Shown one piece after another: positions 1-64,000 of a stretch of 64,000 bases of DNA. Below the pieces are notes generated by a model that saw only the letters and a program-made list of their open reading frames with translations, made no database searches and was not told the origin of the DNA. The position numbers and the translations under genes were made by a program. Within the stretch, counting starts at the first letter, position 1; every line of letters starts with the position of its first letter. The stretch is taken from contig NZ_BMKK01000010.1 in the NCBI RefSeq assembly GCF_014644295.1, forward strand, positions 62,001 through 126,000, in the 5' to 3' direction. The stretch comes from Emticicia aquatilis. GTDB lineage: Bacteria; Bacteroidota; Bacteroidia; Cytophagales; Spirosomataceae.

Positions 1-56
1 TTTCAGCGAAATATTTTATTTAAAAAATAAGAGAAATTTATTCAAGCTACTTCTAC

Positions 57-539
57 TTAATCATTTAACTCAAATAAAGCCTCTACCTCTACTGGAATAT
101 TATCAGGCAAAGAACCCATTCCAACTGCACTTCTTACTCCTATCCCATTTTCGGTTCCCCAAACCTCAGCAAAGAGTTCGCTGCAACCATTGATAACGTA
201 CGGGTGGCGTTCAAAATCAGGTGTGCAATTTACCATACCTAAAACTTTAATAACTCTTTTTACTCGGTCAAGGCTACCGATGTGTGTTTTGATTGTAGAA
301 AGCATCGTTAAGCCAACTTGACGTGCAGCCAATTTGCCTTGCTCAATATCTAAATCTTGTCCGATTCGGCCAATTATCAAGCTTTTATCATCTTGCACAG
401 GCCCATGTCCCGATAAGTATAAATATTTTCCATCAATCAAGTATGGCTTATACACTCCCAAAGGCGTTGGAGCAGGTGGAAGAGAAAGTTGTAGTGTGTC
501 CAATGCTTCTTCTGGACTGATTGTTTCAATGATAGTCAT
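57..539 (-). CDS. RidA/YjgF/UK114-family protein
   Basis: A 160-residue protein of the RidA (YjgF/YER057c/UK114) superfamily. Classical RidA hydrolyses reactive enamine/imine intermediates released by PLP enzymes; many paralogues have no proven substrate. The family core is visible: an N-terminal strand with YLSGHGP, the central helix with ARQVGLTMLSTIK, and the C-terminal block GVRSAVG followed by PVEVEALFEL. The Arg in GVRSAVG corresponds to the conserved substrate-carboxylate-binding Arg of active RidA proteins. It is longer than canonical RidA (about 128 residues) and fits the longer subfamily. It lies on the same strand as susD but 243 bp away, so co-transcription is uncertain. Family assignment is firm, substrate unknown. 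Confidence 0.85.
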   Translation of the reverse strand: MTIIETISPEEALDTLQLSLPPAPTPLGVYKPYLIDGKYLYLSGHGPVQDDKSLIIGRIGQDLDIEQGKLAARQVGLTMLSTIKTHIGSLDRVKRVIKVLGMVNCTPDFERHPYVINGCSELFAEVWGTENGIGVRSAVGMGSLPDNIPVEVEALFELND

Positions 540-782
540 GTTGTTAATTGCTCTAAAGGCGTTTTGTTGATTTATTTATTTGTGTGATTTTCAATTTGCA
601 CCATCTAAATTGCTACAATAAGAATTCTTTTAGAAATCATGGGTATAAATACAAATTGACAGTATTTTTCTGCTAATTGATTTTCGTTTGATGAAAGAAT
701 ACTTATCAAGTAGTAGCAAAATTCTCTCGAAAATTGCCACTACTAATAAGCGTTTTTATAGATTGAATTGAATAGATGCTAA

Positions 783-2327
783 TTATTTATCCCACCATAC
801 ACGAGTCAATAAATCATCATTACCTTGACGTTGTACGGCTTCGTTGTAAGAAACTCGATTGAGGGTTTGCTCAGAAACTGGATATAAGAATCGACGGAAG
901 ATTTTGCCACCAGTGGCATTTCCTGGATATACATTCGGTACTAAGGCAGGGTAGCCAGTACGACGATAATTATTGTAAACTTCCTGTGCATCAGGGAAAA
1001 GTCCAACCCAAAACTCATTGTATATTTGTTCGGTTTGTTCAGCTATCGTACCAGTTGTCTTCAATGTATGAGCTGCTACATAGCTATCAATACGAGCTTT
1101 GCTGATAGTATTGACTGTACCACTAATCAAATCCCATTGTTGCATAGCTGCTCTGATGCCAGTTTCGTATAAACTGGCAGCCGTTTCGGCTTTATACCAT
1201 CCTTTTAATGCTGCTTCGGCCAACAAATAGTTAGATTCGGCAACTGTAAATAACAATAAAGGAGCATCTACTTTTAATACGGTCGTTTGTTTAGGCTCCG
1301 AGAACGTTACAAAATTTGAAGGTTTGGTACCGTTGATGGTTGCTGGCATACCTTTCTGAATACTTTCATCAGAACTGGCAACTCCGTTTACATAAACAAC
1401 CGAAAGCACACCTAATCTTGGGTCATTATTAGCTTTTAAGTAATTAATAAACACCTCTTGATACTTACCACCTTCGGTGTTATTGATACCATCGGCACGC
1501 AAATAATTATCGTTGAGCAACTGCCATGCAATCGGATTTTTATTGATGTTTTGTCCGCTTGAAGTATAGGTCATCTTTGCAATGTCGGCATAGTCACGTA
1601 TTACACCTCCCGCAATGGCTTTATTTACCCAGCTTTGAGCAGCGGCAGCATCTACTTTGCTTAGACGCATACCCAGTCTCAACATAAGCGAATATGCGAA
1701 CTTCTTCCATTTAGCTACATTGCCTTGATAAATCAAATCAGAGTTTCCGAATGTTGTTGTGTTTGAAGCATCTAATGCCGTAGCTGCAGCTTCAAGTTCT
1801 TTCAACATATCGGCATAAATAGCACTTTGAGAATCATACTTAGGTTGGAAAATCGAAAGATTATATCCTTGTCCAGCTTCAGAATAAGGAATATCTCCGT
1901 ACAAATCAGTAAGACGACTAAAGCAATATGCTCTCCAAATACGAGCAGTTGCGTATAAGTTTACTTTCGATGGGTCATCTTTTACTCCTTTTATCACCTC
2001 CCCTATTTCATTAATTTGATTCGGGTAAGAGTTACTAAATACGCCGCCAGTAGCATTTACTTGTGATGCCGTATATTTTGAACCAAAACCTTCCACGTCG
2101 TTGTAGCTGGTAGTGTATTGCATCAAGCCAAATAAAAGGCTGCCTTTGTTTCCGCTGTTTGCAGCACCATCGTAGAGAGCTTTACTAAATATATAGGGTA
2201 TTGTGGGTACAGAAACCGCATTAGGGTTTGTATTGATTTCGACAAAATCTTTATCACACGAAGAAAGGATACCCAAACTTCCTGCTATCAGTAAAGAAAA
2301 TGTATATTTTGAAAATATATGTTTCAT
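783..2327 (-). CDS. SusD/RagB-family outer-membrane nutrient-binding lipoprotein
   Basis: A 514-residue SusD-like lipoprotein, the surface lid and ligand-binding partner of the SusC-type transporter just upstream. The N-terminus has a hydrophobic signal ending in a lipobox (GILSSC), then the DKDFVEINTNPN start typical of the SusD/RagB nutrient-binding subfamily. Helical TPR-like segments follow (LYATARIWRAYCFSRLTDLYGDIPYSEA), and the C-terminus has the family WVGLFPDAQEVYNNYRR and GGKIFRRFLYP elements. The gene starts 12 bp after the susC stop, so the two form one operon. The ligand cannot be read from sequence: no glycoside hydrolase lies beside it, and a peptide, glycan or other polymer are all possible. 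Confidence 0.93.
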   Translation of the reverse strand: MKHIFSKYTFSLLIAGSLGILSSCDKDFVEINTNPNAVSVPTIPYIFSKALYDGAANSGNKGSLLFGLMQYTTSYNDVEGFGSKYTASQVNATGGVFSNSYPNQINEIGEVIKGVKDDPSKVNLYATARIWRAYCFSRLTDLYGDIPYSEAGQGYNLSIFQPKYDSQSAIYADMLKELEAAATALDASNTTTFGNSDLIYQGNVAKWKKFAYSLMLRLGMRLSKVDAAAAQSWVNKAIAGGVIRDYADIAKMTYTSSGQNINKNPIAWQLLNDNYLRADGINNTEGGKYQEVFINYLKANNDPRLGVLSVVYVNGVASSDESIQKGMPATINGTKPSNFVTFSEPKQTTVLKVDAPLLLFTVAESNYLLAEAALKGWYKAETAASLYETGIRAAMQQWDLISGTVNTISKARIDSYVAAHTLKTTGTIAEQTEQIYNEFWVGLFPDAQEVYNNYRRTGYPALVPNVYPGNATGGKIFRRFLYPVSEQTLNRVSYNEAVQRQGNDDLLTRVWWDK

Positions 2328-2339
2328 TTTTGCTCTTTG

Positions 2340-5300
2340 TTAAAATTTCAGATTCAGATTCAAACCATAAGAACGAGTACGTGGTAAGCCTATCGACTCG
2401 ATACCTTGAGCCGAACCGTTGGTTAAACTTTGCTCTGGGTCAAAATTATCTGTTTGTTTGTATAAAATTAGGAGGTTACGACCAACCAACGAAACGCTTG
2501 CCGATTGCACGCCCAGTGCTTTCAAGAAATTGCTTGGCAAATTATATGAGATTATAACCTGACGTAGTTTCACAAAACTTGCGTCGTGAACAAACAACTC
2601 TGTGTAACGGTTTAAGTTATTGTAATAAGCACTGCGTAAATTGGCTACTGGAACTGTGTAAGAATAAGAATCTCCTTTGGCTGTTACACCTGTTAATTGT
2701 AAACCGTTCTCACGACCTGGCAAAGTAGATTTTAATAAACCTAAACGAGTAGCGTACACTTCCATTACCGAGAAAATACTACCACCGAATTTTCCATCAA
2801 CCAAGGCATCAAGTGAGAAGTTTTTATACTTAAATGTATTTGTCACACCCATTGTGTATGGTGGTACACCATTGCCTAAATATTGATTGTTATCTGTCTG
2901 TAATGGAAGATTAGAATTAGTATCATAAATGATATTTCCTGCTGCATCGGTCTTTTTACGATAACCATAGATACCACCAAAAGGCATACCTACTTGGTTA
3001 TTGATAAAAGCATTACCATTAGCCGAGTTTCCAATCGAAAATGTATTGATACCATCAGCCAATTTCAAGACTTCACTTTTATTGTAGGCAAAATTGAAGC
3101 TCGTTGTCCAAGAAAAGTTGGTAGATTTAATAGGTGTTCCTTCGATTAATAGTTCTATTCCTTTATTACTTAATTCACCAGAATTTAAGATTGCACTCGT
3201 GTATCCCGAAGCACCCGAAATTGGCACACTCACAATATCGTTTGTAGATTTTTTATTATATACGGCTACATCAAAATTCAGTCTTCCACGATACATTTTG
3301 GCATTAAATCCTAATTCGGTAGTAGTCGAAGTAAATGGTTTTAACTCTGCATTGGTAATAGATACCGAACTTACATTTTGTAAGGGAACAGTACCTGCAC
3401 TTGGTACACTACTGTATGCAAGATTGATAGCATAAGGGTCGGGACCACCACCACCAACTTGAGCCCACGATGCACGTAGTTTTACAAAATCGACTGATTG
3501 TGGCATTTTTATGATGTCAGAGAGCATCAAACTTGTACCTACACTTGGATAAAAGATATTATTGTTTTTTGGGCTTAAAGTTGAAAACCAATCATGACGG
3601 CCAGTTAAGGTTAAGAACCAAATGCTTTTGTAATCAAAATCAAATGAGCCAAAAACCGAATTTGTTTTGATATTGCTGCTTACTGGCGTAACCGAAGAGG
3701 TGGCTAAGTTTGAGAAACTGTAGAAATATGGAATGGTATATCCTTGTCCATAAAAATCAAATTGATTGTTTTTAAATTGACGAGTATTTGCTCCTGCCAA
3801 AGCCGAAAACCCGATTGATTCTCCAAATTTTGTATTATAGGCAGCCGTAATCATGCTATTGGTTTCTGATACATCTGACTTAATGCCGTCATACTGCCCT
3901 TGCGGAATATACTGCCCACCAGTAGGCATAATACTCGTAAAATTGTAGTTATAAAAATCACGAGTTGTAGTTGCCTTCAAGGTTAGGTTTTCCAGTAAAT
4001 CATAAGAAATAGAGGTTTGACCAATAAAACGGTCTTTGGTATCTGTTTCTTTAAACTTATTGACAAAAAAATAGCCATTTGTTACGATACCTGCATCATT
4101 CCAGAATATTTCATTACCATTGGCATCATGACCTGGGTCGAGCCAACGTACATCCACTGTATTTGCCACCTCATAAGCCATCCAGTTGGGATTACCCAAG
4201 GCATCACCCGCAATTGGTCGATTGTTACCTTGCTCAACATTATACTGAACAACCGCCTCTGCTCTCAGTCTATTACTTAATTTAGCCGAGATATTAAGAT
4301 TGGCAGTTTTACGCTTATAAGTATTAGAAGGTAATACACTTTTAGCATTGACATCGGCCAAAGAGAGGCGATAGACAATCGCATCGTTACCACCCGACAA
4401 AGCGATAGAGTTTGTGAAATTTGTACCTGTTTGATAGAAATTCCTTAAATTATTCTTTTGTGCTACATAAGGGTGAGTTTTGCCATCAGCGGCAACATAA
4501 TCAGTCGAACCATCAATTTTTGAACCAAAAGAGCGGCGTCCAGTAGCCTGTGCTTGTGCAAGTGTAGTGGGTTTTACACCGCCATCACCTTGTCCGTATT
4601 CGTATTGAAAATCAGGGAATACCGCAACATTATCCATCGTGAAAGTACCATTGTATTCAACTCCGATACCCTTTTGGGCTTTACCTTTTTTGGTAGTAAT
4701 TAAAATCACACCATTGGCTCCTCGTGAACCATACAAAGCGGCCGCAGCCCCACCTTTCAACACCGTCATAGATTCAATATCATCGGGGTTAATGGCAGCA
4801 ATACCATCGCCACGGTCAGTACCCGCTTTTGTACCTAAACCATTAGGTAGCGAGCTTCCACCCGGTACACTATTATCAATAGGCATACCGTTTATAACAT
4901 ATAGTGGTTGGCTATTACCCGTCAGTGAACCATTTCCACGAATCACAACACGGCTCGAACCACCAGGGCCAGTTGATAAACCTGTTGCATTAACGCCCGC
5001 AATTTTACCTGTCAGTGCATTTGCAACGTTGTTTTCACGAGCTTGGGTAAAATCGCTACCACTGATTTCGGATACTGAATAAGCTAAAGCTCTTTTATCC
5101 TTTTTAACACCTAAGGCAGTTACGACAACTTCACCGAGCTGCTGAACACTTTCTTTTAAAGTAATTGATATCGACGTCTGACTCGATGAAACCACAATTT
5201 CTGTAGGTTCGTAACCAATACTCGTGACAACTAATGTTACATTTTTTGAGGCGAGATTTTCGGGCAGATTTAATTTAAAATTTCCTTCTACATCAGTAGT

Positions 5301-5540
5301 TACGCCCAATTTGGGATTTTCTTTGACAAAAACCGTAGCACCAATTATAGGAGTTGCATCTTTTGCAGCAATCACCTTGCCCGTAACATCTTTAGCCAAT
5401 GCTGATTTCTTAGAAACTTTAGAAAAGCCTGCTTCATTTTCATGCACTTTTCCATACGAATAGTTGCTCAAAGCCAAACTTCCTGCCAGAGAAAGCCATA
5501 ATAAGCATCGAGTATTTTTTAATCGTCTAATTTTTTTCAT
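2340..5540 (-). CDS. SusC/RagA-family TonB-linked outer-membrane transporter
   Basis: A 1066-residue SusC-like TonB-dependent transporter. Order of parts: signal peptide (about residues 1-30), carboxypeptidase-D-like regulatory domain (about 50-130, KDVTGKVIAAKDATPIIGATV), a TonB-box/plug region starting at LGEVVVTALGVKKDKRALAYS with the SusC signatures NALTGKIAGV and LKGGAAAALYGSRGANGVILITTKKG, and a long beta-barrel ending in aromatic Phe. Length matches the family (about 1000-1100). It is the first gene of a susCD operon. Its promoter and dyad operators are readable in the 256-bp gap shared with the divergent DeoR-type regulator gene, which suggests sugar- or sugar-phosphate-responsive control. 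The transported substrate is unknown. Confidence 0.95.
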   Translation of the reverse strand: MKKIRRLKNTRCLLWLSLAGSLALSNYSYGKVHENEAGFSKVSKKSALAKDVTGKVIAAKDATPIIGATVFVKENPKLGVTTDVEGNFKLNLPENLASKNVTLVVTSIGYEPTEIVVSSSQTSISITLKESVQQLGEVVVTALGVKKDKRALAYSVSEISGSDFTQARENNVANALTGKIAGVNATGLSTGPGGSSRVVIRGNGSLTGNSQPLYVINGMPIDNSVPGGSSLPNGLGTKAGTDRGDGIAAINPDDIESMTVLKGGAAAALYGSRGANGVILITTKKGKAQKGIGVEYNGTFTMDNVAVFPDFQYEYGQGDGGVKPTTLAQAQATGRRSFGSKIDGSTDYVAADGKTHPYVAQKNNLRNFYQTGTNFTNSIALSGGNDAIVYRLSLADVNAKSVLPSNTYKRKTANLNISAKLSNRLRAEAVVQYNVEQGNNRPIAGDALGNPNWMAYEVANTVDVRWLDPGHDANGNEIFWNDAGIVTNGYFFVNKFKETDTKDRFIGQTSISYDLLENLTLKATTTRDFYNYNFTSIMPTGGQYIPQGQYDGIKSDVSETNSMITAAYNTKFGESIGFSALAGANTRQFKNNQFDFYGQGYTIPYFYSFSNLATSSVTPVSSNIKTNSVFGSFDFDYKSIWFLTLTGRHDWFSTLSPKNNNIFYPSVGTSLMLSDIIKMPQSVDFVKLRASWAQVGGGGPDPYAINLAYSSVPSAGTVPLQNVSSVSITNAELKPFTSTTTELGFNAKMYRGRLNFDVAVYNKKSTNDIVSVPISGASGYTSAILNSGELSNKGIELLIEGTPIKSTNFSWTTSFNFAYNKSEVLKLADGINTFSIGNSANGNAFINNQVGMPFGGIYGYRKKTDAAGNIIYDTNSNLPLQTDNNQYLGNGVPPYTMGVTNTFKYKNFSLDALVDGKFGGSIFSVMEVYATRLGLLKSTLPGRENGLQLTGVTAKGDSYSYTVPVANLRSAYYNNLNRYTELFVHDASFVKLRQVIISYNLPSNFLKALGVQSASVSLVGRNLLILYKQTDNFDPEQSLTNGSAQGIESIGLPRTRSYGLNLNLKF

Positions 5541-5572
5541 ACTTTAAAGTTTTTATGGTAAACTGGATATTT

Positions 5573-5607
5573 TGCAATAAATGCAGAGTTAATTTGCATT
5601 TATTGCA
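5573..5607. promoter_or_regulatory. Perfect 13-bp dyad operator at the susCD start site
   Basis: Arms TGCAATAAATGCA (5573-5585) and TGCATTTATTGCA (5595-5607) are exact inverted copies around a 9-nt spacer, with dyad centres 22 bp apart, about two helical turns. The site begins right downstream of the susC -7 box and so covers the expected transcription start. A repressor bound here would block initiation. The adjacent DeoR-type protein is the obvious candidate; binding is inferred. Confidence 0.7.
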
Positions 5608-5640
5608 CAAACATAAAATATAATTCCTTAAATACTGCAA
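5608..5640 (-). promoter_or_regulatory. Bacteroidota-type promoter of the susCD operon
   Basis: Read on the minus strand, a TTG (-33 element; plus-strand 5638-5640) is followed after 22 nt by TATGTTTG (plus-strand 5608-5615), matching the Bacteroidota consensus TTG-N(17-23)-TAnnTTTG. A second short dyad, TGCAA-AAA-TTGCA (5636-5648), overlaps the -33 element. The leader to the susC ATG would be about 60 nt. Confidence 0.65.
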
Positions 5641-5738
5641 AAATTGCAATAATATTTTTCTCTATTTGCAAAATTTGAGCATTTATAACTATCCATGTTG
5701 CTTTTTTTGCAATATTTAATAGTAGCGAAACCAATAAA

Positions 5739-5760
5739 ATTGCAATTTTTCTTAACTTTG
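5739..5760 (+). promoter_or_regulatory. Putative promoter and autoregulatory site of the DeoR-type gene
   Basis: TAACTTTG at 5753-5760 matches the Bacteroidota -7 consensus TAnnTTTG and lies 36 bp before the regulator's ATG. I see no good -33 TTG at the right spacing. An ATTGCAAT palindrome (5739-5746) sits just upstream and repeats the core of the sites at susC, consistent with autoregulation. Confidence 0.45.
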
Positions 5761-5796
5761 TAGTACTCTATTCAATTGTAAAATCTCGAAGCCAAA

Positions 5797-6555
5797 ATGT
5801 CTATTAGCCTTTTAAAAAAAGAACGAAAGGATTTGATTCTGAAGGAAATCAACATACATACACGCATATCTTTGAATGAATTGGCTGAAAAGCTAAATGT
5901 TTCAGAAGATACCATCAGAAGAGATATCAATGAGCTTTCGGAAGATGGTGAAATTATCAAAATCCGTGGAGGTGCTATGTCGAAAGCATATCATCATGGC
6001 TCGAATCTACAAGAAACGTATGCTCATTCTCAGAAAGAGATTATTGGTAAAAAAACCTTGACTTTATTGAAGGAGGGAATGCTCGTGCTGATTGGTGGAG
6101 GAACAACTATTCGAGAGTTTGTCAAGCTAATCCCTGATGATTTTTCAGCTACTTTTATGACAGTTAATCCACTTACGGCCGTAGAACTTTTAGATAAACC
6201 GAATATTGAAATTATCCTTATAGGTGGACAGGTGTCTCGTTATAGTCAAATGACTGTTGGTGGAGAAGTGCATCAACGTCTTTCTGAAATGAAAGCCGAC
6301 TTATGTATTATCGGAACAAACGCTTTAGATGCCCACGGGGGCTTGACCGACTCAGATTGGGAGACAATACAAGTGAAAAAGTCGATGATGAAAGCTGCCA
6401 AAAAAGTAGTGGTAGTTGCTATTTCTGAAAAGCTAAATTCTGTAATGAAAATGAAGGTGGCTGATTTGCAAGAAATTGATTACTTAATCACCGAACTTCC
6501 TGCTGATGCCGATATTTTGACTTCGTTTAAGAATAATAAATTAGAAATTTTGTAA
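5797..6555 (+). CDS. DeoR/GlpR-family transcriptional regulator
   Basis: A 252-residue DeoR-type regulator. Residues 1-60 form the winged helix-turn-helix (ISLNELAEKLNVSEDTIRRDI then GEIIKIRGGA), and residues about 75-235 the DeoRC sugar-phosphate sensor fold with the expected GGGTT, LIGGQVSR and IIGTNALDAHGGLTDSD segments. Members usually repress carbohydrate genes and are released by a phosphorylated sugar. It is transcribed divergently from susCD across a gap packed with TGCAAT-type dyads, so it is probably the local repressor of the uptake operon and of itself. Effector unknown. Start is ATG at 5797, with a -7-like TAACTTTG 36 bp before it. Confidence 0.9.
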   Translation: MSISLLKKERKDLILKEINIHTRISLNELAEKLNVSEDTIRRDINELSEDGEIIKIRGGAMSKAYHHGSNLQETYAHSQKEIIGKKTLTLLKEGMLVLIGGGTTIREFVKLIPDDFSATFMTVNPLTAVELLDKPNIEIILIGGQVSRYSQMTVGGEVHQRLSEMKADLCIIGTNALDAHGGLTDSDWETIQVKKSMMKAAKKVVVVAISEKLNSVMKMKVADLQEIDYLITELPADADILTSFKNNKLEIL

Positions 6556-6629
6556 GTAATCTTTTTTAGGACAAGCTTTATGAGAGATGCTACATAAGTA
6601 AAGATAAAGAATTATTTGATAGTATATTT

Positions 6630-6715
6630 TTAAACACGGAGTAACACAAAGTTTACAAATACACAGAGTTTCACAGCGTTTTTCTACTACTTAGTGTAAC
6701 TTTGTGGTTAAAATA
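6630..6715. repeat. Intergenic CACGGAGT/CACAGAGT-type dispersed repeat
   Basis: The gap between the DeoR-type gene and the serine hydrolase contains several degenerate copies of an 'ACACGGAGTAACACAAAG / CACAGAGTTTCACAG' unit and an inverted partner (TTAGTGTAACTTTGTGG). A related block is at 46515-46565. Such units recur in gaps of many bacterial genomes; no function is evident. Confidence 0.5.
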
Positions 6716-6763
6716 TTGTCAATTAAATAGTTCTTTATTCTTATCTCTTTCTAAAACATAATT

Positions 6764-7993
6764 TCAATGGCCATAATATTTCATAACGGTCTTGAAAACT
6801 TGCTCTCTGATTGGATTTACATTGAAATAATCTCTTGTAGGAGACAAACCCACGTTTTGACGGTTGATGAGTAAAACTATTGAAATATTATCGTCAGGGA
6901 CGACGGCAATACTTGTACCCGTAAAGCCAGTATGACCAAAAGAACCTTCACTGGCATTTTTCATGAAAGCATTCTGATTATCCATCATCCAGCCGAGGCC
7001 ATTATTAAATTTATCTTTTGTCAAAAAAAGTCGAACAGTTTTCTCTGAAATAAATTGTTTTTTGCCATTCTTACCACTATTCCGAAGCACATCTACCAGT
7101 TTTTGTATATCATCAATTGTCGAAAAAATACCTGCTGCTCCCGAAACACCTTCATTAGCATACCAAGTGTTTCCGTCGTTTACTTCCCCTTTGAGCGTGT
7201 ACTGACGCCATCCATTCCACGAACTTGGGTCGATTGATTTTATCTTAAACCCTAAAGTTGAGTCCTCAACCATGCGTTTTTCGTAAGGATTTCCGTGGGA
7301 TGTAGCCGCAATTTTTAATTTTCGCCCAGTATCGTTTGGTCGGTAAGTGGTATTGGTCATTTTTAGAGGTCGAAAAATATTTTCTTCCATAAAAATATTC
7401 AAGGGTTTATTAGAGACTTTTTCGATGATTTCACCTAAAATAGTGAAACCTAAATCGCTGTAATGCCTTCCCTTTCCTACTGGAAATTTTAGTGGTAATT
7501 CTTCAATAAATTTAAAAGTTTCTTGTTTAGTTTTACAATGATAATACAGCGGATACCAATCATATAAGCCCGAAGTATGTGTGAGTAGATGCCGAATTGT
7601 AATGTCTTTTTTGTCGGGTTGATTAAACCCTTGAATATATTTTCCAACCTTATCTTCAACACTTATTTTACCCGCATCAACCAAAAGCATAATAGAAGTT
7701 GTCGTTCCGACAACCTTGGTCAAAGAGGCAATATCGTATAAATGTTCGATTGATGTCTCTTCAGGATTTGCCAAAACATTTCCATTAAAATCTTTTATTT
7801 GGGCATATCCGTAGGCTTTTTTAAGAATAACCTCATTTCCTTTTTTGACTTGAATCACTGCTCCTGGAATCTTCGATTGCTCAATATAATTCTGAATGAT
7901 GGTGTTTATTTCGGCAATACAAGTAGCTTTATTCTGAGAATATCCCGCAACAAAACTTAGTACAAACAATAAGGTAAGCGTTTTTTTTAACAT
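6764..7993 (-). CDS. Exported serine hydrolase (class C beta-lactamase-like)
   Basis: A 409-residue secreted serine hydrolase of the beta-lactamase/DD-peptidase/EstB superfamily. The N-terminus is a Sec signal peptide ending near GYSQ. Catalytic SxxK is seen as SLTK (in IASLTKVVG), the second motif as YSD (in RHYSDLGF) and the third as HTG (in FGHTGFTGTS). The family includes DD-carboxypeptidases, esterases and amidohydrolases. A true class C beta-lactamase normally has YxN and KTG, so resistance is unlikely. It probably acts in the periplasm on peptidoglycan fragments or a small ester/amide. It is convergent with the DeoR-type gene and has no operon partner. Confidence 0.85.
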   Translation of the reverse strand: MLKKTLTLLFVLSFVAGYSQNKATCIAEINTIIQNYIEQSKIPGAVIQVKKGNEVILKKAYGYAQIKDFNGNVLANPEETSIEHLYDIASLTKVVGTTTSIMLLVDAGKISVEDKVGKYIQGFNQPDKKDITIRHLLTHTSGLYDWYPLYYHCKTKQETFKFIEELPLKFPVGKGRHYSDLGFTILGEIIEKVSNKPLNIFMEENIFRPLKMTNTTYRPNDTGRKLKIAATSHGNPYEKRMVEDSTLGFKIKSIDPSSWNGWRQYTLKGEVNDGNTWYANEGVSGAAGIFSTIDDIQKLVDVLRNSGKNGKKQFISEKTVRLFLTKDKFNNGLGWMMDNQNAFMKNASEGSFGHTGFTGTSIAVVPDDNISIVLLINRQNVGLSPTRDYFNVNPIREQVFKTVMKYYGH

Positions 7994-8349
7994 AACTAAG
8001 GTGATTTTAAATCCATTTTTATGGCATAATTAGGCCTATACTCTTCCGAAGTAGTATTTCTGTAAAACCTTCTTTCACAAAGTTATTTAAATTTCCAACC
8101 GTTTTAAAGCGATTCTGATGATTTGGTTTATGAAAAAGAAAGAAACTTTTTATCAAGCAGTTAGCAAGATGGGCGAAAATAGTTAATGAACACGCTTCAA
8201 AACAATCTATTTGGCTTATTTACTATAAAGAACAGGTAAATATCACAGTAATAGTATATAAGCAAACAAAACCATTCTAAAAAAAAATACGCTATAAAAC
8301 ACAAAAGGTGACCAGTTAGGCCACCTTTTGTATTCATTCTCAATCAATA
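7994..8349. other. Gap between katG and the serine hydrolase
   Basis: A 356-bp AT-rich gap. Apart from the katG terminator hairpin at 8303-8329 it should hold the serine hydrolase promoter, but I find no convincing TAnnTTTG box on the minus strand and no open frame of note. Confidence 0.4.
8303..8329 (-). terminator. katG terminator hairpin
   Basis: AAAAGGTG...CACCTTTT arms form an 11-bp stem with one mismatch around the loop AGTTA, just downstream of the katG stop on the minus strand. The T-rich arm serves as the trailing tract. Confidence 0.6.
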
Positions 8350-10962
<2,613 letters not shown>

Positions 10963-11313
10963 TCAGTTTTTAGGAAAATTATGAAAAGATTTCAAAAAGT
11001 CATCTTTCCTACGACGAGATAAATTTACATTGTACTCTTCTTCTAACTTCACCATTAGGCCTTCATGAATCTGATAGCCTACTACGTGTTTTAGATTAAC
11101 CATAAATGACTTATGAGTTCTAAAGAAATCATAATGCACAAAACGCTTTTCGAGTTCTTTCAAAGTCTTTGATACTATGAGTGTTTCTCCTCCTTGAAGA
11201 AAAACTTCCGTATAATTTATATCAGCCTTTAAGAAAAGGACATCGGCTGGATTTACTTTTTTCTTTCCAGTCAAGCGAATTGTTGAGGTGCGGATGGGTA
11301 GTTGTAATTTCAT
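10963..11313 (-). CDS. Stand-alone LytTR-domain DNA-binding protein
   Basis: A 116-residue protein that is almost entirely a LytTR DNA-binding domain: VLFLKADINYTEVFLQGGETLIVSKTLKELEKRF, then FFRTHKSFMVNLKHVVGY and the closing VNLSRRRKDDFLKSF. LytTR domains usually sit behind a response-regulator receiver or membrane domain. Here neither is present and no histidine kinase is adjacent, so it is either constitutive or controlled by abundance or an unseen partner. It lies between katG and the PBP gene, all on the minus strand but separated by hairpins. A short dyad (TGTCAT-N9-ATGACA, 11339-11359) precedes it and could be autoregulatory. Confidence 0.85.
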   Translation of the reverse strand: MKLQLPIRTSTIRLTGKKKVNPADVLFLKADINYTEVFLQGGETLIVSKTLKELEKRFVHYDFFRTHKSFMVNLKHVVGYQIHEGLMVKLEEEYNVNLSRRRKDDFLKSFHNFPKN

Positions 11314-11338
11314 GATTAAAAAGTGTAATTTGAATAAA

Positions 11339-11359
11339 TGTCATTTCAATAATATGACA
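11339..11359. promoter_or_regulatory. Dyad upstream of the LytTR gene
   Basis: TGTCAT (11339-11344) and ATGACA (11354-11359) are inverted 6-bp arms with a 9-nt spacer, 26 bp upstream of the LytTR ATG. LytTR proteins usually bind imperfect direct repeats, so the match to this regulator is weak. Confidence 0.3.
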
Positions 11360-11400
11360 CTTATTCTTTGTAAAAGGTTGTAAAGGATTTATAAAAAATA

Positions 11401-11472
11401 AAGTGGCTTATCAGATAGCAAAATACTATCTCAAACTAATCTGAGCGTATATCACTGATAATAAGCCACTTA
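11401..11472 (-). terminator. Inverted repeat downstream of the PBP gene
   Basis: AAGTGGCTTAT (11401-11411) is inverted at 11461-11471 (ATAAGCCACTT), with smaller nested stems (GATAG...CTATC). It lies just after the PBP stop on the minus strand and ends in an A/T-rich run; probably a transcription end or a small structured repeat. Confidence 0.45.
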
Positions 11473-11511
11473 ACTATACAATATCAAATATTAAGCAAAA
11501 ATAAAATTTAT

Positions 11512-14094
11512 CTAACGGTTATCTCGATTTACTGTCGTATCACGTTTGATTAATTCAACTGGTGGAAGTCTCTGGTTTTCTTCTGGTGCTACTCCCGAAG
11601 AATCAACGGCCGAAGCAGTCGAATCAGACTCAGCCGCTTCCCCACCTATTGAAGCACAACCTTGATAATCTTTCGTAATCTTCATACCGGGCTTAGGAAA
11701 TGCTCCTGGACTATAGCCAAGTTTCTTGTCGGTATAGACACTTTGCATAAACTTCCCAAAAATTGGCATTGCAGACCTCGCACCTTCTCCCATACGAGAG
11801 CGGAAGTGAATACTACGGTCATCGCCACCAACCCATACGCCACAAATCAAATCTTTCGTAAAACCAATGTACCAAGAGTCAGAGTAATTTGAAGTTGTAC
11901 CTGTCTTACCAGCGGCTTGTCCTCCATTAGCAAATAATGCACTACAATATTCAAATAAGCCTTGCGAGGTTCCACCCGGTTCTTCAACACCACCACGAAG
12001 CATATACTGCATCAAATACGCCGATTCGGGCTTAATGGCATCACGTTTCTTGGTTTCAAATTCAAACAAAACTTTACCTTTTGCATCTTCTATCTTGAAA
12101 ACCAACATCGGGTCGGTATATTGACCTTCGTTAAGAAATACACCATAGGCCGCCACCATTTCGTAAAGCGACACATCGGATGTACCAATACCGAGCGAAA
12201 GTACAGGTTCAAGAGGAGCAGTAATACCAAGTTTACGAGCATAATCAATGATTCCACTTGGTTTTACTTCGTCTGATAACTGAGCCGCCACCGAGTTGAC
12301 CGAGCGAGCAATCGCTCTGCGGAGCGTCATCTGCGAGTAGGTGAAATTTCCATCAGCATTTTTGGGTTCCCAAGTTTTTGGTTCACCATTTTCTATCCAT
12401 TCTTTCTTAAATGGCTGGTCGGTACGTCTATCACAAGGCGATAGATTAAGCGGTCCATCAATGGCAGCAGTATAAAGAATGGGTTTGAATGTTGACCCCG
12501 GCTGACGACGACCTTGCTTTACGTGGTCATATTTGAAGTAATCATAGTTGATACCCCCTACCCATGCTTTAATAAAACCAGTGTAAGGGTCCATAGCCAT
12601 CATACCAGTCTGCAAGAATCTTTTATAATAATCTATTGAGTCAACTGGACTAAGCATCAATTCTTTCTCTCCTTCCCAACTAAATACTTTTACTGGCTTC
12701 TTTTTCTCGTACATATAATAATGTACTGAATCAGGGCTATTTTTATATTTTTTTACCAGACGCTTATAAATTGGCGTTCGTTTGGCTACTGTATCTAAAA
12801 AGCCTGGAATTTCTTCTCCATTTTCGTAAGTCCACGGATTACGACCTTTCCATTCTTGGTCAAATATTTTTTGCAAACGTTTCATGTGGCTCGAAACAGC
12901 AGTTTCGGCATGAGTTTGCATTCTCGAATCAATAGTTGTATAGATTTTTAAGCCATCACGATATAAATCTATGTCGATTTCATTACTTTTTGCCCAATTT
13001 TCAACAAAACGTGCCAATGCTACTTTAAAATAACTTCCCTGTCCATCGTATGAATCTTCTAAATTGATATCTAACTTTATCTCCGTTTGGCTCAGTTTAT
13101 CGGCCTCGGCTTGGCTCAATGCTCCATTATTAGCCATCAACTGCAAAACAGTATTACGACGTTTCAAAGCATTTTTAGGATTCCGAATCGGATTATAAAG
13201 CGTTGTTCCTTTTTGTAAACCGACCAAAATCGCTGCTTCTTCGGGTTGTAAATTAATAGGTTCTTTATTGAAATAAGTTTTAGAAGCTGTCCGAATTCCA
13301 TAGGCATTATTGCCATAATCAACGGTATTCAGATACATGGTCAAGATTTCCCCCTTTGTAAAGTTTCGCTCTAATCTGATAGCCGTCAGCCATTCTTTGG
13401 TTTTATAGACCAATGTCTTTACTAATGGTATATAATATAATAAACCTTTCATCTCGCTTCTACGAGTATTATAAAGGTTCTTGGCCAGTTGCTGAGAAAC
13501 TGTACTTCCACCACCACGTTCGCCACCGCCTGTAAGAATACCGATTGCAACCCCACCCATCGACTGCAAATCAATGCCTGAATGTTCATAAAAACGTTTA
13601 TCTTCGGTGGCAATAAGTGCTTTAAACAACCACGGTGACATCTGTGCCGAGTCGATTGTTTTGCGGTTTTCGGTAAAAAACTTACCAATTTCAACACCAT
13701 CAGCAGTAAAAATAGTAGATGACTGAGAAATCTTTGGGTTTGTCAGCTGCTCAATACTTGGCATTCGGCCGCACAACCACAAAAAATTGGTTTCGATACA
13801 AAATATATAAATCAGGCCTGCAATGACGATTCGCAAACTGTATTTATAAATTTTTGAAATTACAGGAAAATAGCCCCCATCGCTATCAAACTTTGAAACA
13901 AAGAAACTTTTGGTTGCATCCAGTTTTTGATAAAAATTCACAAAAACTTTTTCGACTTGCTCTTCGCCAAAAATCTTACAGAGTAAACGATAAATCTTGT
14001 CTAAAGTCCACCACCAAGCTGCACTAAATTTTGAACTAATAAGCGACCAGAATTGCAGAATACTTGCTAAAATATTTTTTAATTTATCTACCAT
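11512..14094 (-). CDS. Class A penicillin-binding protein (PBP1A-like)
   Basis: An 860-residue bifunctional peptidoglycan synthase. After an unusual hydrophilic N-terminal stretch of about 85 residues comes a single TM anchor (about 86-108). The GT51 glycosyltransferase domain follows, with catalytic Glu in ATEDKRFYEH (near 165) and the GGSTVSQQLAKN motif. The transpeptidase domain has SxxK as STFK in RQPGSTFKP (near 532), SxN as SVNS, and KTG in AAGKTGTTSNYSDSW (near 728). The last 60 residues are low-complexity and acidic. It polymerises and cross-links peptidoglycan at the outer face of the inner membrane. All catalytic motifs are intact. Monocistronic as far as seen. Confidence 0.95.
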   Translation of the reverse strand: MVDKLKNILASILQFWSLISSKFSAAWWWTLDKIYRLLCKIFGEEQVEKVFVNFYQKLDATKSFFVSKFDSDGGYFPVISKIYKYSLRIVIAGLIYIFCIETNFLWLCGRMPSIEQLTNPKISQSSTIFTADGVEIGKFFTENRKTIDSAQMSPWLFKALIATEDKRFYEHSGIDLQSMGGVAIGILTGGGERGGGSTVSQQLAKNLYNTRRSEMKGLLYYIPLVKTLVYKTKEWLTAIRLERNFTKGEILTMYLNTVDYGNNAYGIRTASKTYFNKEPINLQPEEAAILVGLQKGTTLYNPIRNPKNALKRRNTVLQLMANNGALSQAEADKLSQTEIKLDINLEDSYDGQGSYFKVALARFVENWAKSNEIDIDLYRDGLKIYTTIDSRMQTHAETAVSSHMKRLQKIFDQEWKGRNPWTYENGEEIPGFLDTVAKRTPIYKRLVKKYKNSPDSVHYYMYEKKKPVKVFSWEGEKELMLSPVDSIDYYKRFLQTGMMAMDPYTGFIKAWVGGINYDYFKYDHVKQGRRQPGSTFKPILYTAAIDGPLNLSPCDRRTDQPFKKEWIENGEPKTWEPKNADGNFTYSQMTLRRAIARSVNSVAAQLSDEVKPSGIIDYARKLGITAPLEPVLSLGIGTSDVSLYEMVAAYGVFLNEGQYTDPMLVFKIEDAKGKVLFEFETKKRDAIKPESAYLMQYMLRGGVEEPGGTSQGLFEYCSALFANGGQAAGKTGTTSNYSDSWYIGFTKDLICGVWVGGDDRSIHFRSRMGEGARSAMPIFGKFMQSVYTDKKLGYSPGAFPKPGMKITKDYQGCASIGGEAAESDSTASAVDSSGVAPEENQRLPPVELIKRDTTVNRDNR

Positions 14095-14384
14095 AGGTTG
14101 AGTACATAAAAGATTATGTTTCTTACAGTTTTACGTGGATTGCCCTATCAACGTCAATTTTATGATTTGAAATACAAAGAAACATTAAAGTTTTGAAAAA
14201 TTCTTTGGCAAAGAAATGATTCTGTAAGAAATATTCAAAAAAAGTCTAAATGATTTTAAAAATACTTCTTACCGTTCAGTAAAAAATACAGCACAATTTA
14301 AAGCTAAGTATTTGATTTTCAGACAACAAGACTTAAATTCATCCAACTTTCAAAGTATTTCAAACCCTAAGCCTTATTCTAATC

Positions 14385-14813
14385 ATGGAAAACATCATTG
14401 CCGACAAACCACTTGAAAAAGAAATTTTACCCCTTTTTACGAGTGCCATACCGTTTCAGCTTCCAAGCGAATGGAAAGAGTTTATCGTGAAAGTAAGCCC
14501 CTATATTATGCTTATTTTAGTACCGTTAACCATTTTTGCAATTGGTATCACGGCAATCCTTTCTGTTTTTTCAACCCTACTCCTACATCCAATCTGGGCA
14601 TTGGCTACCGTAGCTACGCTTTTAGGGCTTGTGTGCAGTTTGTTATCAATCAAAGGACTTTTCGACCGAAAAAGAGAGGGTTGGGTTTGGTCATATTATG
14701 CTTTTTTACTTTTTCTGATAAGCGATTTGCTGCATTTCCATTTTATTGATGCCATTTTTACATTCTTAATAAGCGGATATTTTCTATTTCAAATCAGAGA
14801 ATATTATAAATAA
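14385..14813 (+). CDS. Small polytopic membrane protein, function unknown
   Basis: A 142-residue protein I do not recognise. It has a hydrophilic N-terminus (about 30 residues) and then four hydrophobic segments: about 40-65 (YIMLILVPLTIFAIGITAI), 66-90, 100-118 (SYYAFLLFLISDLL) and 120-136, ending in a charged tail. Charge distribution suggests an inner-membrane protein. It is preceded by a 290-bp gap shared with the divergent PBP gene and followed by a good terminator, so it is probably monocistronic. No catalytic motif is visible. Confidence 0.7.
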   Translation: MENIIADKPLEKEILPLFTSAIPFQLPSEWKEFIVKVSPYIMLILVPLTIFAIGITAILSVFSTLLLHPIWALATVATLLGLVCSLLSIKGLFDRKREGWVWSYYAFLLFLISDLLHFHFIDAIFTFLISGYFLFQIREYYK

Positions 14814-14839
14814 ATTATATAGAACAGAAAGAATTTTCG

Positions 14840-14870
14840 ATAGCGTAGCCGTTGCTGGCTACGCTATTTT
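14840..14870 (+). terminator. Rho-independent terminator of the membrane-protein gene
   Basis: ATAGCGTAGCC (14840-14850) pairs exactly with GGCTACGCTAT (14857-14867) around loop GTTGCT, followed by TTTT. Confidence 0.8.
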
Positions 14871-14973
14871 TGGTTTCAAAACTAACGCCGCAACTCCTAC
14901 CGCCTTTTTCCTACCTTTTATTGAAGAAAAAATCCATTTGTATATATTTTTTCATTATGTTTGATAGACAACC

Positions 14974-14981
14974 TATATTTG
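14974..14981 (+). promoter_or_regulatory. -7 box of the ABC transporter operon
   Basis: TATATTTG matches TAnnTTTG, 28 bp upstream of the GTG start of the ATPase gene. No -33 TTG at ideal spacing was seen, so this is a half-match only. Confidence 0.4.
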
Positions 14982-15009
14982 GGACAACTAAACCAAACTT
15001 AAATCAACC

Positions 15010-15924
15010 GTGAATAATATTTTAGAAGTTCACAATGTTGTGAAACGATATTCGCAACACACCGCACTCAACAACGTCAGCATCAACATTCCCAAAGGTG
15101 TAATTTTTGGTCTTCTTGGGCCAAATGGTGCTGGTAAAACCTCACTCATTCGTATCATCAATCAGATTACTGGCCCCGACGAAGGCTACGTGCTATTTGA
15201 TGGTCAGAAACTAAACCCTCAGCATATCCGAGAGATTGGATACCTACCCGAAGAGCGTGGTCTGTACAAGAAAATGAAAGTTGGCGAACAGCTACTTTAT
15301 TTGGCCCAACTCAAAGGTTTATCCGAAAAACAAGCTCTCGAAAAGCTAAAGGAGTGGTTCATAAAGTTTGATATAAAAACTTGGTGGACAAAGAATGTGG
15401 AGGATTTATCGAAAGGTATGCAACAAAAGATTCAGTTTGTGGCTACTGTCTTGCACGAGCCTCAATTGATTATTTTGGACGAACCGTTTTCGGGTTTTGA
15501 CCCAATCAATGCCGATTTGATTAAGAATGAAATCTTAGAGCTAAAAGAAAAAGGTTCTACGATTATTTTCTCGACACACCGCATGGAATCGGTAGAAGAG
15601 CTCTGCGACCATATTGCACTTATCAATAAGTCACAAAAAGTGCTTGATGGCGAGAAAAAAGAAATCAAGGAGCGTTTCAAGACCAATACTTATAATATCC
15701 AGTATGCGGGAGAGTTGCTCACGACATCTGATGATTTTGAAATAGTTCGAACCGAAAAAATAGCAGATAATTTCTCAAGTTCGACTATCAAGTTAAATCA
15801 TGGAACTCCTGTTAATCAATTAATTAGACAAATCATTGACCAAGTTGAATTACGTTCGTTCGGCGAAAACATCCCGACTATGAATGATATTTTCAAAATG
15901 GTTGTCAACGAAACTATTGATTAA
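15010..15924 (+). CDS. ABC transporter ATP-binding protein (NatA-like)
   Basis: A 304-residue ABC ATPase with a GTG start; no in-frame ATG lies near enough to include the first strand ILEVHNVVKRY. Visible are Walker A GPNGAGKTS, signature LSKGMQQK, Walker B LIILDEPFSGFDP and the H-loop STHRMES. The C-terminal extension after residue 215 is the kind found in NatA/DrrA-type exporter ATPases. It pairs with the ABC-2 permease encoded 54 bp downstream, whose product would form the channel. Such pairs export Na+, drugs or peptides in other bacteria; the cargo here is unknown. Confidence 0.92.
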   Translation: MNNILEVHNVVKRYSQHTALNNVSINIPKGVIFGLLGPNGAGKTSLIRIINQITGPDEGYVLFDGQKLNPQHIREIGYLPEERGLYKKMKVGEQLLYLAQLKGLSEKQALEKLKEWFIKFDIKTWWTKNVEDLSKGMQQKIQFVATVLHEPQLIILDEPFSGFDPINADLIKNEILELKEKGSTIIFSTHRMESVEELCDHIALINKSQKVLDGEKKEIKERFKTNTYNIQYAGELLTTSDDFEIVRTEKIADNFSSSTIKLNHGTPVNQLIRQIIDQVELRSFGENIPTMNDIFKMVVNETID

Positions 15925-15978
15925 CTGTAGGATAGGTTTTCAACCTGCCAAAAGACATACAAATAAAAAACTAAACAC

Positions 15979-17316
15979 ATGAAAAATATATTACTCATTC
16001 TTCGCAGAGAATATCTGGTCAGAATCAAGAAAAAATCATTTTGGATAATGACTCTCTTGATGCCTTTACTTATTTCGGGGTTTTATGCCCTACTTTTTTG
16101 GGGAGTTTTTAGTTCTCGTGAACTTCAAAGGGTATCAATCATCGACGAAAGTGGTGCTTTTACACAGAAATTCAAAGATTCCGAAAAAGTTAAGTTCGAA
16201 TACCTAAAATTACCACTTGATTCGGCAATCAACCGACTCAACCAAAAACGTACCGATATAGTGGCACTCATTCCTGCCAATATCATGGAAGAACCGAAAA
16301 GCCTCAAGATTTTTACTGGAAAAGGTGTTGGCTTTGAGATTCAAGGAAAAATCGAAAACATTATCCAAAACGAAATCAGAAATGTAAAACTCTCTAAGGC
16401 AGGAATCGACCAAAAAGTTTTGGAAGATGCCGATGTGGATGTTTCATCGAAAGTGGTAGTTGTAAGCAAAGAAGGCGAACAAAAAGAGCAAAATACCTTG
16501 GCCTCTACAATCTTAGGCACAATTGCCGTAATCTTGATGTTTTCTACGGTTGTTGGTTTCGGAATGCAAGTGATGAGAGGTGTAATAGAAGAAAAAACCA
16601 ATCGTATTATCGAGGTTATTATTTCATCAGTTAAGCCATTTCAGCTAATGTTGGGTAAAATTTTGGGAGTTGGATTAGTCGGACTCACACAATTTGGTCT
16701 CTGGATAACCCTCACTTTTGCTCTCACAACCATCAGTTCTTCGTTGTTACCTTCGCAGCAAATAGCAAAAGCAGCACAAGAGCAGATGTCAGAAATGCCT
16801 CAAAAAGATAAAGATAAGATTGCAAAAAAAGTAGAACAAACACCATCGGATGCAGGTAAGGTTATGCAGTTTTTTAATAGTGCCAAAGACCTAAATATAC
16901 CGTTGATTATTGGCTGTTTCTTGTTTTATTTTTTGTTTGGATATCTATTTTATGCCTCAGTATATGGAGCGATTGGCTCGGCTGTCGATAACGAAACCGA
17001 CACCCAGCAGTTTATGTTTCCGATTATGCTCCCCCTACTGGCTGGCTACATGATTGGCTTAATGACAGCAGGCCAAGCAGATAATAAACTCTTATTTTGG
17101 GCTTCGATTGTGCCATTTACTGCCCCAATCACAATGATGGCTCGCTTGCCATTTGGTGTTGAACCGTGGGAATTGATTTTATCAATGTCGCTACTCGTAA
17201 TCAGTACTTTCGGGATGGTTTGGTTAGCGGCCAAAATCTATCGTGTGGGTATCTTGATGTATGGCAAAAAGCCTACTTTTAAAGAAATCGGCAAATGGTT
17301 ATTCTATAAAGGATAA
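15979..17316 (+). CDS. ABC-2 type permease (NatB-like)
   Basis: A 445-residue ABC-2 permease. It starts MKNILLILRREYLVRIKKKSF, the typical amphipathic lead-in. Then come TM1 (about 23-42), a large extracytoplasmic domain (about 45-170), and a block of five further TM segments: TILGTIAVILMFSTVVGFG, LGVGLVGLTQFGLWITL, PLIIGCFLFYFLFGYLF, MLPLLAGYMIGLM and LILSMSLLVISTFGMVW. A charged cytoplasmic loop near residues 270-295 separates the first and second pair. It is the membrane partner of the ATPase just upstream and closes the operon; a strong hairpin follows. Confidence 0.9.
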   Translation: MKNILLILRREYLVRIKKKSFWIMTLLMPLLISGFYALLFWGVFSSRELQRVSIIDESGAFTQKFKDSEKVKFEYLKLPLDSAINRLNQKRTDIVALIPANIMEEPKSLKIFTGKGVGFEIQGKIENIIQNEIRNVKLSKAGIDQKVLEDADVDVSSKVVVVSKEGEQKEQNTLASTILGTIAVILMFSTVVGFGMQVMRGVIEEKTNRIIEVIISSVKPFQLMLGKILGVGLVGLTQFGLWITLTFALTTISSSLLPSQQIAKAAQEQMSEMPQKDKDKIAKKVEQTPSDAGKVMQFFNSAKDLNIPLIIGCFLFYFLFGYLFYASVYGAIGSAVDNETDTQQFMFPIMLPLLAGYMIGLMTAGQADNKLLFWASIVPFTAPITMMARLPFGVEPWELILSMSLLVISTFGMVWLAAKIYRVGILMYGKKPTFKEIGKWLFYKG

Positions 17317-17320
17317 AATG

Positions 17321-17357
17321 AAAAAGAGCCACGCTTACTGAAAGTGTGGCTCTTTTT
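17321..17357. terminator. Bidirectional terminator
   Basis: AAAAAGAGCCACGCTT (17321-17336) pairs with AAGTGTGGCTCTTTTT (17342-17357), one G-T pair, loop ACTGA. It lies between the convergent permease and M56-fusion genes and has A- and T-runs on both sides, so it can serve both. Confidence 0.85.
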
Positions 17358-17373
17358 CATTTTGAAATAATTA

Positions 17374-19596
17374 TTACTGTTCTCGCACCCAAATATCAAC
17401 CCAACCATCATAGCCTTCTTTTAATACTCTTTCTTCGTATTCATTCAAACCTGTTTTTCGGGTTTTAATATCTCCTACTTTTACAACATTTACTTGCATA
17501 ATGCGGTCTGATGAATAATTATTAGCTGTTTTTGCATCAATTATTTGGCGTTTATTGCCAATTTTGAGCGTGTAAAGTTGTTTACCTTTGATTGTGAAAT
17601 TAGACTCTTCTTTGGCTTGTGCAGCTTTTTTAGTTGTAATAACCACTACTCCATTCTTTCCTTTTTCACCATAAATTGCCGTTGCGGAAGCGTTTTTCAA
17701 AACATCCATTGTTGCAATATCATTCGGTTTTATACCTGACATTTCTGCTTGAGTAATAACTTTTCCATCAACAACAAAAAGAGGGTCACCATCAATTACA
17801 TTTTCAGAAGCTTGGTTTATATTTTTGGGTTTATCCAAAATTCTGATAGTCATTGATTTCTCAATAGTATTTATCGAAATCTCTTCTTTTATCGAACCAC
17901 TTTGCAAAAGAGGTTTCAATCTTTCTGTTTCTTTATTGATTGATTCTTTATCAGTAAATGTTCTAATTTCTCCCTTTTCGACAACTATCAACTTTTCCCA
18001 AGGAAATTCACCTTTTGCAGTATTTGTTGTCTTATAGTCTTCCAACACAAAATTTACTGGCATCGTAAAATACACACTCACTGGCTTGCCATTTTGTTTT
18101 CCAGGATTCCACTTCGGCATTGAGCCAATCACTCTTACAGTTTCTTCATCGCAACCAAACCCTACTCCTTTCAATACTTGCAAATCTGACACCGTTCCAT
18201 CTTTCCTGACAATAAACTTCACAAATACTTTTCCTTGAACATTCGCTCGGCGGGCAGGCTCAGGATAACGAAGATTTCTTCCTATAAATTCGTACATTTT
18301 TTTTACCCCACCCTCAAAAGATGGATTTTCCTCCACTGTTGTAAAGATTTCTTCACTTTCAAAATTGATGGTTGGCTTATATCCAGCCACAACCACTTCG
18401 TGTAAGCCAATCGGAGTACCATCACTCTTCGATTTGAGCGTAACATTAATAATTTTCTTATCTGTTACAGGCATAGTTGAATTTTCAAAGCCAACGAAAG
18501 TAAATATAAGTTCATCTGTTGAACCAGCATTTATCATATAATTTCCATCTATATCGGTGGTTGTACCTCTGTTTTTACCTTTGACTGTCACTGCAACTCC
18601 AGCCAGAGGCTTACCATCTTCGGCAGCGGTTACTTTACCCTTCACGGGTGTTTCTTTATCTGCTAAAATCTCTTTTATCGGCAGAATTGATAATTCTGTA
18701 ATTGGCATTTCAGCAGTTGATTTTACAATTTTTTCTACCTTCTTGATACCATTATTTCGGGCGATGCTGGCCGAGGCAATCACAAGCATCAAGGCAAAAA
18801 GGGGTGCTGTAAAACCATATTTCAATAAAGCAATTTTACGAGAGCGTGGCTTATTTAACATTTCGATACGTCGTTTAAGTGTTGATTTATCAATAAATTG
18901 ATTGGTAAGTTGGTGTGGATTTAGTCCAAACTGTTGCGAGAAAAGCAACATTGCGTAGTCGGCTTTCGAGGCTTCGAGCCTACTCGCGATATCATCGGCA
19001 ATGAATTCGTGGATATGTTTTACTGATTTTTTGTAGAAATACACCACAGGATTAAACCAACAAAGCACCGCAATGACTTCAAACAATATTACATCGGCCG
19101 AATGTAATTGCTTGATATGCACGTATTCGTGTTCCATCACTACTTCGTGTTTCTGGAGGTCTTTGTCAACAAAAACAAAATTAAAAAACGAAAAACCTGC
19201 TCCAAATTTTGAGTAACTTTCTGAATTTTCGAGTATTCTCTTTAGCTGTAAAAAATTGAATATCAGCTTGATAGACAAGAAAATCGTACAAAATCCATAA
19301 AATGCTTTCAGTAAATCAAACCATGTAAATGGATTTTCGGCACTGGCTTTTGCTCCAAAAACGGCTGGACTTAGCACTGTGTAAAATACTTCATTGACTT
19401 GCTGTGTAATAAAAAACGACTGAATATAATCGGAATACCAAAATGGAATTCCGAAACTCAGAACCGCCGAACCCACCAAATAAGTTCGGTTGAGGTTATA
19501 AAAAGTTTCGTTCGATAACAACAGGCGATAAAAGCCATAAAACAACATCAAGTACAGATTTACTTGAACGAGATAGTGTACGAAAGTCATACCCAA
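17374..19596 (-). CDS. M56 (BlaR1-type) peptidase fused to TonB_C and receptor-plug-like domains
   Basis: A 740-residue multidomain membrane protein. The N-terminal third has about four TM segments and the M56 zinc-peptidase signature HEYVH (near residue 158) followed by HEFIADD. A fourth TM (about 265-285) leads to a carboxypeptidase-D-regulatory-like domain (KGKVTAAEDGKPLAGVAV, about 315-390). Next is a TonB C-terminal domain (about 435-515, NLRYPEPARRANVQGKVFV). Last is a short block resembling a TonB-receptor plug (DPLFVVDGKVI, then MDVLKNASATAIYGEKGKNGVVVITTKK, about 595-655). BlaR1-like proteins sense envelope signals and cut a BlaI repressor. The added domains would reach into the periplasm. 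It is last in the cluster with BlaI, BlaR1 and TonB_C genes. Confidence 0.85.
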   Translation of the reverse strand: MGMTFVHYLVQVNLYLMLFYGFYRLLLSNETFYNLNRTYLVGSAVLSFGIPFWYSDYIQSFFITQQVNEVFYTVLSPAVFGAKASAENPFTWFDLLKAFYGFCTIFLSIKLIFNFLQLKRILENSESYSKFGAGFSFFNFVFVDKDLQKHEVVMEHEYVHIKQLHSADVILFEVIAVLCWFNPVVYFYKKSVKHIHEFIADDIASRLEASKADYAMLLFSQQFGLNPHQLTNQFIDKSTLKRRIEMLNKPRSRKIALLKYGFTAPLFALMLVIASASIARNNGIKKVEKIVKSTAEMPITELSILPIKEILADKETPVKGKVTAAEDGKPLAGVAVTVKGKNRGTTTDIDGNYMINAGSTDELIFTFVGFENSTMPVTDKKIINVTLKSKSDGTPIGLHEVVVAGYKPTINFESEEIFTTVEENPSFEGGVKKMYEFIGRNLRYPEPARRANVQGKVFVKFIVRKDGTVSDLQVLKGVGFGCDEETVRVIGSMPKWNPGKQNGKPVSVYFTMPVNFVLEDYKTTNTAKGEFPWEKLIVVEKGEIRTFTDKESINKETERLKPLLQSGSIKEEISINTIEKSMTIRILDKPKNINQASENVIDGDPLFVVDGKVITQAEMSGIKPNDIATMDVLKNASATAIYGEKGKNGVVVITTKKAAQAKEESNFTIKGKQLYTLKIGNKRQIIDAKTANNYSSDRIMQVNVVKVGDIKTRKTGLNEYEERVLKEGYDGWVDIWVREQ

Positions 19597-19630
19597 ACCC
19601 TAAGCGGGTAGTTAAATTTTATTTTGTCTG

Positions 19631-20548
19631 TTAATCATTCAACGTTTCCACCATAAATCTGATATGATGAATAAATGCTTTGGGGTCATCTCTATGCACA
19701 AAATGACCTGTTTTTGAAAGATAAATAAGCGAACCACCCTTATTTGAAGAATAGATAAATTTTCTCCACCTTTCGATGTTTATATTGGTTCTTACATTAA
19801 AAAACTCTTCTTGATTAAAATCTTTGCTTCGTCTTTCAATTGGCACTTCAAACTTTCCACCTATAAAAAAATAGATTGGTACATTCGGAACAGTCAAAGC
19901 ACTTATTTCGGCAAAATCTGTTCGTCGTAACTCGCCCAAAACTTGGGCTTCGCTCCACGGGCCAAAATTCACTGAATCAACCTCTGATTTTTGATAAAGC
20001 CGAGCATACAACATTTCATCAATTTTCTTTTCGGGAACTCCGATTGTTCTAAAAATTGAGTTCCAATCTTTTTTTGTCTCGGTAAAATCTGCGGGGTCGA
20101 TAAAAACCAAACCAGAAACATCTTTAGGAAACAGACCTGCGTAAGCTCTTACATACAAACCACCCATCGAATGCCCAACCAAAATATAAGGTGGAGGAAT
20201 ATCAAGTTTATGCAAAATTGCGTTCAGATTTTCGGCAACAACTTTGACCGTGGGCATCTGAAATACTTTTTCAGACTTTCCCACACCTGCTCTATCGTAA
20301 GCCAAAACAGGGCTAAATTTTGAAATTTGTTCGATGACAGTATCCCAATTACCAAGGTCAACGCCCATTCCATTTTCAAAAATAATTGCAGGTGTATTTG
20401 GCTTACGATTTTCAAAACCCCTTATGTAAACATTAAAATTGTGTCCATTTGCCTGTACAAGTTTCTCTTGTGAAAACGACATAAAAGAAATGAATACAAA
20501 AAAGAATACTAATAAGTTATTTGTGAAAAACTTGCAGTAAACAATCAT
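19631..20548 (-). CDS. Exported alpha/beta hydrolase
   Basis: A 305-residue alpha/beta-hydrolase with an N-terminal signal peptide ending near SFSQ (about residue 27). The nucleophile elbow is GHSMGG. The acid is probably the Asp in GLVFIDPADF, and the catalytic His is in KTGHFVHRDDP near the C-terminus. The oxyanion region FENGMGVDLGNW is present. It should act in the periplasm or at the outer membrane on a small ester or amide. The start codon abuts the stop of the TonB_C gene with no spacer, so the two are co-transcribed and perhaps translationally coupled. Substrate unknown. Confidence 0.85.
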   Translation of the reverse strand: MIVYCKFFTNNLLVFFFVFISFMSFSQEKLVQANGHNFNVYIRGFENRKPNTPAIIFENGMGVDLGNWDTVIEQISKFSPVLAYDRAGVGKSEKVFQMPTVKVVAENLNAILHKLDIPPPYILVGHSMGGLYVRAYAGLFPKDVSGLVFIDPADFTETKKDWNSIFRTIGVPEKKIDEMLYARLYQKSEVDSVNFGPWSEAQVLGELRRTDFAEISALTVPNVPIYFFIGGKFEVPIERRSKDFNQEEFFNVRTNINIERWRKFIYSSNKGGSLIYLSKTGHFVHRDDPKAFIHHIRFMVETLND

Positions 20549-20953
20549 TTATTTAGATTTCTTAGTATTATCTAAGGCAAACATTACTGGCAAAACAAAA
20601 GATGTTCTAACTGGTTTTCCATCTTTTAGGCCTGCCTGCCATTTGGGCATTATTTTCACGATTCGCTCTACTTCTTCATCACAACCAAAACCAATTCCTT
20701 TCAAGAAAGAAACTGAATTAACGCTTCCATCTTTCTCAATAATTATCTTTACAATGACTTTACCAATTATATTTGCCTTAACGGCTTGCTCTGGATATTT
20801 CAATTTTTTGCCAATAAAATTAAACATTTCGGTCATGCCGCCTGGATACTCAGGCATCACATCTACTTTTTCGTAAACGGTTTCGTTAGTTTGAGCTTTA
20901 GCCGAAAAGACACCAATTAAAACAATTGATAATGTAATGAATAGCTTTTTCAT
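20549..20953 (-). CDS. Small exported TonB C-terminal-domain protein
   Basis: A 134-residue protein: a Sec signal peptide (about 1-20, ending AKA) and then a single TonB_C domain (KLKYPEQAVKANIIGKVIVKIIIEKDGSV... GFGCDEEVERIVKIMPKWQAG). It has no proline-rich span and no TM anchor beyond the cleavable signal, so it cannot act as an ordinary TonB energy transducer. It closely resembles the TonB_C domain inside the 740-residue M56 fusion encoded two genes downstream, sharing GVGFGCDEE/GIGFGCDEE and MPKWxxG blocks. A role as a periplasmic partner or decoy for that protein is inference. Confidence 0.85.
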   Translation of the reverse strand: MKKLFITLSIVLIGVFSAKAQTNETVYEKVDVMPEYPGGMTEMFNFIGKKLKYPEQAVKANIIGKVIVKIIIEKDGSVNSVSFLKGIGFGCDEEVERIVKIMPKWQAGLKDGKPVRTSFVLPVMFALDNTKKSK

Positions 20954-21023
20954 AAATTGTATTTAGTTTAAAAATGTAGTAATAAGTACTCAATCCTAAA
21001 TAGTTTATATTAAATGTGGATTT

Positions 21024-21102
21024 GTTCGACCCCATTCGGGGTCGTATATTGGTAGAAAGTAATTTGATTACTACCAATATCTGACCCCGAATGGGGTCAA
21101 AC
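21024..21102. repeat. Nested palindrome (hairpins within an inverted repeat)
   Basis: GACCCCATTCGGGGTC (21028-21043) and GACCCCGAATGGGGTC (21083-21098) are each self-complementary hairpins and also inverted copies of one another. Between them ATATTGGTAG...CTACCAATAT extends the outer arms, and AGTAAT-TTG-ATTACT forms the centre. It lies between the BlaR1 and TonB_C genes. It could be an intercistronic terminator/attenuator or a REP-like mobile palindrome. Confidence 0.8.
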
Positions 21103-21160
21103 TTTAGATTTACTAATAGTATAAACTAATTATGTTCATTTACTTAGATTCAAATAAATA

Positions 21161-22093
21161 TTATCTTTTTACGGCCCATTGGGGTTTCCAAGCATCATCG
21201 CCTCTTCTAATATCTTTCACCACAATAAAGTATCCGATAATTGCCACCATTGGTATAATGAGAGCATATTTAGCCGCTACCCACATACCACTTCTTGCCT
21301 TCATTATCATCATGATTCGTTCTTTTAGTAGCGAATCGTTGAAGAAATTGTTGCTCAAGGTGCTGGCATTCGTTCTGAAATTATAAGCAAATAAAAACTC
21401 TGCATAAGTTGCTTTTTCTTCTTCGGCAACAATACTATCGGCGATAAATTCGTGGATTTCTCGAAGTGACTGCTTGTAATACTCTACTAAAGGGTTAAAC
21501 CAACAAAATATCTGTACTAACTCCAACAACAGTACATCGAAACTATGCCATTGACCGATATGCACTTCTTCGTGGTCAGTAATCATTGAGCGATTATAGT
21601 AAAGGTCGTCACGATTGAGTATCAAAAAGTTAAAGAATGAATAAGAAGAAATCGTATCATTGCTTTTTAAAAGCCAATAATTTCGGCCTTCACGGGTTTC
21701 TTCTTCGCCTATTGGGTCGCCGTTTATTAGTAAATTATAAATCTTAAAGAATGCAAATACCACTCTTGCAAGTATAAACATGGCTCCCGACAAATAAATA
21801 ATAGCCATTATATCAACCCAATTAATATTCCCAACGATTGGCTGATAGAGAAAACTCTTGAAACTTTCGACCGAAATTTCGTTGAGTGTGAGCGGCAACG
21901 GACTTTCAAAATCATAGTTGTGCTTTACCTTTACGAAAGGCATACAAAACGATAGTACAATTGAGGATAACAAATAAATGCGATTGGCTACAAAGAAGGT
22001 ATTCCTACGCAAGAACACCCAGTAAAATCCATAAAAAATAACCAAGCACAAGTTAGTTTTTAGCAAATAGATGAGTATATCCATAAGTTGCAC
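21161..22093 (-). CDS. BlaR1-like M56 membrane peptidase
   Basis: A 310-residue M56 peptidase without a penicillin-binding sensor domain. TM segments are at about 5-25, 35-55, 90-115 and 280-298. The zinc motif is HEEVH, followed by the third-ligand segment HEFIADS; both are characteristic of BlaR1/MecR1 gluzincins. The gene follows the blaI-like gene by 48 bp in the same direction. In known systems the M56 protein, when activated, leads to cleavage of BlaI and derepression. With no PBP-like sensor here, the stimulus is unknown and need not be a beta-lactam. The cluster contains a second M56 protein but a single BlaI. Confidence 0.88.
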   Translation of the reverse strand: MQLMDILIYLLKTNLCLVIFYGFYWVFLRRNTFFVANRIYLLSSIVLSFCMPFVKVKHNYDFESPLPLTLNEISVESFKSFLYQPIVGNINWVDIMAIIYLSGAMFILARVVFAFFKIYNLLINGDPIGEEETREGRNYWLLKSNDTISSYSFFNFLILNRDDLYYNRSMITDHEEVHIGQWHSFDVLLLELVQIFCWFNPLVEYYKQSLREIHEFIADSIVAEEEKATYAEFLFAYNFRTNASTLSNNFFNDSLLKERIMMIMKARSGMWVAAKYALIIPMVAIIGYFIVVKDIRRGDDAWKPQWAVKR

Positions 22094-22141
22094 CCTCGCC
22101 CCTAAAGGAGGGATTTAGTTTTAGGGTTGTGCCAACTCTAA

Positions 22142-22519
22142 TTAGGGATTAGAGTTTTTCATTTTATCAATCATTCTTAAAATCTCATCGGCTTCTTTCA
22201 TGTCGATTTTCTTTTCTCGCACAAAAAACGAAAACATTTCCTCGACCGAATTTTCAAAATAACTTTCCATCAATTTGCCAGTAGCAAATGATTTATACTG
22301 CTCTTTACTTACCAACGAATGATATTGGTGCGTCTTCCCATAGGCTTTATGTCCAACAAAGCCTTTCTGCTCTAAAATTCTAATAATCGTAGAAACCGTA
22401 TTATATGCAGGTTTGGGTTCTGGAAAATATTCTAAAATATCCTTTACAAAGGTTGGTTCAATCTCCCACAAAATCTGCATTACTTCTTCTTCGGCTCGGG
22501 TTAATTCTCTTAATTCCAT
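22142..22519 (-). CDS. BlaI/MecI/CopY-family transcriptional repressor
   Basis: A 125-residue BlaI-family regulator. The winged helix spans about 1-75 (LTRAEEEVMQILWEIEPTFVKDILE... PAYNTVSTIIRILEQKGFVGHKAYGKTHQYH), followed by the helical dimerisation and cleavage region. Members bind dyads containing ACTA/TAGT half-sites and are inactivated by proteolysis through an M56 partner, here encoded directly downstream. Two dyads of just that kind overlap its own promoter, implying autoregulation of the whole cluster. Confidence 0.92.
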   Translation of the reverse strand: MELRELTRAEEEVMQILWEIEPTFVKDILEYFPEPKPAYNTVSTIIRILEQKGFVGHKAYGKTHQYHSLVSKEQYKSFATGKLMESYFENSVEEMFSFFVREKKIDMKEADEILRMIDKMKNSNP

Positions 22520-22542
22520 TTTCTTTGTTTTAAATTCTAATT

Positions 22543-22588
22543 CAAATATATAACTAATTTTTTAGTTTCAAAACTATTTTTATAGTTT
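22543..22588 (-). promoter_or_regulatory. Promoter of the BlaI-BlaR1 operon with two BlaI-like operators
   Basis: On the minus strand TTG (plus 22569-22571), 18 nt, then TATATTTG (plus 22543-22550) match the Bacteroidota promoter consensus. Two dyads of equal design, AACTAA-TTTT-TTAGTT (22552-22567) and AAACTAT-TTTT-ATAGTTT (22571-22588), lie between and over the two boxes with centres 20 bp apart. BlaI operators in other bacteria contain ACTACA/TGTAGT arms, which these partly match. Confidence 0.6.
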
Positions 22589-22632
22589 TTTTTCGTAACA
22601 CAAGTTTTTAACTTGTGATTTCGAAGTGATAA

Positions 22633-22673
22633 CAAAAAAACGTGATAGTTTCGAGAGTTTCGAGTCTATCACG
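22633..22673 (-). terminator. Terminator of the cytochrome c gene
   Basis: CGTGATAG (22641-22648) and CTATCACG (22666-22673) pair around a loop that has its own TTTCGAG repeats. On the minus strand a TTTTTTT run follows (plus 22634-22640). Confidence 0.75.
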
Positions 22674-22727
22674 TTGCGAGGATTTTGATTGTATTTTATC
22701 CTAAAATTTATTTTTAAATAGAAAACC

Positions 22728-23264
22728 TTAATTTTTCGCTCCTTCTGGTGGTTTTGGACCTCCTTCTGGACGTTGGCGTGGACCTTGTGGACGTGGGCCA
22801 TCGTGTGGAGGTTCTTTCATTTCGTTGTGGCACGAAATACAGCCCATCGTAACTGGCTGGCGGAAACCTTTCATTTGCGAAAGTAAATCACGGTTGAGAC
22901 GGTCGTTCATGACAATCATTTCACGAGTACGTAAGTGATTACGGCTTTTCTCAGATGCCCAGTTGTTTACTTCATGACAGAACTTACAGGTTACACCCAA
23001 AGCATGTCCCCAGTTATTCATGATACTCAATACTTGGTCAACAGATTTTCCTTTCAGCGATTTGATATTTTTGAAAACCGAATCGGCTACCATTGATTCT
23101 TTGCCTTTGAGCGAGTCTTTCAGAAATGCAATGTATTTCTCACGGTCAAGCATCATGGTATCTTTGGCAATAGCTTTCGGAGCGGTTTGTGGAGCTTGCT
23201 CAGACATCGACATAAACGAGCTGACACCGATAAAAAGAAATAAAACTGGTAAAAGAAGTTTCAT
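22728..23264 (-). CDS. Exported diheme c-type cytochrome
   Basis: About 178 residues from the ATG at 23264, which gives a clean signal peptide (MKLLLPVLFLFIGVSSF); a longer frame upstream starts with an unconvincing hydrophobic extension. Two heme-binding CxxCH motifs are present: CKFCH (near residue 93, in the context LGVTCKFCHEVNNWASEKSRNH) and CISCH (near 142, in VTMGCISCHNEMKEPP). The second half resembles the cytochrome subunit family of photosynthetic reaction centres as annotated widely in non-phototrophs. The C-terminus is Pro/Gly-rich. It probably carries electrons in the periplasm. It stands alone between terminators. Confidence 0.85.
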   Translation of the reverse strand: MKLLLPVLFLFIGVSSFMSMSEQAPQTAPKAIAKDTMMLDREKYIAFLKDSLKGKESMVADSVFKNIKSLKGKSVDQVLSIMNNWGHALGVTCKFCHEVNNWASEKSRNHLRTREMIVMNDRLNRDLLSQMKGFRQPVTMGCISCHNEMKEPPHDGPRPQGPRQRPEGGPKPPEGAKN

Positions 23265-23354
23265 AGTTTTTGGTTGATTTTTAATTAAAAACAGAAGAAC
23301 GTTGCAATATAAGTAAGTTAATGGAAAATATAAAGTTGATAATTGATTTAGGTA

Positions 23355-23381
23355 CAAAAAAAGCCCCACTATTAGCAGGGC
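23355..23381 (-). terminator. pckA terminator
   Basis: Read on the minus strand, GCCCTGC-TAATA-GTGGGGC forms a 7-bp stem with G-T pairs, followed directly by TTTTTTT. It lies about 105 bp past the pckA stop. Confidence 0.7.
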
Positions 23382-23487
23382 GTTTTAAACTTAGATTCTA
23401 AGCAAAATTAAAATCTATTCAACCTTAATACTTAATTTTTCAACCTAAACCATATCCAAAAACAATAAAATTCTACATTCTTAATTC

Positions 23488-25077
23488 TCAATTAATAACA
23501 GGGCTTCCTGCTAAAATTTCTTCATCAGCAAAGTCAGCGTACTTCTCAAAATTATATTTAAACATATCGGCCAATTTAGTGGCCGTTGCGTCATATGCCT
23601 CTTTATCAGCCCAAGTATTTCGTGGATTTAAAATATCTGAAACCACATACGGGCAATGCTCAGGAATCATCATTCCGAAAATCGGGTGCTTCGTATAAGC
23701 AACTTTATTCAAATCGCCATTTAGAGCAGCCGTAATCATGGCTCTGGTGTTTGACAATTTCATACGATTACCCACACCATAGCTACCGCCTGTCATTCCT
23801 GTATTTATCAACCACACATTCACTTTATTTTGGTGAATCTTTTCGCCCAAAAGTGCTGCGTATTTTGTTGGATGCAAAGGTAAAAATGCCGCTCCAAAAC
23901 AAGCTGAGAATGTTGCCTGTGGTTCTTTGATGCCCATTTCTGTTCCTGCCACTTTCGAGGTATAGCCTGAAATAAAATGATACATGGCTTGTCCAACAGT
24001 CAATTTCGAGATTGGAGGCAAAACACCAAAAGCATCATAAGTCAAAAAGAAAATATTTTTCGGAATTCCACCCACCGAAGGCTCAACGGCATTCGGAATA
24101 TAATGTATCGGATAGGCAGTACGAGTATTTTCTGTGACCGAATTATTGTGATAATCAACGGTGCGAGTTCCTTCAATAAATCTTGTATTCTCTACAATCG
24201 AACCATAACGAATGGCATCGAAAATTTCGGGTTCTTTTTCACGGCTCAAATCTATCACTTTGGCATAGCAGCCTCCTTCAAAATTAAATACGCTGGTTTC
24301 TGACCAACCGTGTTCGTCGTCTCCAATCAGACCACGATTTGGGTCGGCCGAAAGCGTTGTTTTGCCAGTTCCCGACAATCCAAAGAAAATTGCAGTATCG
24401 CCTTGCTCACCAATATTAGCCGAACAGTGCATCGAAAGCACACCATTTTCTTGCGGTAATAAATAATTGAGTACAGTAAAAATCCCTTTTTTCATTTCGC
24501 CAGCATAACCCGTTCCACCGATAAGCAATATACGACGGCTCATATCTACAATCGTAAAGTTTGCCTGGCGAGTACCGTCAACGGCTGGGTCAGCTTCAAA
24601 TTCAGGTACACAAATGATTGTAAAGTCAGTCGAGAAGTTCACTAAATCGTCTTGTGAAGGACGAATGAACATATTATTACAGAACAAATTATGCCAAGCT
24701 TGGGTATTAATAATTTCGAGGCTTAGCCGATAATCTGGGTTTGCTCCTGCAAAGGCTTGACGCACATAAATTCGCTTATCTTCTAAGAAAACAAGCATTT
24801 TATAGAGTAAAGCATCAAATTTTTCGGGCGAAAACTTAAAATTTACATCTCCCCACCAAACGGTGTTTTCGGTTTTATCGTCGCAGACCAAAAATTTATC
24901 TTTTGGCGAACGACCCGTAAATTTTCCTGTGTCGCACATCAAAGCTCCTGTATCGGTCAAGACCCCTTCTCCATTTTGAAGAGCGGCCTCAATCAATTCG
25001 GCAGGACTAAGGTTATGAAAAACTTGTTTGGCTTTGATAGCCAGCTTGGTCGGGGCAATCTCAGTTAAAAGCTCCAT
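23488..25077 (-). CDS. pckA: Phosphoenolpyruvate carboxykinase (ATP)
   Basis: A 529-residue ATP-dependent PEP carboxykinase, the first committed step of gluconeogenesis (oxaloacetate + ATP to PEP + ADP + CO2). Signatures: GRSPKDKFLV near the N-terminus, the oxaloacetate-binding Arg in the YRLSLE region, the kinase P-loop GLSGTGKTTLS, the metal/nucleotide motif GDDEHGWS, and the adenine-binding ENTRTAYP region. Length is typical (about 530). It is followed on the same strand by the cytochrome gene after a terminator. The fructose-1,6-bisphosphatase gene lies immediately upstream on the same strand, placing two gluconeogenic enzymes side by side. Confidence 0.97.
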   Translation of the reverse strand: MELLTEIAPTKLAIKAKQVFHNLSPAELIEAALQNGEGVLTDTGALMCDTGKFTGRSPKDKFLVCDDKTENTVWWGDVNFKFSPEKFDALLYKMLVFLEDKRIYVRQAFAGANPDYRLSLEIINTQAWHNLFCNNMFIRPSQDDLVNFSTDFTIICVPEFEADPAVDGTRQANFTIVDMSRRILLIGGTGYAGEMKKGIFTVLNYLLPQENGVLSMHCSANIGEQGDTAIFFGLSGTGKTTLSADPNRGLIGDDEHGWSETSVFNFEGGCYAKVIDLSREKEPEIFDAIRYGSIVENTRFIEGTRTVDYHNNSVTENTRTAYPIHYIPNAVEPSVGGIPKNIFFLTYDAFGVLPPISKLTVGQAMYHFISGYTSKVAGTEMGIKEPQATFSACFGAAFLPLHPTKYAALLGEKIHQNKVNVWLINTGMTGGSYGVGNRMKLSNTRAMITAALNGDLNKVAYTKHPIFGMMIPEHCPYVVSDILNPRNTWADKEAYDATATKLADMFKYNFEKYADFADEEILAGSPVIN

Positions 25078-25196
25078 TGGTTTTGTTCAGTTATATTGAT
25101 GAAGTGTAATTTTTGCGACTAAGTAACTCTTTGCGAACTTATTCTGAAATGACTTTGGTCATGTAAGCCTCTGATAACCAACACTTAAACCCAGTA

Positions 25197-26189
25197 TCAG
25201 AAATATAAAAGTAAATCACTGACCATTTCTTTCGCACCGACATAAAAAGGGCTTCGTTGGTGTAATTCTTGTGGCTCAATATCCAAAATATTTTGGTATC
25301 CATCAGTCGAAGAAGCACCTGCTTGCTCGGCTAAAAATGCCAAGGGATAACACTCATACAATAAACGAAGCTTTCCTTTTGGATACTTTTTTGACGGTGG
25401 ATAAAGGTATATTCCGCCTTTGAGTAAATTTCGGTGAAAATCTGCCACTAACGAACCAATGTATCGTGCAGCATACTCTTTCATCCGACAATTCACAATA
25501 TAAGCCCTTGCTCCGCTCACAAAATCATTATAGTTTCCTTCGTTTGCCGAATAAATAGACCCTGTTTCAGGGCTTTTAATTTCGTTATGTGATAAGAAAA
25601 ACTCACCTAATGAATTTTCGTAGGTGAAGGCATTTACGCCTTGCCCTGTTGTATATACTAAAATTGTTGATGAACCGTATAAAATATACCCCGCCGCCAC
25701 TTGACTACGCCCACCTTGCATAAAATCTTCGAGCGTGGCACGTGTGCCTACAGGTGTCACTCTTCGATAAACCGAAAATATTGTCCCGATTGAAACATTT
25801 ACATCAATGTTAGACGAGCCATCAAGTGGGTCGATAGCCACTACATATTTTCCTTCGTCGTTATCGGTATAAATGATTTCGTCTTCCTCCTCTGTAATTA
25901 CCGCACAAACTTCTCCGCCATTTTTTAATGCCCGTAAGAAACGAATATCAGCCACTACATCAAGCTTTTGCTGCTCTTCTCCTTGTACATTTTGGCTGCC
26001 AAACGCCCCTGTTATATCTACCAATCCTGCACGATTAATTTCTCGATTGATTATCTTTCCAGCCAATGCAATATCTCTCAAAAGCTGCGATAATTCGCCC
26101 GATGCAAAGGGCATTGCACTTTGTTGACGCTTGATAAAACGGTCGAGAGTTACGCCAACTGGCAGAGCTAAAGTTTCTTGTTTGGTCAT
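25197..26189 (-). CDS. fbp: Class I fructose-1,6-bisphosphatase
   Basis: A 330-residue FBPase from the ATG at 26189 ([18 protein letters not shown]). A longer in-frame reading to 26333 is rejected because the promoter pair lies inside it. Motifs: metal-binding Glu in EEDE, the [19 protein letters not shown] signature, [16 protein letters not shown], and the substrate-binding [25 protein letters not shown] segment. It converts fructose-1,6-bisphosphate to fructose-6-phosphate in gluconeogenesis, fitting its position beside pckA. The gap to pckA is 119 bp. Confidence 0.96.
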
Positions 26190-26219
26190 GTCTTTATGGC
26201 TTAAAAGCGAATCCTTGCA

Positions 26220-26250
26220 CAAAACTATAATACAAAAAAATGCGAAACAA
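26220..26250 (-). promoter_or_regulatory. fbp promoter
   Basis: On the minus strand TTG (plus 26248-26250), 20 nt, TAGTTTTG (plus 26220-26227), a full Bacteroidota-type match. It places the start of transcription near 26213, which fixes the fbp start codon at 26189. Confidence 0.65.
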
Positions 26251-26258
26251 ATATTTTT

Positions 26259-26272
26259 AGCGAAATTTCGCT
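26259..26272. promoter_or_regulatory. AGCGAAATTTCGCT palindrome upstream of fbp
   Basis: A perfect 14-bp palindrome centred about 15 bp upstream of the fbp -33 element. The position suits an activator or repressor. No matching local regulator was identified. Confidence 0.4.
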
Positions 26273-26529
26273 TTATTTTTACATTTCTTCGATAAATACA
26301 ATTTTTGAAACAAATATTTATCGAATAGCACAATTTTTAAACCCCATTTTTCAATAAAACATAAGCTAAAAAAGAGACTTAAAGCACACAACCTCTGCTT
26401 GCATACTATTTTCGAGCTTTATCTATCGTTTTTTATTTAAAATTGTCAAAAAGACAATTATTAGAAATGTTCAAAAACTTAAAATAAAAAAAACTGATAT
26501 TTATCATAATTTTCTTTGGTATATAGGCT

Positions 26530-26537
26530 TACTTTTG
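26530..26537 (+). promoter_or_regulatory. -7 box of the desaturase gene
   Basis: TACTTTTG matches TAnnTTTG and ends 32 bp before the ATG at 26570. It lies inside a longer possible reading frame starting at 26516 and so supports the later start. Confidence 0.45.
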
Positions 26538-26569
26538 CCGTGATTCTAAACAAATATTTAATTTTAAAA

Positions 26570-27316
26570 ATGGTCATTTTAGTTTTCTTTTTATTGCATT
26601 GGTACTTTTCAATTCTGATGCAAACGTTCTTTCTTCACCGCTACGCTTCGCATCAAATGTTTACGATGAGCAAAGGCTGGGAAAAGGTATTTTATACGCT
26701 CACATTCATTGCACAAGGTTCGTCTTTTCTGAGTCCGAGAGCATACGGAATTATGCACCGCTTGCATCATGCCCACGCAGATACTGAAGAAGACCCACAC
26801 TCGCCAAGCTACTCGAAAGGTATTTTTGATATGATGTGGAAAACTCGAATGATTTACAATAGAATTCTACATAATCAAGACTCAGTTGAAGCAAAATTTA
26901 AGAAGGGTGTACCGAACTGGAAATTTATGGAATGGCTCGGCGATTTATGGATTTCACGTATTGCGTGGGGAGTGCTTTATACTTTGGTTTATATTAAATT
27001 TGCTACGGCTTGGTGGATGTTTTTATTATTGCCTATTCATTATTTAATGGGGCCAATTCATGGGGTTATTATCAACTGGTATGCTCACCGTTATGGATAC
27101 GTAAACTTTAAAGTAGATGACACAGCCAAGAATCTTTTACCGCTCGATTTATTGATGATGGGTGAATCTTACCATAATAATCACCACAAATATGGTGGTA
27201 GAGCCAACTTTGGTTTCAAATGGCACGAGTTCGACCCAACTTATCCGCTCATTAAGCTACTCGATGCCCTGCATATCATCAAACTAAAACTGAACAACGA
27301 TTTAAAATATATGTAG
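26570..27316 (+). CDS. Membrane fatty-acid (acyl-CoA/acyl-lipid) desaturase
   Basis: About 248 residues from the ATG at 26570; an alternative start lies 54 bp upstream but overlaps the promoter box. The three histidine boxes of the stearoyl-CoA-desaturase superfamily are present: HRYASH near the N-terminus, HRLHHAHADTEEDPHSP in the first cytosolic stretch, and HNNHHKYGG near the C-terminus. Four hydrophobic spans alternate with them. Di-iron enzymes of this type introduce a double bond into fatty acyl chains and adjust membrane fluidity. At about 250 residues it belongs to the short bacterial form without a fused cytochrome b5. Regiospecificity cannot be read from sequence. Confidence 0.9.
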   Translation: MVILVFFLLHWYFSILMQTFFLHRYASHQMFTMSKGWEKVFYTLTFIAQGSSFLSPRAYGIMHRLHHAHADTEEDPHSPSYSKGIFDMMWKTRMIYNRILHNQDSVEAKFKKGVPNWKFMEWLGDLWISRIAWGVLYTLVYIKFATAWWMFLLLPIHYLMGPIHGVIINWYAHRYGYVNFKVDDTAKNLLPLDLLMMGESYHNNHHKYGGRANFGFKWHEFDPTYPLIKLLDALHIIKLKLNNDLKYM

Positions 27317-27347
27317 TTTCTCAGGACTGTTTATACACACAACTCAC

Positions 27348-27388
27348 AAAAGGTGGTAAGGCCAATGGTCATATCACCTTTGTTTTTT
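27348..27388 (+). terminator. Desaturase gene terminator
   Basis: AAAGGTG (27348-27354) pairs with CACCTTT (27375-27381), with an inner GGCCAATGGTC element, followed by GTTTTTTT. Confidence 0.65.
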
Positions 27389-27461
27389 TGGCCAAAATGT
27401 ACTTTATTTTTACTTTCTAACACAATTTTAGTGATTTTGTCGTTAGTGAAGTCGGCAACGC

Positions 27462-27493
27462 TTGGAATTTTGGTGAAATAGGCATTACATTTG
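27462..27493 (+). promoter_or_regulatory. Promoter of the POT transporter gene
   Basis: TTG (27462-27464), 21 nt, TACATTTG (27486-27493): full match to the Bacteroidota consensus. The leader would be about 40 nt. Confidence 0.65.
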
Positions 27494-27539
27494 ATACACA
27501 CTTTATAAAATTATTCTAACCAAATAAACTAAACCTTAC

Positions 27540-28988
27540 ATGCAAGAAAAAAAATTCTTTGGACACCCAATGGGCCTCATGGTGTTGTTCCTTACCGAAA
27601 TGTGGGAACGCTTCTCTTATTATGGCATGCGTGCCATTCTATTTTTATACTTAACCAAAGGAGCTAACGAAGGGGCATTAGGGCTTTCGGAGAAAACTGG
27701 CGGAGCAATCATGGGTCTTTATATGGCTTCGGTTTATCTTTTGACTTTACCAGGTGGATGGATTGCTGATAATATTTTAGGACAGAAAAAAGCTATTTGG
27801 TACGGGGCGTTGTGTATCATGGCTGGCCACTTAATATTGGCCATTCCTGGCTCCCCAGAAGTATTTTTCTTAGGATTGGCTACGGTGGCTATCGGGACGG
27901 GTTTGTTGAAGGCAAATATCAGCTCAATCGTTGGAGAGTTATATCCAGAAGGCGGAGCAAGACGTGACGCTGCATTTTCGATTTTCTATCTTGGCATCAA
28001 CCTCGGGGCATTTCTCGGAATGTTTGTAGTAGGATACTTAGGCGAAAAAGTTGGCTGGCACTATGGCTTCGGAGCGGCAGCATTTGCGATGCTTTTTGGG
28101 GTAATAAATTTTAAAGTAAACGGAAAACATCTCGATGGTGTAGGCAATGCCCCAACGCAAAAATCGTCTTTTACTTATTTATATGTAGTAATTGCTGCTC
28201 TTGTATTGGTTGCAGTTTTACTTATATCGGGAGTTTTAGATAGCGTTGCACTGGCTCAGTATATGAAATATGTTATTATTGCGATAACAATTTTCTACTT
28301 TGCTTACATCGGTTTTATTGATTCTTCGCTTACAGTTATCGAACGCAAAAGAGTTGGTGTACTTTTCATATTATTCATCGGAATTTCGATTTTCTGGTCG
28401 GGTTTCGAGCAAGCATCTACAACACTAACTATATTTGCCGACCGCCACACTGAGCGTAGTTTCTTGGGTATGGAATTACCTGCGTCTTGGCTACAAAATG
28501 CCAATTCGATGTTTATCCTTATTTTCTCTGCTCCGATGGGTGCTTTGTGGATTTACTTGAATCGTAAAAACTTAAATCCAAGTGTGCCTATCAAATTTGG
28601 TTTAGGTTTAGTGCAAATGGGCTTAGGATTTTTTGTGATGTATTTGGCGGCTCAAAGAGTTTTAGATGGCTCAATGGCTGGTCTTGGTTGGCTTTTCTTC
28701 ACTTATATGTTCCATACACTTGGTGAGCTTTGCATTAGTCCAGTTGGTTTGAGTTCATATACCAAACTCGCTCCTAAAAAATATTATAGCCAACTCATGG
28801 GTTTGTGGTTTGTTGGAGCAGCTCTCGGAAATCTTATTGCGGGCTTATTTGCCGGAAATTTCGACGAAAACAACGTAGCGGCCATGCCCGATTTATTTCA
28901 TCAAGTATTTTTAATCGGAATGGTTTCGGGTTTAGTTTTAATAGTTTTATACAAACCAATAAAAAAATGGATGGGCGGCATCGAATAA
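27540..28988 (+). CDS. POT-family proton-dependent oligopeptide transporter
   Basis: A 482-residue major-facilitator transporter of the POT/PTR2 family, importing di- and tripeptides with protons. The family ExxERFxYY motif is clear (EMWERFSYYGMRAI), as is the loop motif GGWIADNILGQKKAIWYGA and the FSIFYLGINLGAFLG block of TM5. The C-terminal half has FTYMFHTLGELCISPVGLS, another POT signature. About 12-14 TM segments can be drawn. It stands alone with its own promoter. An inner-membrane location and peptide substrates are well supported by family; the exact preference is not readable. Confidence 0.93.
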   Translation: MQEKKFFGHPMGLMVLFLTEMWERFSYYGMRAILFLYLTKGANEGALGLSEKTGGAIMGLYMASVYLLTLPGGWIADNILGQKKAIWYGALCIMAGHLILAIPGSPEVFFLGLATVAIGTGLLKANISSIVGELYPEGGARRDAAFSIFYLGINLGAFLGMFVVGYLGEKVGWHYGFGAAAFAMLFGVINFKVNGKHLDGVGNAPTQKSSFTYLYVVIAALVLVAVLLISGVLDSVALAQYMKYVIIAITIFYFAYIGFIDSSLTVIERKRVGVLFILFIGISIFWSGFEQASTTLTIFADRHTERSFLGMELPASWLQNANSMFILIFSAPMGALWIYLNRKNLNPSVPIKFGLGLVQMGLGFFVMYLAAQRVLDGSMAGLGWLFFTYMFHTLGELCISPVGLSSYTKLAPKKYYSQLMGLWFVGAALGNLIAGLFAGNFDENNVAAMPDLFHQVFLIGMVSGLVLIVLYKPIKKWMGGIE

Positions 28989-29038
28989 AAACCTTTGCTA
29001 TTTCCGATAAAAAACCTTTTTTTTGCTGAATAATTCTT

Positions 29039-29116
29039 GAAAGTCCACGGTCGATAGACCACCGTCCATAGTATTATTTTAAAAAACTGTGGAATATCGA
29101 CCATCGTCCGTGGACT
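29039..29116. repeat. Dispersed inverted repeat with AGTCCACGG arms
   Basis: AAGTCCACGGTCGATAG... and ...ATCGACCATCGTCCGTGGACT are imperfect inverted arms filling the gap between the POT transporter and PASTA genes. Related copies are at 32728-32753 and 44411-44445. May act as a terminator; it looks like a genome-wide intergenic repeat family. Confidence 0.6.
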
Positions 29117-29135
29117 AAAAAACTACCCATAAAAA

Positions 29136-29924
29136 ATGGCAAAATTTAGTACGAGTTCAAAAACTGACATCTTTGTTCATATTGGCATAATCATTGCCTT
29201 ATTTTTAGTATTTTTCTTTAGTTTTTTCTTTATTTATCTTCCGTGGAGTACCAATCATGGGCAATCGATTACCGTTCCTGATTTAAAAGGTATGACACTT
29301 GAAGAAATGGAAAAAGCCCTCGATGACCGTGACCTTGATTATGAAGTGAGCGATTGTACGTTTGTGGCAGGAGCAAAACCTCTTTCAATTCTGACACAAT
29401 ATCCGAAATCAGGTTCGAGCGTGAAAGAAGGAAGAAAAATTTATTTGACAATCGTGACCGCAACTGCACCGATGGTAAAACTCCCAGACGTGATTGGTCG
29501 CTCAGAATCAAGTGCAAAGAATCAGTTATTATCGGCTCAACTCGTGGCAGGTACAACCGAAATGATTCCAGCTTTAGAAGAAAATACAGTTCTAAAAATA
29601 AAGTTTAACGGACAGGAAGTAAAACCAGGCACACTTATTCCGAAAGGTTCGACGGTTGTGTTTGTTGTGGGCGATGGCCTCGGCGACCAAATGGTAGAAG
29701 TACCAAACTTAGTAGGAATGGCTGCTGATGAAGCAGAAATCTTGATTTCGGGTCAAAATTTGGTTTTATCAAAGCGATATGTTGGTCCAGTAGAAGGTTT
29801 TGCAGATGGTACAGTTGTGAAGCAAAGACCAGCAGCCGAAGGAAATAAAATCCATATTGGTGACGTTATTGATATAGAAATCGCTGGTGATGCTCCTTCC
29901 GAGACTGTCATAGACCAAAAATAA
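29136..29924 (+). CDS. PASTA-domain membrane-anchored protein
   Basis: A 262-residue protein with one N-terminal TM segment (about 13-36, IGIIIALFLVFFFSFFFIYLPW) and three PASTA domains outside: about 44-112 (ITVPDLKGMTLEEM), 113-185 (VKLPDVIGRSESSA) and 187-255 (VEVPNLVGMAADEA). PASTA domains bind muropeptides or act as spacers in PBPs and Ser/Thr kinases. Here there is no kinase or PBP domain, as is common for PASTA proteins of Bacteroidota. It is followed after 21 bp by a T9SS-cargo gene in the same direction. Confidence 0.9.
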   Translation: MAKFSTSSKTDIFVHIGIIIALFLVFFFSFFFIYLPWSTNHGQSITVPDLKGMTLEEMEKALDDRDLDYEVSDCTFVAGAKPLSILTQYPKSGSSVKEGRKIYLTIVTATAPMVKLPDVIGRSESSAKNQLLSAQLVAGTTEMIPALEENTVLKIKFNGQEVKPGTLIPKGSTVVFVVGDGLGDQMVEVPNLVGMAADEAEILISGQNLVLSKRYVGPVEGFADGTVVKQRPAAEGNKIHIGDVIDIEIAGDAPSETVIDQK

Positions 29925-29945
29925 CGTGTTAAAGAATCGTTTAAT

Positions 29946-31754
29946 ATGAAGATATTTTTAAACAACAGACCTGTAAGTATTTGCAGGTCTGTTATTTTAT
30001 TAGTAGCATTTTGCTCACAACTTACTTACGGACAATCCATTACACTACCTTTTTTTGACGATTTTTCGCAAAACAAAACCTCTATTCCCAATCCTAAACT
30101 TTGGATAAATGGCGGAGTGAGTATCAACAATACTTTTCCAATCAACCAGCCTTCTGTCAATGTAGCTACTTTCGATAGTCGTAATTCGGCGGGTATCCCC
30201 TATAATTTTTCTAACAAATTTGCTTATGGAAGTACCGATACCCTCACTTCTCGAAGCATTGATTTATCGGGTCTTACGGCGGCCGATTCTGTCTATTTAA
30301 GTTTTTATTGGGAAGCAAAAGGTTTGGGAGAATTACCCGACAGCGATGACTCGCTTGTGGTATCATTTCTGAATGATAAAAATCAATGGAAAACGATTTG
30401 GCGACAAGAGGGTATTAGCAAAGATGTTTTTACGCAGAAAATTTTAGCAGTTAATAAAACTGAATATTTCCATAAAAACTTTCAGTTTCGCTTCGAGACT
30501 CGTGGCCGTCAGTCAGGAGCATTTGATATGTGGCACGTTGATTTTGTTTACTTAAATAAAAAACGTCGCCTCAGAGACATTTACACCCAAGATATTGCTC
30601 TTAAAACATTCAAAAACATCTATTTGAAAAGATACTCAGCAATGCCCTTACGCCAATACTTAGTAAATCCATCGGCCGAAACCAATAGCAGTATGGAAGT
30701 TTTGGTCAGTGCTTTGCAGCGAAATGCACGTTTAGTTAATTTTACTTGGACGGTAAGTGATACACTTTCAAACAATGTATTCCTCAACGAAAGAGGAGGT
30801 AATGAAACCGTTACAACGCCAAACCCACCAAATAAAAAGAACAATGTGCCTGTTTTCAGTAATTTCCCCCAAAAACGAGCAGTTTTGAAGTTTACACAGA
30901 AAATTGCTTATGAAGGTACAGGCACAACGATTGTTCCCGACTCAACAAATAATATACCCGATGCCTTATTACTAAGCAACGATTCACTTTCGATTTACAC
31001 TCCCCTACTTGACTACTACGCTTATGATGATGGCACTGCCGAAACAGGTGCCGATACCGACCAAAGCCTCGGTAAAGTAGCCGTAAAATTTATATTAAGT
31101 AAAGCAGATACTATCAATGCTGTTCGATTTAATTTTACGCCATTTTTTAAAGATATTTCGGGGCAGTTTTTCTTGTTACAAATCATGGAAAGTGCCAATG
31201 GTAAGCCTGCAAAGGTTTTGCATCAGCAATCTGTAAAAGTAAAATATGCTAATGACATTAATGGCTTTATAGAGTACCCTCTCGACTTAAATATTGCGGT
31301 AAAAGACACTTTTTTTGTAGCTTGGACAAAAGTAAATGATGACGTAATTGGTGTTGGAGTTGACAAAAACACCCCTCAATTTGCCGATAAAATATATTAT
31401 AGTTTAGGAAACGAATGGATTCAGAACACATCATTAAAAGGAAGCTTGATGGTGCGGCCAATGATGGGATTCAAAGCCAATAGTGCTGGGCAAAACGGCT
31501 CACCTTTAGCCAACGAAGAGCCTAACGATAAGCAATTTTTGGTGTATCCAAATCCAACAACTGGACTTGTTAGCTGGAACTTCCCAAACATCAAATCTGT
31601 GAGTATTTTTGATGCTTCGGGTAAAGAAGTTTTTTATAAAGAAACCCTTGATAGTCAGGAACTTAATTTGACAAACCTCCCCGAAAGTATTTATTTTCTA
31701 AATTTTTCGGACGGAAAAAAGAATTTTATTCGTAAGATTGTAGTTGTGCATTAA
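29946..31754 (+). CDS. T9SS-secreted protein with C-terminal sorting domain
   Basis: A 602-residue exported protein. The N-terminal signal peptide (SVILLVAFCSQLTYGQ) leads into a long region of beta-rich sequence with no recognised enzyme motif (LPFFDDFSQN; a DYYAYDDGTAETG block near residue 355). The last 75 residues are a type A Por-secretion sorting domain: KQFLVYPNPTTGLVSW, then VSIFDASGKEV, LNLTNLPESIYFLNF and KKNFIRKIVV. It is therefore exported through type IX secretion and attached to the surface or released. A 10-bp stem hairpin lies inside the signal-peptide codons. Function unknown. Confidence 0.88.
   Translation: MKIFLNNRPVSICRSVILLVAFCSQLTYGQSITLPFFDDFSQNKTSIPNPKLWINGGVSINNTFPINQPSVNVATFDSRNSAGIPYNFSNKFAYGSTDTLTSRSIDLSGLTAADSVYLSFYWEAKGLGELPDSDDSLVVSFLNDKNQWKTIWRQEGISKDVFTQKILAVNKTEYFHKNFQFRFETRGRQSGAFDMWHVDFVYLNKKRRLRDIYTQDIALKTFKNIYLKRYSAMPLRQYLVNPSAETNSSMEVLVSALQRNARLVNFTWTVSDTLSNNVFLNERGGNETVTTPNPPNKKNNVPVFSNFPQKRAVLKFTQKIAYEGTGTTIVPDSTNNIPDALLLSNDSLSIYTPLLDYYAYDDGTAETGADTDQSLGKVAVKFILSKADTINAVRFNFTPFFKDISGQFFLLQIMESANGKPAKVLHQQSVKVKYANDINGFIEYPLDLNIAVKDTFFVAWTKVNDDVIGVGVDKNTPQFADKIYYSLGNEWIQNTSLKGSLMVRPMMGFKANSAGQNGSPLANEEPNDKQFLVYPNPTTGLVSWNFPNIKSVSIFDASGKEVFYKETLDSQELNLTNLPESIYFLNFSDGKKNFIRKIVVVH
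29964..29993 (+). promoter_or_regulatory. Hairpin inside the first codons of the T9SS gene
   Basis: AACAGACCTG (29964-29973) and CAGGTCTGTT (29984-29993) form a perfect 10-bp stem with a 10-nt loop, then ATTTTATT. It looks like a terminator of the PASTA gene but lies 18 nt into the next reading frame. No later start codon would keep the signal peptide. Confidence 0.5.
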
Positions 31755-31781
31755 GAAATAAAATAATAAGCATATATTATC

Positions 31782-32090
31782 ATGGACAAAAATTTTGACA
31801 TAACAGTAGAACAATTAAAAGAATTACTCGAAGGAGAAACGCCAATCAATCTCTTTGATGTACGTGAAGAATACGAATACGAAGACGATAATTTAGGTGC
31901 AAAACTTGTTCCTTTGGGCGAAATTCCAGATAGATTAGGTGAATTTGAGGCCGTTAAAGGACAAGACATCTATATTCACTGCCGCAGTGGTGCAAGAAGT
32001 GGAAAAGCCAAACAATTCTTGATTTCTCAAGGTTTTGAGAATGTCCACAATGTTTTAGGTGGTATCATGGCTTACCGTGATATGGAATAA
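31782..32090 (+). CDS. Single-domain rhodanese-like protein
   Basis: A 102-residue single rhodanese domain. The N-terminal INLFDVREEYEYEDDNLGAKLVPLGEI block contains the conserved DVRE element. The active-site loop is HCRSGARSGKA, with the catalytic Cys that carries the persulfide, and GFENVHNVLGGIMAYRD closes the fold. Such small rhodaneses transfer sulfur or handle sulfide; the loop CRSGARS is of the active type. It follows the T9SS gene by 27 bp and precedes nuoA by 166 bp, so it could belong to the upstream transcript. Confidence 0.93.
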   Translation: MDKNFDITVEQLKELLEGETPINLFDVREEYEYEDDNLGAKLVPLGEIPDRLGEFEAVKGQDIYIHCRSGARSGKAKQFLISQGFENVHNVLGGIMAYRDME

Positions 32091-32256
32091 ATAATTAAAA
32101 ATGAATACGGAGTCGCCCGTTCGATTGAGAATTAAAAATTTAAAACTTAACAAGTTTAAAATGCTTTCACAGCAAACGTCAATCATATAATTTTAGGCAC
32201 TCAATAATATTCTTATTCATTTTTAATTATCAATTATACATTTTTAATTAAATCAA

Positions 32257-32727
32257 ATGCTATCTGACTTTGGTATTATACTTTTAGCTATTATTCTGGC
32301 TGCCGTTGCGGTGCTTGCAGTATTGGGCATTGCCTGGATGCTACGCCCCAACAAGCCAAATGAAGAAAAGCTAACAACTTACGAATCGGGCGAAGACCCA
32401 ATTGGTAATGCCAACGTGCAGTTTAATATTAAATTTTATATCGTAGCTTTGATTTTTATCCTCTTCGATGTAGAATTGGTATTCTTATTTCCGTGGGCTA
32501 CTGTTTTCGGAAATAAACAATTTATGAAAGATACCAACGGACTCTGGGGCTGGTTTACTTTAGCTGAAATGGGTATTTTTATTGTCGTTTTAGCTCTTGG
32601 TTTAGCTTATGTTTGGGCAAAAGGCTATCTTGATTGGGTAAAACCCGAATACCGAACACCGAAATTTAAGAGTAAAATTCCGATGGAAATGTATAACCAA
32701 GTGAACGAAAAATACGCTGATAAATAG
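32257..32727 (+). CDS. nuoA: NADH-quinone oxidoreductase subunit A
   Basis: A 156-residue NuoA, a membrane-arm subunit of respiratory complex I. Three TM segments are seen (about 7-29, 62-84, 97-120). Family hallmarks are YESGEDPIGNANVQFNIKFY in the first loop and the acidic FDVELVFLFPWA stretch of TM2. A charged C-terminal tail of about 30 residues is longer than in E. coli NuoA. The nuoB gene starts 65 bp downstream; the two form a short operon. The remaining nuo genes do not follow. Confidence 0.95.
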   Translation: MLSDFGIILLAIILAAVAVLAVLGIAWMLRPNKPNEEKLTTYESGEDPIGNANVQFNIKFYIVALIFILFDVELVFLFPWATVFGNKQFMKDTNGLWGWFTLAEMGIFIVVLALGLAYVWAKGYLDWVKPEYRTPKFKSKIPMEMYNQVNEKYADK

Positions 32728-32753
32728 AAGTCCACAGTCGATAGTCAACAGTT
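32728..32753. repeat. Second AGTCCAC(A/G)GTCGATAG-type repeat copy
   Basis: AAGTCCACAGTCGATAGTC matches the arm of the repeat at 29039-29116 and sits between nuoA and nuoB. It is only a half copy without the inverted partner. Confidence 0.45.
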
Positions 32754-32792
32754 GGATTTTCTTATTATATTTATCTTTTAGCTACTAATTGA

Positions 32793-33308
32793 ATGGATTT
32801 TACAACCCTCGAAAAAGAGGCACATATAAAAACTGGCGAAAGTGAAATAATCCTTACTTCACTCGATGAGCTTACCAACTGGGCAAGGGCTAATTCGCTC
32901 TGGCCAATGGGCTTTGGGTTGGCTTGCTGTGCTATCGAAATGATGGCAACCTATGCTTCGAGTTATGACCTTGAACGTTTTGGGGTATTTCCTCGAAACT
33001 CACCTCGTCAATCTGATGTAATCATTATCTCGGGAACGGTTACTTTCAAAATGGCAGACCGTATTCGTCGTTTGTACGAACAAATGCCCGAACCAAGATA
33101 TGTGATTTCGATGGGAAGCTGCTCAAACTGCGGTGGCCCTTATTGGGAACACGGCTATCATGTAGTAAAAGGTGTTGACCGAATCATACCCGTTGATGTG
33201 TATGTACCGGGCTGCCCACCTCGCCCCGAAGCATTGATTGGTGGTATCTTGAAATTACAAGAAAAAATCAAAACTCAGAGTCTTTCTGAACTACGAAAAG
33301 AGGATTAA
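32793..33308 (+). CDS. nuoB: NADH-quinone oxidoreductase subunit B
   Basis: A 171-residue NuoB, the peripheral subunit carrying the terminal 4Fe-4S cluster N2 of complex I. Ligand cysteines are visible: the tandem pair in [13 protein letters not shown], one in [17 protein letters not shown] and one in [15 protein letters not shown]. The quinone-proximal [21 protein letters not shown] segment is intact. It is the last gene before a strong terminator, so nuoC and the other subunits must be encoded elsewhere. Confidence 0.97.
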
Positions 33309-33340
33309 CGGACTGATAATAAGTAATTTAACAAGTTCTT

Positions 33341-33377
33341 AAAAAGTGATAAGCCCGTAAGGTTTATCACTTTTTTT
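33341..33377 (+). terminator. Terminator after nuoB
   Basis: GTGATAAGCC (33346-33355) pairs with GGTTTATCAC (33361-33370), one G-T pair, loop CGTAA, followed by TTTTTTT. Confidence 0.85.
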
Positions 33378-33487
33378 GTTAGCTATTTACTAATAATTTG
33401 TTAATCTATGATTTAGACAAAAGAAAAAACAAGTAAAAACCATTATATTGCGAAACAATTACCATTATACAAAAACTTACAACCTCC

Positions 33488-34639
33488 ATGAGAACCCCTC
33501 TGAAATATTTAGCTCTGGCATCAATAATTTTTATTATCTCATGCTCGAAAAGCGGTACAAAAGCACTCGAAAAAGGAAATTACTACGAAGCTGTTTTACA
33601 GTCAGTAGAAAAACTCAAAAAAGATTCCGATAATAGCAAAGCCTCGGAGGTTTTGCCTACGGCCTATCGCAATGCTCAAGAAGAGTTTACGAGAGATATT
33701 GCTCGTGTCAGAAATGCGAATCAGCAGTTTCGTTGGGAGACTATTCTGGACTACTACAATAAGCTCAATAAAATGCAAGAGGTGATTGAGCGTTGTACGG
33801 CTTGTCGCCGAATTGTGAGTCCACAAACCTACTTCCGAGAAACCGAAGAAGCCCGTGACAACGCCGCAGCCGAACGTTATGTTTTGGGTGATGATATATT
33901 AAGAAGAAAAAATTTGAGCAAGTTAGACGCTCGTGCAGCCTTCGACCACTTTGAACAAATTACGATTTTTGCCCCCAACTACAAAGATGCTCGTAATCGT
34001 ATGGAAGAAGCTCTTAATTTAGGTTCGGTTCATGTTGTGGTTGAGCAACCGAAAATCAATTCTCGTTTGTATCAATACAGCAACGATTATTTTCAAGATA
34101 AAGTAGGAGAATTTTTACGCACAAACCGTAGAATAAATAAATTTATCAGATTCTATTCGCCCGAAGAAGCTAAATCTGTAAAACTTAGCCCCGACCATGT
34201 GGTTCGTCTCGAAATTATTGACTTTGTAGTAGGTGAAACGAATATATCAACCGACCGCCAAAATGTAACAAGCCGAGACAGCGTAAAAACTGGCGAAGCG
34301 ACTGTCAATGGAAAAAAAGTGCCAGTATATGGAAAAGTAAACGCCACAATCATCAAATCACGTAAAGCCGTTCGTTCGAGAGGTTTGCTTTCGATGGAAA
34401 TATTTGATTATCAGACCAATAAAACACTTTCTCGTGAAGAGATTCCCGGAGAATATACATGGGTAAATGAGTGGGCAAGTTTCAATGGAGACGAAAGAGC
34501 ATTGACTACTGCCGAACTGAACATGACTCGTAATCGTGAGCAATTACCGCCTCCGCCTCAACAATTATTCATCGAATTTACGAAACCTATCTACGACCAA
34601 GTAACTTCAAGAATCAAACGTTTTTACGATAAATATTAA
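33488..34639 (+). CDS. Outer-membrane or periplasmic lipoprotein, function unknown
   Basis: A 383-residue lipoprotein: signal MRTPLKYLALASIIFIISC with lipobox Cys near residue 19. The mature part starts with a TPR-like helical repeat (SGTKALEKGNYYEAVLQSVEKLKKDSDN). A region containing CTACRRIVS follows, then more helical sequence (ARAAFDHFEQITIFAPNYKDA) and a beta-rich C-terminal half (about 220-383). I do not recognise the family. It appears monocistronic with a clear terminator, so it probably acts on its own at the cell envelope. Confidence 0.75.
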   Translation: MRTPLKYLALASIIFIISCSKSGTKALEKGNYYEAVLQSVEKLKKDSDNSKASEVLPTAYRNAQEEFTRDIARVRNANQQFRWETILDYYNKLNKMQEVIERCTACRRIVSPQTYFRETEEARDNAAAERYVLGDDILRRKNLSKLDARAAFDHFEQITIFAPNYKDARNRMEEALNLGSVHVVVEQPKINSRLYQYSNDYFQDKVGEFLRTNRRINKFIRFYSPEEAKSVKLSPDHVVRLEIIDFVVGETNISTDRQNVTSRDSVKTGEATVNGKKVPVYGKVNATIIKSRKAVRSRGLLSMEIFDYQTNKTLSREEIPGEYTWVNEWASFNGDERALTTAELNMTRNREQLPPPPQQLFIEFTKPIYDQVTSRIKRFYDKY

Positions 34640-34660
34640 ATAAAATTTAGCGTTTAGCAG

Positions 34661-34695
34661 TAACGATGGCATCGCTCAAAGCGATGCCATCGTTA
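34661..34695 (+). terminator. Perfect 15-bp hairpin after the lipoprotein gene
   Basis: TAACGATGGCATCGC (34661-34675) and GCGATGCCATCGTTA (34681-34695) around loop TCAAA, 21 bp past the stop. No strong T-run follows, so it may be a stabilising 3' stem as well as a terminator. Confidence 0.65.
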
Positions 34696-34817
34696 GGCTT
34701 TGCAAAATTTATTTCGTACAAAGCTATAAAAAATCTAAAATTTTATTAGTAAATTTACCTTATAGTAAAATATACCATTTGAAAGCCATTTTTATCCAAC
34801 CTCAAATAACTACAAAA

Positions 34818-35900
34818 ATGTTTAACAGACGAGACGCTCTCAAATCAATCATTGTTGGCGGTGCCGCCAGCGTTTTTTCACCGAATACATTACTGGCAAG
34901 TACTGCACCAAAGAAAGAAAAACTTGGCATTGCCTTAGTAGGTCTGGGCTATTATAGCACCGATTTGCTTGCTCCTGCTCTTCAAATGACTGAGAAATGT
35001 TATTTGGCAGGAATAGTAACTGGCACGCCCGAAAAAGCAGAAAAATGGAAACAAAAGTATAATATTCCTGATAAAAACATTTATAACTACCAAAATTTCG
35101 ACTCGATAGCTAATAACCCAGATATTGATGTAGTATATGTGGTTTTACCACCTTCGATGCACAAAGAATATACTATCAGAGCCGCTAAAGCGGGTAAGCA
35201 CGTTTTCTGCGAAAAGCCAATGGCTCCTTCAGTTAGTGATTGTATGGCAATGATAAAAACTTGCAACGATAATAAGGTGAGTTTGGCAATCGGATATCGC
35301 TGCCAGCACGACCCAAATACGCAAGAGTTTATGCGAATAACTAAAGAAAAGCTCTACGGAAAAGTTAGAATGGTAGCTTGCGGAACGGGTTACTTCGACA
35401 ATCGTACTACACACTGGAAGCAAAATAAAGCTCTCGGTGGTGGTGTAATGGGCGATATGGGTGTTTATGCACTTCAAGGAGCAAGACTCGCTACTGGCGA
35501 AGAGCCGATTGCCGTAACGGCTCAAGCAAGCACAACTCGACCAGAAATTTATAAAGAAGTGGAAGAAACGATGATGTTTCAGTTACAATTTCCGAGTGGT
35601 GCTTTGGCGGCATGCCACACGAGTTTTGGTATTCAGATGAACTATTTGCAAGTAAATTACGAAAGAGGCTGGCTCAGAATGGATTCGCTTTCAAATTATT
35701 CGGGCAATAAAGGAAGCCATAGCAAAGGAATCATTGATTTTCCAATCAAAAACCAACAAGCAAAACAACTTGATGAAGACTGTATGGCATTGATGAACTC
35801 AACTCAATTAATTGCTCCAGGCGAAGAAGGACTGAGAGATATAAAAGTTGTTGAAGCCATTTACAAAGCTGCTCAAAATGGCGGAACAGTAAAAATTTGA
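34818..35900 (+). CDS. Tat-exported Gfo/Idh/MocA-family oxidoreductase
   Basis: About 360 residues from the ATG at 34818; a TTG 39 bp upstream is less likely. The N-terminus MFNRRDALKSIIVGGAAS carries a twin-arginine signal. A Rossmann NAD(P) domain starts at LGIALVGLGYYS (GxGxxx), with the family's EKPMAPS motif (catalytic Lys) in HVFCEKPMAPSVSDC. The C-terminal domain includes GGGVMGDMGVYALQGAR. Enzymes of this family oxidise or epimerise sugars and related compounds, often with tightly bound cofactor when exported. The substrate here is not readable. The gene is convergent with the next one. Confidence 0.9.
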   Translation: MFNRRDALKSIIVGGAASVFSPNTLLASTAPKKEKLGIALVGLGYYSTDLLAPALQMTEKCYLAGIVTGTPEKAEKWKQKYNIPDKNIYNYQNFDSIANNPDIDVVYVVLPPSMHKEYTIRAAKAGKHVFCEKPMAPSVSDCMAMIKTCNDNKVSLAIGYRCQHDPNTQEFMRITKEKLYGKVRMVACGTGYFDNRTTHWKQNKALGGGVMGDMGVYALQGARLATGEEPIAVTAQASTTRPEIYKEVEETMMFQLQFPSGALAACHTSFGIQMNYLQVNYERGWLRMDSLSNYSGNKGSHSKGIIDFPIKNQQAKQLDEDCMALMNSTQLIAPGEEGLRDIKVVEAIYKAAQNGGTVKI

Positions 35901-35907
35901 TTTACGG

Positions 35908-36004
35908 TTTCGGATTTACGATTTACGAATAAAGAACACAATTACCAGAATTTTTCAGAATAATTATTTCAAAAATCGTAAATCGTAAATCAAAAATCGT
36001 AAAT
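35908..36004. repeat. Repeat of ATCGTAAATC units between convergent genes
   Basis: Units GATTTACG(G/A)TTT and, inverted, AAATCGTAAATCGTAAATC occur at both ends of the gap and can pair, making a possible bidirectional terminator. A related CGATTTACGAGTGAATCG unit is at 45240-45260. Confidence 0.5.
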
Positions 36005-36008
36005 CTTC

Positions 36009-36545
36009 CTACGCTTCCACCAGTTTTTCTCCCGAAAAATGATGTTGAGGCTCTTTGAATAGAATATTGAAAGTTGTCATTGAACCATAACAACGAGTGA
36101 TATACTGTTGAATATTCACTTTTTCTTCATCATCCATATTACTGGCATTTACTCGCTGCTCTAAAACCCGCAGGCGGTCACGCATCATTACAATTTTATG
36201 AAAAAAGACATCAATCGGAATTTCTTTCGATTGTAAATCTCTACGGCCAGGTTGCAAAATCATTTTGCCTCCTTTCCATCTATCGCCCAGCGGAACGACT
36301 TCGGTCGCATCCATCCAGCGTTGAAGAATCTTTGAAAGGTTTCGTTCAACATCAAATAAACTCACCATATCGTGCGATGGCTCTACGATTTCCAGCACTT
36401 CAAATGGATAATCAATTTTGATATTCTTTGTTCCTATCTCTACAAAAGTAATGATATAAACATCTGATTTAAAGTTAATTACGACTCCGACACCATACTC
36501 TGGGTGCTTTACACGAGAGCCAATTCCAAGGATTACATTTGCCAT
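36009..36545 (-). CDS. Uncharacterised protein with N-terminal SH3/Tudor-like strand motif
   Basis: A 178-residue cytoplasmic protein, no signal peptide. The first 55 residues (GIGSRVKHPEYGVGVVINFKSDVYIITF) resemble the small beta-barrel start of CarD/KOW-type modules often found on transcription or repair proteins: a 'V-HPxYGVGVV' element followed by strands. The remainder is helical (VERNLSKILQRWMDAT; VMMRDRLRVLEQRVNAS). I do not recognise the full protein. The gene is alone, convergent with the oxidoreductase gene. A nucleic-acid or RNA-polymerase link is inferred from the N-terminal fold only. Confidence 0.7.
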   Translation of the reverse strand: MANVILGIGSRVKHPEYGVGVVINFKSDVYIITFVEIGTKNIKIDYPFEVLEIVEPSHDMVSLFDVERNLSKILQRWMDATEVVPLGDRWKGGKMILQPGRRDLQSKEIPIDVFFHKIVMMRDRLRVLEQRVNASNMDDEEKVNIQQYITRCYGSMTTFNILFKEPQHHFSGEKLVEA

Positions 36546-36748
36546 TGTTTGTGGAGCGAACCGGGCGGCGACCGCATCAAGTTCGCAGAAAAGCGTAAGT
36601 AATAATTTCTCCTAAAAACATTACAAACAAAATGCCAAAATGAGTTAATCGTAAAATCAATATTTTTAGATAAACCTAAAAATATATTTAGCTTTATTTT
36701 GAATATTAATTTTATTAACCAAACTTTGCATTTAGAATTAACATAACC

Positions 36749-38962
36749 ATGAAAAAAACATTTATATTATATATTTTTATTATACTTTTTTCTGCCATAT
36801 CTAAAGCATTTGGCGGAGAAATTAGGGGAATAATTGTCAATAAAGATAAAGCTGTTAGCTTTGCCAGTGTTATTATTTTGAATACAAAGATTGGTACTCA
36901 AGCCGATGAAAATGGTAAATTTATCATCAAGAATATACCACTTGGCAAGCAAACGATTCAGGTTTCGAGCATTGGATATAAAACTAAACAACTCACTATC
37001 AATATTTTAGAAGAAAAAACAAATAACCTGAGTATTGAAATAGAAGAGGAGAATGCTCAGCTCAACGAAGTTGTAGTAACGGGTACGATGAAAGAAACAA
37101 GCATTAACGAATCGCCCGCTCCTATACAAATTTTAAACCCAACGTTTTTTCGTAAAAATCCAACGCCAAGTTTGTTTGAGTCACTTTCGATGGTCAATGG
37201 CGTACGTCCGCAACTTAACTGTAATGTCTGCAACACGGGCGATATTCACATCAATGGTATGGAAGGCCCTTACACGATGGTGATGATTGATGGCATGCCG
37301 ATTGTTTCGGCTTTATCTTCGGTCTATGGTTTAAGCGGAATTCCAAACTCAATGGTTGAGCGAATAGAAGTGATGAAAGGCCCAGCCTCTACACTCTACG
37401 GCTCTGAGGCGGTTGGAGGTTTGATAAATGTTATCACGAAAAATCCTTCAAAAGCACCAAAATTTAACTTTGACTTTAATACAAGTAGCTATCTCGAAAA
37501 TAATTTTGATGCCAGCAGTAAAACCAAGATTGGCAAATTCGATGTACTTTTTTCTGGTAATTACTTCCTCTTTAATAAGCGTTGGGATATTAATCAAGAT
37601 AACTTCACTGACATTACGCTCCAAAATCGCACATCAATTTTTAATAAATGGTCGATGCGACGCTCGCAAAATAGGGTTTTCAATATAGCTGCTCGTTATA
37701 TTTACGAAGACCGATTTGGGGGTGAAATGCAATGGCAAAAACCTAATCGTGGCGGAAGTGAAGTGTATGGAGAATCAATTTTCACAAAACGCATTGAGAT
37801 GCTGGGAAACTATCAGTTACCGATTGATAATCAGAAGATTACGCTTAATTTTTCGTTTAATCAGCATCAACAAAACTCTGTTTATGGCAGCACTTTGTAT
37901 CTGGCTACCCAACGAATTGCTTTCGGACAATTATTGTGGGATAAAAAACTGAATAAAAACCACGATGCTCTTTTGGGGCTGACGTATCGTCATACATTTT
38001 ATGATGATAATACTCCCGTAACCCAAACCACCGACAGCAAAAATGCTCCCGATTTGATTAGTTTACCAGGTGTTTTTGCACAAGATGAAGTCACGCTCAA
38101 CAATAAAAATAAATTACTTATAGGGCTACGATATGACTATAATTCTAAACACGGTGGCATTGCAACGCCCCGACTAAATTGGAAATTCACACCCAATAAA
38201 GATAATATTTTTAGGTTAAGTTTGGGCAATGGATATAGGGTTGTAAATTTATTTTCAGAAGACCATTCCGCTCTTACTGGCTCACGTAAAGTACTGATAG
38301 CAAACGAATTAAAACCCGAACGTTCGTATAATGCCAATCTTGACTATCAACGTTTTTTCACTTTCGGAAATGGTTATGGTAATATTCAACTCAATGGATT
38401 TTATACGTATTTCTCTAATAAAATTATTGCAGACTATGACCAAAATCCCGAACTCGTAGTTTATGATAATCTGAAAGGCTATGGTATCTCAAAGGGTGTC
38501 GCACTCAATGCTGAGTTTAGTTTTACTTCAAGTCTGAAAATATTCGCAGGAGCTACTCTAATGGATGTGTACCGTAAAGAAAATGACTTGAAAATCAATC
38601 AAATTCAAACGCCACATTTTACAGGAAACTACGCCATCAGCTATACACTCAGCAAAGCCCAACTGACTTTCGACCTCACAGGAAATTTATACAGCCCCAT
38701 GCGTTTACCCGTTGTAAGAGCTTACGGCGATACTCGCCCAGAATATTCTCCGTGGTTTGGTATTCATAATATTCAAGCTACCAAACGACTTGCTAATGGA
38801 CTACAACTTTACGGAGGCATCAAAAATTTCACTAATTTCCTTCCAAAAGACCCAATTTTTAGTGCAGACAAACCCTTCAGTGAGCAATTCGACCCAAGTT
38901 ATAATTATGCTCCGCTACAAGCCATCAGAGGTTTCATAGGTGTACGGTGGAGTATTTTCTAA
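36749..38962 (+). CDS. TonB-dependent outer-membrane receptor, possible metal/heme or chelate uptake
   Basis: A 737-residue TonB-dependent receptor: signal peptide (about 1-23), carboxypeptidase-D-like regulatory domain (about 25-100), plug with a CxxC motif (NCNVCNTGDIHINGMEG) and VERIEVMKGPASTLYGSEAVGGLINVITK, then a 22-strand type barrel ending in Phe. It is shorter than SusC and has no SusD partner, so it is of the CirA/FepA-like class. The next gene encodes a Zn/Cd-type P-ATPase, and a GTTGCA dyad lies between them, so the pair may share metal-responsive control. The substrate is inferred from context only. Confidence 0.9.
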   Translation: MKKTFILYIFIILFSAISKAFGGEIRGIIVNKDKAVSFASVIILNTKIGTQADENGKFIIKNIPLGKQTIQVSSIGYKTKQLTINILEEKTNNLSIEIEEENAQLNEVVVTGTMKETSINESPAPIQILNPTFFRKNPTPSLFESLSMVNGVRPQLNCNVCNTGDIHINGMEGPYTMVMIDGMPIVSALSSVYGLSGIPNSMVERIEVMKGPASTLYGSEAVGGLINVITKNPSKAPKFNFDFNTSSYLENNFDASSKTKIGKFDVLFSGNYFLFNKRWDINQDNFTDITLQNRTSIFNKWSMRRSQNRVFNIAARYIYEDRFGGEMQWQKPNRGGSEVYGESIFTKRIEMLGNYQLPIDNQKITLNFSFNQHQQNSVYGSTLYLATQRIAFGQLLWDKKLNKNHDALLGLTYRHTFYDDNTPVTQTTDSKNAPDLISLPGVFAQDEVTLNNKNKLLIGLRYDYNSKHGGIATPRLNWKFTPNKDNIFRLSLGNGYRVVNLFSEDHSALTGSRKVLIANELKPERSYNANLDYQRFFTFGNGYGNIQLNGFYTYFSNKIIADYDQNPELVVYDNLKGYGISKGVALNAEFSFTSSLKIFAGATLMDVYRKENDLKINQIQTPHFTGNYAISYTLSKAQLTFDLTGNLYSPMRLPVVRAYGDTRPEYSPWFGIHNIQATKRLANGLQLYGGIKNFTNFLPKDPIFSADKPFSEQFDPSYNYAPLQAIRGFIGVRWSIF

Positions 38963-38983
38963 ATTTATCTTTTCAGAATCATT

Positions 38984-38997
38984 GTTGCAAATGCAAC
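38984..38997. promoter_or_regulatory. GTTGCA-AA-TGCAAC dyad before the P-ATPase gene
   Basis: Two inverted 6-bp arms with an AA spacer, 21 bp after the receptor stop; a further GTTGCA is at about 39045. Fur/Zur-family operators in other bacteria are A/T-rich dyads with TGCAA-like cores, so a metalloregulator site is plausible. Confidence 0.4.
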
Positions 38998-39097
38998 CTT
39001 GATTTATTGTTTAGACTAATTCTAAATAATTCGTTTTTGACTACCTGTTGCATCAATAAAATGTTGATATTTGCCCAACATAAACAGGTATTCAAAT

Positions 39098-41050
39098 ATG
39101 GCAAACGAAGCAGAACATAATCACGACGAACATAATCATTCGGAAGAGCATTCACATGACCATTCTCACGAAGATTCGCATGAAGAAAGCCCTTATCTCT
39201 ATCCAATTATCTCATTAATTCTGTTATTATTGGGCATTGGTTTAGACTATTTTTATAAAAATCCAAGTTTTTGGAACGAAACAACTCGAATAATTTTCTA
39301 CGGAATTGCATTTCTATTAGTTGGTTGGGATGTACTAAAAATTGCTTTTCAAAACTTAACCAGTGGCAATGTTTTTACAGAATTTTTTCTGATGAGTATC
39401 GCTACTTTGGGGGCGTTCTACATTGGCGAATACCCCGAAGGTGTTGCGGTGATGCTCTTTTATGCCATCGGGGAGCTGTTTCAAGGAGCGGCGGTCAGTC
39501 GAGCCAAGAGAAATATCAAGGCCTTACTTGATGTCCGACCAAATACAGCAAATGTTTTTAGAGAAAACACTTGGCAAATAAGCAAACCCGAAACCATAAA
39601 AGTTGGCGAGAAAATCTTAGTAAAAGTTGGAGAAAAAGTACCTTTAGATGGAATAATTTTGACCGAAAGTAGTAGTTTCGACACATCAGCACTTACAGGT
39701 GAAAGCAAACCTCAAACAATAAAACAAGGTGAACAAGTTTTAGCTGGAATGATAAACCTTGAAAAAATTATTGAAGTTGAAGTAAGTAAACTTTTTACCG
39801 AAAGTTCGATTGCTCGCATCTTAGAATTGGTACAAAACGCAACATCGAAGAAAGCCCCAACCGAACTTTTTATCCGAAAATTTGCTAAGATTTATACCCC
39901 TATCGTTGTCTTTTTGGCAATTGGATTAGTGTTCTTACCCTATTTTTTTATAGAAAACTACACATTTCACACTTGGTTGTATCGTGCTTTAATCTTCTTG
40001 GTTATCTCCTGCCCATGTGCTTTGGTTATTTCTATTCCCCTTGGCTATTTTGGTGGAATTGGGGCAGCTTCTCGTAACGGAATATTATTCAAAGGCTCTA
40101 ATTATCTCGACTTAATGGCCAAAGTAACTACCGTGGTCATGGATAAAACAGGAACACTTACAAAAGGTGTATTTAAGGTGCAAGAAATCAAGACAATGAT
40201 TGATGAAAAACTGTTTTTGCAATATTTAAAGACAGTCGAATCGCACTCTACTCACCCAGTTGCTAAAGCAATTATAGCTTATGTCAATGAGGCTGAAATT
40301 GAAGAATTGCCCACAAAAATAGAAGGCTTAGAGGAAATTTCGGGGCATGGAATGAAGGGAATAATTCATGGTCAAACTATTTTGGTTGGAAATCTGAAAT
40401 TGCTCAAAAAGTTTGATATAATCTATGGTACAGAACTCGAAAACATCGTTGAAACAATCGTTGTGGTAGCAATAGATTCAGAGATGATTGGCTACGTTCT
40501 GATTGCTGACCAACTAAAAGATGATGCACAGGTTGCAATTCAAAGATTACGAGCAATGGGTATCCAAAAGACCATTATGTTATCGGGCGATAAGTCAAGT
40601 ATTGTTCAAAAAACAGCATCATTACTGGGCATTTCGGCCGCTTATGGCGATTTATTGCCCGAAAATAAAGTAGAAAAAGTGCAAGAACTAAAAGCTGACG
40701 CTTCGCAACTCATTGCCTTTGTTGGTGACGGAATCAACGATGCACCAGTGCTTGCTTTAGCCGATGTCGGCATCGCTATGGGAGGTTTAGGCAGTGATGT
40801 TGCGATTGAGACTGCCGACGTGGTTATTCAAACCGACCAACCATCAAAAATTGCAACAGCAATCAATATCAGTAAAAAAACGAAGCAAATCGTGTGGCAA
40901 AATATAGGCTTGGCCTTTGGTGTAAAAGCCATTGTCTTAATACTGGGGGCAGGCGGATTAGCTACTATGTGGGAGGCTGTTTTTGCCGATGTTGGCGTTG
41001 CATTACTGGCTATTCTAAATGCTGTCAGAGTACAAAATATGAAGTTTTGA
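39098..41050 (+). CDS. Zn/Cd/Pb-type P1B-ATPase
   Basis: About 650 residues from the ATG at 39098; a TTG 27 bp upstream is less likely. The N-terminus is a His/Asp/Glu-rich tail (HNHDEHNHSEEHSHDHSH) in place of a CxxC metal-binding domain, as in many Zn exporters. Catalytic features: TGES loop (ALTGESKP), CPC in TM6 (SCPCAL, near residue 305), phosphorylation site DKTGTLTKG (near 348), the HP locus SHSTHPVAKAI, and GDGINDAPVLA. The last TM carries DVGVALLAILNAVRV with the Asp that marks the Zn/Cd subgroup. It pumps the metal out of the cytoplasm. It lies directly downstream of the TonB receptor gene. Confidence 0.93.
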   Translation: MANEAEHNHDEHNHSEEHSHDHSHEDSHEESPYLYPIISLILLLLGIGLDYFYKNPSFWNETTRIIFYGIAFLLVGWDVLKIAFQNLTSGNVFTEFFLMSIATLGAFYIGEYPEGVAVMLFYAIGELFQGAAVSRAKRNIKALLDVRPNTANVFRENTWQISKPETIKVGEKILVKVGEKVPLDGIILTESSSFDTSALTGESKPQTIKQGEQVLAGMINLEKIIEVEVSKLFTESSIARILELVQNATSKKAPTELFIRKFAKIYTPIVVFLAIGLVFLPYFFIENYTFHTWLYRALIFLVISCPCALVISIPLGYFGGIGAASRNGILFKGSNYLDLMAKVTTVVMDKTGTLTKGVFKVQEIKTMIDEKLFLQYLKTVESHSTHPVAKAIIAYVNEAEIEELPTKIEGLEEISGHGMKGIIHGQTILVGNLKLLKKFDIIYGTELENIVETIVVVAIDSEMIGYVLIADQLKDDAQVAIQRLRAMGIQKTIMLSGDKSSIVQKTASLLGISAAYGDLLPENKVEKVQELKADASQLIAFVGDGINDAPVLALADVGIAMGGLGSDVAIETADVVIQTDQPSKIATAINISKKTKQIVWQNIGLAFGVKAIVLILGAGGLATMWEAVFADVGVALLAILNAVRVQNMKF

Positions 41051-41187
41051 AGTCGCTAAATTTTAAGTTCGTAAAACAGTTTCTTGAATTATCGGATTTT
41101 GCATAAAAAGTAATTGATTTTGCATAAAACTAAGTTTTTACTATAATTTTCTTAGAAAAAATCAACCAACAAGCATCTAATATCCGT

Positions 41188-41195
41188 TATATTTG
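41188..41195 (+). promoter_or_regulatory. -7 box of the CoA-transferase gene
   Basis: TATATTTG matches TAnnTTTG, 20 bp before the ATG. No -33 TTG at ideal spacing. Confidence 0.4.
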
Positions 41196-41214
41196 CACAG
41201 AAATTAAAAAAACT

Positions 41215-42615
41215 ATGATAAATAAAGTAATAAGTGGTGCAGAAGAAGCGGTTGCAGATATTCAAGATGGAGCAACGCTCATGCTCGGTGGCTTTGGTCT
41301 GTGCGGGATTCCAGAAAATTCGATTTCGGCCTTATTAAATAAAGGAGTCAAAGGCCTAACTTGTATTTCAAACAATGCAGGAGTAGATGATTTTGGTATT
41401 GGTTTAATGCTCAAAACGAAGCAGGTAAAGAAAATGATTTCTTCGTATGTTGGCGAAAATAAAGAGTTTGAACGTCAATTATTATCAGGCGAACTCGAAG
41501 TTGAACTCATTCCGCAAGGCACCCTTGCCGAACGAATCCGAGCAGGAGGTGCAGGAATACCTGCTTTTTTTACGCCAGCAGGCGTAGGCACAGAAGTAGC
41601 CGAAGGTAAAGAAATTCAGGAGTTTGATGGAAAAAAATATGTGCGAGAAAGTTGGCTAAAAGCCGATTTTGCTATCATAAAAGCATGGAAAGGTGACACG
41701 GCAGGGAACTTGATTTTTAAAGGTACGGCACAAAATTTTAGCCCAATGATGGCCGCAGCAGGTAAAATAACGATTGCTGAAGTAGAAGAACTCGTGCCAG
41801 CAGGTAGCCTCGACCCAGCTCAAATTCATACGCCAGGCATCTACGTACAAAGAATTTTTCAAGGAAAAAACTACGAAAAAAGAATTGAGCAGAGGACAAT
41901 AAGTAAGCCAATAGCTGCGGTCGAAAGTACAGCATCAACTCCAACCCAAACAGGACAAGGCCTCGACAAAAACCAAATTGCGAAACGCATTGCTCGTGAA
42001 GTAAAGGATGGTTATTATGTAAATCTTGGTATTGGAATACCAACTTTGGTAGCCAATTATATCCCAGATGGTATCAATGTTGTGCTGCAATCTGAAAATG
42101 GGCTTTTGGGTATTGGCCCCTTCCCTACTGAAAATAAAGTTGACCCCGATTTAATAAATGCAGGTAAACAGACCGTTACGGTACTTGATGGCTCTGCTTT
42201 GTTTAGTTCGGCCGAAAGTTTTGCAATGATTCGTGGAGGACATGTTGACCTTACGATTTTGGGTGCAATGGAAGTTTCGGAGAATGGTGATATTGCCAAC
42301 TGGAAGATTCCAGGCAAAATGGTCAAAGGTATGGGCGGAGCAATGGATTTGGTAGCATCGGCCGAAAATATCATTGTGGCTATGCAGCACGTCAATAAAG
42401 CAGGAGAATCTAAGTTGCTAAAAACTTGTAGTTTACCTATCACTGGTTTACGATGCGTGAAAAAAATAGTTACCGAACTGGCCGTTTTAGAAGTAATGCC
42501 CGAAGGTGGATTTAAACTCTTAGAGAGAGCTCCTGGAATTTCAGTAGAACAAATAAAAGCCGCAACCGAAGGAAAGTTGATAATCGAAGGCGAAATACCA
42601 GAAATGGAAATATAG
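41215..42615 (+). CDS. 3-oxoacid CoA-transferase, A and B subunits fused
   Basis: A 466-residue single chain containing both halves of a family I CoA-transferase (succinyl-CoA:3-oxoacid type). The A half (about 1-225) starts MINKVISGAEEAVADIQDGATLMLGGFGLCGIPE. A Ser/Thr/Ala-rich linker (about 226-247) follows. The B half (from about 248, LDKNQIAKRIAREVKDG) holds the catalytic Glu in QSENGLLGIG (near 293) and the GGHVDLTILGAMEV block. Most bacteria encode the subunits as two genes; fused forms are the rule in eukaryotic SCOT and occur in some bacteria. It activates acetoacetate or related acids for ketone-body-type catabolism. Monocistronic. Confidence 0.93.
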   Translation: MINKVISGAEEAVADIQDGATLMLGGFGLCGIPENSISALLNKGVKGLTCISNNAGVDDFGIGLMLKTKQVKKMISSYVGENKEFERQLLSGELEVELIPQGTLAERIRAGGAGIPAFFTPAGVGTEVAEGKEIQEFDGKKYVRESWLKADFAIIKAWKGDTAGNLIFKGTAQNFSPMMAAAGKITIAEVEELVPAGSLDPAQIHTPGIYVQRIFQGKNYEKRIEQRTISKPIAAVESTASTPTQTGQGLDKNQIAKRIAREVKDGYYVNLGIGIPTLVANYIPDGINVVLQSENGLLGIGPFPTENKVDPDLINAGKQTVTVLDGSALFSSAESFAMIRGGHVDLTILGAMEVSENGDIANWKIPGKMVKGMGGAMDLVASAENIIVAMQHVNKAGESKLLKTCSLPITGLRCVKKIVTELAVLEVMPEGGFKLLERAPGISVEQIKAATEGKLIIEGEIPEMEI

Positions 42616-42685
42616 ACAAGAGATTTTAGACAAAAGATAAGAGAGATTAGACAAAAGGGGACTTCTAATCTCATGTCTCTTGTCT
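42614..42685. terminator. Bidirectional terminator with nested arms
   Basis: AGACAAGAGA (42614-42623) pairs with TCTCTTGTCT (42676-42685), with inner GAGATTAG (42643-42650) and CTAATCTC (42665-42672). It separates the convergent CoA-transferase and TPR genes. Confidence 0.65.
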
Positions 42686-42707
42686 TTTATTTCATTTCAC
42701 AACAATC

Positions 42708-44288
42708 TCAGTACCCCATTTCGGTTAGTGCAGCACGGGCTTTATTATCAACCGAAGTCTTATATTCATGATTTTTATAGGCAATGGCTTGTTCAAAATA
42801 AGCCTTTGCCTTATTTTTTTGTCCTTTTTGCTGTTGAAGGTAGCCCAGTTGCAAGGCAGAATTAGGAGCAAAACTCCAGTCTTGCGTTCCAGTAAGAGCA
42901 ACAGACCTTTCAAAATAATTGGCAGCCTTATCGAACTGATTGAGCTTCTGATAGATTCTTCCTGCCCTATAGTTAAACTCGGCTTGGTCTTTTGGTGTAC
43001 TAAAGTTTTTTTCTGTGAGTGTTATTAGTTCTTGTTGTGCCTCTTCAAAATATCCTCCATCAAAAAGTAATCGAAGTTTCATCAAGGTCTTATTAGGTAA
43101 GGTTTTGCTTTTTTGAAAATTCTCGTAGAACTTCTGTGCTGCCTTATCCGATTCAGCCACAGTGCTACCTCCTTCATTAATCTTCGATAAATACAATTTT
43201 GCTTTTTTATCATCACCCATCAACCAATTACATACAAACAGTTTATAATAGGTATCTTTCAAGAAGGTTTGTCCTTTGAATATTCTAAGATAATTTTGAT
43301 ACGAAGTGACTGCTTGTGGATAATTACCCTTGAAAAGTTGTGTTTCTGCTTTGTATAATTCAAAGATTGGAAAATTCAAATAAGCCGCATCTTTTGGTGT
43401 TTTCTTCAGTAATTCAACGGCTTGTTCGGTTCTATTATCTTTTAGCGAAATAGCCGTTGCTACCATATTTATATTTAGATTATCCGACTGACTATCAGCA
43501 AATTGCAACATCTCAGCATTTTGTTTTGCATCAAATTTCAAAACGTAAGCTTGGATAAAAGTAGTACAAAATTTGGCTTCCGTACCCCACACTTTATCTT
43601 TCGCTACCAAGCGAAGCTCATTCATGCCTAATTGAATATTTCCACGAAGTCCGAGTAGTTTCGGAATCCATCGCTGTTTATCAGGAACCGAACCAATCAG
43701 CACATGCAAGCATCCCAGTGATTTTAGACTTGGCAGAAAATTTGGGAATAATTTCTGATTTTCTTCGAGCAGTTTATAAGCCTGAATCACATTGTATCCT
43801 GCTTTTACTTCATGCCCAAATCTTATTTTTATCAATGCCCAATGCAGTTTTATTTCGGCTCTTAGAAAACGATTATAGGGTGATTTTTCATCTAAACCCT
43901 CAATTAGCTCCAAGCGTTCATCTTCCCTACTCGACCATTTATTATAGATTGCTTCATTCTCAGAATTTATCAATTCGACCATATCGGCATAATCTTCCAC
44001 ATAAACCCTGAATGGATTCTTGATGGATTCTTTTGAGAGTAATTCTCTACCAGACTGAACTCTTAATTTGAAAACTTCAGCGTACGCTTTTTGAAGATTT
44101 GGTGTAAAATCAAAGTCAGTAGCCTTTGACTTCTCATTGAACAATAAACAGCATATAAATGCTAAGCAAAATATTCGATAAGGCAAATTTCTTATTGAAA
44201 ATAGAATATCATTTACAACGTATATATTCGTAAATCTTAATTTAACTATTTTGTTAGTAGTAATTATATGGATATTTCGAGACTTCAA
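42708..44288 (-). CDS. Exported TPR-repeat protein
   Basis: Up to 526 residues. Only non-ATG starts are available: TTG at 44288, or TTG near 44186, which would leave a cleaner signal peptide (PYRIFCLAFICCLLFNEKSKA). The mature protein is all-helical with several TPR-like units, for instance FNYRAGRIYQKLNQFDKAANYFERS and LQLGYLQQQKGQKNKAKAYFEQAIAYK near the C-terminus. No enzyme motif. It probably mediates protein contacts in the periplasm. It faces the CoA-transferase gene across a shared terminator. Confidence 0.75.
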   Translation of the reverse strand: MKSRNIHIITTNKIVKLRFTNIYVVNDILFSIRNLPYRIFCLAFICCLLFNEKSKATDFDFTPNLQKAYAEVFKLRVQSGRELLSKESIKNPFRVYVEDYADMVELINSENEAIYNKWSSREDERLELIEGLDEKSPYNRFLRAEIKLHWALIKIRFGHEVKAGYNVIQAYKLLEENQKLFPNFLPSLKSLGCLHVLIGSVPDKQRWIPKLLGLRGNIQLGMNELRLVAKDKVWGTEAKFCTTFIQAYVLKFDAKQNAEMLQFADSQSDNLNINMVATAISLKDNRTEQAVELLKKTPKDAAYLNFPIFELYKAETQLFKGNYPQAVTSYQNYLRIFKGQTFLKDTYYKLFVCNWLMGDDKKAKLYLSKINEGGSTVAESDKAAQKFYENFQKSKTLPNKTLMKLRLLFDGGYFEEAQQELITLTEKNFSTPKDQAEFNYRAGRIYQKLNQFDKAANYFERSVALTGTQDWSFAPNSALQLGYLQQQKGQKNKAKAYFEQAIAYKNHEYKTSVDNKARAALTEMGY

Positions 44289-44350
44289 TTTCTTGTAGTT
44301 TGTTTTTTATAGATACGAAGCCATTCCAGAATAGGATTTTATTTAAACAA

Positions 44351-44391
44351 AAATAGCCAAGTTTTCAGAATAATTGAAAACTTGGCTATTT
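44351..44391 (-). terminator. 17-bp perfect hairpin terminator of the zinc-ribbon gene
   Basis: AAATAGCCAAGTTTTCA (44351-44367) and its exact inverse (44375-44391) around a 7-nt loop; TTTTTGTTT follows on the minus strand. A third AGTCCAC-family repeat half-copy lies next to it at 44411-44445. Confidence 0.8.
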
Positions 44392-44410
44392 GAAATATTT
44401 ATCGCTTTAT

Positions 44411-44445
44411 TCTGTGGACGGTTGACCACCAACTATCGACAAATA
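44411..44445. repeat. Third AGTCCAC/GTCGATAG-type repeat copy
   Basis: CTGTGGACGGTTGACCACC and AACTATCGAC match the dispersed repeat at 29039-29116 in inverted orientation. It sits just after the zinc-ribbon gene stop. Confidence 0.45.
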
Positions 44446-44447
44446 AA

Positions 44448-45188
44448 TTATCTTCTAACAATCTCAACTGCATCAACATCAGCCAAGATACGGCCACAAT
44501 GCTCACACACGATGATTTTCTTTTTGTCTTTGATGTCAGCCTGGCGTTGTGGCGGAACGATATTGAAACAACCACCGCATGCACCACGCTTAACCATAAC
44601 AACCGCCAAACCGTTTTCTGCATTTCCACGAATACGGTTATAAGCATTTACTAAACGCTCTTCAACATTAGCAGCAGCTTTATCACGGCTAACGGTTAGT
44701 TTTTTCTCATCTTCTTGGCTTTCAGCAACTAATACATCCAATTCCTTGCGTTTTACTTCAAGGTCTTTTTTGCGGTTTGCCATAGCCGACTCAACATCAG
44801 AGATTTCAGTATTTTTATTTTTGATTTTAAATTCAGTTTCACGTGTGCGTTTATCAGCCAACTGAATTTCTAACTCTTGTAATTCTAATTCTTTGGCAAT
44901 CGCATCATACTCACGATTGTTACGGACGTTCATTTGTTGGTCTTTGTATTTTTGAATCAATTTTTCGGCTTCTTTCTTACCTGCACGGTAGCCGTTTAAT
45001 TCAACTTCCAACGTATCGATTTCTTTCTTGAACTTACCAATACGAGTTTCAAAACCAATAACCTCATCTTCCAAATCACGTACTTCGTCTGGTAAATCAC
45101 CACGTAGTTTTCTCAATTCATCTAATTGTGAATCGATTGATTGAAGTTTAAGCAGTGTTTCTAATTTTTGTGCAACTGTTAATTCCAT
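44448..45188 (-). CDS. C4-type zinc-ribbon coiled-coil protein (CdsZ-like)
   Basis: A 246-residue protein with a long N-terminal coiled coil (about 1-180, heptad-rich Lys/Glu sequence) and a C-terminal zinc ribbon with four cysteines: CGGC in KRGACGGCFNIV and CEHCG. This is the COG1579/CdsZ family, named for a nucleic-acid- or RNAP-associated role in chlamydial relatives; the job in Bacteroidota is not established. It lies directly downstream of the Nif3-family gene on the same strand, a gene pairing I know to recur across bacteria. Confidence 0.85.
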   Translation of the reverse strand: MELTVAQKLETLLKLQSIDSQLDELRKLRGDLPDEVRDLEDEVIGFETRIGKFKKEIDTLEVELNGYRAGKKEAEKLIQKYKDQQMNVRNNREYDAIAKELELQELEIQLADKRTRETEFKIKNKNTEISDVESAMANRKKDLEVKRKELDVLVAESQEDEKKLTVSRDKAAANVEERLVNAYNRIRGNAENGLAVVMVKRGACGGCFNIVPPQRQADIKDKKKIIVCEHCGRILADVDAVEIVRR

Positions 45189-45202
45189 AATATCTAAAAC
45201 TA

Positions 45203-45394
45203 ATTTGGTTATTAGTTATTGGTTAATTGGTTATTAAGTACGATTTACGAGTGAATCGAATGACGAATGATAATTAGTAAATTATTTATCCTAAATTTAT
45301 CGTTTATTTTCGATTAAATGGAAAAAGTTTTGAATCTACAAAATAAATTCAAAACACGACCATTTTTGAAAACCAATAACAAGTAACCGATAAC
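45203..45394. repeat. Imperfect inverted repeat of GGTTATTnGTTA units
   Basis: GGTTATTAGTTATTGGTTAA near 45207-45232 and, inverted, AACCAATAACAAGTAACCGATAACC-like sequence near 45370-45394, either end of the gap between the zinc-ribbon and Nif3 genes. The gap also contains an ATCGTAAATC-type unit. No gene evident. Confidence 0.4.
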
Positions 45395-45406
45395 CAGTAT
45401 CTATTC

Positions 45407-46504
45407 TTAATAGTAATAATTGATTGGATTTGTTGGGGTTTCCGACAAATGGACTGCAAAGTTAATGAATTTTTTACAAATATAATCTTTCAACAACTCT
45501 TTTGTGTATTGTTCTGACTCATAATGTCCAATATCGGCAATAATTATGCGGCTATCTGCATCAAAAAACTCATGATATTTATAATCGGCCGTAATAAATA
45601 CATCGGCCGACTGCCCGATAGCATCGCCCAACAGAAAACCACCCGAGCCTCCGCACACTGCAACTCTTCGAATTGGCTTACCCAAAAGCTTGGTATGACG
45701 AATAACTGACACGCCCATATTTTGTTTTAAATATGCCAAGAAATCAGTTTCTGGCATAGACTCGCTCAACTCTCCGATTATTCCCGAACCTACCTCTGAA
45801 TTTTGGTTTTCGAGCATAATTATATCATGAGCAACTTCTTCGTATATGTGCGTGCGGTGCATGGCTACCAAAATCTGATTTTTGAGATAAGCAGGAAAAA
45901 TAACTTCTACTCTGTTTTCGTGCACTTCTTCGTCAACATTGGCCGCTCCGATGGTCGGATTGGCTTTTTCGTTCGGTCGGAAAGCACCCGTTCCTTCGCC
46001 TCTGAAACTTACGTGGCTGTAATTACCAATTACTCCAGCACCTGCGGCATGAAGAGCATCTAAAACTTCTTTTGTATTGCTTACTGGCACAAAAACTATC
46101 AATTTCATCAAAACTTCACTCTTTGGAGCAAGAATTTTCACTTTTTCGAGTTTTAGTTTTTCGGCAATCTTGAAATTTACGCCACCCACTACACTATCCA
46201 AATTGGTATGTGTGGCATAAATTGCCACATCGTTTTTGATGGCTTTGATGATTGTTCGTTCGATGTAGTTTTTGCCCGTCAGTTTCTTTAATCCCTTAAA
46301 AATAATCGGGTGATGAGCCACCACCAAATTACAACCTTTGGCAATGGCTTCGTCAATTACGTCTTCGGTCGAATCGAGCGTTACCAAAACACCCGTAACT
46401 TCAGTCGAGGCATCGCCAACGATTAAACCAGCGTTGTCGTAACTTTCTTGGTAAGCCAATGGAGCAAATCCTTCGAGGTAAGTTGTTATGTCTTTTATTG
46501 TCAT
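45407..46504 (-). CDS. Nif3-family dinuclear-metal protein (YbgI/DUF34)
   Basis: About 365 residues from the ATG at 46504 (MTIKDITTYLEGFAP); an upstream in-frame ATG at 46534 is less likely. Metal-ligand motifs of the Nif3/YbgI hexamer are present: VAHHPIIFKG, ATHTNLDSVVGGVN, and near the C-terminus TADYKYHEFFDA with IADIGHYESEQ. Between the two halves is an inserted PII/CutA-like domain (about 130-240, LMKLIVFVPVSNTKEVLDALHAAGAG), as in the longer Gram-positive and Bacteroidota forms. It binds two metal ions; the reaction is debated (older annotations call it GTP cyclohydrolase 1 type 2). It precedes the CdsZ-like gene on the same strand. Confidence 0.93.
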   Translation of the reverse strand: MTIKDITTYLEGFAPLAYQESYDNAGLIVGDASTEVTGVLVTLDSTEDVIDEAIAKGCNLVVAHHPIIFKGLKKLTGKNYIERTIIKAIKNDVAIYATHTNLDSVVGGVNFKIAEKLKLEKVKILAPKSEVLMKLIVFVPVSNTKEVLDALHAAGAGVIGNYSHVSFRGEGTGAFRPNEKANPTIGAANVDEEVHENRVEVIFPAYLKNQILVAMHRTHIYEEVAHDIIMLENQNSEVGSGIIGELSESMPETDFLAYLKQNMGVSVIRHTKLLGKPIRRVAVCGGSGGFLLGDAIGQSADVFITADYKYHEFFDADSRIIIADIGHYESEQYTKELLKDYICKKFINFAVHLSETPTNPINYYY

Positions 46505-46514
46505 TTTACTGTTT

Positions 46515-46565
46515 TTTTGGACACGGAGTCGCACGGAGTTAAATCACAGAGTCGCACTAAGTCTT
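46515..46565. repeat. Second CACGGAGT/CACAGAGT dispersed repeat block
   Basis: GGACACGGAGTCGCACGGAGTTAAATCACAGAGTCGCAC-like units match the block at 6630-6715 in style. It lies in the 239-bp gap before the DUF1080 gene; the rest of this gap is A/T-rich with no promoter I can place. Confidence 0.5.
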
Positions 46566-46743
46566 TTAAGCGATGTTCTACTTCGATACCTTTCAAATAT
46601 TTTTGTTCTTTGCCGAAACCCCAATCTAATTTTTTAGTAAGTTTGGTTTTACAAAATTACGTCAAATATTTCGGCAATTATTCATCTATTCAAAGCAAAA
46701 TCAACAAGTTGGAAACTTGTTCTACCTTAAACGTTATTCAACC

Positions 46744-47637
46744 ATGAAAAAACATTTGATTACATTCCTTTTTTTATTTTCAAGCCTTATCATTTTTGCT
46801 CAAAAACAAGCCGATAAAGAAGAATGGATTTCGTTGTTTAACGGCAAAGACCTTACGGATTGGGATTTGAAAATTTCGGGACACGAAGTAAACGACAATT
46901 ATAAAAATACATTTTTGGTAGAAGATGGCATGATGCGAGTGAATTATAAAGAATACCAAAACTTCGATAATAAGTACGGACATATCTACTATAAAACGCC
47001 ATACTCGCACTATCGAATACGTTTTGAGTATCGTTTTCAAGGGAATCAAGTACCCGGTGGGGCGTCGTGGAATGTACGAAATAGTGGAATCATGCTACAT
47101 TCTCAGTCGGCAGCCAGTAATGGCAAAGACCAAGATTTTCCAGTTTCGCTCGAAATGCAGCTTTTGGGCGGTCTCGGAAATGGCCCACGACACACAGGAA
47201 ATCTCTGCACTCCCGGAACCATCGTTGATATTAACGGAAAACTCGACATGGCTCACTGCATCGACTCAAAATCAAAAACCTACGATGGCGACCAGTGGGT
47301 AAAAGCCGAAGCAATTGTAATTGGTAGCAAGATTGTTCATCATTTAATCGAAGGAGATACCGTTTTGACCTTTACCAACGCACGAATTGGTGGTGGATTC
47401 TTGGGCAAACCCTATGATTTTGCAACCGATAAAGTAAAAAATGGTGAAGAATGGGCAAAAAAAGATGGTACACCACTGGGCGAAGGCTACATTGCACTGC
47501 AAGCTGAAAGCCATGCGATTGATTTTAAGAATATCGAATTATTGAATCTGAAAGGTTGTATGGATAAGAAAGCTTTGAATTTCAAGTCATACTATCTTGA
47601 AGCTGATAACTCTACTTGCAAGTATAAAAAGAAATAG
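46744..47637 (+). CDS. Exported DUF1080 (3-keto-disaccharide hydrolase-like) protein
   Basis: About 297 residues from the ATG at 46744; a TTG 27 bp upstream lacks support. A signal peptide (MKKHLITFLFLFSSLIIFAQ) leads a single DUF1080 domain, a concanavalin-like beta-sandwich: EEWISLFNGKDLTDWDLK, then YSHYRIRFEYRF, RNSGIMLHSQ, SLEMQLLGG, and EGYIALQAESHAIDFKNIELLNL. Members act on 3-keto-glycosides or bind sugars. A short C-terminal tail with two Cys (GCMDKKALNFKSYY...NSTCKYKKK) is extra. It is convergent with the M20 peptidase gene; a shared hairpin follows. Confidence 0.88.
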   Translation: MKKHLITFLFLFSSLIIFAQKQADKEEWISLFNGKDLTDWDLKISGHEVNDNYKNTFLVEDGMMRVNYKEYQNFDNKYGHIYYKTPYSHYRIRFEYRFQGNQVPGGASWNVRNSGIMLHSQSAASNGKDQDFPVSLEMQLLGGLGNGPRHTGNLCTPGTIVDINGKLDMAHCIDSKSKTYDGDQWVKAEAIVIGSKIVHHLIEGDTVLTFTNARIGGGFLGKPYDFATDKVKNGEEWAKKDGTPLGEGYIALQAESHAIDFKNIELLNLKGCMDKKALNFKSYYLEADNSTCKYKKK

Positions 47638-47646
47638 TTGGCAATT

Positions 47647-47691
47647 TTCAGTTTACAGTAGGCATTTTAATTTTGCTCACTGTAAACTGAA
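47647..47691. terminator. Bidirectional terminator
   Basis: TTCAGTTTACAGT (47647-47659) and ACTGTAAACTGAA (47679-47691), exact 13-bp arms between the convergent DUF1080 and peptidase genes, loop 19 nt, T-rich. Confidence 0.7.
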
Positions 47692-47701
47692 GACTGATGA
47701 T

Positions 47702-49003
47702 TTATCTTGTGAGGCGATAAAGCAACAATGCCGAACGCTGAATAAGAGCAGGGTACTCTTTCAGATTGATGGTCTCGCCAGGAGCATGAGCTCCACGACC
47801 CGATGCTCCAAGACCATCAAGACAACTTACGTATTGAGCAATGTATGAAATATCACCTGCCCCACGTGAACCTGGGTCACCTGCTTTCACTGGCCCGAGG
47901 CCCATATCTTGGCTGGCTTTGCTTAATATCTCCAATAATTTAGTATTAGCTTCGGTTGGCTCCATGGCTGGAATACCATCCGAAAATTTAATTTCTGCAC
48001 TGGTAGCATTCAAATTTTTGGCTACAATTTCTCTCATTTTTGTGCGAGCGGCTTCTTTTTGGGCTTCGGTAAGAAAACGCAAATCGCCAGTAACCTCCAC
48101 TTTTTGAGCCACAATATTTGTTTTTCCTACGGCCGTTCCTTTCGCTTGAGCGGGGTCATAGTTTACTTCCGTTCCTCCCACAATTACTCCAGGATTAAAC
48201 GTTAGATATTTTTCTTGGCTCAGAGCTTCTCGAAATTCATCCAAAATACGAGCAGCTTCATAGATTGCACCATAACCCATTGTTTTGTTGAATACGCCCG
48301 ACGAATGGCCAGTTTTGCCGTGTGTAGTTAAGTGCCAACCACTTGCTCCACGGCGTGCGGTGGCGGCAATATCAAAACTTTGGGCTGTTTCGTAGGCCAA
48401 AGCCACTTCACATTCTTTAGCACGGTCGATAAAATCTTTTCGACTGATGCTGGTTGGTTTTCCTGCACTTTCTTCGTCACCCGTGAAATAGACAGTGATG
48501 TTGGTATCATCGAGCAAGCCTTGGGCATAAAGAGCTTTAAGGCCAGCAATAATCATTACATCGCCACCTTTCATGTCGTTGACACCTTGCCCAGTGGCAG
48601 TCGAATCGGTGAGGCGAGTAAAAGGCCCAGCGGGCATTGATTTTTCAAAAACGGTGTCGAGATGACCAATTAAAAAGAGTTTTTTACCTTTTTTACCTTT
48701 ACGATAAGCGACCAAATGTCCCGCACGATTGAGCGAATCGGGTAGCGAAATCCATTCGGTAGTAAAACCCATGGCATCGAATTCTTTTCTGAAAAGCTGC
48801 CCAACTTCTCGAACACCCGCGTGGTTGAGCGTACCACTATTAATATTCACGGCATCTATCAACAATTTTTCGGTCTGAGGCATATTGACTTTTACATGCT
48901 CAATGATTTGTTTTTCGACCGAACTAAGCGATTGAGCGTTTGATTGAATTAAGAATGTGAAATTGAGAATTAAGAATGATAGGAATAGAGGTTTTAGTTT
49001 CAT
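47702..49003 (-). CDS. Exported M20-family metallopeptidase (carboxypeptidase G2-like)
   Basis: A 433-residue zinc peptidase with a signal peptide (about 1-23, ending SNAQ). Metal ligands and catalytic residues: LIGHLDTVFE (His, Asp), GQGVNDMKGGD (bridging Asp), TGDEESAGK (catalytic and metal Glu), and near the C-terminus GRGAHAPGE (metal His). The dimerisation insert is present (about 200-330). It belongs to the M20/M25/M40 group whose exported forms cleave C-terminal residues from peptides or N-acyl amino acids. Monocistronic, convergent with the DUF1080 gene. Confidence 0.9.
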   Translation of the reverse strand: MKLKPLFLSFLILNFTFLIQSNAQSLSSVEKQIIEHVKVNMPQTEKLLIDAVNINSGTLNHAGVREVGQLFRKEFDAMGFTTEWISLPDSLNRAGHLVAYRKGKKGKKLFLIGHLDTVFEKSMPAGPFTRLTDSTATGQGVNDMKGGDVMIIAGLKALYAQGLLDDTNITVYFTGDEESAGKPTSISRKDFIDRAKECEVALAYETAQSFDIAATARRGASGWHLTTHGKTGHSSGVFNKTMGYGAIYEAARILDEFREALSQEKYLTFNPGVIVGGTEVNYDPAQAKGTAVGKTNIVAQKVEVTGDLRFLTEAQKEAARTKMREIVAKNLNATSAEIKFSDGIPAMEPTEANTKLLEILSKASQDMGLGPVKAGDPGSRGAGDISYIAQYVSCLDGLGASGRGAHAPGETINLKEYPALIQRSALLLYRLTR

Positions 49004-49108
49004 TGTTGAAGTTTGTTTAGGTAAGTTTAAAGACAGACTTTAAACATGTGTTGCCTTTCAAAGTCTGTAAATTGTAAGAAAAATAAGTTTTTGGATAAAG
49101 TTACTCTC

Positions 49109-49175
49109 GCAAAGTCGCAGAGCCGCAAAAAATAAAATACTGATTGTAAGCTACTTAGCATTTTTGCGACTTTGC
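49109..49175. repeat. GCAAAGTCGCA inverted repeat
   Basis: GCAAAGTCGCA (49109-49119) and TGCGACTTTGC (49165-49175) are exact inverted arms around a 45-nt A/T-rich spacer in the gap between the DinB-like and peptidase genes. It can end transcription of the DinB-like gene and resembles a common intergenic repeat type. Confidence 0.5.
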
Positions 49176-49195
49176 AAGATGTAAAAAAATCCTTG

Positions 49196-49717
49196 TTATA
49201 AATAACGTTCTTTCAGAATATTCAAATGGTGAAGTTCATGCCCTGCAATAAACCACGCCAATACACGAGCGTTGGTTGGTAGCTGATTGGCTTTGCCCAT
49301 ACGCCCCAACTCACGCTTGCCGAGGGATTTGAAAAACAAAACCGTTGATTTGCGTTGAGCCTTGAATTGCAACAATAAACTACGCAAAGATTTTTTATCG
49401 AAATTAGTGGCCTTTACGTAATCATCTTCCTCGAAACCAAGCAACGATTGTTTTTCGCCACGAGCTACTGACAAAGCACGATAGAGCAAGATTTTTTCGG
49501 TGTCGATGATGTGGCCGAGCATTTCGAGAGGTGTCCATTTTCCTTCAGCATAGCGGAAATGCAGTTTTTCTTCGGGTATATTTTTGAAAAAATTATCCAC
49601 AATCAAAATATTTTCGGATAAAGTTTTGAGGGCGTCGTCGCCCGTAACTGCTTGAATATAACGATTTTGGTACGAATTCACGTCGTACTCGGCGGCGGTA
49701 GGTCGAGAAATTTTCAT
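49196..49717 (-). CDS. DinB-like putative metalloenzyme
   Basis: About 173 residues from the ATG at 49717; a slightly longer frame starts at 49744. It is a DinB/YfiT-type four-helix bundle with the three histidines of the metal site: LGHIIDTEKI in the second helix and AGHELHHLNIL in the last helix. Members use the bundle for thiol transfer or related reactions; many are damage-inducible without known substrate. It is transcribed away from the tRNA-Asp pair, and the gap before it holds the tRNA promoter on the other strand. Confidence 0.88.
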   Translation of the reverse strand: MKISRPTAAEYDVNSYQNRYIQAVTGDDALKTLSENILIVDNFFKNIPEEKLHFRYAEGKWTPLEMLGHIIDTEKILLYRALSVARGEKQSLLGFEEDDYVKATNFDKKSLRSLLLQFKAQRKSTVLFFKSLGKRELGRMGKANQLPTNARVLAWFIAGHELHHLNILKERYL

Positions 49718-49735
49718 ATTTTTTTGATTTAAGAC

Positions 49736-49766
49736 TTGACACACAAATATAATCGTTGTACCTTTG
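49736..49766 (+). promoter_or_regulatory. tRNA-Asp promoter
   Basis: TTG (49736-49738), 20 nt, TACCTTTG (49759-49766), full Bacteroidota-type match, about 50 bp before the first tRNA-Asp and reading toward it. It slightly overlaps the leader of the divergent DinB-like gene. Confidence 0.65.
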
Positions 49767-49817
49767 CACCACGTTAAACAAACGAAGAAATATTTTCAAC
49801 GTTTCAGAAACGCAAAC

Positions 49818-49891
49818 GGTTTGGTAGTTCAGCTGGTTAGAATACCTGCCTGTCACGCAGGGGGTCGCGGGTTCGAGTCCCGTCCAGACCG
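49818..49891 (+). tRNA. tRNA-Asp (anticodon GTC), copy 1
   Basis: A 74-nt cloverleaf with no encoded CCA. Acceptor GGTTTGG pairs with CCAGACC (one G-T) and the discriminator is G. The anticodon stem CCTGC...GCAGG encloses CTGTCAC with anticodon GTC. The T arm GCGGG-TTCGAGT-CCCGT is intact. A hairpin AAAGCAC...GTGCTTTTTT follows at 49894-49918. Confidence 0.95.
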
Positions 49892-49893
49892 CA

Positions 49894-49920
49894 AAAGCAC
49901 TCAGCAATGGGTGCTTTTTT
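49894..49920 (+). terminator. Hairpin after tRNA-Asp copy 1
   Basis: AAAGCAC and GTGCTTT pair around CTCAGCAATGG-like loop sequence, followed by TTT. Nearly identical to the hairpin after copy 2, so the terminator was duplicated with the tRNA. Confidence 0.65.
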
Positions 49921-49951
49921 CATCGAAATTTTATAATACAAGTACACATAC

Positions 49952-50025
49952 GGTTTGGTAGTTCAGCTGGTTAGAATACCTGCCTGTCACGCAGGGGGTC
50001 GCGGGTTCGAGTCCCGTCCAGACCG
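49952..50025 (+). tRNA. tRNA-Asp (anticodon GTC), copy 2
   Basis: Identical over 74 nt to the copy at 49818-49891, offset 134 bp. It is followed by its own AAAGCACTCAGAAATGAGTGCTTTTTTG hairpin (split: arms AAAGCACTCA and TGAGTGCTTT). It is the last core-like feature before the accessory region. Confidence 0.95.
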
Positions 50026-50027
50026 CT

Positions 50028-50055
50028 AAAAGCACTCAGAAATGAGTGCTTTTTT
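50028..50055 (+). terminator. Terminator after tRNA-Asp copy 2
   Basis: AAAGCACTCA and TGAGTGCTTT pair around a short GAAA-type loop with a trailing T-run. A stronger match than the hairpin after copy 1. Confidence 0.75.
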
Positions 50056-50122
50056 GTTTGTTCCCATTTTAAAATAGTCCTATATCGAAGGTTTTAATAA
50101 TTACAATAAATAGAATTTACTT

Positions 50123-52945
50123 TTAGGTGAATAATGCCCCATATCTTTTTGACCTCATACTAAAAGCATCAATTCCGCCCTCCATTACATTACATATTTC
50201 CTCTTTAATATCTCCTTTTTCAACACTTCCGGTTAGTTTTACCTGAATGTGTTTAGTTTCAGAGTCCATTACAATAATATGCTCACTGTCACCATTTACA
50301 GGGATATTTGCGTTGTGCGTAACAACAATAATTTGTCGAAATTCTTTAGAGTGACGCATTTGGTCGACTACTAAGTCATAAATAAGTCGATTATCTAAAT
50401 CATCTTCGGGCTGGTCAAGAATCAAAGGCTTTGTGCCATGAGACAATAGAAGAGTTAAAATTGCTGCCGTTTTTTGACCAGCAGAACCATTTGAAATTGG
50501 TTTATATGTATTCCCAAGTTTGTATTCTATTTGAATTTCATCTTCTGGAAAAAGTAAATCTAATTGGTCTATACTTTCATCATTTAGATTATGTAATTTA
50601 TTTGTAAAAAAAAGTTTATTAAAACTACCATCGTTGGTTTTATTTTGAAAATGCTGAAATAGAAAATCAAATATTTCTTGATTTTTTTCTAATATCTTGT
50701 TCGGGTTCGTTCCTTCCCATTTCTCTACAATATTTTTTACATCATTAGCAAAATTTTGCTCATCTAAGTTAAATATCCTTCTAATCTCTTCCGAATAACT
50801 TTCATAATCTTTACATAAAAGCACTTTTGCTCTCACATTCCTGCCATTTAATATGGTATCTAAGAATTTCTGACGCTTCTGCTGTAACTTTTTACGTGAA
50901 TCAAAGTATAACCTCTTTGTACTTTCCTTTTTACCCACAAGAATAGTTAGTTCCTTCTCATAATTGTTAATTATATCAAGTTCTTGTTTTTTCTGGCTCA
51001 ATAAACTAATATCTTTTTCTATTCCTTCTAAATCAATACCTTGAACAGTTAAATGTTCCTTTGTTATTTTGAAGGTTTCATTGGCTGTATTAAATGATTC
51101 TTGCCATTGACTTATTTCAAATTGTTTTTGTAAATTTGTTAATAGAGTAACATATTCATCCTTTAATTCTTCCAATTTTGTTTTTACTGCTTTTATCCTA
51201 TTAGAGGTATTTGAAAAAAGACCATTAAATTCATCTTGATGTTCAGTTCTTATTAAGCTATTATCAATTTCTGTTGAAGATAAATTAAGTATCAAATCTT
51301 CAAACTTTACAACTTTACTTTCTATTGAATTTTTATATACATTAATAAATCTCTTTTCTTCTTCAAAACTTTGTAAATCTTTCAGTAATGTATCAGCCCC
51401 ACTTGTCTTAAATTGCTTAATTTTTCTTTCTAAATCTTCTATATCAAGTAATATTGTGTTCTTATTTGCTATTTTTGATATTAAATCTCTTACCTTTTTT
51501 GATTCATCTGTATATGTTTGTTGAATCACTTCTAATTCCCTTTCAATTTCTAAGATTGCTGGCTCTGATTTATCTATTCGAGTTCGCAATGAATTTGGAG
51601 TTGTAGCAATCTCGTAAATTTGTTTTTGCGAAAAAATATCAAATTCAAGTCTATCAAGTATTTCTGGGTTTTGTTTTAATTCAAAGAGTTGAGTTTCTTC
51701 ATTGAATTGAGAAACAGTTATGGTTTTATTTTGGAAAGAAACAGCATAATTAATTCCTCCCCGTGAAATATGTATCTCGATAACGGTATTTTCTTTTAAT
51801 ACACCACTTTTATTCTTACCCTTTTGTTTCAATTGAAAAAATTTTACAAAATCAGCGTGTATATTGTCAAGAGATTTTAATTCATCGCTTCTTTTAAAAA
51901 CACCACGAATAAACTGAAGAATACTTGATTTTCCACTACCTCTTCCACCAATGATTGTATTCATCTGAGGACTAAAGTCAACGCATAAATCTACCCCTGT
52001 CTTTGAAATTTCAGTATCTCTAATAATGATTTTCTGAATCCATAGATTAGGGAATTGCCTTGGAGAACCCTCAAAATCATTTCGAATTCTTAGTTTTGGT
52101 AATAATAGTGCTTGACGTAGACTTTCCAAAGACGGTTTTTCTTCCATTTTTATCCATGTATGACGAGTCCCTATTCCCCATAAACCATGAGATGAATCGC
52201 CTTTATCGTAAGGATTGTCAGAAAAAGTTAAAATTGCTTTGTTAGCATTTATAGCTTCTGTAACTACTCTACGAGCATTTTTCATTCTTTCATCAGTGAA
52301 TTTCCATTTTTTCTCCGCAATTTGTTTCTCAGTAAGACCATAATACTGATTTAATTCTATCAGAAAATTTAACTTTTGGTCATCATATATTTTTCCTGCT
52401 GTTGGTAAAGTGAATTTTTCATGAACAACCTGCACACTATTGATAGCTTTCAGTTTATAAAAGCTCTTGATGATTTCGCTTCCTGGTTCACAAAGACCAT
52501 TAAATTCATCAATATGAGCTGGTATTATTAAAGCCCCTTCTGAACTCGCAAGATTAACTACATCTTCCAAATTCATATTTGTATGAGCTGTTTGTTGTCC
52601 AAAATCTTTCCTTTCAATTTTAGCTTTTACTAAAAAATCTTCAACTTTTTGTTTTCCATATTCAACATCAAATAAAATTAACAAATGAACTTTTGCATCA
52701 CTACAAGTAATTTCAACACCTGGAAAAACTGTTAATGTAGTATTTTTAGAGGCATCTTTTATTTTATCTACCCATTCTGCGGTATTATGGTCTGTTACAG
52801 CTACACAATTTAATCCTTTGTCAAGTGCTTCTTGAACCCATTGCTCAGGTGTAACATTATTATGATTTTTAAAACACAAACTCGCTGGTGTATGTAGATG
52901 TAAATCACATTTATACCAACGAGTTCCCACAAATGCACTACTCAT
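50123..52945 (-). CDS. TrlF-like protein: PHP phosphoesterase fused to SMC-type ATPase
   Basis: A 940-residue protein. The N-terminal PHP domain (about 1-300) has metal-binding motifs CDLHLHTP, AVTDHNT, GVEITCSD...KVHLL, IIPAHID and FSDNPY. It is followed by an ABC/SMC-type ATPase split by a coiled coil (about 450-690). The Walker A is GGRGSGKSS (near 338), the signature-like sequence is GSAGQK, the Walker B is LILDQPEDDLDN (near 843) and the H-loop is VTHNANI. This order matches proteins annotated as TrlF-family AAA-like ATPases. PHP domains hydrolyse phosphodiesters, so a DNA- or nucleotide-activated nuclease is likely; a defence role is inferred from its position and neighbours. It looks intact and is more A/T-rich by eye than the core genes. 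Confidence 0.8.
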   Translation of the reverse strand: MSSAFVGTRWYKCDLHLHTPASLCFKNHNNVTPEQWVQEALDKGLNCVAVTDHNTAEWVDKIKDASKNTTLTVFPGVEITCSDAKVHLLILFDVEYGKQKVEDFLVKAKIERKDFGQQTAHTNMNLEDVVNLASSEGALIIPAHIDEFNGLCEPGSEIIKSFYKLKAINSVQVVHEKFTLPTAGKIYDDQKLNFLIELNQYYGLTEKQIAEKKWKFTDERMKNARRVVTEAINANKAILTFSDNPYDKGDSSHGLWGIGTRHTWIKMEEKPSLESLRQALLLPKLRIRNDFEGSPRQFPNLWIQKIIIRDTEISKTGVDLCVDFSPQMNTIIGGRGSGKSSILQFIRGVFKRSDELKSLDNIHADFVKFFQLKQKGKNKSGVLKENTVIEIHISRGGINYAVSFQNKTITVSQFNEETQLFELKQNPEILDRLEFDIFSQKQIYEIATTPNSLRTRIDKSEPAILEIERELEVIQQTYTDESKKVRDLISKIANKNTILLDIEDLERKIKQFKTSGADTLLKDLQSFEEEKRFINVYKNSIESKVVKFEDLILNLSSTEIDNSLIRTEHQDEFNGLFSNTSNRIKAVKTKLEELKDEYVTLLTNLQKQFEISQWQESFNTANETFKITKEHLTVQGIDLEGIEKDISLLSQKKQELDIINNYEKELTILVGKKESTKRLYFDSRKKLQQKRQKFLDTILNGRNVRAKVLLCKDYESYSEEIRRIFNLDEQNFANDVKNIVEKWEGTNPNKILEKNQEIFDFLFQHFQNKTNDGSFNKLFFTNKLHNLNDESIDQLDLLFPEDEIQIEYKLGNTYKPISNGSAGQKTAAILTLLLSHGTKPLILDQPEDDLDNRLIYDLVVDQMRHSKEFRQIIVVTHNANIPVNGDSEHIIVMDSETKHIQVKLTGSVEKGDIKEEICNVMEGGIDAFSMRSKRYGALFT

Positions 52946-53177
52946 ATAGTCTTATCTTTAATTTTATGCCAATATACGGATATTCCAATTTTTGCGAAAT
53001 AAATAAAGGTAAAATAAAGATTTTTCACTATACTAATTAATCTGATGTAAACCCGTATTTCCATTCGTCAATTATCGTTTTTGGACGAAAACAAAACTGA
53101 AACACTTTCCCTTTTGTTCTGCTAAAAGGCTGAAGACAATACTTGCTGCCAAACACCTGAGTTTTAGAGCAAATGAT

Positions 53178-54640
53178 AATCATGTCACAGAGTTACATGC
53201 ACTACTTTTCAATAAAACTCAATTTGGTACAGCTACGAAAATTAATCGTTTTGGCTATCATAAAGATTCAGGCGTTTATTTCTTTTCTAATAAGGTAATC
53301 ACACCAGAAGGCAAAGTTTTAGAGCCAGATGAGTTTAGCATTGTTCAGAGCGGTGAATTCTATTTGTCGATGCCTACTACAAACGCCAAGATGCAGCATA
53401 GATTTCAAATTACTGATGCTGATATATCTTTCAATGAATGATTTATGCGAAAACGCATACATTGGAAAAGGCTTTTATACCTGCATGTTTCTATATTATG
53501 TCGCTCTTTAGAGACATTGTAATAAATCATAAAGGCTCCTCTCCTATTTTGTATTTAAAAGGCTCAGCAGGAACTGGAAAAAGTAGTATAATCAGAAGTC
53601 TGACTTGCTTATTTGGATTTCAGCAAGATGATATTAATCTAAAATCAAAGAATACTGAAGCTGCTCTTGTAAAATTAATGAGTCAAGCTGCCAATTCTTT
53701 GCTTTGGATGGATGAGTTTTATAATGATTTCCCGCACTAAGGCTTACTACAAGCAGCGTATGATAATGCTGGCTATCACAAAAGCCCAGATTCAAGTAAA
53801 AGTAATACAGAGACCGATAGCATCGAAATTCACTCAGCATTGGCTTTAACCAGCAATTTCATTCCGAGCAATGATATTTTCTTTTCTCGATGTCTATTGA
53901 TTCAGGTTGAAAGCAAGGAAAAAGATAAATATCAAAAGGAAGGATTTCAACAGCTCAAAGACCTTGAAAGAGGGGGCTTAGCTTGTGTTACAGTCGAAAT
54001 TTTGAGACATCGTAAGCTCATTCAAGAAAACTACTCATCTGCCTTTAAGGTGTTGTCTAAACGAATTGAATCATCGTTTAAAAATGAAGTTATTCCCGAA
54101 CGATTATTTAGCAATATGGTTCAAACCATGACTTCAGCTTTTATTCTTTGCCAAAAAGGTGTCATTTCACTGGGTGAATCAACTGATGAAGAAGATATTC
54201 TGGAAGAATTTTCTGAAATGGCCGTAGGTTATATTCGCAAACAGTATCAAATCCAAGATGAGACTTCTATTTTAAGTGAATTCTTTTCGACTTTACAAAT
54301 ACTATTTGAAGATTATAAACTCAATGAAGGAGTTCATTTTAGGTTTGATGGTGACCACCTCTTACTTAGGCTTCCTTCGATTTATCCAATTTTCAAACAA
54401 AAATACCGTAATATTTACTACAAGGATTCTCCAGATAAAGATTCAATCATTCAAGAGATACTAAAACTTGAATCGCCACGTGAAATGAAGGAAATTATTA
54501 AAACTATTCGTTTCCGAGAAGAGAATGATGGTAATGAAAATGCAATGAAAAACTCAGTAACCAATTCTTTATCAATTACTTACAGTGTTTACTCGAGTAA
54601 ATTTGGGTTGGATTTTACGAATCGAGCTGTTAAATTTTAA
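53178..54640 (+). pseudogene. Broken primase/helicase-like P-loop ATPase of a mobile element
   Basis: At least three pieces of one gene. Piece 1 (about 53178-53441) reads NHVTELHALLFN... and ends at a TGA. Piece 2 (53438-53740) is in another frame and has Walker A LKGSAGTGKSS and Walker B SLLWMDEFYND, ending in an in-frame TAA. Piece 3 (53741-54640) continues in the same frame as piece 2 (GLLQAAYDNAGYHKS, then a helical tail). So one frameshift and one nonsense mutation are visible, and the N-terminal part is missing or unreadable. The ATPase with IHSALALTSNFIPSND resembles superfamily 3-like helicase/primase proteins of integrative or plasmid-like elements. Family name uncertain. Confidence 0.75.
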
Positions 54641-54972
54641 CTACGCAACTTTTCAAAAAAATAGCACACATTTTTACAACGCTACAACAACGAATATAAC
54701 TAACTGACTATCAAGTAATTATATTTTTTTATTATTATAAATATCGTTGTATTTTCGTTGTAAATGCGTTGTAAGCGTTGTAAATCTTTTTTTTGTGTTG
54801 TTGGCGTTGTAGCCATTTACAACGAAATTACAACGACAAAATCAATATAAACAATTGACTATCAACTATTTAACTAATCGTTGTTGTGTTGTAAAAAACG
54901 GAGGTATAAAAATCTGTGTGCGAGCAGAAAAAAGCTAAATTTTAAACTAAAAAAAATACAAATTCTAATGCA
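54641..54972. other. Iteron-like region: phased CGTTGTA repeats
   Basis: A 332-bp gap with CGTTGTA on the plus strand at 54745, 54756, 54767, 54776 and 54805, and on the minus strand (TACAACG) at 54675, 54818 and 54829. Several steps are 11 bp, one helical turn. A 22-bp near-copy, AATATAAC..TGACTATCAA, occurs at 54693-54714 and again at 54844-54865, flanking the forward repeats. Such arrays are typical of replication-initiator or partition/transfer protein sites. No gene is evident. Confidence 0.6.
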
Positions 54973-55173
54973 ATGGAACCAATAGTTTTAAGAGCAGCAG
55001 ATGTTCAGAAAATACTAAACACATGCAGAAGCGATAGTTACAGGATTATCAAAGAGATAAGGGAGAATTATCCTGATTCGGCAAAGCTCAGTGGAAGTAA
55101 AATTAGAACAGACAATTTAGCAGAAGAGTATAATATAAGTTTGGAGGCGATTGAAAGATGCCTCAAAGAATAA
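54973..55173 (+). CDS. Small putative helix-turn-helix protein of the mobile element
   Basis: A 66-residue protein. The sequence LRAADVQKILNTCRSDSYRIIKEIRE fits an excisionase/MerR-like or related small DNA-binding helix-turn-helix, followed by basic turns and a second helix (LAEEYNISLEAIERCLKE). Similar short genes often precede ribbon-helix-helix and mobilisation genes in Bacteroidota elements. It sits between the iteron-like region and a strong terminator. No catalytic motif. Confidence 0.65.
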   Translation: MEPIVLRAADVQKILNTCRSDSYRIIKEIRENYPDSAKLSGSKIRTDNLAEEYNISLEAIERCLKE

Positions 55174-55183
55174 AACAAAGCAC

Positions 55184-55222
55184 CTCAAAACTTATGAAGA
55201 TATGTTTTTGAGGTGTTTTTTT
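55184..55222 (+). terminator. Terminator of the small HTH gene
   Basis: CACCTCAAAA and TTTTTGAGGTG arms around an ACTTATGAAGATAT-like loop, followed by TTTTTTTT. Confidence 0.8.
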
Positions 55223-55363
55223 TAAGTCATTCCATATTTTCCATATATTCCATATTGTCCAGTGCGTATCACAGTTTTACATTAATCTTGCACCAGTTTT
55301 ACGAAGTTATACAAATCAATTATCAATGTGATACATGGTATTACATCAAAAACAAATCAAAAC

Positions 55364-55959
55364 ATGACTGATTTAAGTGCAAATGTGAATGTTAGAACTA
55401 CCCATGAGATGAAAAACGAATCATGGATGAAGCTCACAAAAGAGGTATGACCATTTCAGAATGTATTCTGTTCTCGTTAGAGGACTATTGGGATATAATA
55501 GAAAATGGACGAAAAACGGATGCTAAGGAGTACAATAAAATTGTATTTGAACTGGAGAACACTGAAAATGAATTGGCTATGGCCAATAGGAAGCTTGAGC
55601 GTTTGAGGGTCGAAAAAGAGGAATTGCTGCAACAACATGCTCTGGCAACCAAGAGCATTTGGCAGGAAGCCAATGAAACTGCTGAGCGTTTATCTAAAGA
55701 AAGAATCACCCAAGAAAGAGCCATTGCCGTACGAGAGTATATTGAAGAGAATTTTAGTCGTACGGTAAATACCGACCAAGAAAAACTTCAGTGGTATGCT
55801 AATAGGCTTAGTCTTTATGAAACTGACACCTTGAAAAAGGTATTTCAAGCAGTGCGACAAAATACTAACATTAAAGACTTGCCAGACGTAGTACAGGCCT
55901 TAGTAAAACAATATTATCAACAGTTTTTAAGCAATCACCAATATGTCCAAATACAATAA
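55364..55959 (+). pseudogene. Frameshifted ribbon-helix-helix / coiled-coil protein
   Basis: The ATG at 55364 opens a frame reading MTDLSANVNVRTTHEMK, the start of an RHH DNA-binding domain, but it stops after 28 codons. Adding one A to the AAAAA run at about 55411-55415 would join it to the 178-residue frame from 55423 (MDEAHKRGMTISECILFSLEDYW...), giving a complete RHH helix pair followed by a coiled coil (about 60-110) and a helical C-terminus. So one nucleotide appears lost, or the run is a slippage site. The intact downstream frame from 55423 may still be translated. It overlaps the next gene by 17 bp. Role in mobilisation or partition is inferred. Confidence 0.65.
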
Positions 55960-56287
55960 CTTTTACTCGAAAGACCCTTTCGGGATATTTAAAGTAGAGC
56001 CATCAATTCAAATTATCGGTGGAGATAGCTTAGCCAAAAGCACAAAACCTCCAATCGTTAAAATCATCTTGGTCGTACTCCTAATTATAGGCATAGCTGC
56101 GGCGTTCTTCTTTAAAGATGTTATAAAGAAGTTTTTCTTGGATAAAATCATACAGAGTAAGCAGGCCAAGCCTAACGATGCAGCTAACGAAAAAGATATT
56201 GATAGAGAAGTTGTAATACAAAAAAAAACTACTCAACCCAAAACTGAAACTCCAGAAGAAGGTACTGGTGCTACAATCGTTGAATAA
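55943..56287 (+). CDS. Small single-pass membrane protein, function unknown
   Basis: A 114-residue protein overlapping the previous frame by 17 bp. Residues about 37-57 are a TM segment (IVKIILVVLLIIGIAAAFFF). The N-terminus is short and the C-terminal half is charged and disordered (KKTTQPKTETPEEGTG). No family recognised. Its position suggests it belongs to the same mobile-element operon as the RHH protein. A hairpin follows. Confidence 0.6.
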   Translation: MSKYNNFYSKDPFGIFKVEPSIQIIGGDSLAKSTKPPIVKIILVVLLIIGIAAAFFFKDVIKKFFLDKIIQSKQAKPNDAANEKDIDREVVIQKKTTQPKTETPEEGTGATIVE

Positions 56288-56321
56288 CAGTGTTTTACTG
56301 TGTATAACACTGTATTACGTA

Positions 56322-56358
56322 GTAAAACGGCGTATAACTTGGTTATACGCCGTTTTAC
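56322..56358 (+). terminator. 17-bp perfect hairpin
   Basis: GTAAAACGGCGTATAAC (56322-56338) and its exact inverse (56342-56358) with a 3-nt loop, 35 bp past the small membrane protein gene. An upstream CAGTGTTT...AACACTG arm pair (near 56288-56310) adds another stem. Confidence 0.7.
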
Positions 56359-56469
56359 ATTCTACGAAACAAAATTGTATTTCTCCCTTATATTGACTAA
56401 AATTGTATTTATTATGTTACAATTTTATAGTTTGTCACACTAACACTCTAATTGCTTTATTCAACCAAT

Positions 56470-57504
56470 ATGTCATCCACGAAATTCTTTACTAACGAAA
56501 GCAATAATACTCTAATCAATAAAATCGAAGGAATCTTCAACCATAGAAATATTCATTTTTTTGACGCTTTAGTAGGTTATTTTCGTGCGACTGGATATTT
56601 CCGCATTCGCCCTTTTATCGAAAAATCTCAAGAAATCAGAATTTTAGTGGGTATCAATGTTGATAAACTGATTGTAGAAGCCCAAAAGCAGGGAGTTCTT
56701 TTTGAAGTAGATGTATTAAAATCCCAAGAAGATTTTGTAAAAGACATCAAAGAGAATATCCAAAAAGCTGAATATAAAAAGGAAATTGAAGATGGAATGT
56801 TGCAATTGATTAAAGACTTACAAAACGGCAAAGTTAAAATCAAAGTCCATCCTAAACAGAATATTCACGCTAAAATTTATATTTTCAGAGAAGAAACTAA
56901 GCATAATCATGGATACGGTGCTGTAATAACTGGGTCAAGCAACTTAACAGAAGCAGGCTTAGAGCGGAACTTTGAATTTAATGTTGAACTCCGTGAAGAT
57001 GCCGATATTGAATTTGCTACCGATACCTTTAATAGATTATGGGAAGAAAGTATTCCTGTATCAGAAGAATATATTGAGAAAATCAAAAAAGAGACCTATC
57101 TCAATGATTCTTTTACTCCCTATGAAGTTTATATCAAGTTTTTGATTGAATACTTTGGTAAAAGTGTTGAATTCGACCCAAACTCAGTATCAGATTTGCC
57201 CAAGGGATTTAAACGCCTATCTTACCAAGTTGATGCTGTCAATGATGGATACAATAAAATGATGCGTCATGGGGGCTTTTTCTTAGCAGATGTAGTGGGT
57301 TTAGGCAAAACAATTGTTTCTGCACTCATTGCCAAAAAGTTTTTCTACTTTAATGGGTTTCCAAGTTATGTTTCTCGTACACTTATCATTGTTCCGCCAG
57401 CTCTTAAAGGCAACTGGGAAGAAACGCTTGATAAATTTCAATTCATTAACTATGATATTGTAACGAATGGGAGAAGGATTATCAACAGATGCAGCAAAGT
57501 ATGA
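56470..57504 (+). pseudogene. Truncated PLD-nuclease/DEAD-helicase (N-terminal third only)
   Basis: About 344 residues from the ATG at 56470. The N-terminal phospholipase-D-like domain has an HxK motif (IHAKIYIF) with GSSNLTEAGLERN. It is followed by the beginning of an SF2 helicase core: RLSYQVDAV, then Walker A-like ADVVGLGKTIVSALIA and LIIVPPALKGNW. It stops abruptly after INYDIVTNGRRIINRCSKV with no DExx box or later helicase motifs. Full-length relatives, known from defence islands, exceed 900 residues. The tail codons change character near 57480, so a deletion junction is likely. A non-functional remnant. Confidence 0.75.
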
Positions 57505-57786
57505 TTTATGGCAAGAGTCTTAGTTTTCAAGAGTTGATAAATCGAATCGAAGAACTAAAAAATAGAATAAATAGAAGATAATGATTTAGTCAATTCCATT
57601 TCTAAACTTGCTGAAGTCCATCAAAGTTTAGGCAAACAAGCTTTTGAAGCCTATAAAATACCAGTCGAAAATCTTATCAGAAGTAAAAGCACCAACCAAC
57701 AACAAATTGAGCATTTATTGGATGGTATTTTTAGTTTCTGTTTTAATGAAGATATGCTCCAACTGTATCAACATCTTTGGATTTGA
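57485..57786 (+). pseudogene. Orphan C-terminal gene fragment after the helicase break
   Basis: In another frame the sequence from about 57487 reads MQQSMIYGKSLSFQELINRIEELKN and stops. After a further frame change it continues (NDLVNSISKLAEVHQSLGKQAF...IEHLLDGIFSFCFNEDMLQLYQ) to a TGA near 57786. These fit one helical, coiled-coil C-terminus interrupted by a frameshift, probably the end of a gene deleted together with the helicase's 3' part. No family recognised. Confidence 0.5.
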
Positions 57787-57820
57787 TTGTGCTAATATCA
57801 CATCAAATTAACTAAATTTG
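57787..57820 (+). promoter_or_regulatory. Promoter of the TPR-CHAT gene
   Basis: TTG (57787-57789), 23 nt, TAAATTTG (57813-57820), a Bacteroidota-type match at the long end of the spacing range. The ATG follows 20 bp later. Confidence 0.5.
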
Positions 57821-57840
57821 AGTAATAAATCTGAAAACCG

Positions 57841-60800
57841 ATGAAAGAAGAGTTACCTAATGTGATGTTGCCTTTTGTGAAAGATTATTTTCAGGCGAAC
57901 TATTATGAGGTTATCAATATTAACTCAGAATCAGTAGAACAGAAAGATAAATTACTACTTTACCAATTTAGGTCTTTGCAAGAGCTTGGAAAGTTTGTGG
58001 AAGCAAATATATTTTTAAAAGAAAAACTCAAAGTTGTAACTGATGAATTAATCTACAAGCATTTGAGTCTCTGGAAATGTTTTAACGAAATATTTATTCA
58101 AGCATTTGAATCATTTGAAATTGGTTTAAAAGAATTTGAGGCAGTTTTTGCAAAATTTCAACAGAATGACAGCCAATTATTGGCTTTATACTATGGTCTT
58201 AAAGCTCGTCTGCTTGAACTCGGAATTAGCTTAGGCTTTTTATCCTCTTTACAAAAAACTGAGGCTATTAATCTTCATAATCATTCATACGAGTTTTACA
58301 TTAAAACAAACAACTTTGAAGAAGCACTCCTCACTAAATATCGAATAGTTGAACTACACTTAAAAGGACCAACATCTAATAAACTTGAGTCAAATAAACT
58401 TCTATTGCAAATAATAACCGAATCCGAAAAAATTCAATTCTCCTATCTGCTGATTAAAGCCAAATTGAAGATTGCACAATTAGAGTTTGAGGAAGCCGCT
58501 AATACAGAAACACTCGATTTCAATAAAGTTGATAATACATACAACGCAATACTCGAAATTGCAGAAGCACACAAATTGGATAATGGTGCGGCCAATGTAT
58601 TTTATGAATTAGGTACATTGCTTTTAGAATATGGCTATGCCAATGGAATAAACTTGTTAAATAAGGCAATTGAAAGATATAAAATATTAAAGGAATACAC
58701 TAAAATTCAACAGTCGTGGCGAAACATTGCCCGTTGGCACTTACAACGTGGTGAAGAAGCTGAAAATATAAAAGCGGAAGCAGAAGTTAACCAGTTAAAT
58801 GAACATATTTCTATTCAACTTTCTGAGCAAATCGAAGACCTATACAAAATTTTTGTTGCTCAAAAACAAGGAGATGCAGCTTATATTTATGGTTTTGATG
58901 ATAAATCTGAACAAAAAAACAATAGTTGGATTAAAAATCAAAGACTTACTTTAAAGGCCAATACTTATATTTCGGTTGGCAGACAAGCCGAAGGAATTGC
59001 TTTAATGAAAGAAATAATTTCAAGATATAAAACTATTGGTGTTACACCTTTTCTTTCTGAAGCTTTGTTCAACCTCTCCAATGTTGTAGTTAGCGATAAT
59101 ACGCAAGAAGCAATTCGCTTCATCAATGAAGCAATCAAAATAGACGAGATTTTAGAGGATTACTATGCTTTGTCACAAAGATATTTTCAATTGGCTTCAC
59201 ACCTATTTTTTTATAATAAACCGAATTTTATTTTTAGTTCTGAAATAGAAGATTACTTTAATAAAGCCGAAAAATATGCCTTGAGTTCGCACAAAGTTGA
59301 TTTTAAACTTCAATTAGGGAATATTTATCAAACAAAAGGACAGTTGTACGGAATCATAAATGACTACGAAAATGCAGGGAAATACTTGACACAGGCAGAA
59401 AAAATATTTGACAATTATCATTTAACGCCTCAATTAGCTTTTACCTTATCACAACAGGGTCTTGTATTACTTAAAGTTACACGTGAGTTTAAGAACCCTA
59501 AAACTTTTGATGATGCTTACGAGCGTTTTTCCGAATCTGCAAATTTGTTTAAATCAAATAGCTTGAATACATCTTTGTGGCGTACTAAGTTTCATCAGGC
59601 TCTTTGTAAATACGAGTTGGCACAAAATTTACCCTCTAATAGTGAGGAATTTTATCAAAATTTAGAACAAGCCGAATGGCATTTCAAAGAAGCAGCTCTC
59701 TTAGTAGATGAGCTTAGATTTGTGGCTGATAATAAAACTGGTATCCAACGCCAGTTGGCTGTCTCTGATTTTGGGGAAGACAAACAAGACCTCTATCTTC
59801 AAGCATTTTATGCCAATTTTTGGATGAAGAAAGATTATATCAATGCCATAACTTGGCTCGAAAGAATGAAAAGCCAATCATTCCTTTTAGAAACTTCGGT
59901 CGAAAAAATTAAAATAAAACGAACAAAAACATACGACGACTACAAATTACTACTCCAGAAATATCAAGCCGAAGAGAAAGCTTCTAAAAAACTTCTTCTA
60001 AAAAGTAAAATGGAACAACTTTTATCTAATCTCTTTAACTACTCAAATATTGAAAAGAAAACTGGATATATAGAACCCATTGCTAATTTTAATTTGATAA
60101 AAGATTTAGTCAAAAGAGCCGAAGAAGCCAATGGGCAACAAATATTAATTGTTCAGTACTTTAGTGTACCGACTTTGACTGTTGCTTTTGGCATTCGTTC
60201 TGACTGGGAGCAACCCAAAATTTATCGTATTAATTTAAATTATGAAACGTTAAAGAATACTGTAAAAACTTTTTTTCATAAAACTGAAGGAGTAAGAAAT
60301 GCCGAAAGTAGCACCAGTGAAAACAGATTTTTGGAAGAGTTTAAAGAAAAAAAAGTTTGGGATATAAGCTTTGAGCAAAATTGGCAACAATTCAATAGTC
60401 TAATTACACCAATCAATGAATGGGCCAGCACTGATGACATAGTTTGTTTAATACCACACGGTATTTTGCATGATTTACCTTTACACACACTCAAAATACA
60501 ACCAAACCAATATTTCATTGAGCGAAACCCCATATTTTATAGCCCAAGTTTATCTATTCTACAACAAACCTTGGAAAGAAAGAAAACACGAAACAAAAAA
60601 GATAAGAAAGCTGTATTTGGCAACCCAACACATGATTTGCCTTTTGCAACGACTGAGGCAGAATATATTGCAGAAAAGATAAATGATGCTAAACTATTAC
60701 TGAACGAAGCCGCCAGCAAAGACAAGTTTTTAGAACTGTACCCCAAAAGTGCACTCTTACATTTTGCTGGACATGGTAAAGCTCAAGCCTCCAATGGCTT

Positions 60801-61158
60801 AGAACAATACATTTTATTGGCCGATAAACAAAAACTAACGGCAAAAGAAATCTTTGAACAAAAAACCAGTGCCGATTTAATTGTGTTAAGTGGCTGCGAA
60901 ACAGGTGTGAACGAATACCAAACAGGTGATGAACTTTTTGGAATGGTACGCTCAATCTTAAACTCAGGAGCAAAAAGCTTGCTTGTGAGTTTATGGGCAG
61001 TAAATGATAGCTCCACCTCTAAATTATTCACCAGTTTTTACGACCAATATACAGTTCAAAATAAAGCAAAAGCACTACAAATGGCCATGAAAACCATGAT
61101 TAGCGAAGGTTACGGCTTTTACCATTGGGGAGCTTTTGTTTTGGTTGGGAAGTTTTAG
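57841..61158 (+). CDS. TPR-CHAT caspase-like protease
   Basis: A 1105-residue protein. Residues about 1-690 are helical with multiple TPR-like units, for example AKLKIAQLEFEEAANTET and SLSILQ-free stretches such as TLKANTYISVGRQAEGIALMKEII. Residues about 770-1105 form a CHAT caspase-like domain with catalytic His in LLHFAGHGKA (His978) and Cys in VLSGCETGVNE (Cys1019), followed by GDELFGMVRSILNSGAKSLLVSLW and GFYHWGAFVLVG, all conserved in active CHAT proteases. No signal peptide. Such proteins are cleaving effectors in several bacterial defence systems. It has its own promoter, is unbroken unlike its upstream neighbours, and overlaps the opposing WD40 gene by 59 bp. Confidence 0.9.
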   Translation: MKEELPNVMLPFVKDYFQANYYEVININSESVEQKDKLLLYQFRSLQELGKFVEANIFLKEKLKVVTDELIYKHLSLWKCFNEIFIQAFESFEIGLKEFEAVFAKFQQNDSQLLALYYGLKARLLELGISLGFLSSLQKTEAINLHNHSYEFYIKTNNFEEALLTKYRIVELHLKGPTSNKLESNKLLLQIITESEKIQFSYLLIKAKLKIAQLEFEEAANTETLDFNKVDNTYNAILEIAEAHKLDNGAANVFYELGTLLLEYGYANGINLLNKAIERYKILKEYTKIQQSWRNIARWHLQRGEEAENIKAEAEVNQLNEHISIQLSEQIEDLYKIFVAQKQGDAAYIYGFDDKSEQKNNSWIKNQRLTLKANTYISVGRQAEGIALMKEIISRYKTIGVTPFLSEALFNLSNVVVSDNTQEAIRFINEAIKIDEILEDYYALSQRYFQLASHLFFYNKPNFIFSSEIEDYFNKAEKYALSSHKVDFKLQLGNIYQTKGQLYGIINDYENAGKYLTQAEKIFDNYHLTPQLAFTLSQQGLVLLKVTREFKNPKTFDDAYERFSESANLFKSNSLNTSLWRTKFHQALCKYELAQNLPSNSEEFYQNLEQAEWHFKEAALLVDELRFVADNKTGIQRQLAVSDFGEDKQDLYLQAFYANFWMKKDYINAITWLERMKSQSFLLETSVEKIKIKRTKTYDDYKLLLQKYQAEEKASKKLLLKSKMEQLLSNLFNYSNIEKKTGYIEPIANFNLIKDLVKRAEEANGQQILIVQYFSVPTLTVAFGIRSDWEQPKIYRINLNYETLKNTVKTFFHKTEGVRNAESSTSENRFLEEFKEKKVWDISFEQNWQQFNSLITPINEWASTDDIVCLIPHGILHDLPLHTLKIQPNQYFIERNPIFYSPSLSILQQTLERKKTRNKKDKKAVFGNPTHDLPFATTEAEYIAEKINDAKLLLNEAASKDKFLELYPKSALLHFAGHGKAQASNGLEQYILLADKQKLTAKEIFEQKTSADLIVLSGCETGVNEYQTGDELFGMVRSILNSGAKSLLVSLWAVNDSSTSKLFTSFYDQYTVQNKAKALQMAMKTMISEGYGFYHWGAFVLVGKF

Positions 61159-64000
61159 GTTTTACAATCACATCTTTGATTTCATACTTCTTTTTTATTT
61201 CATCATCTAAAGGCAAAAGATATGTATCCTTAAATGCTTCTTTCCATTCTTCTATTTCTTCATAAGTATAATCTAAAGGTTCGCCATCTCCATAGCTAAA
61301 TAGATTACCTTGTTGGGTTTGTAAGTCTGTTTTAATGATGGCTTTACCAACCGTTGCAAATAGATAACGACTATCTATTATTTTTGCATTAGTTGGGATT
61401 TTGTTTACCCATAAAGTTTGAAGGGCTTTACCTGTGCTTAGCTTCCAGGTGGTTATTTTATGTTTGGATATTGTGATTAACCATTTACCGTCATCAGAAA
61501 CGGTGGCAGAAATAATACTTTTTTCATCCTTTAAGAAATCAGGAGATTTACCGCTTCCTACTTCCCAGACTTTGGATTCATCATTGCTATTTCTCGTCAC
61601 CAACCATTTACTGTCATCAGAAAAGGTGGCATAAAGAATACTTTTTTCATCCTTTAAGAAATCAGGAGATTTTCCGATTCCTACTTCCCAGATTTTGGAT
61701 TCAAAATTACTATTTCTCGTCACCAACCATTTACTGTCAGATGAAAAGATAGCATCACTAATACTTTTTTCATCCTTCAAGAAATCAGGAGATTTTCCGA
61801 TTCCTACTTCCCAGATTTTGGTTTCAAAATTACTATTTCTCGTCACCAACCATTTACTGTCCTTTGAAAAGGTGGCATTATTAATACTTTTTTCATCCTT
61901 CAAGAAATCAAAAGATTTTCCTATTCCTAATTCCCAGACTTTGGATTCCAAATTGATATTTGTAGTCACCAACCATTTACTGTCAGATGAAAAGGTAGCA
62001 TAAATGATACTTTTTACATCCTTTAAGAAATCAGGAGATTTTCCTATTCCTAAATCCCAGACTTTGGATTCCAAATTGATATTTGTAGTCACCAACCATT
62101 TACTGTCAGGTGAAAAGGTAGCATAAATCATACTTTTTTCATCCTTCAAGAAATCAGGAGATTGACGGATTCCTAATTCCCAGACTTGAGATTCATTATT
62201 TCCATTTCTTGTCACCAACCATTTACTGTCAGATGAAAAGGTGGCATCACTTATACTTTTTTCCTCCTTTAAGAAATCAGGAGATTTTCCGATTCCTAAT
62301 TCCCATAATTTGTATTCAAAATTGCTATTTCTCGTCACCAACCATTTACTGTCATCAGAAAAGGTGGCATCACTAATGCTTTTTTCATCCTTCAAGAAAT
62401 CAGGAGATTTTCCGATTCCTAATTCCCAGATTTTGGATTCAAAATTACTATTTCTCGTCACCAACCATTTACTGTCATCAGAAAAGGTGGCATCACTAAT
62501 GCTTTTTTCATCCTTCAAGAAAACAGGAGATTTACCGCTTCCTACTTCCCAGACTTTGGATTCATCATTGAAATTTATCGTCACTAACCATTTACTGTCA
62601 GCAGAAAAGGTGGCATAACGAATACTTTTTTCATCCTTTAAGAAATCAGGAGATTTTCCGATTCCTAATTCCCAGACTTTGTATTCAAAATTACTATTTA
62701 TCGTCACTAACCATTTACTGTCATCAGAAAGTGTGGCAACACGAATACTTTTTTCATTCTTTAAAAATTCATGATTTTTACTGCTTCCTACTTCCCAGAC
62801 TTTGGATTCATCATTGAAATTTATCATCACCAACCATTTGCCATCATCAGAAAAGGTGGCAGAATGAATACCTTTTTCATCCTTTAGAAAATCATGATTT
62901 TTACCGCTTCCTACTTCCCAGACTTTGGATTCATCATTGCCATTTCTCGTCACTAACCATTTACTGTTATCAGAAAAGGTGGCAGAACGAATACTTTTTT
63001 CATCCTTTAAGAAATCAGGAGATTTTCCGATTTCTAATTCCCAGATTTTGTATTCAAAATTACTACTTCTCGTCACCAACCATTTACTGTCCTTAGAAAA
63101 GGTGGCATCACTTATACTTTTTTCATCCTTTAAGAAATCAGGAGATTTTCCGATTTCTACTTCCCAGACTTTGGATTCATTATTGCCATTTCTCGTCATT
63201 AACCATTTACTGTCAGATGAAAAGGTGGCAGAAATAATACTTTTTTCATCCTTTAAGAAATCATGATATTTTCCGATTCCAACTTCCCAGACTTTAGATT
63301 CCAAATTGCTATTTGTAGTCACCAACCATTTACTGTCCTTTGAAAAAGTGGCATAACTAATACTTTTTTCATCCTTTAAAAAATCATGATTTTTACCGCT
63401 TCCTACTTCCCAGACTTTGGATTCATCACTGAAATTTATCGTTACCAACCATTTACTGTCAGCAGAAAAGGTGGCATCACTTATACTTTTTTCATCCTTT
63501 AAGAAATCAGGAGATTTTCCGCTTCCTACTTCCCAGACTTTGGATTCATTATTGCTATTTTTTGTCACCAACCATTTGCCATCATCAGAAAAGGTGGCAT
63601 AACGAATACTTTTTTCATCCTTTAGGAAATCATGATTTTTACCGCTTCCTACTTCCCAGAAGTTGGATTCAAAATTGCTATTTTTTGTCACCAACCATTT
63701 ACTATCCTTAGAAAAGGTGGCTGATTTAACATTTAAGAATCGCCCTTTTTCTTGGAAATGATGATTATTGCTATTATTAAAGATTAGAGAGTCTTGTTCT
63801 CTAATCACATTTCGGGTCTTAATATCTTTTGTTAGTTCCAATGCCTTATCTAATAAATTTAAACCCTGAATTGGGTTAAGTTTACCAGCCTCCGAGGATA
63901 AGTAAAGTGCTTTGGCGTTGTTAGTGGCTATTTGGGCTTGTTTAAGTGCTTTAATAGTCTCTTTAGTTTTTTTGTCAGCAATTTCCTGTAATTTTATTGC
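61100..64000 (-). CDS. WD40-repeat protein with 19 near-identical blades (5' end outside window)
   Basis: The frame is open to the window edge: codons upstream of the TTG at 63841 continue without a stop (AIKLQEIADKKTKETIKALKQAQ... LYLSSEAGKLNPIQGLNLLDKALELTKD), so the gene is incomplete here. This upstream helical stretch, then a string of WD40-like blades, resembles the C-terminal part of STAND-NTPase or similar sensor proteins. Blades carry the ATFSxDSKWLVT...KVWEVG pattern, where W in 'KVWE' replaces the usual WD. The last about 105 residues form a distinct tail. It converges on the TPR-CHAT gene. A receptor role is inferred. Confidence 0.85.
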   Translation of the reverse strand, partial: AIKLQEIADKKTKETIKALKQAQIATNNAKALYLSSEAGKLNPIQGLNLLDKALELTKDIKTRNVIREQDSLIFNNSNNHHFQEKGRFLNVKSATFSKDSKWLVTKNSNFESNFWEVGSGKNHDFLKDEKSIRYATFSDDGKWLVTKNSNNESKVWEVGSGKSPDFLKDEKSISDATFSADSKWLVTINFSDESKVWEVGSGKNHDFLKDEKSISYATFSKDSKWLVTTNSNLESKVWEVGIGKYHDFLKDEKSIISATFSSDSKWLMTRNGNNESKVWEVEIGKSPDFLKDEKSISDATFSKDSKWLVTRSSNFEYKIWELEIGKSPDFLKDEKSIRSATFSDNSKWLVTRNGNDESKVWEVGSGKNHDFLKDEKGIHSATFSDDGKWLVMINFNDESKVWEVGSSKNHEFLKNEKSIRVATLSDDSKWLVTINSNFEYKVWELGIGKSPDFLKDEKSIRYATFSADSKWLVTINFNDESKVWEVGSGKSPVFLKDEKSISDATFSDDSKWLVTRNSNFESKIWELGIGKSPDFLKDEKSISDATFSDDSKWLVTRNSNFEYKLWELGIGKSPDFLKEEKSISDATFSSDSKWLVTRNGNNESQVWELGIRQSPDFLKDEKSMIYATFSPDSKWLVTTNINLESKVWDLGIGKSPDFLKDVKSIIYATFSSDSKWLVTTNINLESKVWELGIGKSFDFLKDEKSINNATFSKDSKWLVTRNSNFETKIWEVGIGKSPDFLKDEKSISDAIFSSDSKWLVTRNSNFESKIWEVGIGKSPDFLKDEKSILYATFSDDSKWLVTRNSNDESKVWEVGSGKSPDFLKDEKSIISATVSDDGKWLITISKHKITTWKLSTGKALQTLWVNKIPTNAKIIDSRYLFATVGKAIIKTDLQTQQGNLFSYGDGEPLDYTYEEIEEWKEAFKDTYLLPLDDEIKKKYEIKDVIVKPKTSQPKQKLPNGKSRNLR
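61418..63739 (-). repeat. Tandem array of 19 x ~123-bp WD40 blade repeats
   Basis: Nineteen consecutive units, mostly exactly 41 codons, with consensus FLKDEKSI-xx-ATFSxDSKWLVT-xx-SNxESKVWEVGxGKSPD (x variable). The framework is nearly invariant; variation concentrates at unit positions 9-10, 15, 23, 25, 27, 29 and 36. First unit 37 residues, last one divergent. High identity suggests recent unequal recombination or conversion. Confidence 0.9.

What the first reader, a model, noticed from the sequence alone, without database searches (positions are those of the whole stretch)
57841..64000. Convergent, overlapping TPR-CHAT protease and giant WD40 gene: candidate conflict system
Seen: an intact CHAT protease (His978, Cys1019) behind TPRs, with its own promoter, surrounded by decayed genes; facing it, a WD40 protein whose stop codon lies 59 bp inside the CHAT gene. 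Known: CHAT and caspase-like proteases act as suicide or signalling effectors (for example TPR-CHAT in Craspase-type systems), and repeat-rich STAND/WD40 proteins act as sensors in bacterial and fungal self/non-self systems. Inference: the WD40 protein senses a target and the TPR-CHAT protease executes, with tail-to-tail overlap coupling their expression antagonistically. I know of no described system with exactly this gene pair, but cannot check that here.
Basis: partly seen in the sequence, partly recalled or inferred. Interest (0 to 1): 0.72.

Follow-up and report, generated by a model that had tools for sequence, protein, structure and literature searches.

The report
Membrane-spanning NLR-like operon, variable outside sensor
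The WD40 gene at the window's edge is the outer sensor of a four-gene bacterial operon that resembles an animal or fungal immune receptor laid out across the cell membrane, while the protease gene that faces it looks like an unrelated neighbour.

Summary
In detail: an intact TPR-CHAT gene (57841-61158 +, His978, Cys1019) overlaps a WD40 gene by 59 bp tail to tail. The proposed pair does not. The window cuts the WD40 gene; past the edge it is the last gene of a four-gene operon: caspase + alpha/beta hydrolase, CHAT-type protease ('CHAT2'), nSTAND1 NTPase with one membrane helix, and the secreted WD40 protein. CHAT2 is followed directly by the NTPase in 31 of 31 full-length hits in 25 of 200 family genomes and in 70 of 73 informative named loci. 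Sensors are fused behind the membrane helix or separate with a signal peptide, so they should face the periplasm. No full-length TPR-CHAT relative was found in 200 family or 395 phylum genomes. The 41-residue WD40 repeats are homogenised (76% identical), yet six codons are hypervariable (pN/pS 2.8 against 0.28), and those codons behave alike in Flectobacillus. Three of them coincide with fungal HET-E positions under positive selection. Best reading: a transmembrane STAND alarm with a fast-evolving periplasmic sensor and cytosolic caspase-fold executioners. New variant of a known kind; no function tested.

The parts
57841..61158 (+). TPR-CHAT protease gene (1105 aa); intact, but not part of the conserved unit
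   Evidence: CHAT 168.7 bits; His978 and Cys1019 present; no full-length relative found in 200 family or 395 phylum genomes
60400..61152 (+). CHAT peptidase domain of that protein (residues 854-1104)
61100..61158 (.). 59-bp tail-to-tail overlap of the two genes, probably incidental
   Evidence: the overlap lies in the poorly conserved Lys/Pro-rich tail of the WD40 protein
61100..64000 (-). periplasmic WD40 sensor gene (1062 aa in all; 966 aa inside the window; the gene goes on 288 bp past the edge to G000:C10:126288 with a signal peptide). It is the last gene of the operon; upstream of it, outside the window, lie nSTAND1 NTPase G000:C10:126285-127973 -, CHAT2 127970-129745 -, caspase + hydrolase 129775-133044 -
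61385..63721 (-). 19 WD40 repeats of 41 aa (123 bp), homogenised, with six hypervariable codons per repeat (5, 13, 15, 17, 40, 41)
56452..57504 (+). truncated PLD-SNF2 helicase, a remnant of a defence-type gene (context)
   Evidence: PbeA 7.1e-18 (33-328 of 672), PLD_Helicase 1.1e-09 (27-295 of 905)
50123..52945 (-). Ppl-type PHP-SMC ATPase, anti-phage gene family (context)
   Evidence: PADLOC Ppl, 8.6e-96; PHP and SMC_N

Best explanation
The WD40 protein is the sensor of a transmembrane STAND (NLR-like) alarm encoded by a four-gene operon. SHOWN from sequence: the gene order caspase/hydrolase, CHAT2 protease, nSTAND1 NTPase with a single membrane-helix candidate behind the NTPase domain, secreted WD40 protein; conservation of CHAT2-NTPase; sensors either fused behind the membrane helix or separate with signal peptides; homogenised repeats with a few hypervariable codons. 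INFERRED: the propeller lies in the periplasm, docks on the C-terminal tail of the NTPase and binds a variable non-self or damage cue at the envelope (phage adsorption or DNA entry, or a competitor's weapon). Binding lets the cytosolic NTPase exchange nucleotide and oligomerise, which switches on the cytosolic CHAT2 protease and, in this subtype, the caspase/hydrolase. These cleave host targets and stop or kill the affected cell. Repeat homogenisation plus selection at the binding positions keeps the recognition surface changing. The convergent TPR-CHAT gene is a separate neighbour in what looks like a small defence-gene cluster.
Against: No function was tested. The signal-peptide rule is lenient (46 of 121 background ORFs pass) and one of 14 sensors (L031) fails it. 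One NTPase helix (L028, residue 419) is borderline, and 9 of 23 CHAT2 proteins also pass the crude hydrophobicity threshold. The WD40 model has pTM 0.50. One hypervariable codon (5) falls in the a-b loop, opposite to the binding face expected for the other five. In Flectobacillus the pN excess at the six codons is strong (P 5e-5 against random sets of six) but the pN/pS ratio alone is not (P 0.05-0.08), and its own six most variable positions are 5, 13, 15, 17, 18, 25, so 40 and 41 are not among them. The Emticicia C21 sensors are much less homogenised and were not tested for selection. Many relatives have other sensors or a soluble ~355-aa NTPase without a membrane helix, so the membrane arrangement is one branch; a caspase homologue is present in only 28 of 78 named loci. 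CHAT2 was not found in viral contigs or plasmids, so mobility is unproven. Cleavage targets are unknown.
Confidence: 0.6

Rival explanations
1. Two-gene conflict system as first proposed: WD40 senses and the convergent TPR-CHAT executes, coupled by the overlap.
For: Both genes intact and adjacent with a 59-bp overlap; CHAT active-site residues present.
Against: No co-occurrence seen: 0 of 20 family loci, and 1 of 78 named loci with a distant CHAT-domain match only; no full-length TPR-CHAT relative found in 200 and 395 genomes; the WD40 gene has its own operon partners; WD40 has a signal peptide while TPR-CHAT has neither signal peptide nor membrane helix by the same rules, so they should sit in different compartments.
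Confidence: 0.05
2. The operon is a self-recognition, development or programmed-death system of a social or filamentous bacterium, triggered by kin or envelope state, not an anti-phage system.
For: Hypervariable, homogenised WD40 repeats match the logic of fungal allorecognition genes het-d/het-e (PMC1805685, passages); relatives are nearly all Bacteroidota, many of which glide or form filaments (recalled).
Against: Patchy within the genus (full-length in 2 of 11 genus genomes) and beside defence-type genes, which fits immunity better; nothing tested.
Confidence: 0.2
3. A housekeeping envelope-stress or regulatory system in which WD40 senses cell-wall damage and the proteases activate a regulator; the repeat pattern is drift plus recent amplification.
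For: A short LytTR protein and an NrtR-type Nudix regulator lie next to the operon; newly amplified propellers are common in bacteria (PMC9218822, passages).
Against: Drift does not predict pN above pS at the same codons in two genera; sporadic distribution.
Confidence: 0.13

Closest known systems
Podospora anserina HET-E/HET-D (HNWD) NLRs (PMC1805685, PMC12222747: passages)
   Same: STAND NTPase plus WD40 repeats of high internal identity with a few hypervariable codons under positive selection; three of their four selected positions (9, 25, 27) correspond by motif to three of the six most variable positions here (40, 15, 17); probability by chance 0.007, post hoc
   Different: Theirs is one polypeptide with a HET effector; here the sensor is a separate secreted protein, the NTPase spans the membrane and the executioners are CHAT and caspase proteases. 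Their fourth position (7) corresponds to position 38 here, which is conserved
Cyanobacterial STAND-WD40 operons with WRAP propellers, and metacaspase-NACHT-WD40 fusions (PMC9218822, PMC3501461: passages)
   Same: STAND ATPase, near-identical WD40 blades, caspase link, proposed innate immunity
   Different: In the passages read the propeller is fused to the ATPase and no secreted sensor or CHAT2 partner is described; position-specific selection is not described (the term 'positive selection' does not occur in PMC9218822)
EACC1-caspase membrane two-gene conflict system (PMC7159879, section 33) and nSTAND1 counter-invader systems (PMC8195603, passages)
   Same: Caspase, membrane link, nSTAND1 sometimes present
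   Different: The membrane element here is in the NTPase, followed by a periplasmic sensor; the caspase_w_EACC1 model scores 52.7 against a cut-off of 140 and no EACC1-named protein matched
DGR-diversified STAND sensors of Thiohalocapsa PB-PSB1 (PMC10907252, passages)
   Same: STAND NTPase systems with hypervariable sensors, some predicted periplasmic; a caspase-like CHAT domain in one target
   Different: Diversity there comes from a retroelement acting on lectin folds; here from WD40 repeats, with no reverse transcriptase on this contig
SAVED-CHAT (PDB 8tl0)
   Same: Closest solved structure of the CHAT2 protease domain
   Different: SAVED-CHAT is activated through a SAVED domain (name from the entry; cyclic-nucleotide sensing recalled); CHAT2 showed no SAVED match in Pfam and goes with a STAND NTPase
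Craspase (gRAMP plus TPR-CHAT; recalled)
   Same: TPR-CHAT architecture of the window gene
   Different: No CRISPR effector match among the 10 locus proteins scanned

Membership tests
nSTAND1 STAND NTPase (PF20703) | Match over the curated cut-off, with Walker A and B | tested here: met
   127.8 bits against 27.1; GVSGTGKT at 43, YLIFDQFEE at 114
CHAT peptidase family: window TPR-CHAT | PF12770 over cut-off with His/Cys dyad | tested here: met
   168.7 bits against 24; His978, Cys1019
CHAT peptidase family: CHAT2 | PF12770 match, invariant His/Cys, CHAT fold | tested here: met
Caspase (PF00656) | Match over cut-off with His/Cys dyad | tested here: met
   91.2 bits against 21.4; His86, Cys147
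Classical NLR (sensor fused to NTPase in the cytosol) | Sensor repeats in the same polypeptide as the NTPase | tested here: not met
   Separate gene with signal peptide here; 14 of 24 family NTPases have a separate sensor gene, 9 are long or fused
Classical NLR (sensor fused to NTPase in the cytosol) | Ligand-driven oligomerisation | not testable with these tools
   needs protein work
HET-E-type diversifying WD40 (high internal conservation) | Repeats highly identical within a gene, more than between genes | tested here: met
   0.758 within, 0.576 to Flectobacillus repeats; somewhat lower than the over 80% given for Podospora
HET-E-type diversifying WD40 (high internal conservation) | Few codons with excess nonsynonymous change on the binding face | tested here: inconclusive
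   pN/pS 2.83 (own), 2.03 (Flectobacillus, same codons); ratio P 0.013 and 0.05-0.08; five of six near the top by the model's strands, codon 5 not
HET-E-type diversifying WD40 (high internal conservation) | Repeat number and order vary within a species | not tested
   one genome per species was held
EACC1-caspase system | EACC1-type caspase over the curated cut-off | tested here: not met
   caspase_w_EACC1 52.7 bits against 140
EACC1-caspase system | EACC1 membrane protein in the gene before it | tested here: inconclusive
   no EACC1-named match among 10 locus proteins, but whether these libraries hold an EACC1 model was not checked
DGR-diversified STAND system | Reverse transcriptase beside the target | tested here: not met
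   RVT_1 hits only on contig C21, none on C10; changes are not limited to one base; template repeats not searched
Craspase (type III-E) | gRAMP gene beside TPR-CHAT | tested here: not met
   no Cas-type match in 10 locus proteins
Catalogued anti-phage systems (PADLOC 2.0.0) | Operon proteins match system models | tested here: not met
   Only the generic caspase model (3.8e-31) and a weak Unk_05 match on the caspase protein; WD40, NTPase, CHAT2 and TPR-CHAT no match

The most novel reading that the evidence does not exclude
Bacteria own a surface-facing NLR: a STAND NTPase that spans the inner membrane reads a separately secreted WD40 propeller whose binding residues diversify by repeat homogenisation and selection at positions shared with fungal allorecognition receptors, and relays the signal to two cytosolic caspase-fold proteases. 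It would be an adaptive-looking immune or kin receptor for threats before they enter the cell.
Probability: 0.35. Interest if true: 0.82.

Novelty: new variant of a known kind. Interest (0 to 1): 0.58.

Why it matters
Most known NLR-type immunity works inside the cell (recalled). A conserved arrangement that places the variable sensor outside and the executioners inside would be a bacterial way to raise the alarm at the envelope. The shared hypervariable positions with fungal het genes would suggest that bacteria and fungi reached the same way of making recognition diversity. Both points can be tested with gene removals, topology reporters and strain resequencing.

Tried and rejected
Convergent pair as a system: rejected for lack of co-occurrence. 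Promoter of the CHAT gene: no signal over chance. DGR as the source of variability: no reverse transcriptase on the contig; template repeats were not searched for. Overlap as a recent read-through extension of the WD40 gene: the tail is of similar length and composition in Emticicia C21, so not supported. Viral or plasmid carriage of CHAT2: none found. A general fold for the helical middle and beta-rich end of CHAT2: the VIA-align rows cover residues 1-220 mainly, so nothing can be said. NCBIfam gave no name for the WD40, NTPase or CHAT2. Literature: 8 searches listed no paper that, by title, abstract or the passages I read, describes this CHAT2-nSTAND1-secreted-sensor unit. Only passages (and one section) of eight papers were read; most listed papers were seen as listings only. 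Subscription papers, among them Dunin-Horkawicz et al. 2014 (seen only as cited in PMC9218822), could not be read, and supplementary tables of PMC7159879 and PMC8195603, which may list such loci, were not seen.

Counting notes: family loci L026-L045 and named loci L050-L127 overlap (for example L026/L050, L028/L051), so they are not independent. In one search, 69 of 78 named loci had the NTPase directly behind CHAT2 by script; L052 was missed because of an early start codon and was added; four loci ended at the contig end and L125 had no CHAT2 ORF called, leaving 70 of 73; the three misses are L086, L124 and L126. One search kept the best 80 of 169 relatives, so these are the closer ones. The 31 of 31 was read by eye from coordinates, taking hits that cover about 530 or more of 587 model positions; shorter hits (other CHAT-domain proteins, split genes such as G196) were left out. 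The genome search scored a limited number of candidates per genome (7, 6, 3), so genome counts are lower bounds. The WD40 statistics used 18 of 19 own repeats and 15 of 17 Flectobacillus repeats (the last ones are degenerate); with all 17 the pN at the six codons is 0.425. The six codons were chosen from the own repeats by entropy, so the own ratio is biased upward; the Flectobacillus figures are the held-out test. Of the sensors with regular repeats only these two were tested for selection.

Full report
WHAT WAS CHECKED. The plus-strand ORF 57841-61158 encodes 1105 aa with a strong CHAT domain at residues 854-1104 and the His978/Cys1019 dyad. The minus-strand WD40 ORF ends at 61100, which gives a 59-bp overlap, and runs off the window. 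The promoter claim is not supported. Decay is visible on the left, in a truncated PLD-SNF2 helicase.

WHAT LIES PAST THE EDGE. The window is G000:C10:62001-126000. Reading on, the WD40 protein is 1062 aa and starts with a signal peptide. It is the last of four genes on the minus strand. Upstream come an nSTAND1 NTPase (562 aa), a 591-aa protein with SGH and NGC motifs (here CHAT2), and a 1089-aa protein with an N-terminal caspase and a C-terminal alpha/beta hydrolase of the DUF7379/PGAP1 kind. CHAT2/NTPase and NTPase/WD40 overlap by four bases (ATGA), a common sign of translational coupling. The same-genus genome G027 shares contig length and coordinates with Emticicia sp. C21, so the window most likely comes from the genus that holds Emticicia sp. 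C21 (Cytophagales); genus here is the tool's own grouping.

THE CONSERVED UNIT. With the NTPase, 69 of 200 family genomes match at E <= 0.001, many of them weak matches to other proteins. With a 46-row CHAT2 profile, 38 of 200 match at E <= 1e-25. Of these hits, 31, in 25 genomes, cover about the whole profile, and every one has the NTPase directly beside it on the same strand by the coordinates. In named genomes, 169 relatives were found and 78 loci kept, nearly all Bacteroidota; NTPase follows CHAT2 in 70 of 73 informative loci. Across the phylum the unit is rare: 3 of 395 genomes match, 2 of them (own and G031) over the full length. Caspase homologues occur in 28 of 78 named loci; the caspase/hydrolase directly in front of CHAT2 is clearest in the closest relatives (Emticicia C21, Flectobacillus, and a fragment at a contig start in L030).

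TOPOLOGY. All 24 family NTPases have a membrane-helix candidate starting at residue 419-520, behind the NTPase domain; one (L028, 419) is borderline and L045 has a second, weak one inside the domain. Nine are long: eight of these also match the WD40 protein behind the helix in the same chain, the ninth (L033, 840 aa) does not. Fourteen stop soon after the helix and are followed, overlapping or within 1 bp, by a separate sensor gene; one is cut by a contig end. By a simple rule 13 of 14 separate sensors start with a signal peptide (the fourteenth, in L031, looks like one by eye), against 46 of 121 other ORFs, 2 of 23 CHAT2 and 0 of 24 NTPases. Since the NTPase must be cytosolic, a single helix puts the tail outside. 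Fused and split forms therefore agree on a periplasmic sensor. Nine of 23 CHAT2 proteins also pass the crude hydrophobicity threshold; in the own protein this is at residue 87, inside the protease core, so it is probably not a membrane helix. Another branch has a ~355-aa NTPase without a helix.

THE SENSOR'S REPEATS. Nineteen repeats of exactly 41 aa were parsed; Tandem Repeats Finder sees 18.2 copies of 123 bp. Eighteen repeats are on average 75.8% identical in protein and 85.1% in DNA. The long sensor of Flectobacillus is equally homogenised (75.9%; the short one gave 0.75 in the cruder measure), yet the two species' repeats are only 57.6% alike: repeats evolve in concert. Within this uniformity six codons (5, 13, 15, 17, 40, 41) carry 1.7-2.2 bits of entropy, mostly from nonsynonymous changes: pN/pS 2.83 against 0.28 for the other 35. 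Applied unchanged to Flectobacillus, these codons give 2.03 against 0.59, and the entropy profiles correlate (Spearman 0.52, P 5e-4); four of the six (5, 13, 15, 17) are also among Flectobacillus' own top six, 40 and 41 are not. Against random sets of six codons the Flectobacillus pN has P 5e-5 but the ratio only 0.05-0.08. In Podospora het-d/het-e four codons (7, 9, 25, 27), flanking conserved residues 8 and 26, are under positive selection and lie in the d-a loop and the b-c turn of the propeller (PMC1805685, passages). Anchoring on the V-x2-V-x-F-S and S-x-D motifs (alignment from recall of the WD40 consensus), these are positions 38, 40, 15 and 17 here; three of four are among the top six (chance 0.007, post hoc), the fourth is conserved. 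The predicted model (pLDDT 75.8, pTM 0.50), read at the fifteenth repeat, places strand a at 39-3, strand b at 9-14 and strand c at 19-23, so 15 and 17 are in the b-c turn, 13 at its edge, 40-41 at the start of strand a, and 5 in the a-b turn on the other side.

THE FACING GENE. TPR-CHAT finds only CHAT-domain relatives at 27-39% identity, none full-length. The genome holds two other CHAT proteins elsewhere. Nothing links it to the operon except position. Together with a Ppl-type gene (50123-52945, 8.6e-96) and the truncated helicase, it suggests a small defence-gene cluster.

MECHANISM. Most likely: envelope cue, periplasmic propeller, membrane-spanning NTPase, assembly, CHAT2 and caspase/hydrolase activation, arrest or death. 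The first links rest on sequence; cue, assembly and killing are inferred from the families. Rivals are kin recognition and envelope homeostasis.

COMPARISON. STAND-WD40 proteins with near-identical blades and a suspected immune role are known in cyanobacteria (PMC9218822, passages), metacaspase-NACHT-WD40 fusions are known (PMC3501461, passages), nSTAND1 was named in counter-invader systems (PMC8195603, passages), a membrane-linked EACC1-caspase system is known (PMC7159879, section 33), and STAND sensors diversified by retroelements, some predicted periplasmic, are known (PMC10907252, passages). What I did not find in eight searches is this CHAT2-nSTAND1(TM)-secreted-sensor unit, or position-specific diversification of bacterial WD40 sensors. 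Hence: new variant of a known kind.

Noticed in passing
window 50123-52945: Ppl-type PHP-SMC ATPase (PADLOC 8.6e-96), a catalogued anti-phage family, about 5 kb from the CHAT gene.
   Followed up: partly
window 56452-57504: Truncated PLD-SNF2 helicase of the anti-phage PLD_Helicase/PbeA kind; only the front part of the models is matched.
   Followed up: no
L026 and L028 (Emticicia sp. C21, Flectobacillus sp. BAB-3569): The CHAT2-NTPase-WD40 module is duplicated in tandem behind one caspase; repeats of the two Flectobacillus sensors are 73% identical to each other, nearly as much as within one, which suggests exchange between them or recent duplication.
   Followed up: partly
L082, L090, L093, L095-L097, L101, L103-L105, L110, L113, L115, L116, L118, L120, L123: A second branch pairs CHAT2 with a ~350-375-aa NTPase without membrane helix.
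   Followed up: no
L034 11778-13124, L035 5410-6837, L036 5592-6944, L039 2618-4294, L045 11794-13509: A ~450-570-aa protein with an N-terminal hydrophobic segment follows the fused NTPase-WD40 gene in Larkinella and relatives; four of the five show weak caspase similarity.
   Followed up: no
L034 1-5619, L035 12911-18001, L036 12987-18221, L081, L087, L102, L106, L127: Very large proteins (about 1700-2300 aa, some cut by the stretch), most with signal-peptide-like starts and WD-like motifs, run divergently from the CHAT2 gene in Larkinella.
   Followed up: no
L004 16353-18152 (G000:C10:133352-135151): A 427-aa protein without any family match in three libraries and a short LytTR protein flank the operon's upstream end.
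   Followed up: no
L001, L003: The two other CHAT proteins of the genome end in a hydrophobic segment (by eye), unlike the window's.
   Followed up: no
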